From the IMG/VR virus record IMGVR_UViG_3300022602_001896, positions 1-36,860 of that record: DNA of 36,860 nt. One strand, 5' to 3'. The DNA is from a virus. The notes beneath the pieces are model-generated. The model searched no databases, was not told where the DNA came from, and saw nothing but the letters and a program-made list of their open reading frames with translations. Below are positions 1 through 36,860 of the stretch, one piece after another; position 1 is the first letter of the stretch; every line of letters starts with the position of its first letter. The position numbers were made by a program, and so were the translations under genes.

Positions 1-1
1 G

Positions 2-3000
2 TCAAATACACTATGGGATTTTGTTAATAGTGTTAATGATTGGGATTCTAACAGTTGGGATCAAACATTGTTTGATCAAACTGTTAATATTGAATTAACA
101 AATATATTATTAGCTCTTAAAAATAATATTTTTGTTGGTAATTTAAAAGTTAACTGGAATTTATTATTTTTTAAATCTGTTAAGTATGCTTTAACAGAAC
201 AGAAATTATTAGACTGGGCGTTTAAAACATCATTTATCAGTGTTACAAATAGTGCCGGTTCATTAACACAACCTCCTGTTTATAAATTACAAGACAGTAG
301 TTCTTACGAAAGTTATATTAAAGAAGTTAAACCTTACCATACACAAATAAGAACATTCACGGATAGTTACTCTAATTTAGATAATACCAATTCTCATGTA
401 ACAGATTTTGATTTACCTCCTGCTCCAGTTGGCAATGGATTTATTCCTATTGAAATTACTACAAACTTACCTAACACAAATACTTTAACAAATGTGTATC
501 CTTGGTTAGATTGGACTGACAATTATACATATAATATTGGAAGTATTGGAGTAACATACAGTGGAGAAAATTATATATATCCGCCAACTATAGAAATTAT
601 ATCTGCAAACGGGGATAGTGGAACTGGTGCTACAGCTGAAGCTTATATTTCATCTGGAAAACTTAGCCAGGTATTAGTTACAAGCACTGGAACAGGATAT
701 ACTCAAACTCCAACAGTTGTATTAAATTCTATTGCCAATGTATTAACTTTATTACAACCTGTTGATACAGGATCTGATGTGTTCTTTGTTAACACTCTTT
801 CAAATTGTTTAGTAGGTTATGTAATTGACAGTGAAGATTATTCAACTGTGCTACCTAACACAACAATTATTGAACTTGGATATGATTATGCTAGCCAACA
901 TGAATATTATATAAGATTATCGGCACCTGTTATAGATATTCTAAATTCTGGAACTTCTGTTATTGTACATAATTATTATTCTAATTTTGTTTCTGGAAGA
1001 GCTTATGCTCAATTAACAAACAACAAAGTTAGAAACAATTTAGTAGAACTAAAATTTGATAGAACTTCTGGAGCTGTAAATGCTTCTAACAGAACAGTTG
1101 AAGATTCATTTATATGCGATGGCAATACAACTGAATTTGTATTAACTTGGTTAGCTCAAGCAGATCAATTACAAATTAATATTACATTAAATGGCAATTA
1201 TGTACTGAGTGGTGATTATACTGTAGTCTATTATGAACAGTTAACAAATGGATATATGAAAAAATACAGTAAAATTGTGTTTTTAAATTATGTTCCCGAG
1301 TCTGGAAAAATTTTACATATTCAGTATATCAAGAGTATTGAATTATTCAATGCGGCTGAACGTTTAGCAAATATTATGCCATCTACAGATATAACTGATG
1401 TAATGACAGGATTAGAATATCCTGGATCTCAGTTAGAAGGTTTACCTTTTACCTATAGTACCATATGGGATGATAGTTGGAATGTTGACGACAGAGTAGG
1501 TAATGTAACTCAAGCATCTTCATATGATATAAATCCTTGGGCAACTGGAGTTGACAATTATAGTTTATCAACATTAGCGCAAACAGCATCTACTGGTACA
1601 AATACATTTTATATTTCAACAACAACTGGAATAAGTGTTGGACAGATAATCAATGTTATTAGCACAACTTCCAATGTTTGGAATACACCCATTGATGTAC
1701 AGAGTACAACAACTGGAGTTTATATTAATTCTGTAGCAGTTATATCCACAACTACAACTCAGATTACTGTTAATACCACAAGTAACCAAACAATATTATC
1801 AGGATCTATGGTTGAATTTTGGACTAGGGATCAATATGCTGGTGTAGATACAGCAGTAATTGGTGGTACATTTAGTAATGCTATTAGTATAGGTGCCTTG
1901 GGTGTCAATCCAAGCGATGTGATATTATCTGGTGATATGTTCCCTGTACCTGAAAATGGTTATGCTCCCGAAGAAATGATTCCGGGTCATATTGTTGATA
2001 GCCTGGCAATTAATGTTTATACAAAATCCTTATCTGGTGCTCCGTTGGTATATTCAAATTATTTTAATATAACTGCTGGTAATAATCCAACATCTATTAC
2101 ATTACCAGACTTTGTAGAAATAACATCAATCGCAAGTATTTCAGTTGTGTTTGAAAATAATATTCTTGATTATGTAGACGGAATTCCAAATAGTTTTCAA
2201 TTCACAGTAGATCAAACAACCGTAACCAATGTTTTAATTATTGGACCTCAATCTAATACTGGTATTGGCGGTTATACAATCGTTGGCATCGGTGGAGCTC
2301 AATCTGGAAATCAAGCAGGTGTTTTAGATAGTGCGACATTGGTAGTAGCCCCTGGCACAACTGATGCTGAATTAATGAGTTTTTATGATATTCAAACAGT
2401 TCATACAGCCACTGTTTATGTTAACGGAGTATCTATTCCGATGACAAGCCAATCGGGTGTAACAGGATTTACATTAGGCCCTAGTAGTCAATATAATGAT
2501 AGAGCATCTGTGTTCCTTCATGATGTTGATCCAAATGGTGTAAGAGTTGTGGCATGGTTCTTTGGAACAGAATATCAATATTTTAATGAAATAAATGAAC
2601 AAGATTTTTTATATTCTGATGGAACAGATGAACAACAATTCGAGGGCGTTAATAATACCTTACAAAATTTTAGAACATTTGTGGTAAAATATCCACCAGG
2701 CAATGTAGGACCTGAAGCACCACAAGCAATTGTTGAACTTGATATAGATGGATCAGGAATTTATCAAATTTTAAGACCTCCTGTGGTAAGTTATTATAAT
2801 GTTACTAATAATATCATTAGAGAATATTTAATTGACAATACTAGAGTAACACCCTTGGGTAATTTTAATTTAACCAATGTTAGAGTTTATGTTAATGGAA
2901 AATCTTTATTACCAGGATTTGATTTCATTGTAAATGATCCTGGAATTCAACCAGATTATCCTACTATCACCCGTAGTCCTACAGTTATTATTTCTCCTGG

Positions 3001-4507
3001 ATTAATTAAAAATGGCGATGTATTGGCAGTACTAGGAAAACCTGTAGATACATCTTTGTATGATTATGATATACAAGGAAATCAATTATCTATTGTTAGT
3101 GGTGTACTACAATCCAACTCTGTAATTAAGGTTATTACCTATACCAATCATGATAATATGTTCATGAGGGTTGATTCTTTTGTTGGACAACCAGATAGAC
3201 GATATAAAGTTAGTCGACCTGTATTATCAGACAATTATATCTGGGTATTGTGGAAAAAATCTGTAAATTATGGTTTTATACCTTTAGTTAATAAAGTTGA
3301 TTACACATTATTAGACGATGGTGTAACAATACAATTAAGTGATTCAATTTATATATCTTCAAACGACTCGTTGGAAATAAGAAGCATTGGTAGCCAGCAA
3401 TTGGCATTAACTACACTTGGCTATAGAATTTTTAATGATATATTTGATAGAACTCATTTTAAACGATTGAGCGCTAAAAATACAACTCGATTAACGCAAC
3501 CATTAAGTTTTACTGATACAGTAATACATGTAGCTGATGCCACAAAATTAAGTCCGCCAAATATAGACGAAAAAATTCCAGGAGTTGTATTAATTGACGG
3601 AGAACGTATTGAATATTATAAAGTTTATTATTCAAACGGTTCTTATATACTAAGTCAGTTGCGTAGGGCAACATTAGGAACAAGTCCAAAATTTTATTCT
3701 GATGTGAATACAAGTGTTATTGATCAAGGATTTGAACAAACAATTCCTTACAGTGAAAATGTTAACGTACAAAACACGTTTACAAATCATGCACAATCAA
3801 CTTATTCTATAAGTACATCATCTCAAATGTTGACAGTACCTTTTACTACATCTACAGTAATTAATGATGGAATAGTATTAACTACTAGCACGTTGGCAAC
3901 AAATCCGTTTATTAATGTAATGCCAGCATTAGGTACTATTGATCAAATAGAAGTATATTATGGTGGAAAACTACTAAGAAAAACAGGAATATTAGTTCAA
4001 GATACTACGTTATCGTATGATAATTTTGAAGTAACTTCTTACCTAACTACATCAAGTGTATCAACATTGCCAGTTAATTCTCCAATTGGAACAGCATATC
4101 TAGTAACAGCAACCAATCAAATTTGGGTACAAACAAATTCTAAAGAAGTTAGTGCTATCAATGGATTTATATATAAAGGATTAAATTATTTGCCACCAGA
4201 TTATACACTTACAATTACTAATTTTGTACAACAATTAACTTTGAATACCAATACGGTATACATAGAGGATAATGTTCGCTTAACTATTGTACAAAAACAG
4301 TTTTCTACGTTAACAAGTTGGAACGATGTAGTAAATAGTAATGAAACATTATCTTTGTTGAATAGTACATCTGCTCAAGCAAGATTCTTACAAAATAGCC
4401 CGGCACAGTTGCCAGACAATTACTATTACGGCGGCGACCCTGTATTAGAAGATGGAAGTGGCATACCATTATCAGATAGTAATAGCACACCGCTAGAAGG
4501 AATATAA
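2..4507 (+). CDS. Giant virion structural protein, tail/baseplate type (5' end cut by window edge)
   Basis: The frame is open from the first bases of the window, so the TTG at 68 is not the start and the gene begins upstream. At least 1,501 residues are visible. The protein is rich in Thr, Ser, Asn and Val with few Cys or Lys, as in beta-rich tail or baseplate proteins. The visible N-terminus has repeated Trp-Asp pairs. Around residue 1175 (counted from 68) is the stretch [13 protein letters not shown] followed by LRRATLGT, a motif I associate with very large structural proteins of marine T4-like phages. No enzymatic motif or membrane segment is seen. It ends one base before the ATG of the collagen-like gene, so the two are probably co-transcribed as late genes. 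The exact virion position is unknown. Confidence 0.8.
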
Positions 4508-4508
4508 A

Positions 4509-5786
4509 ATGACACAAGTAAGTCAATTACCATTATTAGAAAATGCATCAGATCAAACATATTTCATAGTTGTTGATAATAAATTATCTAAACGATTATC
4601 AGTTGGATCTTTTGCTCAACAATTTTTAGTAGGTCCTATCGGTCCAAGTGGTCCAACTGGAGCTCAAGGTGTCCAAGGAGTTAGCGGTCCAGGCGGTGTT
4701 CCTGGACCACAAGGTCCGAGCGGTGCTCATGGTATACAAGGTCCACAAGGCCCAAGTGGACTGCCGAGTAATATAAGTGGTCCTCCTGGACATAGCGGTC
4801 CAAGTGGATCTCCGGGTCCTCAAGGTCCTTCAGGATCTCCGAGTTTTACTCCAGGTCCTCCTGGACCAAGCGGTCCTTCTGGACCAAGCGGTCCTATAAG
4901 TAATATTAGTGGTCCAAGCGGATCTTTTGGACCAAGCGGGCCAAGTGGTGTTCGTGGACCAAGTGGTCCAAGCGGTCCTGCTGGAGGCCCTATTGGTCCA
5001 AGCGGTCCAAGCGGTCCAAGCGGTTCATCGAGTAATATATCTGGACCAAGTGGACCAAGTGGTCCGATGAGCGATATTAGCGGTCCAAGCGGTCCAAGCG
5101 GTCCTGCTGGCGTAAGTGGTCCAAGCGGTGCTCCAAGCAATATATCTGGTCCTGCTGGTCCAAGCGGTCCAACTGGAGCTCAAGGATACACTGGTCCAAG
5201 CGGTCCACAGGGTGCTACTGGAAATCAAGGACCGAGTGGACCTAGTGGAAGTCAAGGTATTCAAGGTCCTATTGGCAACCAAGGTCCAAGTGGTCCAAGC
5301 GGTCCAAGCGGCCCTCGGGGAGTAGGAGTTCCAATTGGAGGAAATACTGGACAGGTATTAGCAAAGGCATCGAGTGCTGATTCTGATACAGTTTGGACAA
5401 CAGGTGGGTTAAGTAATAGAACTTTTAAAACAGGATCAACAGCAAGTCTTTCTAACAATACAACAGCATCAATTACTATAAGTGTGGCTAAATCGTATGT
5501 ATTACTTGCAGTTCAAACAAATGTAGCTGCCTGGGTAAGATTATACACAGATCCATCTAGCCTGTCAGCGGATTCTTCTAGAGCACAAGGAACTGACCCA
5601 ACACCAGGCACTGGGATTATTGCTGAAGTTATTACTACAGGAGCAACAACTCAATTGGTAACTCCTGGAGCATTTGGATTTAATTATGATTCTCCACCTA
5701 CACAAAATGTCTATGCGTCGATAACAAATATTTCTGGATCAGTTAATGTTGTGACAATTGGTCTTAATGTATTACCATTAGAATAA
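4509..5786 (+). CDS. Collagen-like fibre protein
   Basis: A 425-residue protein in three parts. Residues 1-41 are a short head that probably attaches to the virion. Residues 42-271 are Gly-X-Y repeats dominated by GPSGPSGP, expected to form a collagen-type triple helix. Residues 272-425 hold a linker containing [19 protein letters not shown] and a beta-rich C-terminal domain that probably drives trimerisation. The triplet register is broken repeatedly by near-identical NISG-type insertions (SNIS near 87, 131, 175 and 210, SDIS near 188), which should act as hinges. Collagen-like stretches are common in phage fibres. The gene starts two bases after the preceding stop codon and is followed after one base by the hydrolase-domain gene, so all three probably belong to one tail-tip or fibre assembly. 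Prolines could not be hydroxylated by a known phage enzyme, although a 2OG oxygenase is encoded at 23616-24233. Confidence 0.88.
4632..5321 (+). repeat. Tandem Gly-Pro-Ser codon repeats of the collagen-like region
   Basis: The DNA is built from tandem 9-base units of the type GGTCCAAGC, with variants, interrupted by units encoding NISG. The repeat is translated in frame as Gly-X-Y. Its purity at DNA level makes slippage or recombination length variation likely. It generates long spurious reading frames on the opposite strand. Confidence 0.85.
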
Positions 5787-5787
5787 T

Positions 5788-7830
5788 ATGACACCAATTT
5801 CATACAGTAATATACCGTACGGTACAGATGGGTTACAACTTGTTGATGTAGTTGTTCCAGCATCGTGGAACGCCATAACAAATCAAGGAGTTCCTCCGTT
5901 AGGAGTTGTACTTTGGATTCACGGGGGCGGGTGGAGTGGTGGTGATAAATCAACGGAAACTGTACCAGCAACTATAGCCAGTGCTGGATATATTGTTGTT
6001 AATGCCAACTATCGATTAACAGCAACTTCTACTCAAGATCCTAGTCCAACAGGATTTTTTCCAAATAATGTTAGTGATATAAAAACTATACTTAGATATT
6101 TGTTAATAGATGGAGCTGGAGGAACAGAAGCACCACTTAGTGCACAATCATATTGGCTTATCTTGCGCGAGTATGTTAGACAATATGGATTGGTAGTATC
6201 CGGAGCATCTGCTGGAGGACATCTCTCAACTATTGGCGTATTTGAACATGCGGTAGACAGCGGAGGTGTATGGCCGAATGCTGTTGTAAATTTTGTTGGA
6301 CCAATGAATTTAAATACCACAGGGGTTGGAGATCCAGTAAATCCAGTAGGCTCTACAGGTGTTTCTTTAATTAATCAGTATACACAAAATAATAGCACAA
6401 ATGTCTTACTGGCCAGTCCTTATTATAGAAGACCTGTATACCAAGGTATTTCAAATTATTATACAAATAACTGTCAATTTTATTTTTGGTATAATACCAA
6501 TGATACATTGGTTCCATTGACATCTTCTATACCTTTTGCTAATGCTTTAAGTAGCGATTTACCTGGTCGTGTTTTTATTACTCAGGTAACTGAAGGATCG
6601 CCTGTGTTAGGTTCGGGTGGATACCCTACGCAGTATGTTGCTGAACACTATGTAGTAAGTGATCTTGGACTTGTATTATTAAGCAAAATTAATACTACAA
6701 GTTTGTTTAGAGGATTAACATATCCGTTTGTTGAAGAAAAATTACGACCAACAGGCGGACAAGTTTTTCCAAGACCTGTTATTAATAGAAATTCTATCAA
6801 TACCTTAACACTAAGTCCAAACTCTAGTTCGCTTACAAAATTAGCTAACGGTAATATAGAATTGCCATCGGGGACATCTAACATTTCTTATAGTGTCACA
6901 TTTTCTGTATCTGGAGGATCGTCGCCTTATAGATTTAGTTCTAGTGTGTTGCCTGCTGGATTAACACTCAGTTCAGGTGGAAACTTAACTGGTACTCCGA
7001 CAGTTCAAGGGTACTATTATTTTAGAGTCACTGCTATTGATTCGGTGGGAGAACTAGTATATTTAATGTATCAATTAACCATTACAGGACCTGCTGTATC
7101 TTTTACTCCTCCTCCGTTGGCAATTGGAGATTTTAGAGTTGGACACTATCCAACAACAGATCAACTATATTTTAATGACTATTATGATTATAGTATTCCT
7201 GGTGTTGGTGCTGGAGTAGGTACACTTTTTAATCCTTACGAAGAAGGCGGAGTTGTTATAAACAAAGAAGGTACCTATGTTTATGTTGAGGATGAAGTAT
7301 TGTGGGTTCCGGGTAATAACGGATTTCTTAAGCCTACTGGTGCTGATCTACAAGCTATAGTTAATTACTGGAAATTACAAGGTAAAGGAACAGTCATTGC
7401 TGTTACCCCTGCCACTGAACTCATAAGTGGTGTGCCAAGAAATACCGTATGGACAGAAGCACAAAGAGCTGATGTTATAGCAGTAGATCCATATCTATTA
7501 ACAGGCTTTATACCGGCTTTTAATAATAATAATAGTACCATTAACCAAACTAGTATTACAAACACCATTAATGGATTAATAGCATGGACACAAAGTTGGA
7601 TAACATTAGCACAATCTGGTGGAAAACAAGTTATTTTGATTACACAGGGAATTGTTGAGCCATCTTTGGCATCTTATGTTAGTCAATATTTACTAGCACA
7701 ATATAGTACTTTTACTAGAAGTCAAATTAAACAACGTGTACCATTTGGTATAGATTTAATTGGAGACTCAGAACAAGGGTCGTATGTTGCTGTTGATGTA
7801 ACTCCCTATCAAACAGCATATCCGCTCTAA
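5788..7830 (+). CDS. Virion-associated alpha/beta-hydrolase (esterase-like) fused to Ig-like and C-terminal domains
   Basis: A 680-residue multidomain protein. Residues 1-305 look like an alpha/beta hydrolase of the acetyl-esterase/BD-FAE type. The oxyanion-hole motif HGGGW is at 45-49, the nucleophile elbow GASAG at 139-143 with Ser141, a probable acid Asp239 in NTND, and a probable His287 in AEHY. Residues about 345-435 match putative-Ig (He_PIG) domains, including LPAGLTLSSGG and LTGTPT. Residues about 436-680 form a further domain with alternating strands and helices that I cannot name; a sugar-hydrolase-like fold is possible. The gene sits directly after the collagen-like gene with a one-base gap. 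The likely role is removing ester (for example acetyl) groups from a surface polysaccharide during adsorption, by analogy with phage tailspike esterases. The substrate is not deducible. Confidence 0.82.
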   Translation: MTPISYSNIPYGTDGLQLVDVVVPASWNAITNQGVPPLGVVLWIHGGGWSGGDKSTETVPATIASAGYIVVNANYRLTATSTQDPSPTGFFPNNVSDIKTILRYLLIDGAGGTEAPLSAQSYWLILREYVRQYGLVVSGASAGGHLSTIGVFEHAVDSGGVWPNAVVNFVGPMNLNTTGVGDPVNPVGSTGVSLINQYTQNNSTNVLLASPYYRRPVYQGISNYYTNNCQFYFWYNTNDTLVPLTSSIPFANALSSDLPGRVFITQVTEGSPVLGSGGYPTQYVAEHYVVSDLGLVLLSKINTTSLFRGLTYPFVEEKLRPTGGQVFPRPVINRNSINTLTLSPNSSSLTKLANGNIELPSGTSNISYSVTFSVSGGSSPYRFSSSVLPAGLTLSSGGNLTGTPTVQGYYYFRVTAIDSVGELVYLMYQLTITGPAVSFTPPPLAIGDFRVGHYPTTDQLYFNDYYDYSIPGVGAGVGTLFNPYEEGGVVINKEGTYVYVEDEVLWVPGNNGFLKPTGADLQAIVNYWKLQGKGTVIAVTPATELISGVPRNTVWTEAQRADVIAVDPYLLTGFIPAFNNNNSTINQTSITNTINGLIAWTQSWITLAQSGGKQVILITQGIVEPSLASYVSQYLLAQYSTFTRSQIKQRVPFGIDLIGDSEQGSYVAVDVTPYQTAYPL

Positions 7831-7848
7831 ATCAACTACTTTAATTTA

Positions 7849-8511
7849 ATGATAAATATCACTATGGACAATAATAATAAAATGGAACAACCTCAGCAAA
7901 CCCCTAAAACTAATGAACACGGTACGTTCAGCGTTCAAGGACATATAAAGATTTTTGATCCTATGACCAAAGAAGTGTTTATTGACAAACGTAATGCTAT
8001 TAATTATGAAAATATGGCCATAGCATTGGCTCAGGGTGTTAGTAATCAAGGATACGGATTTATTGCTGAAATGTGTTTTGGTAATGGCGGAACTCGTGTA
8101 GATCAAACAGGAATCATTACGTATCTAACACCTAATGTTATTGGATCTTCGGCTAATCTTTATAATCAAACGTATTCAAAAGTAGTTGATGCCAATCAAA
8201 CATCTGACTTAGATCCTAGTAGAAATTTCATGGAAGTTCGACATGTTGCTGGTACATATTATGCTGATGTATTTGTAAATTGTTTATTAGACTTTGGGGA
8301 GCCAAGTGGACAAAATGCGTTTGATAACGCAACAAATACTGATGGAACTTATGTATTTGATGAGCTAGGACTAAGAGGTTATAGTGCCGATGGTCCGGGA
8401 ACAGGTCCTCTGTTGACACATGTTATTTTTCATCCTGTACAAAAAAGTTTGAATAGATTAATACAGGTAGAATATACAGTTAGAATTCAAAGTTTAACTA
8501 CCGGAATATAA
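7849..8511 (+). CDS. Conserved T4-like phage virion-type protein, function unknown
   Basis: A 220-residue soluble protein without recognisable catalytic motifs. After a Gln/Asn-rich N-terminus it contains GTFSVQGHIKIFDPMTKEVF, a beta-rich middle, and a C-terminus ending in strands such as IQVEYTVRIQ. It lies inside the late fibre block and ends one base before the collar-domain gene, so a structural or fibre-assembly role is likely. The start is uncertain. ATG 7849, ATG 7864 and ATG 7882 are in frame and none has a clear Shine-Dalgarno sequence. A late-promoter-like GATAAATA overlaps the first ATG, which favours 7864 or 7882. Confidence 0.75.
   Translation: MINITMDNNNKMEQPQQTPKTNEHGTFSVQGHIKIFDPMTKEVFIDKRNAINYENMAIALAQGVSNQGYGFIAEMCFGNGGTRVDQTGIITYLTPNVIGSSANLYNQTYSKVVDANQTSDLDPSRNFMEVRHVAGTYYADVFVNCLLDFGEPSGQNAFDNATNTDGTYVFDELGLRGYSADGPGTGPLLTHVIFHPVQKSLNRLIQVEYTVRIQSLTTGI
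7851..7858 (+). promoter_or_regulatory. Possible T4-type late promoter motif GATAAATA
   Basis: GATAAATA fits the NATAAATA late motif of T4-like phages. It lies at the head of the 220-residue virion-type gene and overlaps its first possible ATG. A transcript from here would start close to the ATG at 7864. A short AT-rich motif can occur by chance, so confidence is low. Confidence 0.35.
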
Positions 8512-8512
8512 C

Positions 8513-10081
8513 ATGTCGTATACAATTAATTTTTCAGATCCAACTAGCACATCGACTATAATAGTTCCGGATATGCCTCCGGGTATCAATACAGTTGATA
8601 CCAGTTTAAACTTAATTGGAAAAGGTTATCCTAATTATGGTCAAAAAACTGCTGAAAATTTCTTACATCTTTTAGAAAATTTTGCCAACGCTTTACCGCC
8701 CCCTAACGCAATTACTGGACAATTATGGTATGATACCAGTGATCCAAATAATAAAATTTTAAAAGTTAGACAGTCAACTGATATTGACAATTGGTCTAAT
8801 GTAAGTGGAATCTATCAACAAGCAATAGATCCAAGTACTGATCCTTTTGCTTCATTAAAAATAGGTGATATATGGATTGATACAAGCCGTAATCAGCTTA
8901 AAATATATACGGGTGCTACATGGATCTTAATTGGTCCGCAGACAGCAAATTTAGGATCTGGGAACACTCCTACTGCATCTACCAATGGTCCGTATCCATC
9001 TAATCTTAATGATAATATTGGCGGAAATCATGATGTGATTATTAACTTTGTTGATGGTAATCCTGTTGCTATTATTTCAGCATCTTCTTTTACTCCTAAT
9101 CCTACAATACTTGGATTTGGTAATATTAAAGCAGGTATTAATTTAGTTTCTGGAAGTGTCTATAATGGTATTGCTACTGCCGCTCAAAATTTATATGTAA
9201 ACAATGCTGTTGTTACAGCAACTAATTTTTTAAGAGCAGATAGTACAAATGTAACATCGCAACAATTTTTTATTCAAAATGATGCTGGTTTATTTTTAGG
9301 ATCAGATTTAAGTTTTGGTATTACAAAAAAATCAGGTTCTACTTTGTTGACAAACACAACTCCTGGTGGAACAATTCAAATACAAGCAACTACACCTACT
9401 CCGTCGGCATCAACTTCTACAATAATCACAATAGATTATAAATCTGTTGTAATTAATTCAGGTACTGTTTTAACAGTGAGTGGAGAAAGTTTGTTACAAG
9501 GAGTTACTGCTTCTCTTATAACTGCTACAACAGCAACAATTACAAGCAATATATCAATTGGAGGAACTGTAAATGCCACAACGGCTACAGTATCAAGTAA
9601 TGTAACACTCGGTGGTAATGTATTACCGACTGCGAATTTTGTTAGTGATCTAGGATCTCAGACAAATGGATTTAATCATTTGTATGCTCGTTATATTGGA
9701 ACACAAACATCTAATATATATGGAACAGTATATGGAAATCTTGAAGGTCAGCTGATAGGTCCAATAACCGCAAATTCTGTATCAGCAGTTTCTGTATCAA
9801 ATACTGTTACATCGTACATGACAGTAGCGGCACTTGATACAAGTATAAATGTATTATCTCAAATTCCTTATGCTCTTGTTGTGCCGGGTATGATGATGGT
9901 ATGGGCAAATACAACTCCTCCTCCGGGATGGTTAGTATGTAATGGCACACATGCTGATAAAGCAACTTATCCAGCACTGTACAATGCTTTAATTGGCTCG
10001 GGATATCAAAGATCTACTTACGTACAACTTCCAAATCCAACTTCTATAGATGGTAATTCAATCTGGATTATAAAATATTAA
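8513..10081 (+). CDS. Tail fibre protein with C-terminal phage tail-collar domain (gp12-like)
   Basis: A 522-residue protein. The N-terminal ~140 residues contain a duplicated attachment motif (GQLWYDT near 74, GDIWIDT near 122, each followed by a short LKV/LKIY strand) that is shared with the genes at 10083 and 11740. The centre is Thr/Ser-rich and repetitive, including runs of ATTATITSN-like units expected to form a beta-helical or trimeric shaft. The last 69 residues (454-522) match the phage tail collar domain: VPGMMMVWANTTPPPGWLVC, then a CNG, then ATYPALYNALIG. In T4 this domain is found in the short tail fibre gp12. It starts one base after the previous stop and ends one base before the next ATG. 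A late virion function in host binding is likely. Confidence 0.83.
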   Translation: MSYTINFSDPTSTSTIIVPDMPPGINTVDTSLNLIGKGYPNYGQKTAENFLHLLENFANALPPPNAITGQLWYDTSDPNNKILKVRQSTDIDNWSNVSGIYQQAIDPSTDPFASLKIGDIWIDTSRNQLKIYTGATWILIGPQTANLGSGNTPTASTNGPYPSNLNDNIGGNHDVIINFVDGNPVAIISASSFTPNPTILGFGNIKAGINLVSGSVYNGIATAAQNLYVNNAVVTATNFLRADSTNVTSQQFFIQNDAGLFLGSDLSFGITKKSGSTLLTNTTPGGTIQIQATTPTPSASTSTIITIDYKSVVINSGTVLTVSGESLLQGVTASLITATTATITSNISIGGTVNATTATVSSNVTLGGNVLPTANFVSDLGSQTNGFNHLYARYIGTQTSNIYGTVYGNLEGQLIGPITANSVSAVSVSNTVTSYMTVAALDTSINVLSQIPYALVVPGMMMVWANTTPPPGWLVCNGTHADKATYPALYNALIGSGYQRSTYVQLPNPTSIDGNSIWIIKY

Positions 10082-10082
10082 T

Positions 10083-11336
10083 ATGGCATACACTATACTA
10101 AAACCTGATGGCACAATTTTAACATTAATAGCAGACGGAACTGTTGATAACAATAGTACAAGTCTAACATTAATTGGAAAAAATTATTCTGGATATGGTA
10201 CATATTTTAACGATAACTTTGTTACTCTATTGGTAAATTCTGCCCAAAGCGTTAATAATCCTCCACGCAGTCCGTTAGTTGGTCAATTATGGTACGATAC
10301 AACAAATAAAAAATTAAAAATTTATGACAATGGAGTTTTTACTTCTGTTAGTGGCGCAGAATTATATGGTTCTAAACCCGAAGGCACCGCTGGGGATATT
10401 TGGTATGATACCACAAATGGTCAAGCATATATAAACACAGGAAGTGATTTTTCTCTAGTTGGTCCTATAATTCCTAAACAATATGGACAAACTGGATGGT
10501 ACGTACCTGGAACAGTAACTGACACAAATGGCAGTACACAACAAGTTGGATTTTTAAAGAACTTCAATCAGGTTATTGGAGTAATGAGTAACGCAGAATT
10601 TGACATGTCTGCTGATAGTTACTCAACCTATATAAGTGCTCCGTATCTAGCTGCCAGTACCACAACAAGCACAACAGTATTAGGTTTAACAATATATGGG
10701 GATATTGCCTACACAGGAAGAATTACATCAAAGTATTTTTCTTTACAGGTTAATATTGACGATTTAAATGTTAATACGCAAACTGGTAACGCCAATCGAG
10801 ATGTTGATAATATAACACAGGTTTCAAATCAAAATAACGAAATTTGTAGTAATTGGTTAACAAAAATGTTTCCACCAACAGGAAGCTCATTGACTACACT
10901 TTATCAAGAAGCCGGAATACCAATTGATTCAGAAGCCAGAGTGCTATGCCAATATGGTGTATATAACAATACAAGTCAAAATGGACTTCAAGTTAGACGT
11001 TTTAGAGTTAATGAATTAAATGCGTGGGTTCCTTATCCAACAGTTCCGACTTATAGTGTTGCCGCTACTGCTCCAGTTGGCACAGATACTATATCGTTAT
11101 CTTTAATAAGTGATTATAGTATTATTACGCCTGGGATAAATGTTTATTATATACCTGGAACTGTATCAACTAAATTTTCTAATACAAATTTCACAACGGT
11201 TTTATCTACAGCAACTACGATGAGTTATTTTAATGTACAATTAAGTTCAACAATTACATCGTCTATTGCTGTCGGCGAAACAGTTTGTTTTAATATATCT
11301 AATCAAGCAGTTCCTAATTTAGTAAATTTATCATAA
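10083..11336 (+). CDS. Tail fibre protein, paralogue of the flanking fibre genes
   Basis: A 417-residue protein whose first ~135 residues are paralogous to those of the 8513 and 11740 genes. It starts MAYTILKPDGT, then LTLIGKNYSGYG, GQLWYDTTNKKLKIY and GDIWYDTTNGQAYI. The rest differs. A central region includes DINDLNVNTQTGN-like Asn/Thr-rich sequence, and the C-terminus is a beta-rich Thr/Ser domain ending in NLVNLS. No collar or C1q-like domain is apparent. The pattern of a shared N-terminus and divergent C-termini suggests that several proteins dock to the same virion site and carry different receptor-facing parts. It begins one base after the collar gene's stop codon, with no convincing ribosome binding site. 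Confidence 0.75.
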   Translation: MAYTILKPDGTILTLIADGTVDNNSTSLTLIGKNYSGYGTYFNDNFVTLLVNSAQSVNNPPRSPLVGQLWYDTTNKKLKIYDNGVFTSVSGAELYGSKPEGTAGDIWYDTTNGQAYINTGSDFSLVGPIIPKQYGQTGWYVPGTVTDTNGSTQQVGFLKNFNQVIGVMSNAEFDMSADSYSTYISAPYLAASTTTSTTVLGLTIYGDIAYTGRITSKYFSLQVNIDDLNVNTQTGNANRDVDNITQVSNQNNEICSNWLTKMFPPTGSSLTTLYQEAGIPIDSEARVLCQYGVYNNTSQNGLQVRRFRVNELNAWVPYPTVPTYSVAATAPVGTDTISLSLISDYSIITPGINVYYIPGTVSTKFSNTNFTTVLSTATTMSYFNVQLSSTITSSIAVGETVCFNISNQAVPNLVNLS

Positions 11337-11346
11337 AGAGACTATA

Positions 11347-11724
11347 ATGCCTTATACATTAAAAGAAACTAGTTTAGCAGAAAAATATATTACTGATCAA
11401 GTATATGATCCTGGTACTTCCGTACAAATTGGTGGATCTAACGAAGTTACACAATCAGCATTTCATGGTAGAGCAATAGGAGTTGTTGTAGCAGAACCTG
11501 CTTACATGATGAATAGTGATCTTGAAGGAGGTACATACATTGCTATAAAAGGTAGAGTACCATGTAAAGTATATGGACCAATAAGTAAGGGCGACGGATT
11601 AGTTGGACACAATTTTGGACATGCTATATCTATCAATGTTGACGGAGATCCTCTATTAATTTTTGCTATGGCTCTTGAAGATTTCAATGATACCGAAGGT
11701 ATCATTGAAATTATGGTACTATAA
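11347..11724 (+). CDS. Small fibre-associated virion protein with beta domain
   Basis: A 125-residue protein. The N-terminus MPYTLKETSLAEKYI resembles the opening residues of its fibre neighbours. The body contains HGRAIGVVVAEPAYM, then GGTYIAIKGRVPCKVYGPI and KGDGLVG. This GRVP-KVYGPI-KGD pattern resembles C-terminal modules found in some phage fibre and neck-associated proteins. The location between two paralogous fibre genes points to an assembly partner or a split fibre module. It has a possible ribosome binding site (AAAGAGACTATAATG) upstream. No enzyme motif is seen. Confidence 0.72.
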   Translation: MPYTLKETSLAEKYITDQVYDPGTSVQIGGSNEVTQSAFHGRAIGVVVAEPAYMMNSDLEGGTYIAIKGRVPCKVYGPISKGDGLVGHNFGHAISINVDGDPLLIFAMALEDFNDTEGIIEIMVL

Positions 11725-11739
11725 TTAACTGGATAAATT

Positions 11740-13458
11740 ATGCCTTATACACTAACAAAAACTAACGGATTATTACTTACTACAGTTAATGATGCTTCTC
11801 TTAACGTGGCTACAGATTTATTTTTTGTAGGTAAAAATTATGCTGGTTATGGAAATGCTGTTAATGAAAATTTTGTAAAATTATTAGAAAATTTTTCTAA
11901 TGTTACTCCTCCTTCAAAACCAATACAAGGTGAATTATGGTTTAATAGTTCAAATAAATCTTTAAATGTTTATGATGGTAGTCGATACAAAGGAATAGCA
12001 AATATATTTGTGCAATCATCCCAACCTACAGGGTCGTCAAATGGTGATCTATGGTGGGATACGTCTACATTGCAATTAAAAACATTTGATGGAAATAATT
12101 TTCAGTTAATTGGTCCACCAATATCTCCTAATGTAGAATCTCAATGGTTATCAATTGACGAACTTCCTGGCACAAATGTTCTTGAAGCAGTTCATGCTGG
12201 CAATACCGTAGCAGTAGTTAGTGATAATTCTATTTTTACACCTGGTCCTACTTCGACATTAAGTACATCAACTTGGCCGCAGATTATTAAAGGTGTAACA
12301 TTACCGGGAGCTAATCCTGGTAATCCTCCATCGGCAACTACTAATGCTGTTCCTGGATCAACTAGATCATCTGGTTATTATTTTTGGGGAACGGCAGCAG
12401 AATCTTTATATGTAGCAAATGTAGCTGGTGGCCAAACAGGACAAATTTTAATTCAGTCTGATCCTGATACTACTTCTTTTATAAGTCTTGGTGCCGCTAA
12501 TACTGTTTTAGTAAGTAATGGATCAACTGCTACATTTACAGCAATTGCTCCATTTATATCAGAGAATATTCCTATTGCTTCTAACAGCATACTAGGTGGT
12601 GTTAAAGTTGGAACTAATTTAACTATTGATTCTGGAACTGGTTTGTTAAGTGCTAATCTTCAGGTTGGCACAACTTATGCTATAGCAACTGCCAATGTAG
12701 GAGGTGGCGGAGCAACTCTTAAATTAAATCAAACTTTTAATGATGCTACAACACTGGCATCAACGATTAGTATTACTACCGGAACAGGAATTTCTATATC
12801 ATCTAATAATACCAATAATGGTATCACTATTACAAATACAGCACCCTGGCCAAAACAAATTAATAATGGACCTGGCTATTTAATTAATAACGGTGGTGGT
12901 GGATTAAGTTGGGGTAATATTGTAGCGGTACATGCATACCAATCTAATACACAAACTATTTCTTATAGTCAAGTAGCATTGTTAGAAAATACACAAATTT
13001 TTAATAATACAAGCGGTAGTACTGGAACTAATTTTGGATCTGCTTATAATGTTGGATCATCAAGATTCCAGCCTTCTATAGCAGGTATATATCAATTACA
13101 CATGTCTTTTACAATTAATTTAGCTGGTATAACTACTGCTACTGGATATATTGCTTGTGGATTTGGATTAGATTATGATATTGCTAATCCTACAACAAAT
13201 GCTATTGTACTTTCTTATACATCAATACCTGTAAGTAGTAGCGCCATTAATTGTGTATCGGCATCTACTGTAGTTTATTTAGATCCTAATAGTAGCAATG
13301 GTAAAAACAGATTTGTCGTGCCGTTGATATTTCATGCTGTTAATGATAACGGAACAGGAGCACCTACTTTATCTACATTTATAGATGCTGGTAAAAATCC
13401 TGTTTTATTGCAGAGAAGCACATTCTCTGCTATGGGAATGCCTGTAGTTTCTTATTAA
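11740..13458 (+). CDS. Tail fibre protein with C1q-like C-terminal domain
   Basis: A 572-residue protein. Residues 1-130 are the attachment domain shared with the 8513 and 10083 genes: MPYTLTKTNGLL, LFFVGKNYAGYG, GELWFNSSNKSLNVY, GDLWWDTSTLQLKTF. A Thr/Ser/Asn-rich shaft follows. The last ~190 residues look like a C1q/TNF-type jelly roll. An aromatic-rich strand FQPSIAGIYQLHMSFTI corresponds to the typical C1q F-x-x-AGxY-x-F motif, and the protein ends in PVVSY. Such domains trimerise and bind ligands, so this is a candidate receptor-binding tip. Its stop codon overlaps the stop of thyA, which is on the opposite strand, by four bases, and no terminator separates the two. Confidence 0.8.
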   Translation: MPYTLTKTNGLLLTTVNDASLNVATDLFFVGKNYAGYGNAVNENFVKLLENFSNVTPPSKPIQGELWFNSSNKSLNVYDGSRYKGIANIFVQSSQPTGSSNGDLWWDTSTLQLKTFDGNNFQLIGPPISPNVESQWLSIDELPGTNVLEAVHAGNTVAVVSDNSIFTPGPTSTLSTSTWPQIIKGVTLPGANPGNPPSATTNAVPGSTRSSGYYFWGTAAESLYVANVAGGQTGQILIQSDPDTTSFISLGAANTVLVSNGSTATFTAIAPFISENIPIASNSILGGVKVGTNLTIDSGTGLLSANLQVGTTYAIATANVGGGGATLKLNQTFNDATTLASTISITTGTGISISSNNTNNGITITNTAPWPKQINNGPGYLINNGGGGLSWGNIVAVHAYQSNTQTISYSQVALLENTQIFNNTSGSTGTNFGSAYNVGSSRFQPSIAGIYQLHMSFTINLAGITTATGYIACGFGLDYDIANPTTNAIVLSYTSIPVSSSAINCVSASTVVYLDPNSSNGKNRFVVPLIFHAVNDNGTGAPTLSTFIDAGKNPVLLQRSTFSAMGMPVVSY

Positions 13459-14339
13459 ACTGCCATCGGAGCTGTTATAGCTTCATGACAGGTATAATCA
13501 ACTAGTTCAATATCTTCCATGGTGAAATCGGTGATAACTTCAACTTCTGAATTGAGTTTAAGTGTTGGCATATCTAACGGTTTTCTCTTCAATTGTTCTT
13601 TTACTTGATCAATATGATTGCTGTAAATATGTGCGTCACCAAAACTAATAATTAATTCGCCTACATCTAAATTACATACCTGTGCTATCATGTGTGTAAA
13701 AAGAGCGTAACTTGCTATGTTGAATGGCACTCCAAGAAACATATCAGCACTACGTTGATACATATGACAACTTAGTTGACCATTAGAAACATAAAACTGT
13801 GCCATCATATGGCAAGGTGGCAATGCCATCATATCTAATTCGCCTGGATTCCACGCACTAATAATATGTCTACGACTATACGGATCACTCTTAATTCCGG
13901 CAATTAGTTCCAATAATTGATCGTGATTTTGTAATACAACTTTGTTAATACGAACTAATGGTTTACGCCATTTACGCCATTGTACTCCGTATACACGGCC
14001 AAGGTCACCGGGATGTCTTTGTAGACGTTTAGTAACCCAATAAGGTGCTGTAGCATTGTCTGACCATATAGTTTTCTTCTCGCTATAACGGTTACCGTGT
14101 AAAATTTCTCTTAACCGGTTTTCGTCACCACTGCCTTCAATAAACCAAAGCAGTTCGCTTACAACTGATCGCCAGGCTAACTTTTTAGTTGTAATAGCTG
14201 GAAATCCTTGTGTTAAATCAAACTTCATTTGTAATCCAAAAACACTTTTTGTACCTACTCCTGTTCGATCTGAACGATCATTTCCGTAAGTTAAAATTTC
14301 TTGTAATGCGTCTAAGTATACTTGTTCTGAATTATTCAT
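13455..14339 (-). CDS. thyA: Thymidylate synthase (folate-dependent, ThyA type)
   Basis: A 294-residue protein that makes dTMP from dUMP using methylene-tetrahydrofolate, supplying thymidine for an AT-rich phage genome. Family motifs are complete. RTGVGTKSVFG is near 25-35, SELLWFIEGS at 61-70, GDLGRVYGVQWR at 111-122, and DPYSRRHIISAWNP at 152-165 with the phosphate-binding arginines. Catalytic Cys176 sits in ALPPCHMMAQF, and GDAHIYSNH is near 235-242. The C-terminus TAPMAV fits the family's mobile tail. Length is slightly above the ~264 of E. coli ThyA. The start is supported by GTGAGG seven bases upstream. It is the last gene of the minus-strand block, preceded by a hairpin, and its 3' end overlaps the convergent fibre gene by four bases. 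Confidence 0.95.
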   Translation of the reverse strand: MNNSEQVYLDALQEILTYGNDRSDRTGVGTKSVFGLQMKFDLTQGFPAITTKKLAWRSVVSELLWFIEGSGDENRLREILHGNRYSEKKTIWSDNATAPYWVTKRLQRHPGDLGRVYGVQWRKWRKPLVRINKVVLQNHDQLLELIAGIKSDPYSRRHIISAWNPGELDMMALPPCHMMAQFYVSNGQLSCHMYQRSADMFLGVPFNIASYALFTHMIAQVCNLDVGELIISFGDAHIYSNHIDQVKEQLKRKPLDMPTLKLNSEVEVITDFTMEDIELVDYTCHEAITAPMAV

Positions 14340-14355
14340 AATGCCTCACATATAA

Positions 14356-14378
14356 GATCAGGGCACATGGCCCTGATC
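14356..14378 (-). terminator. Hairpin between the 205-residue gene and thyA, probable terminator
   Basis: A perfect 9-bp inverted repeat (GATCAGGGC and GCCCTGATC) with a 5-base loop. Read on the minus strand it lies after the stop of the 205-residue gene and is followed by TTATAT, a weak U tract. It could also stop plus-strand late transcripts that have run antisense through thyA, since no terminator is seen between the convergent stops. Confidence 0.6.
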
Positions 14379-14397
14379 AGTTTATTAAATTTTAATG

Positions 14398-15015
14398 TTA
14401 AACTTCAACTGATGCTTGAGTTTTCTTGGCCCTTGGCTTAGGAGGATCAATCGCATCTGCCTGTTTGCGTAATGTCTGTGCTTGTTTAAATAACGCATCT
14501 GCTCTGCTACGTAATTGAGCAGGAGATAAGTTTTCTTCAGCAACAACAGGTTCGTTAACTTCAATATCACCAGAAACGCTAGCACTTGTAGTTTTAACAG
14601 AGTCTGACCCTTTGGTTTTCTTAATTTGTTTACCGTCTTCAGTTACTGCTAATTCATCTAGGGTTAATCCTTTTTGCTCAGCAATCAGTCTATTAAGTTC
14701 GTCTAACGGGATAGTTTGTTGTGTATTTGGAGTCATTAACACTAAATGTGTGGGAACTTTTTTCAAATGTCCGTTTATATGTAACCATTCTAACATATTA
14801 CTGCCATCTGGAAATTTTCTTGCTGATAAAATTGTTGCCAACTCGTTAGCACTTTGTCCCATGTCATCTTGGACCACGCTCATAAGAGAATCGTGATAAG
14901 CATCCATTAGACCTTGTGTTCCGACTACTAAAGCACTATATGGATCGCCTGGTAGGGTACGATATGCCACAACTACTCGGGCACTATTATTTTTCATTTT
15001 TCCCACATGTTTCAT
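14398..15015 (-). CDS. Conserved phage protein, function unknown
   Basis: A 205-residue soluble protein that I do not recognise. The N-terminal two thirds look globular, with MSVVQDDMGQSANELATIL and NMLEWLHINGHLKKVP. The C-terminal ~80 residues are low-complexity and charged, with an Ala/Gln/Arg helix (AQLRSRADALFKQAQTLRKQ) and a basic end (PPKPRAKK) that might contact nucleic acid or a protein partner. The start is well supported by AAGGAG seven bases upstream of the ATG. It is followed by the hairpin at 14356-14378 and preceded by the 81-residue gene with a 10-base gap, so these two are probably one transcription unit. Confidence 0.78.
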   Translation of the reverse strand: MKHVGKMKNNSARVVVAYRTLPGDPYSALVVGTQGLMDAYHDSLMSVVQDDMGQSANELATILSARKFPDGSNMLEWLHINGHLKKVPTHLVLMTPNTQQTIPLDELNRLIAEQKGLTLDELAVTEDGKQIKKTKGSDSVKTTSASVSGDIEVNEPVVAEENLSPAQLRSRADALFKQAQTLRKQADAIDPPKPRAKKTQASVEV

Positions 15016-15025
15016 GTGTTTCTCC

Positions 15026-15271
15026 TTAAGCGGCAGTAGCTGGTGCTTGTGCCGGTGTTTGTGTTGGTGCTACAGCATTTAAAAATGCGTTTAGCCTATC
15101 AAATGTTGCGCCAACAGCACTGATTTCTCCAGCGCCAAATGCTCCACGCTTTACTGCTGTATCTACAATAATACGTAGATTTTGTAAATCAGAAATTCCC
15201 AATTGTGGTTGAGATTGATCTTGTGGTGCTACAGGTTCTGCTACTGTTTGTGCTTGATCTTGATTATCCAT
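15026..15271 (-). CDS. Small conserved phage protein, function unknown
   Basis: An 81-residue protein with Gln/Pro/Ala-rich ends (DQAQTVAEPVAPQDQSQPQ, then PTQTPAQAPATAA) around one ordered helical core, SDLQNLRIIVDTAVKRGAFG followed by AGEISAVGATFDRLNAFLNA. The core resembles a small conserved protein of T4-like cyanophages whose function I do not know. An AAGGA Shine-Dalgarno lies nine bases before the ATG. The gene sits in a series of three small minus-strand genes. Confidence 0.75.
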   Translation of the reverse strand: MDNQDQAQTVAEPVAPQDQSQPQLGISDLQNLRIIVDTAVKRGAFGAGEISAVGATFDRLNAFLNAVAPTQTPAQAPATAA

Positions 15272-15284
15272 TTAATATTTTCCT

Positions 15285-15569
15285 TTATAAATTTTTATGT
15301 AAATGCGGACATCCTAAAGTTAGCATGGTAATTTCTTTAGGATCTTCAAGTCCAATTTCTATACTCTCTATCATTTTATTGTTAGAGTCTAACCTTAAAT
15401 TTTTCTTAATGGCATACCTACTATTTAAAGTATAGTTGATCCAGTGGTCTAATATTTTGATATCTGTTGTGTTATCAATAGTTATCTTACCAAAGTGTTT
15501 AGGAATAAAGTTTAAACGCCTTATTCCTATAACACCTAACGGATTAATTTCACCTCTGCTTAACGACAT
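15285..15569 (-). CDS. Small conserved phage protein, function unknown
   Basis: A 94-residue protein without recognised domains, starting MSLSRGEINPLGVIGIRRLN and carrying two Cys/His residues near the end (LGCPHLHKN). It fills the space between the VWA gene and the 81-residue gene in the same direction. A perfect late-promoter motif TATAAATA (15582-15589) lies just upstream. An opposite-strand frame (15436-15639) overlaps it but lacks context, so the minus-strand gene is preferred. Confidence 0.68.
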   Translation of the reverse strand: MSLSRGEINPLGVIGIRRLNFIPKHFGKITIDNTTDIKILDHWINYTLNSRYAIKKNLRLDSNNKMIESIEIGLEDPKEITMLTLGCPHLHKNL

Positions 15570-15580
15570 TAACTACTCAC

Positions 15581-16834
15581 TTATTTATAATGTGCAGTTT
15601 GGCCGAATGGCGCAATTATGGAATCATTACCGTGAATGATAAACAATGTGTCGCAATAATCCTCATCTCCCCAACTACCGCATGGATATCCATCTGTAAA
15701 CATGATGAACTTTTTAGGCACTATGTCATTATTTTTCATAAAACGGTAATTGGCATCAAAGTCTGTGCCACCACCGCCTTGAACTTCATAAGAAGTTATA
15801 CTGTCGGCATTATCCATAGCAAATTTTTGATAATTGTATACATCTGTATCAAAACACCAAATATCTAATTTAAAGTCTACATATTCATCCATAATACCTT
15901 TAACTTCACTAATAAAGTCGTTGGCCTGTCGATCTGAAATACTACCGCTCATATCAATTGCTATACTAACATCAATTGTTTCTTCGTTCATTAGTCCGGG
16001 TAATACAGCACCACTATGTTGACTTTTACGATTAGGGCGATTAAAACTAAAGTTACTTTTAACAATACTCTGGATGCTCATACGTAACAGTTGACGCCAA
16101 TCCATTTTAGGTTCTGTAAGATCTTTAATCATACGTTGAATACCTGATGGAACTTTACCAGCACCAGCACTTTGTGCCGCGGCAATCATTGCTTCTTTAA
16201 TTTCGTCTCGAATTTGTTTCTTTTCTTCAGGAGTCAAACGTGGGCGTCCTTTGCCATCAGATCCATCACTTTCTCCCTCGCCATCACTTTCTCCCTCGCC
16301 ATCGCCATCTAAATGTTCGTCGAGCAATTCGCCTAAATCGTTTACATTAATCTTTTGTGCCTTTTCTAACAAATCATCATAAATCTGTTCGTATCCCCAA
16401 CCACGATATTTGTCATCTTGAAAAATTTTAATCCAACCTGGCACTTCGCCTATACGCTCATCTTTTAAAATTTGATTAGCGGCATAGTCAGCGGCAATGT
16501 TTGATAATGTAGGATCTCGGTGATCTCTACGTCCCATGTGGTCAAATACATTATGTAATACTTCATGAGCAAAGCCAAATTCTGCTTGTTTAGCAGTAAG
16601 TTTATTTACAAAATCGATATTATAATAAAATTTACGACCATCTGTAGCCAGTGTTGCTAACCAATCAGTAGCATCTACCATTTTAAGACGTGTTGCCAAG
16701 TTACCAAAAAATGGATGACGTAACAAAAGTCCTACACGTGCAGTGATTAATTTTTCAACAATTTTATTTTTTTCAGCAGAAGTGTATTCTTTCTTTTCAA
16801 TTTTTGATACACGCTCTTGTTTCATTGTTGTCAT
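15581..16834 (-). CDS. VWA-domain protein with metallopeptidase-like N-terminus
   Basis: A 417-residue protein in three parts. Residues ~25-165 contain HEVLH (90-94), a zinc-binding HExxH motif, with AADYAANQ after it as a possible third-ligand region, as in DUF2201-type putative peptidases. Residues ~175-195 are an acidic Gly/Glu/Ser/Asp linker made of a duplicated GEGESD unit. Residues ~285-417 form a von Willebrand A domain with the metal-ion site DMSGS at 294-298, GGTDF at 355-359 and FTDGYP at 379-384. VWA proteins commonly pair with MoxR-type AAA+ ATPases, and one is encoded at 17667-18746. GGAG lies eight bases before the ATG. A consensus sigma70 promoter (16868-16896) directly precedes it. 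The target is unknown. Confidence 0.85.
   Translation of the reverse strand: MTTMKQERVSKIEKKEYTSAEKNKIVEKLITARVGLLLRHPFFGNLATRLKMVDATDWLATLATDGRKFYYNIDFVNKLTAKQAEFGFAHEVLHNVFDHMGRRDHRDPTLSNIAADYAANQILKDERIGEVPGWIKIFQDDKYRGWGYEQIYDDLLEKAQKINVNDLGELLDEHLDGDGEGESDGEGESDGSDGKGRPRLTPEEKKQIRDEIKEAMIAAAQSAGAGKVPSGIQRMIKDLTEPKMDWRQLLRMSIQSIVKSNFSFNRPNRKSQHSGAVLPGLMNEETIDVSIAIDMSGSISDRQANDFISEVKGIMDEYVDFKLDIWCFDTDVYNYQKFAMDNADSITSYEVQGGGGTDFDANYRFMKNNDIVPKKFIMFTDGYPCGSWGDEDYCDTLFIIHGNDSIIAPFGQTAHYK
15582..15589 (-). promoter_or_regulatory. T4-type late promoter motif TATAAATA
   Basis: The minus strand reads TATAAATA, the exact T4 late promoter consensus. It sits immediately before the stop codon of the VWA gene and 13-20 bases upstream of the 94-residue gene's ATG. 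Transcription from here would give a very short leader and would serve the 94-, 81- and 205-residue genes, possibly up to the hairpin before thyA. Confidence 0.6.
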
Positions 16835-16867
16835 ATTGTTGCTCCAATGTTGTTTATTAATGTGTTA

Positions 16868-16896
16868 ATTATACAGGATGTTTTAGAATTTGTCAA
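16868..16896 (-). promoter_or_regulatory. Consensus sigma70 promoter (TTGACA, 17 bp, TATAAT)
   Basis: On the minus strand TTGACA (16896-16891) and TATAAT (16873-16868) are both perfect consensus hexamers with a 17-bp spacer. It lies 34 bases upstream of the VWA gene. The TGA inside TTGACA is the stop codon of the methyltransferase gene. It should be read by unmodified host RNA polymerase, hence probably an early promoter. Confidence 0.9.
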
Positions 16897-17627
16897 GTAA
16901 CTCTTTGTGCTAACCAAAATCTTCTGGCTGGATATCCAGCATACTCATTATTCCACCAACTATGTACATTATGTGGGTTTTTGGCAACCTCTTCTGGCAT
17001 GTCTTCTTCAGTCCAATTATAAATTCCTGCTACAGGATTGTTCATAGCAGGATCATCATAACGTGTAAACGTAAAATTTTGATTTCGAAAAATGTTTTCA
17101 ATATTAGCACCTGATACAAGACTTCCAATTTTATTGGCAGGTCCGTGAGAAAAGTGTTCGTATGCGGGATCTACAATTTTGGTACTAAACGGTTGTTTGT
17201 ATTTTGTAACAGCGGTTTCTAAACAAAAATAATTTGTTGTATGATTTAAACTACATAATAGATCTGTATACCAATTATCGAGATTGTATAGCAATGCCCA
17301 ATGTATTACTAAATCAAATTTTTCTTTTAAATTCCAGGTATTATCCTGATTCAAAATTAGTGTTTTAATTATGGGATCTTTTTCTTTTACTAAATCTAAA
17401 TTTTCTTGCCTAATATCAGTACATGTAACATTGGCTCCAAAACTTTTAAAAAATATTCCTACACTAACAGATCCACAACCAAGTTCTAAAATGCTTTTAC
17501 CTTTAAACCAATCTTCGCCTAATATACTGAGCAATTTAAGAGATCTATCAGTACGCCATTTGTTACCCCACTCTAATCCGTGGAATCCATCATTGGAATG
17601 TAATAATGTTATGTCACCTTTACGCAT
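16893..17627 (-). CDS. Class I SAM-dependent methyltransferase
   Basis: A 244-residue protein with a Rossmann-type methyltransferase fold. Motif I is ILELGCGS at 46-53 and binds AdoMet. CTDIRQENL follows as the acidic end of strand two, and FDLVIHWALLYNL is a motif IV/V-like strand. There is no DPPY/NPPY or PCQ motif, so it does not look like a classical adenine or C5-cytosine DNA methylase. A small-molecule, protein or sugar substrate is possible. It lies between the MoxR and VWA genes but follows a strong terminator. No own promoter or clear Shine-Dalgarno is visible, so expression may depend on terminator read-through. Its TGA stop is embedded in the next gene's -35 box. Confidence 0.8.
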   Translation of the reverse strand: MRKGDITLLHSNDGFHGLEWGNKWRTDRSLKLLSILGEDWFKGKSILELGCGSVSVGIFFKSFGANVTCTDIRQENLDLVKEKDPIIKTLILNQDNTWNLKEKFDLVIHWALLYNLDNWYTDLLCSLNHTTNYFCLETAVTKYKQPFSTKIVDPAYEHFSHGPANKIGSLVSGANIENIFRNQNFTFTRYDDPAMNNPVAGIYNWTEEDMPEEVAKNPHNVHSWWNNEYAGYPARRFWLAQRVT

Positions 17628-17642
17628 AATTTTATTTAAATA

Positions 17643-17665
17643 AAAAAGGGGCCTAAGCCCCTTTT
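17643..17665 (-). terminator. Strong intrinsic terminator after the MoxR gene
   Basis: Read on the minus strand, a 9-bp stem (AAAAGGGGC and GCCCCTTTT) with the 4-base loop TTAG is followed by a T run. It lies one base after the TAA of the MoxR gene. This is a textbook Rho-independent terminator and separates the MoxR gene from the methyltransferase gene. Confidence 0.9.
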
Positions 17666-17666
17666 A

Positions 17667-18746
17667 TTATTCCATTGCTGAAATAATATATTTGCCATAT
17701 TGATCGTGGAAACGATCAAAGTTTTTAAGTTTTGACGCATCAAACGGTAGTTGGTAATTTGTCAACGCAACCTTAGCACCCATAACAACTAATTCTGTTG
17801 GGAAATTATCCATCATAAAGCCAAAGAAGCAATCTGCCATGGCATCCCAATTTGATACTTTCTTTTGATGTGCTGTTTGAAGTTCGTAACACATAGAAAC
17901 AGCCAATGAGTACATAGCACTGATTTCTTTAATTTCAGATTTTTTAATTTTACCTGCCAAGATATCCTCTGGCTTAGGCATCTGTTTAGCAACCTTGCGG
18001 TGAGCCATAAACTTGACAGCAAGTCCTTCGCCTACAGCACCTGATACTAGATCAGTTAATGTGCCTTCGTCTAAATCGTCATCATGTAGCAATTCGCTAA
18101 CAAATGACCATGAACGTGGTGTAGCAAAACTACGACTTGAACTACGTGGATCGAAGTCATACAAGTCATTTTTAGCAAAGCCAACATAACCTACAACCTG
18201 TTCATGTATGCGATTATTGGTAGCCCATTGCAACCAGTCTTCGTAATCAGTACGCAATTCCAAGTGAACAAAACGGTTTGCTAACGGAGCAGGCATACGA
18301 TATGTAACGCCTTTGTCTGATTCTCTATTACCTGCGGCAACAATACTAACACCTTTTGGCAATACATAAGTACCTACACGACGATTTAAAATCAATTGAT
18401 ATGCCGCCGCCTGTGTAGCAGGAGCCGCAGAGTTTAATTCATCCAAGAACAAGATAGCAGTTGATTCTGGATCTGTGGGCAATTCTGAAGGAGGAGCCCA
18501 GGTCATTGTACCCATGTCCGAATTGTAATATGGAATACCTTTAATGTCAGTAGGTTCCCACAGGCTCAAACGAACGTCGATAACATCACGATCTTGTTCT
18601 TCGCCGACTTGTTTAACAATATCAGACTTACCGATGCCGGGAGGACCCCACATGAATACAGGGCGTTTAATTTTGATACACTTACGAATACTACGTTTTG
18701 CCTCGTTAGGACTCTGTGTACGGTTTGAAGAAATTTGTTCTGCCAT
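17667..18746 (-). CDS. MoxR-type AAA+ ATPase
   Basis: A 359-residue AAA+ ATPase. Walker A is GPPGIGKS at 34-41, Walker B ILFLDELNSA at 98-107 with Asp102/Glu103, sensor 1 is AAGNR at 137-141, and a conserved Arg lies in PLANRF near 158. The C-terminal ~150 residues are helical, as expected of a lid plus extension. MoxR ATPases act as chaperones that remodel partners, often together with VWA-domain proteins. The VWA/metallopeptidase gene lies two genes downstream, so a functional pair is inferred. The start is backed by AAGAAGG seven bases upstream. Its own consensus sigma70 promoter is at 18804-18832 and a strong terminator follows. Confidence 0.9.
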   Translation of the reverse strand: MAEQISSNRTQSPNEAKRSIRKCIKIKRPVFMWGPPGIGKSDIVKQVGEEQDRDVIDVRLSLWEPTDIKGIPYYNSDMGTMTWAPPSELPTDPESTAILFLDELNSAAPATQAAAYQLILNRRVGTYVLPKGVSIVAAGNRESDKGVTYRMPAPLANRFVHLELRTDYEDWLQWATNNRIHEQVVGYVGFAKNDLYDFDPRSSSRSFATPRSWSFVSELLHDDDLDEGTLTDLVSGAVGEGLAVKFMAHRKVAKQMPKPEDILAGKIKKSEIKEISAMYSLAVSMCYELQTAHQKKVSNWDAMADCFFGFMMDNFPTELVVMGAKVALTNYQLPFDASKLKNFDRFHDQYGKYIISAME

Positions 18747-18803
18747 TTTGTGCCTTCTTAAAGAGTGTTTTTAAAATATTGGCTTATTGCTCAATATGTA
18801 TAT

Positions 18804-18832
18804 ATTATACGCTTTAATTAAAAATGTGTCAA
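18804..18832 (-). promoter_or_regulatory. Consensus sigma70 promoter (TTGACA, 17 bp, TATAAT)
   Basis: The minus strand carries perfect TTGACA (18832-18827) and TATAAT (18809-18804) hexamers separated by 17 bp. It gives the MoxR gene a leader of about 50 bases. The TGA in TTGACA is the stop codon of the 126-residue gene. The architecture is the same as at 16868-16896. Confidence 0.9.
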
Positions 18833-19209
18833 CTGTTTCTTGAAAGTTGTTTGGCGTAACCGTATTTGTAAATGTTGCCCGAAAACAACATCAGTTGAAC
18901 CGCCATTTTTTCACTAAAAACAAAAATCTCATCTACTGTAATAAAATATGGACAATCAACGTATTGGTCTAACCAAACAAATAACCGATTGACAAAATAT
19001 AAAGGACCGTTGTCGTAAACCACACGGTAAGATTTAATATCTGCTTGTTGAAATGCTTCGTATCCATCCTTGGTTAATCGAAGCCCGCCTTTACTTTTGG
19101 TAAGAGTATTTACCCACCACGAATGAAAAGCCGTTTGGTAATCTTTATCAGTCGCATTAGGATTGATAATATTTAGTACTTTATGAGTTATCTGTTGTTT
19201 CTGATTCAT
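18829..19209 (-). CDS. Conserved T4-like phage protein, function unknown
   Basis: A 126-residue protein, probably single-domain and alpha/beta. Notable sequences are GGLRLTKDGYEAFQ, DCPYFITVDEIFVFSEKMAV and QLMLFSGNIYKYGYAKQL. I associate this pattern with a small conserved protein of marine T4-like phages, but I cannot name a function. It overlaps the preceding 103-residue gene by 29 bases, which suggests translational coupling. Its TGA stop lies inside the -35 box of the MoxR promoter. Confidence 0.75.
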   Translation of the reverse strand: MNQKQQITHKVLNIINPNATDKDYQTAFHSWWVNTLTKSKGGLRLTKDGYEAFQQADIKSYRVVYDNGPLYFVNRLFVWLDQYVDCPYFITVDEIFVFSEKMAVQLMLFSGNIYKYGYAKQLSRNS

Positions 19210-19492
19210 TGGTTATCTTTTCACCAGTAACCAATTTATACACACTAAAATCATTTGTATTGAATAGTTTGTTTAACTTTTCAGATAGATTAAATGCGTG
19301 TCCACTGTTAGAAAAACTAACTTTTTTGTATTTTGGACCTAATTGTTGTACAACAATACTTGAAGTTTTTAGATTAATGGGATGATCTTGATAAAACACA
19401 GCCCATATAGCATCAGCATCCAAAACTTGTTCGGTTTTGTATGTTTTTTTATTTGTAATTTCTAACAATACTTTTGGTTTTGGTCTACTCAT
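19181..19492 (-). CDS. Small conserved phage protein, function unknown
   Basis: A 103-residue protein with an N-terminus rich in Lys (MSRPKPKVLLEITNKK) and a Ser/Thr/Asn-rich tail. No catalytic motif is visible. A longer frame opens at an ATG at 19522, but that ATG overlaps the late-promoter-like motif GATAAATA (19522-19529). A transcript from that motif could not include it, so the start at 19492 with an upstream AGAGAG is preferred. The gene ends inside the next one by 29 bases. Confidence 0.68.
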   Translation of the reverse strand: MSRPKPKVLLEITNKKTYKTEQVLDADAIWAVFYQDHPINLKTSSIVVQQLGPKYKKVSFSNSGHAFNLSEKLNKLFNTNDFSVYKLVTGEKITNESETTDNS

Positions 19493-19521
19493 GTTTGTAC
19501 GCTCTCTATTCAGTGCGTACA

Positions 19522-19529
19522 TATTTATC
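19522..19529 (-). promoter_or_regulatory. Possible T4-type late promoter motif GATAAATA
   Basis: GATAAATA on the minus strand matches NATAAATA. It lies in the 17-base gap between the 73-residue gene and the 103-residue gene, 30 bases before the preferred ATG at 19492. The intergenic position supports it, but a short AT-rich motif alone is weak evidence. Confidence 0.45.
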
Positions 19530-19539
19530 TCTTAAATTA

Positions 19540-19761
19540 TTAAAATTTACCGCCATCCATCTTAATCTGTATGTCGCCTAATTGATTATTCATTATGGCT
19601 TGATCTAAATCTCCAGATAATCTAGTCATTACTATACTCAAACTATTTTGAAGATCAGTTGCTTCTTTAATTGATAAAACCACAGTTTTTTGATTACCTT
19701 TGATGGCAATTCTTGTTTTTTCTAAAAAATCTTCAATTGGAAATGTATTAAGTTGTTTCAT
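19540..19761 (-). CDS. Small conserved phage protein, function unknown
   Basis: A 73-residue, mostly helical protein (KEATDLQNSLSIVMTRLSGD). It overlaps the end of the 160-residue gene by 14 bases and is in the same direction, so it is probably translated by coupling. I do not recognise a family. The helical core might form a small oligomer or adaptor. Confidence 0.68.
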   Translation of the reverse strand: MKQLNTFPIEDFLEKTRIAIKGNQKTVVLSIKEATDLQNSLSIVMTRLSGDLDQAIMNNQLGDIQIKMDGGKF

Positions 19762-20230
19762 TTTTATCTACCTTGGTCAACATTTCTTTCATTTGGGATT
19801 CAGTTTTAAATGGTCCATAAAATTTATAACGTTCAACTGTAATTAATTTTGGACAAAAACTTGTAGCCCACCCCTTACCTCTTAAAATAATATAGTATCC
19901 GGCACAATACTGACTTTTACTTTTACTACTTTTAGCAAATAGTGGTAATTTTCTTTTTACACTATATACAGGATTATAAGGTTTTGATCTACATGGATAA
20001 TCATAAATTGTGTAGTTTTTAGTTTCGGCACGTTTATTTGTAATTGCTCCTTCTTCTAAGGTTACACCTAATGTTGACTTAACTTGATCTAAACTACCTA
20101 ACGTAATTTGTTGTCCTTTATGTAAAAAAACATAGTTCTTTTTTATCTTGGCAACTGTACCAATTTTTTCTTTGCGGTCCTTAATTAACCATTCTTTTTC
20201 AGGAATTAAGACGGTGACTGTTGAATTCAT
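19748..20230 (-). CDS. Conserved basic phage protein, function unknown
   Basis: A 160-residue Lys-rich protein. The N-terminal half has IGTVAKIKKNYVFLHKGQQI, reminiscent of a KOW-like small beta barrel. The C-terminal half contains CAGYYIILRGKGWATSFCPK, a compact beta region with two Cys. Both halves suggest nucleic-acid or ribonucleoprotein binding, but this is inference. Its ATG overlaps the TGA stop of the nuclease gene as ATGA, so it is co-translated with that replication enzyme. Confidence 0.7.
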   Translation of the reverse strand: MNSTVTVLIPEKEWLIKDRKEKIGTVAKIKKNYVFLHKGQQITLGSLDQVKSTLGVTLEEGAITNKRAETKNYTIYDYPCRSKPYNPVYSVKRKLPLFAKSSKSKSQYCAGYYIILRGKGWATSFCPKLITVERYKFYGPFKTESQMKEMLTKVDKNETT

Positions 20231-21219
20231 ATTGTATACCTTGCATTTAGTGGTTCGGCGTAACTTGTTACCTGTTCACTGACTTTTACTAAATCGTATT
20301 CCGCACAGTATTTAAGTAGTCTAATGCCAACCTGTGAGACATTTTTTTTCTTATCTAATTCTGTTTTAATTGTTTCATTAATTAACAGTTTTATATCATC
20401 TGGTTGTGCTGTAAGATCACATAACTGTACATTACGATTGTAATCGTCTAAAACTCTATGTTCTTGTCCTTCGTGGTCGGTCCAACGTTGAAGCATCATG
20501 TTGTTCCAAGAGAATCCTTTAGCCTCCCTGTCAGCATAGGCTTCACGGAGACCAATTTTATTCTTTGTCCCTTTCTCACGAACTCCTGGATAAGCACTAA
20601 AGATGTTGTCGGATGTGTCTCCACGCATACACTTCTCAAATAGCAACCAGGCCGGATCCGGCGCGGGCTTTTCTTGTTTAGTTTTCTTATCAATGACACG
20701 TTTACCCTTGGCATCAAAGTACCCCTCGTATGTAGTTGTAATTTCCATTACACCATTGTACTGTTTTACATTTGGTGCTATAAGCTGTGCAAAATCTCCG
20801 TCTGTGCTAATGATGATGTGGTTGTCATTGGGATGACTTTGTATCCAGCCAGCAATTAAATCGTCTGCTTCTAATCTTTCGTGTTGTAGTACAGTACAGT
20901 TTGTACGATTATGAATAAATTCTTTGAATTGATCAAACGTTTCCCAAAATACACGATCTTCTTCTTGCTCACGTGGACTTGCCGCGGCACGAGCATCTGA
21001 ACGCTGACGCTTGTAAGGAGCATAATAGTCCTTGCGCCACGATCTACCTTCTAAAAAGAAAATAACGTGATCACCTTTAAAATCACGCCATGCTTTTCGA
21101 ACACTGCTTAATACAGTATGAATACTCATTCCGATCTTGTCATTAAGGTCTCCTCTAATGGCGTGTCGGGCTCGAAAAAATGTATTTGCCGTATCTACCA
21201 GTATATATGTTTGTGCCAT
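20227..21219 (-). CDS. 5'-3' exonuclease / T4 RNase H-like flap nuclease
   Basis: A 330-residue member of the FEN-1/PIN-like nuclease family that removes RNA primers and 5' flaps in lagging-strand synthesis. Acidic metal-binding residues are in the expected order: Asp9 in ILVDTANTFFRARH, Glu117/Asp119/Asp120 in ERLEADDLIAGW, Asp140/Asp142 in ISTDGDFAQL, and Asp201/Asp204 in MRGDTSDNI. A helix-hairpin-helix-like stretch follows (YPGVREKGTKNKIG). Length is close to T4 RNase H (about 305). The start overlaps the preceding stop as TAATG, and the end overlaps the next ATG as ATGA, so it is embedded in a tightly coupled operon. Confidence 0.88.
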   Translation of the reverse strand: MAQTYILVDTANTFFRARHAIRGDLNDKIGMSIHTVLSSVRKAWRDFKGDHVIFFLEGRSWRKDYYAPYKRQRSDARAAASPREQEEDRVFWETFDQFKEFIHNRTNCTVLQHERLEADDLIAGWIQSHPNDNHIIISTDGDFAQLIAPNVKQYNGVMEITTTYEGYFDAKGKRVIDKKTKQEKPAPDPAWLLFEKCMRGDTSDNIFSAYPGVREKGTKNKIGLREAYADREAKGFSWNNMMLQRWTDHEGQEHRVLDDYNRNVQLCDLTAQPDDIKLLINETIKTELDKKKNVSQVGIRLLKYCAEYDLVKVSEQVTSYAEPLNARYTI

Positions 21220-21665
21220 TAACTTACTTCCGTTTTACCATCATCTCTTAATGCTCGACTAATGTAGCCAGCACCCCTACGATCCATGTTAACACCTTCT
21301 TCTGCTCCAAGATTTTTACAGAGTTCGTTAAACCATTGATCTACAACTTCCTCTTCAGTTTCGCCTAAGTATCCTGCTGTCCTTAATTGTAACACAAAAT
21401 ACTCGTTCCAGTCAAGTTCAAAAAATCCATTACGTACATTATCTGGATTGACATGAGTATTTGTAACAGCAATAAAAGGCTCTTTGTTTTCTGTAGCTCG
21501 TTCTTTTGATGTTAATTTGGTTAATCTTTCTAATTCTGTTGCTTCTTCAGCAACACGTTTTGCTTCCTCAGCAATTTGGACCGCCTCTTCGGCCTCTTTG
21601 ACTGCTTCATCACGTATTTTATGAAGACCAGTTATTTTCATAAAAAGATTTTTAATTGTACCCAT
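21219..21665 (-). CDS. Conserved coiled-coil phage protein, function unknown
   Basis: A 148-residue protein. Residues ~15-60 form an Ala/Glu-rich coiled coil (repeats of EEAxxxAEEA type). The rest is a globular domain with DNVRNGFFELDWNEYFVLQL and DQWFNELCKNLGAEEGV, then MDRRGAGYISRAL. I recall similar proteins in T4-like cyanophages without assigned function. The start at 21665 is preferred over ATG 21698 because AAGGA lies six bases upstream and the longer form would run back into metK. The Shine-Dalgarno overlaps the metK stop, and its own stop overlaps the nuclease start as TAATG. Confidence 0.75.
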   Translation of the reverse strand: MGTIKNLFMKITGLHKIRDEAVKEAEEAVQIAEEAKRVAEEATELERLTKLTSKERATENKEPFIAVTNTHVNPDNVRNGFFELDWNEYFVLQLRTAGYLGETEEEVVDQWFNELCKNLGAEEGVNMDRRGAGYISRALRDDGKTEVS

Positions 21666-21673
21666 GTGATTCC

Positions 21674-22765
21674 TTAAAATAAATTTAATTTTTCCCATGG
21701 CAATTCTGGTTTACCAAAATGTCCATAGTTTGTTGTTTTGCCATATATTGGTCTAAATAATTCAAATTGATCAATAATACCCTTTGGTGTTAAATTGATA
21801 TTTTCTCGGATCCATTTTTCTAATCCTCGATTATCACCATCACTTTGTACACGCAATCCAGTTGGATCTTTGTATGCCCCGGCATAACTTATTTGTAAGG
21901 TAGCCCAAGAGGCTCGACCACTTGCTACAATATTTTTTGCTAGATAGCGCATCATGTAAGCGGCACTTCGATCTACCTTTGTAGGATCTTTTCCGCTAAA
22001 TGCTCCGCCACCATGCGGAGCATAGCCACCATAAGTATCAACAATAATTTTACGTCCAGTTACACCGGTATCACCATCTGGACCACCGATAACAAATCTA
22101 ATAGGATTTATACGGAATGTTGTATTGTCAAAATACTTCGATGGTAGTGTATTTAATATTAATTCTTCTACGGTTTTTCTAACGTTCTCAGTGCTCACAT
22201 CTTCTTTATGTTGTGTAACGCAGATAATATTATCAAACCGTTTTACAGTACCGTCATCGTTATATTCTATTGTAACCTGCGATTTAGAATCTGGTTCAAG
22301 CCATTTAATTAGATTATTTTTACGCATATTGGTTAGCATACGTAATATATAGTGACTATAGTAAATTGCCTCTGGCATAAACTCTGTATCAACATTGTTG
22401 ACAGCATGTCCAAACATAAGACCTTGATCACCGGCACCAAAGTTATCGGTGCCGGTTGCTATATCTGCGCTCTGTCCATGCATTAAGTTTGTAATTTCTA
22501 AGGTGCGCCAATCAAACCCTGATTGTTCATATCCTATTTTTTTTACAGTACCTCGTATAGCAGATTCAATTGCCTTTTCGTGTAATACACCTTTATATTC
22601 ACCGGCTATAATTACACGATTGGTTGTTACCAATGTTTCGCAGGCACAACGATTAGCAGTATTGCCTTCAAACATTGTTAAATCTAAAATAGCATCGCTA
22701 ATAGCATCTGCTATTTTATCTGGATGTCCTTCACTAACACTTTCACTGGTGAATAGATAACTCAT
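21674..22765 (-). CDS. metK: S-adenosylmethionine synthetase
   Basis: A 363-residue enzyme that makes AdoMet from methionine and ATP. The N-terminal ATP/Mg motif FTSESVSEGHPDKIADAISD is followed by a GAGDQGLMFGHA motif near 115 and, in the C-terminal part, GGGAFSGKDPTKVDRSAAYM, the phosphate-binding loop. Length is close to the usual ~384. An ATG at 22777 exists, but the start at 22765 is chosen because it overlaps the QueE stop as TAATG and has GGGGAA seven bases upstream. Coupling to queE suggests that AdoMet supply for the radical SAM enzyme, or for phage methylation, is the purpose. MetK genes are uncommon in phages. Confidence 0.95.
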   Translation of the reverse strand: MSYLFTSESVSEGHPDKIADAISDAILDLTMFEGNTANRCACETLVTTNRVIIAGEYKGVLHEKAIESAIRGTVKKIGYEQSGFDWRTLEITNLMHGQSADIATGTDNFGAGDQGLMFGHAVNNVDTEFMPEAIYYSHYILRMLTNMRKNNLIKWLEPDSKSQVTIEYNDDGTVKRFDNIICVTQHKEDVSTENVRKTVEELILNTLPSKYFDNTTFRINPIRFVIGGPDGDTGVTGRKIIVDTYGGYAPHGGGAFSGKDPTKVDRSAAYMMRYLAKNIVASGRASWATLQISYAGAYKDPTGLRVQSDGDNRGLEKWIRENINLTPKGIIDQFELFRPIYGKTTNYGHFGKPELPWEKLNLF

Positions 22766-23619
22766 TAGGTTCCCCAAAGATTCTTGAACAAAGGTACCTG
22801 TAATCTATCACTGTAACGCCAGCCACGTTTCATTGCCGCTAGTGCTACATTTTTAGCATTTAGTGTATAAACACTCTCTACACCGCCCACTGGCATTAAG
22901 TATACATGCCCTGTAAATCCTGCGGCACGATAAGCACCTACAGCACATTCTGCGTCGGCAATATCTTGTTCTGTTGCTACAACAAACTTAAGATACACAG
23001 TTCCAAACTGTTCATATTCACAAACAACTTCTGGTTTGATAGCATCGTCCCAACTCTCGCCACTGCCTGGTAATTTAGCACTTACTGAAAATGTAACTTC
23101 ACGCCCATAGATTTCATCGATGTAATGATCTAAATAATTTTTAAATTCTGTAGTTAGTGTTTGAGTGCCATTTGTTTCAAATGTAATCTCTTTTAACCCT
23201 GCCATACTAGGATGATCCAATAAATCAGGATATTGCTTTTGCCAACCTAATAACGGTTCACCACCAGTAATTACGAGATGTTCGTCTTGCCATTTTTTGT
23301 AAGGAAGTATATCCATAATTGAATCGGCAATGCTATCAGTAGATAACATAGGACTAAGATGCTTAAAACTAGGATGCCAGCTAGCATAACTATCGCATCC
23401 GGTCTCGACTAGTGGCAATTCATTGTAGGTTTTCCACGGGGTGATATCTTGTATAATGGCCAATTGCTCTGCTTGTGTGCTTAGTTCGCCACGTGGCATA
23501 CCAAACCCGGCACATTTAAAATTACACCCAAATGTGCGTAAAAACACACTGGGTACACCCATGTATCTACCTTCCCCTTGAATTGAGTAGAATAATTCTG
23601 CTATTTTAATTTTGCTCAT
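22765..23619 (-). CDS. queE: 7-carboxy-7-deazaguanine synthase (radical SAM), QueE
   Basis: A 284-residue radical SAM enzyme that converts carboxy-tetrahydropterin to 7-carboxy-7-deazaguanine on the way to preQ0. Diagnostic sequence is FYSIQGEGRYMGVPSVFLR at 10-28, then GCNFKC with Cys32 and Cys36. The expected nearby third Cys is missing. Instead there is an insertion and TGCDSYASWHP with Cys75, which resembles the CDS end of a normal QueE cluster. TGGEP at 118-122 is the AdoMet-binding motif, and KEITFETNGT is strand four. QueE proteins are known to vary in cluster spacing. Start overlaps the oxygenase stop as ATGA and stop overlaps the metK start as TAATG. It probably serves phage DNA modification with the DpdA-like enzyme at 31371-32942. 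Confidence 0.93.
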   Translation of the reverse strand: MSKIKIAELFYSIQGEGRYMGVPSVFLRTFGCNFKCAGFGMPRGELSTQAEQLAIIQDITPWKTYNELPLVETGCDSYASWHPSFKHLSPMLSTDSIADSIMDILPYKKWQDEHLVITGGEPLLGWQKQYPDLLDHPSMAGLKEITFETNGTQTLTTEFKNYLDHYIDEIYGREVTFSVSAKLPGSGESWDDAIKPEVVCEYEQFGTVYLKFVVATEQDIADAECAVGAYRAAGFTGHVYLMPVGGVESVYTLNAKNVALAAMKRGWRYSDRLQVPLFKNLWGT

Positions 23620-24233
23620 TGTGATCCTTTGAATAATATAAATTGAGATATTGTATAACGTCCGTATTTAGAAAATGGTTTAGTTGGTTCGTTAAATTTA
23701 ATAGGTGTTACAGCATGATTAGCACAACTTGGAAAAATTATCATTCTGTTGTTTTCTATAGGAAATCTACAGTTTTCATTTTCAAGCATAAAATCACCTC
23801 CGCTAAACTTTAAAGGTTCTTTATAAAGATGTATTACTGCACTTAGTATACAATAATCGTAATGCCAATTGTAATAGTCATCTTCGTCATAATAATTAAG
23901 TAATGTAATATCTAAGTTTGATGTTTCTAAATACCTAAAAATAAAATGTTTTTCTTTTAGAAAATTTGTTAGTTCACTATTCCATAATTTTCTTGTGTGT
24001 TTTAAAATATTTGAAGTAGCCCTGTTGGTATACAACCCATCTAAAAATATACCATGATTCTTTTTTTGTAATATACTGTTATTTGTTGCTGAGCCGGTAA
24101 TATCTGCTGATAATAATTTGTCTTTGTATGTTAAAAAATTAATTTCTTCCCAAACTTCATTTAACTCTTGCTCATTAAAATAATCTTTAATGACAGCATG
24201 AGGTATAGGGGAATCATAATAATCTAAAAACAT
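23616..24233 (-). CDS. 2-oxoglutarate/Fe(II)-dependent oxygenase (prolyl-4-hydroxylase-like)
   Basis: A 205-residue protein with a double-stranded beta-helix oxygenase signature. The iron-binding HxD is His124-Tyr-Asp126 in YNWHYDYC, the distal His173 is in PSCANHAVTPI, and the 2-oxoglutarate-binding Arg192 is in GRYTISQF. SGGDFMLENE is a typical strand between them. Such enzymes hydroxylate proteins, small molecules or nucleobases. The substrate here is not evident. Candidates are the collagen-like prolines, a base in phage DNA, or a host target. It overlaps queE as ATGA, which favours a link to the modification pathway. The ATG lacks a clear Shine-Dalgarno and follows the MazG-like gene's stop by two bases, suggesting coupling. 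Confidence 0.82.
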   Translation of the reverse strand: MFLDYYDSPIPHAVIKDYFNEQELNEVWEEINFLTYKDKLLSADITGSATNNSILQKKNHGIFLDGLYTNRATSNILKHTRKLWNSELTNFLKEKHFIFRYLETSNLDITLLNYYDEDDYYNWHYDYCILSAVIHLYKEPLKFSGGDFMLENENCRFPIENNRMIIFPSCANHAVTPIKFNEPTKPFSKYGRYTISQFILFKGSQ

Positions 24234-24235
24234 TT

Positions 24236-24511
24236 TTAATCAGCAAATATGTTAGACCATTTTTTAAGTTTTTCAACTTTGTGTTTTTTAGCAACCTCAA
24301 GACTATGATGATCAATAACACCTTGATTGAGCATGATATCTATCATTGCCATTAGGTCGCCTAATTCTTCTTCCAAATGTTCTCTATTGGTTTTAGGTTT
24401 ACCTGGTTTGACATTGTCCATTCCAAAACGATGACATTTGCTAATTGCTTGTATTACTTCGGCACATTCCTCACTAAGAATGTTCATTACTTCTCGTTCT
24501 TTTTCTTTCAT
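24236..24511 (-). CDS. MazG-like nucleotide pyrophosphohydrolase
   Basis: A 91-residue all-alpha NTP pyrophosphohydrolase of the MazG type. It has the metal-binding pattern: Glu14/Glu15/Glu18 in LSEECAEVIQ, then EEELGDLMAMID with Glu48/Glu49 and Asp52. These enzymes hydrolyse NTPs or dNTPs and in phages are thought to adjust nucleotide or alarmone pools. The frame extends upstream to an ATG at 24571, but that region carries the -35 and -10 boxes of a promoter (24543-24571). The start at 24511 (MKEKEREVMN) is therefore chosen. It is compact compared with full-length MazG. Confidence 0.85.
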   Translation of the reverse strand: MKEKEREVMNILSEECAEVIQAISKCHRFGMDNVKPGKPKTNREHLEEELGDLMAMIDIMLNQGVIDHHSLEVAKKHKVEKLKKWSNIFAD

Positions 24512-24542
24512 CTTAATCTTTCTGTGTATAATATGAATATAC

Positions 24543-24571
24543 ATTATACATAATTTATTTAGACAAGTCAA
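24543..24571 (-). promoter_or_regulatory. Sigma70 promoter (TTGACT, 17 bp, TATAAT)
   Basis: The minus strand has TTGACT (24571-24566) and a perfect TATAAT (24548-24543) with a 17-bp spacer. It probably drives the MazG-oxygenase-queE-metK operon. The TGA inside TTGACT is the stop codon of the cupin-like gene. Its position excludes translation starts upstream of about 24535 on this transcript. Confidence 0.85.
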
Positions 24572-25038
24572 TGAAAACTTTGTTTATTATTTAGGTAATC
24601 GTCGGTATGTATCCATTTGTTATTAACTAAAAATCCCCATTCTCTAATTTGAGGACCGGGCACAAACAATGTCCATGGAGTAATGCCGGGCTTTAATGAA
24701 ACACGATGATAACTTTTAGAACTACAAAATCTAAAATGTCCAGGTCCTCTCCATATCACATTTTCTGCAATCATTTTACCATCATTATTAAAAATGGGTA
24801 CATATTCATAGTATCCGCCTTTGAGTATTAATGTAAAATAAGGCCAAGGATGATCATGAGGATCTCCTGGATCACTTTGTAAAAACTTGTGTAAGAAAAT
24901 ATTAAAAGGAAACTTTTTACGATCTTTTAAAAATAGATAATATCTTTCCAAATATGGTTCGTTATTCTGTCTATCCATTACAATACGTTTACGACCCATG
25001 TAATCTAATTTACTTAATATCCAAGTTGATAATGACAT
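24568..25038 (-). CDS. Cupin-like protein, function unknown
   Basis: A 156-residue protein with a cupin-type metal motif. PGDPHDHPWPYFTLILKGGY contains His61 and His63, with a Gly-rich turn after the strand. A second motif region is WRGPGHFRF...YHRV with His111. Cupins bind iron or other metals and cover isomerases, dioxygenases and binding proteins, so a reaction cannot be named. Similar HDHPW proteins occur in phages and bacteria without assigned role. AAAGGA lies seven bases before the ATG. It follows the subtilase gene by 10 bases and is probably co-transcribed with it. Confidence 0.75.
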   Translation of the reverse strand: MSLSTWILSKLDYMGRKRIVMDRQNNEPYLERYYLFLKDRKKFPFNIFLHKFLQSDPGDPHDHPWPYFTLILKGGYYEYVPIFNNDGKMIAENVIWRGPGHFRFCSSKSYHRVSLKPGITPWTLFVPGPQIREWGFLVNNKWIHTDDYLNNKQSFH

Positions 25039-25048
25039 ATCGTTTCCT

Positions 25049-26992
25049 TTAAAAATTAATATTTGCCTTAAAACCTGCTACATTGATACTAGATCCATTG
25101 ATACCCATAAAATTCTGTCTATTTTCTACAAAAGCAATCAAATTATTGTTGTTTTTATTGACAAATTTGTAATAAATGCCTGCTCTCAGTTCTTTTACAT
25201 CGGCCGCTAAATTAACATTAGCCGCATATACTGTATTGTAATTTGCGTCGAGACCGGTTGGGATATTGGTATTGGCCATTGCTTGGTATACAGTAACAGG
25301 CTGATACATCATAAATCCAATTCTGTTGTTTTCATTTAGACGTTGTTCTAACCCTAAGTTCCAAGAATAACTTAAAATACCACCAATATTGTTAATGTAG
25401 TCACTTCTAGAATTTGTGGTTGTTAGGCCGTTATACAGACTAGCAGTAAATTCCGTAGTATTAGATAACATCGTTGATAGTGCTACTCCGGCAAATGTAG
25501 TAAAACTCTGAGAATTTTGATCATACCCGCCTGTGTAGTTTCCTAACCAAGATCCGTTTTCAATAAAACTACCCATGCTAACTCTAACTGCTGAATTATC
25601 ATATTTTTTATTGTATGCCAACTCAACCATTGGAGTAATATCTGTATTGGCTTCTTTAGTTGTGTCTCTATACATTGTTAATTCGTAATTGCCAATGTGG
25701 GTAGTTACAAAATTAGTATAATTGTTATATTGTGTATATGGGTTTTTAGTTAGGTAAGGCATTGAAGCCTGGGCACCATTAAATGCGTATGGTGTATAAT
25801 GTGTTGCGAAGTTTGACGAGTTGACATAAAAGTCTCTGTTCATACTATCTAATACCATAACACCTGATATTTTGCCTAGACTGGCACTACCGGATGTAAT
25901 TAAAATAGGTGCGCTAGATGCCAACGGTGTATTTCTGCCGGTAGTAGGAATAGTTAAATTACCTAATGGTTGTGTTGCTCTATTTAAATCTAACAGTCCT
26001 TGTCCATATACCGCTGGATTGTAGTTACGAATACAATTTGTAATAATTGTAGTTGTACAAGAAACTTTATCTGCTGTTTGTAGTAACAATTGAACAATGT
26101 TTGCTCCAGTCATTTGAGGCCACATTTGATTTATAATTGCTACAGCACCTGAAACTGTGGCTGCCGCTTGGCTAGTGCCGCTCATTGCTGATAATCCACC
26201 AGATGTTGATACAGATGTGATATTACTTCCTGGCGCCACAATGTAGTAAGGACTGGTTATACCGGCATAATTACTATCTCCAGCAAGAATGTTACCGCTA
26301 GTAGCAAGATTTCCTACTACTAGTACTCGTCCACCCATATACAGCTTACCGTTTGTATCAGTGGCAATTGCTAATTGTCCAAAGCCAGTTGTTGGAGTTT
26401 TAAGACTTTGATTACCTGCGGATACAACCAACACAGTTTGACCGTTGCCTAATGCCGATGCCCATTGTTGATAATCTGTAGTTGTTAGTTTTGCTGTAGT
26501 TTCAGCCGAAAGGTTAACCACAGTTGCTTTGTTGGTTGATGCCCAAGCCAACCCGTTTAGTACGGTTGTTGTAGAAATTATTCCACTGGCAGAAATTTTA
26601 CCAATCATTAAGTTGGCACCAAACGCCACACCTTCCATTCCTTGCGGATTGTTATTACTTGCGGCTGCAATTCCTGCTACATTTGTACCATGACCGTTTG
26701 TATCGTTTATGCCGGTATTGGTAAAATCCTGTTCAAGTATAATTCTATTACCAAATGAACTTAATGCCGAGTTAGCAATACCAGTATCGAGTACCGCAAT
26801 TGTACTGCCTTTACCTGTATAGCCACGAGAATATGCGTAGGCGGCATTTATATCCGCTAACGCACCACTTTTATAATATTCTGGAGTTTCCCAATATGTT
26901 ATCGAATATGGTGAAGATACTGCTGACGTTAATTGTGAAAATGCTAATGTTGAATGTACTAAAACAACACCGGCCAAATATTTAAATTTCAT
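25049..26992 (-). CDS. Secreted subtilisin-like (S8) serine protease with autotransporter-like barrel
   Basis: A 647-residue protein. Residues 1-24 look like a Sec signal peptide (basic start, hydrophobic YLAGVVLVHSTLAF, then small residues). The catalytic triad is complete: Asp69 in IAVLDTG, His101 in NGHGTNVAGI, Ser274 in MSGTSQAAA, with oxyanion Asn193 in SAGN. Two Cys (312 and 320) could form a disulfide. The C-terminal ~270 residues are rich in alternating aromatic/polar strands and end in the aromatic-terminated strand FKANINF, as in outer-membrane barrels, so a type V autotransporter layout is inferred. It has its own promoter at 27023-27051, separate from the phage replication genes. 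A cell-surface protease is unusual for a phage. It might alter host or rival receptors. Confidence 0.88.
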   Translation of the reverse strand: MKFKYLAGVVLVHSTLAFSQLTSAVSSPYSITYWETPEYYKSGALADINAAYAYSRGYTGKGSTIAVLDTGIANSALSSFGNRIILEQDFTNTGINDTNGHGTNVAGIAAASNNNPQGMEGVAFGANLMIGKISASGIISTTTVLNGLAWASTNKATVVNLSAETTAKLTTTDYQQWASALGNGQTVLVVSAGNQSLKTPTTGFGQLAIATDTNGKLYMGGRVLVVGNLATSGNILAGDSNYAGITSPYYIVAPGSNITSVSTSGGLSAMSGTSQAAATVSGAVAIINQMWPQMTGANIVQLLLQTADKVSCTTTIITNCIRNYNPAVYGQGLLDLNRATQPLGNLTIPTTGRNTPLASSAPILITSGSASLGKISGVMVLDSMNRDFYVNSSNFATHYTPYAFNGAQASMPYLTKNPYTQYNNYTNFVTTHIGNYELTMYRDTTKEANTDITPMVELAYNKKYDNSAVRVSMGSFIENGSWLGNYTGGYDQNSQSFTTFAGVALSTMLSNTTEFTASLYNGLTTTNSRSDYINNIGGILSYSWNLGLEQRLNENNRIGFMMYQPVTVYQAMANTNIPTGLDANYNTVYAANVNLAADVKELRAGIYYKFVNKNNNNLIAFVENRQNFMGINGSSINVAGFKANINF

Positions 26993-27022
26993 ACTATCTT
27001 TCTAACGATTAAACATAGTATT

Positions 27023-27051
27023 AGTATACAATTGATTTTACCAATTGTCAA
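27023..27051 (-). promoter_or_regulatory. Sigma70 promoter (TTGACA, 17 bp, TATACT)
   Basis: Minus-strand TTGACA (27051-27046) and TATACT (27028-27023) with a 17-bp spacer lie 31 bases upstream of the subtilase ATG. The TGA within TTGACA is the stop codon of galE. It indicates expression of the protease from host polymerase, probably early. Confidence 0.85.
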
Positions 27052-28019
27052 TTATTTTGGCAATACCATTTATAGGCCGAATCAACAATTGTTGGTAAAT
27101 CACTATATTCTGGATACCAATTTAATTTGGTATTAGCTAATCGAGCATAGGCAACTAATTCGGCTGGGTCGCCAGGCCTTCGGTCTCCGTATTTTATGGA
27201 GTTCAATCCATATTTTTCAGTTACATAGGTAACAATCTCTTGATTGCTAGTACCTATATTTGTACCTAAATTAAAAATATGAGCACCTGGATTATTTTGA
27301 ACATAGTCTATGGCGTTTAAATGAGCAGTTGCTAGATCCCAAACATGTATATAATCTCGAATACAAGTACCATCTTCAGTTGGATAGTCAGTTCCGTTTA
27401 ATGTGAACGATGTGCCGTTGATTTTAGATTCTAAAACACGAGCAACGATATGTGTAGCGTTAGGCTCTTGTCCTAGGTCATAATTAAAAGGTTCTGCTCC
27501 TGCGGCATTAAAATATCTAAAACATACACTATTAATACCATATGCCATTGCGTAATCTTTAAGAATAGTTTCTACTATTCTTTTTGTATTACCATACGGA
27601 CTGATAGGATTTAATTTGTGATCTTCATCAATTGGAACTGTATCAGGGTCTCCATAAACTGCCGCACTACTACTAAACAATATAACAGGTTTTTTATCCA
27701 TGTCTTTAATAACATTAAGCATGGTAATAGTTTTGGCAATATTGTTATCGTAATACTCTCCTGGATCTGTCATACTAGGGCCGACTAAACTAGTGCCGGC
27801 ACAATGTACAATAACATCTGGATTAATTTTTTGTATAGCACTTAACCCTACTGGACTGGCAAAGTCATTACATGTAAAGCCATCTAGCCCTTTTGTGGTA
27901 TGCGGACGATATACCCTATCAATAATATGTACAGTATGATCATTCTGTTTGAATAGTCGTGCGACATGGCTACCTATGTAGCCACATCCACCTGTAACAA
28001 TGACTTTAAGATTATTCAT
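27048..28019 (-). CDS. galE: UDP-glucose 4-epimerase-like sugar-nucleotide epimerase
   Basis: A 323-residue extended short-chain dehydrogenase/reductase. The NAD-binding TGGCGYIGSH is at 9-18, the catalytic SSSAAVYG region is near 116-123, and YGNTK supplies Tyr142 and Lys146. Length matches GalE (about 338). It interconverts UDP-glucose and UDP-galactose or related sugars. ATG 28043 is in frame, but the start at 28019 overlaps the upstream stop as ATGAATAA and is preferred. It is separated from the glycosyltransferase gene only by an unknown gene, so a joint role in making and transferring a sugar is plausible. The exact sugar is unknown. Confidence 0.85.
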   Translation of the reverse strand: MNNLKVIVTGGCGYIGSHVARLFKQNDHTVHIIDRVYRPHTTKGLDGFTCNDFASPVGLSAIQKINPDVIVHCAGTSLVGPSMTDPGEYYDNNIAKTITMLNVIKDMDKKPVILFSSSAAVYGDPDTVPIDEDHKLNPISPYGNTKRIVETILKDYAMAYGINSVCFRYFNAAGAEPFNYDLGQEPNATHIVARVLESKINGTSFTLNGTDYPTEDGTCIRDYIHVWDLATAHLNAIDYVQNNPGAHIFNLGTNIGTSNQEIVTYVTEKYGLNSIKYGDRRPGDPAELVAYARLANTKLNWYPEYSDLPTIVDSAYKWYCQNN

Positions 28020-28995
28020 CTTTTGATAATTGTTCAAATTCAATTTTAAGTTCTTCTAATGCCGCTTCTAAATCTGCTACACGTTGTTCATCTAGATCAG
28101 TGTCTGGATTAATGGCAATCCCTTGCCACTCTTTAATTTTGATTTCATTATTTTCTGGTATATCATCATGCCATGAGATAATCCAACGTGCTCCAGTCCA
28201 TTTAGCTTGATGTGTATAACTGTTCCTGCCAGCAGTCTTAACCATGTAAATGCCTTCACGCACTGGCTTGATTTTTTTTGGAAACCAATCAGTCATTGGA
28301 TATTCTATATCATCCATATTTTTGTATACTTCCCATTTGCCAGTAGCCTTTTGTGACCCGGCGATATAGAAACCAAAATCTGAACTTTTGCCATCTGTAC
28401 TACCACCCCAGTTGTCAATGTCCACACCATCATATGATACACCATTAACAATTTCTTCACCATCGATTTCGTCTATGTGTAATGTAAGTTTGGTAATATC
28501 AAAAGGCGCTGTTAGTTCAAATTCGCCTTCAAAAAAAGTTCCTTTTTCGTTACTGCGACCCAAAAATACTACAGTACCAGCGGGTTTTTCATCTACCCAC
28601 GCTTCGACATCAAACAACAATTCTGGACTGTCATCACTACATCCATCACATTCTTCTAGAGATTTTTCAATAACAGTGTTGCCATTTTCGTCTTCAATCT
28701 GCAGTGTGCCGGCATCTTTGCTCACCCCGTTTTCGTGTGCCATGTCATCACACTCGTACCAACTGCCTGATGGGAATGGTTGCATTTCTTCTGGAATATT
28801 GTGCTCGCTGGCATATTCACTATCCCACGCATAGTCACTTAGATCAAGCCTACGGTTTTTAAAGTAGTCGTAAATCTCACGACTAACAGTACCCATAACT
28901 TTTTCACCACCATAACCCCACAAACTAATTTTATAAGTACGTGGTGTAAATTTAAGTACTTCCATTAACTGTTCTTTTTGTTCAAGAGTTGCCAT
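28012..28995 (-). CDS. Conserved acidic phage protein, function unknown
   Basis: A 327-residue strongly acidic protein I cannot assign. It contains a Cys-rich LEECDGCSDDSPEL, a beta-rich centre with FEGEFELTAPFDITKLTLHI and DNWGGSTDGKSSDFGFYIAG, and a C-terminal coiled coil (RVADLEAALEELKIEFEQL). There is no signal peptide or membrane segment. It lies one base after the glycosyltransferase gene and overlaps the galE start by eight bases, so it belongs to the same transcription unit. Similar proteins in marine T4-like phages are, to my knowledge, uncharacterised. A long opposite-strand frame (28388-28834) within it is a shadow. Confidence 0.75.
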   Translation of the reverse strand: MATLEQKEQLMEVLKFTPRTYKISLWGYGGEKVMGTVSREIYDYFKNRRLDLSDYAWDSEYASEHNIPEEMQPFPSGSWYECDDMAHENGVSKDAGTLQIEDENGNTVIEKSLEECDGCSDDSPELLFDVEAWVDEKPAGTVVFLGRSNEKGTFFEGEFELTAPFDITKLTLHIDEIDGEEIVNGVSYDGVDIDNWGGSTDGKSSDFGFYIAGSQKATGKWEVYKNMDDIEYPMTDWFPKKIKPVREGIYMVKTAGRNSYTHQAKWTGARWIISWHDDIPENNEIKIKEWQGIAINPDTDLDEQRVADLEAALEELKIEFEQLSKDE

Positions 28996-28996
28996 T

Positions 28997-30169
28997 TTAA
29001 TATTTTCCTTCGTGTGTGTGTTTACGATAGTCTGTACTCATTCGTAGCCATTGTTCGCCTTTACCTTCTATGATGTCACAAATACGATCAATAGTTCCAT
29101 CTGTCCAATCACTGATCTTGCCCATATTAGGATTAGGTTCATACAATAGTTTATCTAACTTTGCTTCCGCATCATCTAATGACCAAGGAACGTAAAGCCT
29201 AGTATGATCATTGGCAAAAGTTTCTGGAAAACTTCTATAAGCAGGATAAAGCACATTACAGCCAAGAGTGTCTGCTTCTGAGACTGTGTTAGATACCCAG
29301 TCTTGTAGCGCACAATTAAAAAGTATGCGAGTATCATTAAGAAGATTGTAGTATTCATTTTTTTCTAGATCCTCGTAAACAGTTAAAATACCACGTGCCT
29401 GTAAATCTCTGGTACGTGCCATATAACTATCATTATTACTCTTTAATTTACTACCTGAAAATACAGCAAACTCGATTGATGGATTCTTTGCTTTAACACG
29501 TTCTGCTAGATCCATGTAAAAGTCTGGTTGCTTTTCCTGATCCCAACGTGCCGCAAATCCTACACGTAGTGTGCGTTCTTTAAATGGCTTTAGTTCGCTA
29601 GCAACACGACCACGCACTTCTGCTTTGCCAAATGCCAAACCTGAGATATTGTAGATGGGCGACTCCCAGCCTGCGATTTTCATGTGCATTACCATTTCTT
29701 CGTTACTTGCTAATACACCATCAACAAATGAATCTACCATTTTTTCATAAAAACCCATCCACTTGCTCATGCCCCATACATGTACGAAATCATCCGGATC
29801 GATTGACTGAGCAAGACAGCGGACAAATATACGAGGACGCATATTAGCAGGGATTTGATTAAGAATATACGGCAAACTTTCAATGCCTGGCTGAAACATA
29901 TCTTCGAAATAGACAACATCTTCATTGGTAACTTCTCCTGCTTTCATTTTAGCAACAAGTGTCATTAACTGACTCATACCAAAGTATGTGCGACCGTGTG
30001 CGTCTAATACTTGTCCTGTAACAATGGCTTGATCATTGCTTAATGTCTCGCCTGTTACTAGTTCATAGTTGATACCTCTACGTTGAAAAACTGCTTCGTT
30101 CCAGTCTTGTAGTTGTAGAGTATAGCGAGCCTTATATGGCTCAAGACCCATATAATATAATTTACGCAT
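28997..30169 (-). CDS. Glycosyltransferase, GT-B type (GT4-like)
   Basis: A 390-residue protein with a two-domain GT-B layout. The C-terminal domain carries RVGFAARWDQEKQPDFYMDL, typical of the donor-domain opening. FAVFSGSKLKSNN and the helix region ILFNCALQDWVSNTVSEADTL correspond to the family's E-x7-E-like donor-binding segment. The N-terminus MGLEPYKARYT is of a type I recall from glycosyltransferases of T4-like marine phages. It could transfer sugar to DNA bases, as T4 enzymes do, or to surface polysaccharide. GalE nearby supports a UDP-sugar donor. The start overlaps the preceding stop as TAATG with AGGGACA upstream. Confidence 0.82.
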   Translation of the reverse strand: MRKLYYMGLEPYKARYTLQLQDWNEAVFQRRGINYELVTGETLSNDQAIVTGQVLDAHGRTYFGMSQLMTLVAKMKAGEVTNEDVVYFEDMFQPGIESLPYILNQIPANMRPRIFVRCLAQSIDPDDFVHVWGMSKWMGFYEKMVDSFVDGVLASNEEMVMHMKIAGWESPIYNISGLAFGKAEVRGRVASELKPFKERTLRVGFAARWDQEKQPDFYMDLAERVKAKNPSIEFAVFSGSKLKSNNDSYMARTRDLQARGILTVYEDLEKNEYYNLLNDTRILFNCALQDWVSNTVSEADTLGCNVLYPAYRSFPETFANDHTRLYVPWSLDDAEAKLDKLLYEPNPNMGKISDWTDGTIDRICDIIEGKGEQWLRMSTDYRKHTHEGKY

Positions 30170-30408
30170 TAGTTGTCCCTGCGATAGTTAGGATTGCGTG
30201 GTTTGTTACCTAGATATGGTTTGCGCTCATAACCAGGTTGGTTACGTTGGAAGTAACGATATTCTTGTGACTTATACAAATCAGCAGGATTGTAAGGAAG
30301 TAGATTAAACCTACAGTGATCTAACCAAGCATCAAGATCATCAAATACTTTTGTGACCTCTGGTTTCATACGTAGAGTTTTTTGAACGTAGGCTGGAATA
30401 TTTGCCAT
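30169..30408 (-). CDS. Small basic phage protein, function unknown
   Basis: A 79-residue protein. The N-terminal half is helical (VFDDLDAWLDHCRFNLLPYN), and the C-terminal half is basic, rich in Tyr, Arg, Asn and Pro (KPYLGNKPRNPNYRRDN), and probably disordered. AAAGGA precedes the ATG by nine bases. It is coupled to the glycosyltransferase through a TAATG overlap, so it may be its small partner or a nucleic-acid-binding tether. No family is recognised. Confidence 0.7.
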   Translation of the reverse strand: MANIPAYVQKTLRMKPEVTKVFDDLDAWLDHCRFNLLPYNPADLYKSQEYRYFQRNQPGYERKPYLGNKPRNPNYRRDN

Positions 30409-30422
30409 CTGATTTTTATCCT

Positions 30423-30824
30423 TTAGATATTATAATGTAATGATGAAGGGAATTTAATGAAACAGCCGTTCTCGCCGTCTTCACTAACGTCAACCCAGAT
30501 CTCGCGACCCGGATATCTTGCGACAATGGTTGCGTGAAGATCACGGCTAATCATTTCGCAGGATTTGTGGTCAAGCTCTAATGTGCCATCGTTGTAGCAC
30601 TTTTCAAGCCAACGCTTAAACTGAATAAATTCAATATCTCGGTCATCGTGGAACACTTCGATATAAACTTTAAAATGGAATATGTGACGATGCGGAGTAC
30701 CTAAAAAACTCACATCGTATTCATCACCTGTTGCTAGAGCAGGATCTGTGGCCGCCGCTGGGTAACAGTGAATGCCTTCCTTGCGGAAAGTACACCAAAT
30801 CATATTTTTTTCTTTATCAATCAT
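30423..30824 (-). CDS. QueD-like T-fold protein lacking the catalytic cysteine
   Basis: A 133-residue protein whose layout follows 6-carboxy-tetrahydropterin synthase (QueD/PTPS). Candidate zinc ligands are His19 in GIHCYP and His45/His47 in TPHRHIFHFKVYIEV, aligning with the HGH of QueD. DIEFIQFKRWLE replaces the DFxxLK strand-helix, ELDHK holds His86 at the place of the family's LDH, and Glu115 in VSEDGENG could be the base-binding Glu. The usual catalytic Cys four residues before HxH is Leu41 here, although Cys20 lies beside His19. It may therefore be a diverged QueD or an enzyme acting on a deazaguanine intermediate such as a CDG decarboxylase (the role named DpdL). It overlaps the preceding gene as ATGA, two genes after the DpdA-like enzyme. 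Confidence 0.65.
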   Translation of the reverse strand: MIDKEKNMIWCTFRKEGIHCYPAAATDPALATGDEYDVSFLGTPHRHIFHFKVYIEVFHDDRDIEFIQFKRWLEKCYNDGTLELDHKSCEMISRDLHATIVARYPGREIWVDVSEDGENGCFIKFPSSLHYNI

Positions 30825-31357
30825 AATATTTTTGATATCTCATCTTTAGAATAAGCACTCCAGGGAGTAAACTTATTACGGTCTTTTAAATCATGTAGAC
30901 TATGTGTCCACACACCGGGGTTGGTAGCATTAAAATCTCGATCATCGATTTTAAGCATAGTGTTATAGTTCCATAGTTTAATGTATGGAAGTTTAACGCT
31001 AATCTGTGGAATAAAATTATTGTACTCATTTAAACTATCATCGTGTATTGATTCAACACAACTCATAGGAATATCTAAACTACACAAATAATCTCGATCC
31101 AAAAAGAATTTAATCATGTTTCCCCAGCGTGTCCATTCTTCATAGTCATCATCTTCAGGATTAAAACTCATGTTGGCACCAAAAAAGATATGTTCAACTG
31201 TATTTTGACCATTGGTTAACATTGATACTATATCATTGACATCTTGTATACCTACAACAAACAAGGTATATTTGCCAAATGCAGGTGTGTGTTCAACTTC
31301 ATTACCATAAAAATAAGTAACGTTTGTGTGTTCACCGGATGTGTAATTTCTTTTCAT
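30821..31357 (-). CDS. Unknown protein between the DpdA-like and QueD-like genes
   Basis: A 178-residue soluble protein without recognised motifs. It has an alpha/beta look: KYTLFVVGIQDVNDIVSML and TVEHIFFGANMSF suggest alternating strands, followed by WTRWGNMIKFFLDRDYLCSL and IPQISVKLPYIKLWNY. The placement inside the putative DNA-modification group, coupled as ATGA to the QueD-like gene, suggests a role in the same pathway, but this is inference. The -10 box TATACT of its promoter ends only five bases before the ATG, so the mRNA may be leaderless. No alternative in-frame ATG exists before residue 46. Confidence 0.72.
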   Translation of the reverse strand: MKRNYTSGEHTNVTYFYGNEVEHTPAFGKYTLFVVGIQDVNDIVSMLTNGQNTVEHIFFGANMSFNPEDDDYEEWTRWGNMIKFFLDRDYLCSLDIPMSCVESIHDDSLNEYNNFIPQISVKLPYIKLWNYNTMLKIDDRDFNATNPGVWTHSLHDLKDRNKFTPWSAYSKDEISKIL

Positions 31358-31362
31358 AATTT

Positions 31363-31391
31363 AGTATATATTATTCTTTACCATCTGTCAA
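31363..31391 (-). promoter_or_regulatory. Sigma70 promoter (TTGACA, 17 bp, TATACT)
   Basis: Minus-strand TTGACA (31391-31386) lies inside the last codons of the DpdA-like gene, and TATACT (31368-31363) follows after a 17-bp spacer that contains that gene's TAA stop. The ATG of the next gene begins five bases after the -10 box, so transcription would begin at or next to the start codon. Confidence 0.8.
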
Positions 31392-32942
31392 GAATTGTTC
31401 TTCCAAAGCAACTAATTTAGAATCAGTTGGATCTGTTACATCAATTTCATTAGCGCTGGTAACTTCTTCAACTTCAAAATTATTGGCAAATGTATTATCA
31501 TTTTGACCATTTGACGTATTACGAGCACCAGCAAGACTAATTAAAAATGCTTTGGCAGTTGGATGCTCTAACATTTCCATGGCTTCGTCTAATGTTTTAG
31601 TATTGAACAGTTCTTCAACAAAGCGATCAAAATATAAAACGCTACGTGGAATAAATTCACTATACTGATCGCTATTAACATTTTTAGAATCTAATTTTTT
31701 CCAGTGTCTCCAATCTGGTTTATGTTTAGCACGTTCAATATCCATTAGTTGATTAGCACGTTGTACAGCAACAATATGTTGATACACATTATGACCCATG
31801 TATAATGCGTAACTAAAACTGTCCCAACTAGTTTTGCCTTCTTTGCCAATTTTGTTTAGCATACCAGGAGCATACCAGCAAACATCTCCCATTGTTAATC
31901 TGCGACCAAATTCACTTTCGAAAGGGAATGGTATATCCGACCTTGAAAGTGCTTTGTTGTCTGGGGCCTTTTCCATAACAATGCTGAACTTTTTGGAGGT
32001 ATGACTTGGGTTTGTGTAAGAGAGTCCGTGAGCGGTTGCGACAAACGGTGAGGCGCAGTCAAAAGATATGGTAATTTCTTCATTGATATGTTTCCTTAGT
32101 TGTCGTTGAATTGAAGTTAGATAACATGCCCAATCTAATTGGGCTGTACCCAAAAAGTGTATCCAACTCTTTTCTCTGATTAGGCCTTCTTCGCGCATAA
32201 TCATTAAACGCTTAAGAGTAATATCCATCTTACTCATATTAACACCACCAAAGGCCCAGCCTTCGAATGCTTGATCACCATGTATTTTTGTGTCATTGAA
32301 TTCTTTAACACCCTCGTACCATTCTTGCGCACTGATCCAGTCACTACCTTGAAGTACGTTTAACCATTTGGTTTTACCCATTCTATTTTTTAGAAAATAT
32401 TCATTGTTGTATCTTGTTTTTTCTAAACATTCTTCTGGCGTCTTTAGTCCTGTTCTTGGACTATTGATTTTACTACAGGCCCAAGTAGGAACGTCTAACG
32501 TCATGGACCAATCGGCAGTTAATTCTAACCAGGCAATAATATCATCGCGTACTTTGTTTGCGGCTTTACCTTCAAAATCTAACCAATCAAACTTAAGAAT
32601 ACCTTTACCAATTTGGTATCCTCCTGAATCGCCAAGAATCATTGTGTTGGAATGATCACGATCATGAATCATAGATTCTTGTACAAGACTTTTTTGTATA
32701 TCTAACTGTGCGTGACCTGCTGAATACAAGGCATGACTATAATAAAAATAACCTTGTTCTGGATTGAGAAAGTTCATACCTTCTATACCACGATCAAATC
32801 CCTTGGGAATACGATCCTTTGGAACAAATTCTTCTTGTCTTTGTTTGGCGATATATGTACTGTAAAAACTACTGATTGCTGGCAAATAAACAGCATAGTC
32901 TTTTTGTAATAATGATAGATTAACTGGTGGTCTTTTGGTCAT
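31371..32942 (-). CDS. dpdA: DpdA-like DNA guanine transglycosylase (TGT superfamily)
   Basis: A 523-residue protein with the tRNA-guanine transglycosylase barrel motifs in order. ILGDSGGYQ has Asp105, equivalent to the base-binding/acid Asp of bacterial TGT. TLDVPTW has Asp150, NVLQGS has Gln198, and WAFGGV has Gly232/233. SFDCASP has Asp295, equivalent to the nucleophile in the bacterial FDCVLPTR motif. The protein is longer than bacterial TGT (about 375) and lacks an obvious CxCxxC zinc site. DpdA enzymes exchange guanine in DNA for 7-deazaguanines and are encoded by phages to evade restriction. QueE and a QueD-like gene in this window supply context. The last ~60 residues are acidic and probably disordered. 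It overlaps the preceding gene by 23 bases. A tRNA substrate is less likely but not excluded. Confidence 0.83.
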   Translation of the reverse strand: MTKRPPVNLSLLQKDYAVYLPAISSFYSTYIAKQRQEEFVPKDRIPKGFDRGIEGMNFLNPEQGYFYYSHALYSAGHAQLDIQKSLVQESMIHDRDHSNTMILGDSGGYQIGKGILKFDWLDFEGKAANKVRDDIIAWLELTADWSMTLDVPTWACSKINSPRTGLKTPEECLEKTRYNNEYFLKNRMGKTKWLNVLQGSDWISAQEWYEGVKEFNDTKIHGDQAFEGWAFGGVNMSKMDITLKRLMIMREEGLIREKSWIHFLGTAQLDWACYLTSIQRQLRKHINEEITISFDCASPFVATAHGLSYTNPSHTSKKFSIVMEKAPDNKALSRSDIPFPFESEFGRRLTMGDVCWYAPGMLNKIGKEGKTSWDSFSYALYMGHNVYQHIVAVQRANQLMDIERAKHKPDWRHWKKLDSKNVNSDQYSEFIPRSVLYFDRFVEELFNTKTLDEAMEMLEHPTAKAFLISLAGARNTSNGQNDNTFANNFEVEEVTSANEIDVTDPTDSKLVALEEQFLTDGKE

Positions 32943-33294
32943 GTTCTTTACTTAATATAATTGTAGTATCTAATTGTATCTTTGCCTTCTTTAAATTATC
33001 TAAGGCAATATTAATAGCAGGGTGCTCTTTTGCCAATTTTTCAAGTTCAGCTTCTTCATTCATTTTATTATTGGCCCATGTAATAGCTCGAACGGCGTCA
33101 GTATTTAGGCCTACGGTGGCAACACTGGAAGATATTACCATCCAGGAAGATCCGTCGTAGACTTCAAGGCTTTGTGTGTTACCATTCCATCGAGTTATAC
33201 CAGCACTGGGAGTATTCATGTTAATGTAGGGGGTATAACCACCCCCGCCCGCTACCTGTACAAAAGGCCCGCTACTGATAATGTCTTTTATCAT
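32920..33294 (-). CDS. Small phage protein with fibre-like motif
   Basis: A 124-residue protein. The N-terminal half has a Gly-rich stretch (VQVAGGGGYTPYI), then ITRWNGNTQSLEVYDGSSWM, similar to the LKIYDGxxW-type motif of the fibre genes at 8513-13458. The C-terminal half is helical and charged (NNKMNEEAELEKLAKEHPAI). Its location is odd: it overlaps the sliding clamp gene as ATGA and runs 23 bases into the DpdA-like gene, within the replication block. It may be a virion protein in an early neighbourhood, or an adaptor. Function is unknown. Confidence 0.7.
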   Translation of the reverse strand: MIKDIISSGPFVQVAGGGGYTPYINMNTPSAGITRWNGNTQSLEVYDGSSWMVISSSVATVGLNTDAVRAITWANNKMNEEAELEKLAKEHPAINIALDNLKKAKIQLDTTIILSKEHDQKTTS

Positions 33295-34028
33295 GCTTGT
33301 GCTGGAAGGATATACTTGTAAACTGCTAGACCGCTGTCTAACGTAATTTGTAATGCGCCACTGTCGTTGCTAAAACTCATTGTTGTGTTGTTAACATCTG
33401 CGGCCTTAAGAATACTCAACACCGGTGCCCATGGCCATGTCCAGCCTTTTGTTAACTTGCCTGTAACGCCTGTGGCAAACGCAAATTCACCACCGTGTGT
33501 ACTGGCATCGCCAAATGTAAACTTCAATGTGTCACCATCTGTCTTGGCCAAGAATGTTGTATGCTCTGTATTAGCACCTGCTTGGAATTGGAAACGTTGA
33601 ATAGCGTTTAGTGAAGGAGTAACTTCAACATCCCATTTGGCACCACGGAACTTAACTGTTTTAAGTTTCTCATTAATGATATCTTGACTCATAAAACGAT
33701 AATCGTTTTTAAAATCACCATCTTTATTTTCAAAGTGTAATCCTACCGGAATATCTTCGCCATTGCGTGATCCGGCAACAACTTCGATTTTTGCGTTGTC
33801 TTGATATTCTTTACCATCTAACAGATAGCGTAGTTTTTCAAGTTGTGGCATACCAAAGGTTCCTACCATCTCTGGATAAGGAGTTGTGGTTTCTGCGTAC
33901 ATAATAACACTACGGTCTTCGGCCATACTGTCGATTAATGTTTTGTCTTCTGTGCCTGTTACCTTAACAATGTTTAAGAAGCCTAGTTTATTTGTGTGCG
34001 AGACGATGTCTTGAAGAATATCTTTCAT
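33291..34028 (-). CDS. DNA polymerase sliding clamp (gp45-like)
   Basis: A 245-residue protein, close to T4 gp45 (228). The sequence is strand-rich with alternating hydrophobics and two similar halves as expected of a clamp subunit. The C-terminal part contains WPWAPVLSILKAADVNNTTM and ALQITLDSGLAVYKYILPAQ, a tail I associate with clamps of marine T4-like phages. The adjacent DNA polymerase ends in a clamp-binding-like peptide (SSLFDFE), which supports the assignment. No enzyme motif is present. AAGGAAATTATTATG gives a good ribosome binding site, and a promoter with a weak -10 box precedes it. In T4 the clamp is also the activator of late transcription, relevant to the NATAAATA motifs here. 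Confidence 0.8.
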   Translation of the reverse strand: MKDILQDIVSHTNKLGFLNIVKVTGTEDKTLIDSMAEDRSVIMYAETTTPYPEMVGTFGMPQLEKLRYLLDGKEYQDNAKIEVVAGSRNGEDIPVGLHFENKDGDFKNDYRFMSQDIINEKLKTVKFRGAKWDVEVTPSLNAIQRFQFQAGANTEHTTFLAKTDGDTLKFTFGDASTHGGEFAFATGVTGKLTKGWTWPWAPVLSILKAADVNNTTMSFSNDSGALQITLDSGLAVYKYILPAQA

Positions 34029-34046
34029 AATAATTTCCTTTTGTTT

Positions 34047-34075
34047 AGTTTATTTAGATTTGTGAGAGAAGTCAA
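34047..34075 (-). promoter_or_regulatory. Possible sigma70 promoter (TTGACT, 17 bp, TAAACT)
   Basis: TTGACT (34075-34070) and TAAACT (34052-34047) on the minus strand have the same 17-bp spacing as the other promoters here, but the -10 box is weaker. It lies between the polymerase stop and the clamp ATG. An alternative reading is a late-like CTAAATAA within the spacer. Confidence 0.55.
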
Positions 34076-34082
34076 TAGCAAT

Positions 34083-36752
34083 TTATTCAAAATCGAACAA
34101 ACTGCTAAATGTATTTTCCTGAGTGGTTGAATTTAAATCCCATTCCAATACACCAATTAAGTTTTCCAACTTATTGTTAATGATAGTGGCTTCCATTTCT
34201 GCGTGATTAAATGGGAGTTCTTGGAACCACTTAGGCAATCGTAATTCATCTGTTGGATAGGCCACACTTGTAAATCCCAGTGGATTATCCTTTAGTTTAC
34301 ATACAATTACTTTCATACCATCAACAATATTCTGCGAGTATTTGTCACCGTTCATACGTTTCAGTGTATTCCAGTTTATACTTGCTCGAACATGACCTGG
34401 CATGTTTGCTTTACCTGCTTTGCGTTCTTTTTCTTGATAGTCAGTGATGTTGTTGGCACGTTTGGGAGAACCTTTCTCCCAACCTGGACGGGCTTTAAAT
34501 TCAGTACGGAATTCACTGATCATATCAAGTACGGTTGTTTCTTCAGCACCGTTTAGTACTTCGATTAAGACCTTTTCTAAGAACTTCTGCATAAATTCTG
34601 GAGTATCACTACGTTTCAGATCCAAGCCCATGGCCTTGATCTTGCCTGGCTTACCATCTACGTCTTGCCGCTTGCCTTCTTTGTCATAATACAATACAGC
34701 ATAACGCTTCTTGGTAATGAACAGGCCCTTGATAGCAACAATCTCACGACCGGCTTTGATAACTTCACCTCTGGTCTTTGGACAATGAAAGGCGTCAGAC
34801 ATAAAAGATGGAAACGTTGCGTTAACAGCTTCTGATAAAGTATCGTACAGTTTTATTACTGTATCTTTATCCCATGGTATTTCTTTGGCATCTATTTCTT
34901 TCTTTAGACTTGTATAAGCACTAAAGTATGCTGAGTCGGTATCACCGTAAATAATTGCTTTACCTATATGATTATACTCACCTGTGATAACTTCATTTAT
35001 TTTCCCTGCCATATGCCGAGCAATGGCTCTTCCGGTAAGTGTAGTTGACTGTCCAATACGATTATCAAAAAAGCGGCACCCACTGTTAAGAATAGCACCA
35101 TAAAGACTATTAAGATTAATTTTTTTAACGAGTTGTCGTTTGTCCCAGTATTCTTCTTCAATTTTGTTCTCCGCTTTGATAGCATCTTTAAGTTTGGCCT
35201 GCATTTCTTTACGTTCAGCATACCAACGTTTTAGTAGTCCAGGAATAACTCCTTCGTATTCGTATGTAAAAATAGTACCATTGGCACTAAGCATCCAGGG
35301 TTTATTACTTTCATAAATGAGTTCATATATTTGAGCACCGCTCATTATTTCTGATTGACCATTTTCCCAATCAACAATGATTTCATTGGCACGATCTTTG
35401 TTCATAACAAATTCGTACTCGTTAGCGCCAAACTTGCCCTCCCATGCTCCGGCAAATGATGCGCCCTTGGCCATCTTTGTTTCAATTTCTTCTTTGGTAT
35501 AATCTTGACGTAGTTGTCCAATAATAGTTTCTGGACCCATGTTCAACGCACGAATTACCGATGGATACAAACTGTTCAAGTCCATACTGCCGATCCATTC
35601 GTGAATACCTTTTTTAGGATACGCAACATACGCACCAGCGGCCTGTGTGTCACCAACATCGTCCTTGCGTATACGACTTGGAACAATCATTCCTAAATGA
35701 TGTGCTTCATTAATAATGGCCTGTTCGGTAACAGCAACAGCACCCATTGTTGTTTGTAGCAACACGGTATTTTCATGAGCAATACTGTTGGCAAGATCTA
35801 AGAATTTAAGTTTCTTATCTAATTTGTTTAATAGTGCACAGTCTTGCCTGTTATATTCAATAAACTTGCGAAAGTCGTTGTTATAAAGTTGATCAAGTGT
35901 GCCTTCGTAGACTGTTTTAGACTCGCCTACCTCCATTTCTCCAATAGCGTCAAGTCTATACGTGTGACGTTCTTCATAAGTGTATTTGCGGTACAACTCG
36001 AGGCTGTCCAAATGAACACGACCAACCAAGTCGTAAGTAATAGCCGTTTTTCCATATTTTTCGTACTCCCTTTTCTTTGGTAGTTGATCCCACAAACAGA
36101 ACCTACGTGTATCCTCTTTGCTCAATACCTTTGTAACTCTATTTACTGTATATGGAATATCAAATCCTTCTGAGTTCCATCCACTTAATACATCTGCGTC
36201 TTGTATTAAATCTAAAAATGTTTCTAATAAATCTGCTTCATTATCAAACAATACTGTGTTAGGAAAGTCTTTGACTTGTTCTTCGGCATCGGACATTTTC
36301 AATCCCTTGGGAGGAACTGCCAAACACACCAGTGTATCCATCCATTGTAGGTGAACAGCAATCGCAGTAATTGGCATAAACGCATCATCGGGTGACGCAT
36401 ATCCACGTTCTGGATCAAAGTCCACTTCAATATCGAAAAACGCTACGTTTAGTTTAGGAGCATCCTTACCTAGATAGTTTTCTTCTAGACACCGGAATAC
36501 TGGGTTAATGTCACTTTCGTATAACTTGTGACCACTGTGAATTTTTTGTTCTTTGATAAATTCTTTATGACTCTTAGCAGTGACTTTGCTAAGACTTTCA
36601 CCAAAGATTGATTTGAATTTACCCTTTTGATCAGGGTAATAAAATTGATAACGGGCTTGATAATCTGTAAAGATTCTACCCTTCTTAGGATCTCGTTCAA
36701 CAACTTGGACAATGTCCTTATCGCGATCCCATCTGGCATCGACATAACTCAT
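34083..36752 (-). CDS. Family B DNA polymerase, T4 gp43 type
   Basis: An 889-residue replicative polymerase, close to T4 gp43 (898). The 3'-5' exonuclease motifs are FFDIEVD at 105-111, GWNSEGFDIPY at 191-201 and YNRQDC at 300-305. Polymerase motif A is DLNSLYPS at 391-398, motif B KKINLNSLYG at 543-552, and motif C YGDTDS at 602-607. KKRYAVLYYD follows as the KxY motif. The C-terminus SSLFDFE resembles the clamp-binding tail of gp43. The sliding clamp is the next gene downstream. Start is well supported by AGGAG six bases upstream, and a hairpin with gp43-operator-like geometry abuts it. No split, intein or insertion is seen. Confidence 0.96.
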   Translation of the reverse strand: MSYVDARWDRDKDIVQVVERDPKKGRIFTDYQARYQFYYPDQKGKFKSIFGESLSKVTAKSHKEFIKEQKIHSGHKLYESDINPVFRCLEENYLGKDAPKLNVAFFDIEVDFDPERGYASPDDAFMPITAIAVHLQWMDTLVCLAVPPKGLKMSDAEEQVKDFPNTVLFDNEADLLETFLDLIQDADVLSGWNSEGFDIPYTVNRVTKVLSKEDTRRFCLWDQLPKKREYEKYGKTAITYDLVGRVHLDSLELYRKYTYEERHTYRLDAIGEMEVGESKTVYEGTLDQLYNNDFRKFIEYNRQDCALLNKLDKKLKFLDLANSIAHENTVLLQTTMGAVAVTEQAIINEAHHLGMIVPSRIRKDDVGDTQAAGAYVAYPKKGIHEWIGSMDLNSLYPSVIRALNMGPETIIGQLRQDYTKEEIETKMAKGASFAGAWEGKFGANEYEFVMNKDRANEIIVDWENGQSEIMSGAQIYELIYESNKPWMLSANGTIFTYEYEGVIPGLLKRWYAERKEMQAKLKDAIKAENKIEEEYWDKRQLVKKINLNSLYGAILNSGCRFFDNRIGQSTTLTGRAIARHMAGKINEVITGEYNHIGKAIIYGDTDSAYFSAYTSLKKEIDAKEIPWDKDTVIKLYDTLSEAVNATFPSFMSDAFHCPKTRGEVIKAGREIVAIKGLFITKKRYAVLYYDKEGKRQDVDGKPGKIKAMGLDLKRSDTPEFMQKFLEKVLIEVLNGAEETTVLDMISEFRTEFKARPGWEKGSPKRANNITDYQEKERKAGKANMPGHVRASINWNTLKRMNGDKYSQNIVDGMKVIVCKLKDNPLGFTSVAYPTDELRLPKWFQELPFNHAEMEATIINNKLENLIGVLEWDLNSTTQENTFSSLFDFE

Positions 36753-36762
36753 ATTTTTCTCC

Positions 36763-36780
36763 TACCGCTTATGGCCGGCA
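36763..36780 (-). promoter_or_regulatory. Candidate translational operator hairpin of the DNA polymerase gene
   Basis: In the minus-strand mRNA a 5-bp stem (UGCCG with CGGUA, one G-U pair) encloses an 8-nt loop GCCAUAAG, and its 3' arm runs directly into the Shine-Dalgarno AGGAG. T4 gp43 represses its own translation by binding a hairpin with a 5-bp stem and 8-nt loop at the same place. Geometry and position match; the loop sequence differs from T4. Confidence 0.45.
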
Positions 36781-36826
36781 ACCTTCTTTTGTGATCACTT
36801 GTGGCTGATCTTGCCTTACTCAGCAT

Positions 36827-36834
36827 TATTTATT
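36827..36834 (-). promoter_or_regulatory. Possible late-promoter-like motif AATAAATA upstream of the polymerase gene
   Basis: AATAAATA on the minus strand matches NATAAATA and lies 75 bases upstream of the polymerase ATG, in the 108-base noncoding stretch that ends the window. A late promoter for a polymerase gene would be unusual, so this may be a chance match. The upstream gene is outside the window. Confidence 0.25.
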
Positions 36835-36860
36835 AGTGTTTTTATATGATGTAGATTTTT

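Follow-up and report, generated by a model that had tools for sequence, protein, structure and literature searches.

A DpdA-type transglycosylase module with a co-inherited glycosyltransferase predicts glycosylated 7-deazaguanine in phage DNA

Layout of the locus and the predicted transglycosylase

The window, by which we mean the whole stretch of virus DNA analyzed here (IMGVR_UViG_3300022602_001896; 36,860 nt, a 36.9-kb fragment), carries on its minus strand a gene for a predicted DpdA-type transglycosylase (DpdA) together with the genes listed in Table 1. The initial annotation had reported queE in this DNA, which was borne out by PHROG 2076 (E 4e-50) and by NCBIfam QueE models matching below their cut-offs, and had called the phage T4-like, a description in line with the family B DNA polymerase, for which the best isolate matches are jumbo phages at 42-51% identity. 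The product encoded between the polymerase and DpdA had no match to any named family in PHROG and NCBIfam searches and, judged from its position and appearance, is a probable sliding clamp. No tRNA genes were found in the window. Additionally, the S8 subtilase-type protease in this phage is kept in about 10 loci and showed weak matches to mycosin and autotransporter protease models, the full-length MetK gene adjoins queE only in the window phage among the loci compared, and the cupin-like protein, kept in 28 loci between the glycosyltransferase and QueE, possibly performs a further base-modifying step.

Table 1. Positions of the module genes and neighboring features in the window, with the basis of each assignment
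Feature	Position	Strand	Basis
DpdA-type (TGT-fold) DNA guanine transglycosylase, predicted, 523 aa	31371..32942	-	Motifs, conservation, AlphaFold model, DpdA2 profile
P178, conserved DpdA partner directly downstream	30821..31357	-	Homologues in PA5oct group and ACP17
T133, small QueD-related protein (probable T-fold)	30423..30824	-	QueD profile match, invariant His/Glu
79-aa protein, conserved between T133 and GT	30169..30408	-	In 61 compared loci
GT4-type glycosyltransferase (GT), putative	28997..30169	-	PF00534 in relatives; linkage to T133/DpdA/FolE
GalE-type UDP-glucose 4-epimerase	27048..28043	-	TIGR01179; alternative start 28019
QueE, radical SAM 7-carboxy-7-deazaguanine synthase	22765..23619	-	PHROG 2076, NCBIfam
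Family B DNA polymerase, genomic setting of module	34083..36752	-	PHROG 262 E 1e-195
Conserved 245-aa protein, encoded between polymerase and DpdA; probable sliding clamp	33291..34028	-	Conserved in 74 loci
S8 subtilase-type protease	25049..26992	-	PF00082 1e-32
Cupin-like protein	24568..25038	-	PHROG 'cysteine dioxygenase'
Methionine adenosyltransferase MetK	21674..22777	-	TIGR01034 416 bits

The DpdA ORF starts at an ATG and contains both catalytic Asp motifs (GDSGGYQ with Asp105 and FDCASP with Asp295) as well as the base-recognition motifs LQGS (residues 197-200) and FGGV (231-234), as the initial annotation had read them. DSGG[YF]Q was present in 83 of 84 homologues, the sole exception being an ORF cut short where its contig ends, and all 84 had S[FY]Dx[AS]S, while none of 20,000 shuffles of the DpdA sequence produced DSGG[YFLW]Q by chance. 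Asp150 (SMTLDVP) is also invariant and would be the base-recognizing Asp of tRNA-guanine transglycosylases (TGTs), the equivalence of DpdA and TGT residues being assigned by motif order. Two further claims of the initial annotation held as well: its length exceeds that of the matched TGT chains (~340-380 aa) by about 150 aa, and the zinc site is missing, with CxCxxC found in none of the 84 homologues.

Searches of the DpdA protein against Pfam, PHROG, NCBIfam and PDB sequences returned nothing relevant, and the Pfam and NCBIfam TGT models gave no match even at E 0.01 to 1. Structure comparison, which the initial annotation had proposed, was carried out with an AlphaFold model built from 29 sequences (mean pLDDT 75, pTM 0.79). 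Foldseek led from this model to TGTs (E 3e-8), and all of the 50 PDB matches listed were TGTs; VIA-align superposed it on Thermotoga TGT (2ash) with Z 18.5 and rmsd 4.6 over 304 residues, and on ArcTGT (1iq8) with Z 18.3 over residues 32-354 only, which is the catalytic part. The C-terminal tRNA-binding domains of ArcTGT went unmatched in the latter alignment, an absent match being weak evidence. Predicted viral structures that matched included a 'tRNA guanine transglycosylase' of Achromobacter phage Motura and the DpdA2 of nt-1. On this model, the DpdA ORF is predicted to have the TGT (beta/alpha)8 fold.

A tblastn search of 50,697 phage records resulted in 13 matches to the window DpdA, all annotated 'hypothetical', with eleven from PA5oct-type Pseudomonas jumbo phages (40% identity) and the other two from Vibrio phage 2.275.O and Sinorhizobium phage Phosso (30% identity). 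IMG/VR relatives were confirmed at 397 loci; scans of IMG/VR with the PA5oct and Vibrio 2.275.O proteins gave no match, a limit of the exact peptide patterns used. BLAST between the window DpdA and nt-1 DpdA2 found no match in either direction, whereas profile comparison related the window's group to DpdA2 over the catalytic domain (E 2.4e-7 and 1.3e-7, as against 0.08 or worse for unrelated controls), and because of this BLAST miss combined with a profile match we treat the group as a separate subfamily nearest DpdA2. The profile scored a probability of 0.6% against the 9g DpdA, a single sequence and hence a weak test, profile A3 had no match in seven other DpdA phages, and no TGT-like motif was seen in part of Campylobacter phage CP220. 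The initial annotation had considered that known DpdA types and a new one could not be told apart by eye; the profile relation now places the enzyme nearest DpdA2, from which it is distinct, with the 9g type unmatched. Taken together, these sequence comparisons point to a separate, widespread subfamily, nearest DpdA2 among the types tested (DpdA2 and the 9g DpdA); the names of two further subfamilies, DpdA3 and DpdA4, reportedly come from work by Cui and colleagues in 2023. The subfamily is not covered by the libraries searched (Pfam, PHROG, NCBIfam, PDB sequences).

Gene neighborhood, T133 and the glycosyltransferase

In the DpdA-anchored set of 80 IMG/VR loci that were fetched, the genes recur, with insertions, in the order polymerase, 245-aa protein, 124-aa protein, DpdA, P178, T133, 79-aa protein and GT, followed by QueE and an RNase H-type exonuclease. 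FolE, QueD and QueE adjoin DpdA in relatives, and DpdA and P178 are joined in a single ORF at one locus (L038). A structure model of P178 (pLDDT 82) had no convincing fold match, and the fold search for this protein returned nothing usable. Genes of IMP dehydrogenase/GMP reductase type and for a phosphoribosyltransferase lie inside the module of some relatives (L022, 11273-12292; L041, 14611-15168), where they perhaps serve guanine supply or the recycling of guanine released by the exchange. The genes after the DpdA relative of Vibrio phage 2.275.O are annotated as a preQ0 reductase (QueF), a YhhQ-type vitamin transporter (PF02592), a protein of queuosine biosynthesis, which the profile identifies as QueC, a nucleophile aminohydrolase and FolE, and from this neighborhood family members may handle preQ0-type bases.

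T133 is the gene which the initial annotation had called QueD-like. It is real and has a distant profile relation to QueD, as its profile matched phage QueD at E 1.9e-6 (controls near zero probability); it is not QueD, since the QueD model PF01242 matched neither the window nor any of 18 T133 family members. Invariant residues of T133 are three His (EGxH, HxH) and a late Glu, and no Cys ahead of the HxH zinc motif is conserved in the 18 sequences. Furthermore, canonical QueD is encoded separately from T133 in relatives. The DpdA proteins of the window and two other loci (L017 and L002) are all ~90% identical, and their T133 proteins are 40% (L017) and 95% (L002) identical to that of the window; T133 has been swapped for a divergent version among close relatives.

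The distribution of T133 is nearly exclusive with that of QueC. Phages that carry T133 and lack QueC include PA5oct, Phosso, ACP17, BUCT-ZZ01, RHph_I1_18, Bakedbeans, Ahp1, phiST, Roos and MA9V-3 as well as two long IMG/VR contigs, while seven QueC-bearing phages (nt-1, VH7D, pf16, 9g, 2.275.O, CP220 and Moby) had no T133 match. The exceptions are X1 and Vibrio phage D479, both with T133, which showed a sub-cut-off QueC match and a partial QueC-like match, respectively. No QueC was found in 80 loci anchored on GT, the positive control being recovered in 6 of 6 cases. Because the window is a fragment, statements on QueC and on FolE/QueD for its own phage rest on relatives. This near-exclusive pattern implies that the pathway probably branches at 7-carboxy-7-deazaguanine (CDG), and the missing QueC makes preQ0-type bases unlikely in this phage group. 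T133 thus seems to take the place of QueC, with CDG as its substrate. Cui and colleagues are said to have described in 2023 a CDG decarboxylase, DpdL, and we suspect that T133 may be this enzyme. Proteins of 259-303 aa with TGT-like motifs adjoin T133 in Ahp1, D479, phiST and Roos (the genes after T133 in L124 and L125, gp042 in L126 and orf78 in L127); these are probably other DpdA types paired with T133.

The window GT matched PF00534 (Glycos_transf_1) below the cut-off (2e-4; 21.4 versus 26.4 bits), and 6 of 16 members of its family match this model, at best with 8e-12. Close relatives in cultured phages are few, namely those of the PA5oct group, Phosso, ACP17, BUCT-ZZ01 and X1, each with T133; the relatives in Erwinia Ep032 and Xanthomonas PhiXhv, only 25% identical, were treated as generic, and the annotation surrounding the GT of PhiXhv-15 shows no gene for FolE, QueE or a TGT. 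The DpdA enzymes of ACP17, BUCT-ZZ01 and X1 are of the DpdA2 type and not of the window's, so that in these three isolates DpdA2 is accompanied by the same module genes, and GT, T133 and QueE are found with two different DpdA types in separate phages. The gene order in X1 is GT-DpdA2-T133-QueE, and in Phosso T133 and GT sit with FolE and QueE some 170 kb from DpdA.

We also searched IMG/VR with GT alone, which resulted in 80 loci, 38 of which span at least 12 kb. All 38 of these long GT-anchored loci contain T133, 36 contain a DpdA of the window's type, 33 FolE, 24 QueD and 17 QueE. This sample favors the window's GT subtype and its loci share ancestry, for which reason the counts are not independent events. 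The GTs in it are 69-84% identical to that of the window, whereas 63 of 65 DpdAs are less than 50% identical (median 40%), and linkage which persists despite such divergent DpdAs shows that GT belongs to the deazaguanine module and not to one phage lineage. GT is an integral part of this module.

Sugar-nucleotide enzymes often accompany GT. The window GalE scored 313.3 bits against TIGR01179 (cut-off 262.3), and where GalE is present its gap to GT has a median of 4 bp. Among DpdA-anchored loci reaching QueE, GalE accompanied the window-type GT in 13 of 13 cases, as opposed to none of the 26 that have the other GT subtype or come from PA5oct. The notion that window-type GT is always paired with GalE was dropped, because GT-anchored sampling found GalE nearby in only 20 of the 38 long loci; the link is strong, yet not obligatory. 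At several loci with the other GT subtype, GT is adjoined by FolE and a dehydrogenase of the UDP-glucose/GDP-mannose type; at other loci, DpdA and P178 are separated by genes for a Gfo/Idh-type oxidoreductase and an alcohol-dehydrogenase-like protein. With GalE, UDP-glucose dehydrogenase or other dehydrogenases nearby, the sugar may differ between phages, and we infer from these neighbors different sugars on a common base.

A proposed route to a modified guanine and its alternatives

That a TGT-fold enzyme replaces guanine in phage DNA with a 7-deazaguanine has good support from the fold, the motifs, the profile link to DpdA2, the FolE, QueD and QueE of relatives, and the place next to the polymerase. 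This part of what the initial annotation had offered as the simplest reading, guanine replacement by a 7-deazaguanine, therefore stands; that reading missed that T133 is not QueD, that QueC is absent, and that the module includes GT, often with sugar-nucleotide enzymes. The more interesting result is the co-inheritance of GT in phages lacking QueC, which predicts a glycosylated 7-deazaguanine in their DNA. We hold it to be moderately probable that these phages, a widespread group with large genomes, make such a base through a CDG branch without QueC, exchange by DpdA and addition of a sugar by GT.

In the pathway we propose, phage-encoded FolE, QueD and QueE would convert GTP to CDG, which T133 would process with QueC unused. 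After replication, DpdA would remove guanine from the phage's own DNA, rather than from tRNA, by way of a covalent enzyme-DNA intermediate, with Asp295 as the putative nucleophile, Asp105 as general acid/base and Asp150 in base recognition, and would put the 7-deazaguanine where guanine was. The GT4-type GT would then attach a sugar to the inserted base; in the window phage, this sugar would probably come from UDP-hexoses whose pool the neighboring GalE adjusts. The resulting guanine derivative, being bulky, would be able to block restriction and other defenses that read DNA. If T133 were to carry out decarboxylation alone, the base would offer no obvious hydroxyl or other group for the sugar and another route would be needed; T133 might catalyze a different reaction, P178 or another gene might add a handle, or the carboxylate itself might be the acceptor.

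The alternative that survives best, though we consider it rather unlikely, is that DpdA inserts an unglycosylated CDG-derived base (CDG, or 7-deazaguanine if T133 is a decarboxylase), while GT acts elsewhere, for example on another base, a virion protein or the host surface. T133 is present in seven phages without the window-type GT (RHph_I1_18, Bakedbeans, Ahp1, D479, phiST, Roos and MA9V-3), which means that T133 and DpdA can work without GT, and unrelated glycosyltransferases are frequent in large phages, PhiXhv-15 being one example. These points have to be weighed against the long GT-anchored loci with their constant T133 and nearly constant DpdA, the T133-GT pair of Phosso that stays with FolE and QueE far from DpdA, and the compact arrangement of X1, all of which speak against this alternative.

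Glycosylated 7-deazaguanine in DNA is also preferred over a role in tRNA, in which the enzyme would be a phage tRNA-guanine transglycosylase making a queuosine-like change during infection. The fold is indeed that of tRNA TGTs, and PA5oct encodes tRNAs, including one tRNA-Asn. However, the missing CxCxxC motif, the alignment of ArcTGT over its catalytic part only (weak evidence, as stated above), the nearest profile relation being DpdA2, the constant position beside the DNA polymerase and the lack of a tRNA gene in the window make this improbable, and an ordinary tRNA TGT was rejected as the main reading on account of the zinc motif and the replication setting. Least probable of all is the insertion of preQ0, or of a base derived from it, supplied by the host in the manner of known DpdA phages, a preQ0/archaeosine route with which the QueC, QueF-type gene and YhhQ-like transporter of 2.275.O and the queuosine pathway present in most hosts of DpdA phages (PMC6884629) would agree, but which is disfavored by the absence of QueC from T133/GT phages that encode their own FolE, QueD and QueE, and by the absence of T133 from the seven QueC-bearing comparison phages.

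Distribution and relation to known systems

Hundreds of environmental viral contigs carry the module, and so do cultured phages, namely PA5oct-type Pseudomonas phages including Paride, and ACP17, Phosso, X1 and BUCT-ZZ01. Since these cultured phages have laboratory hosts, the prediction is testable directly on virion DNA. Most module genes are annotated 'hypothetical' in them, and roles are now proposed for several such orphan genes; the module furthermore marks the apparent point of departure of the pathway from the preQ0 route. The phage 7-deazaguanines in the literature considered carry small groups at position 7, and a sugar there, if true, would mean that a single base combines base exchange with glycosylation, both of them known as shielding strategies.

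Scanning bacterial genomes gave 19 DpdA relatives. Two of their contigs (L135, L136) resemble phage sequence with the module. The others (L137-L153) are ~25-33% identical and are located on chromosomes of Limnohabitans, Polynucleobacter, Rhizobium, Azospirillum, Sphingomonas and others. Most of them have as neighbor a conserved protein of ~500-600 aa, and many are near two tyrosine-recombinase-like genes. Neither T133 nor FolE nor QueE is encoded near any of them, and GT was seen in two (L141, L150). These loci are possibly a mobile element modifying its own DNA.

Among known systems, the closest comparison is with DpdA2, defined by Hutinet et al. (2019) and found in nt-1, whose DNA carries dPreQ0, dADG and dG+ (PMC6884629). 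DpdA2 of nt-1 and its relatives shares with the window DpdA the motif order DSGGxQ, xxxD(E)xP, QG, HxLG, S[YF]DS/C and is likewise encoded by phages with deazaguanine-synthesis genes, but it is shorter (~400-464 aa) and beyond the reach of BLAST, and the pathway of the window's group is without QueC; the DpdA2 phages ACP17, BUCT-ZZ01 and X1 nevertheless share T133 and GT with that group. TGT and ArcTGT resemble the window DpdA in fold and active-site Asp motifs and differ from it in the zinc motif, in the Pfam match, and in its setting of DNA replication and deazaguanine synthesis. T133 shares with QueD a profile relation, the three invariant His and the late invariant Glu, and departs from it in lacking a PF01242 match and the Cys before HxH. 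Finally, the proposed sugar on a modified phage DNA base recalls the T4-type DNA glucosyltransferases, which make glucosyl-hydroxymethylcytosine, whereas the predicted target here is a 7-deazaguanine and the enzyme is of the Glycos_transf_1/GT4 type.
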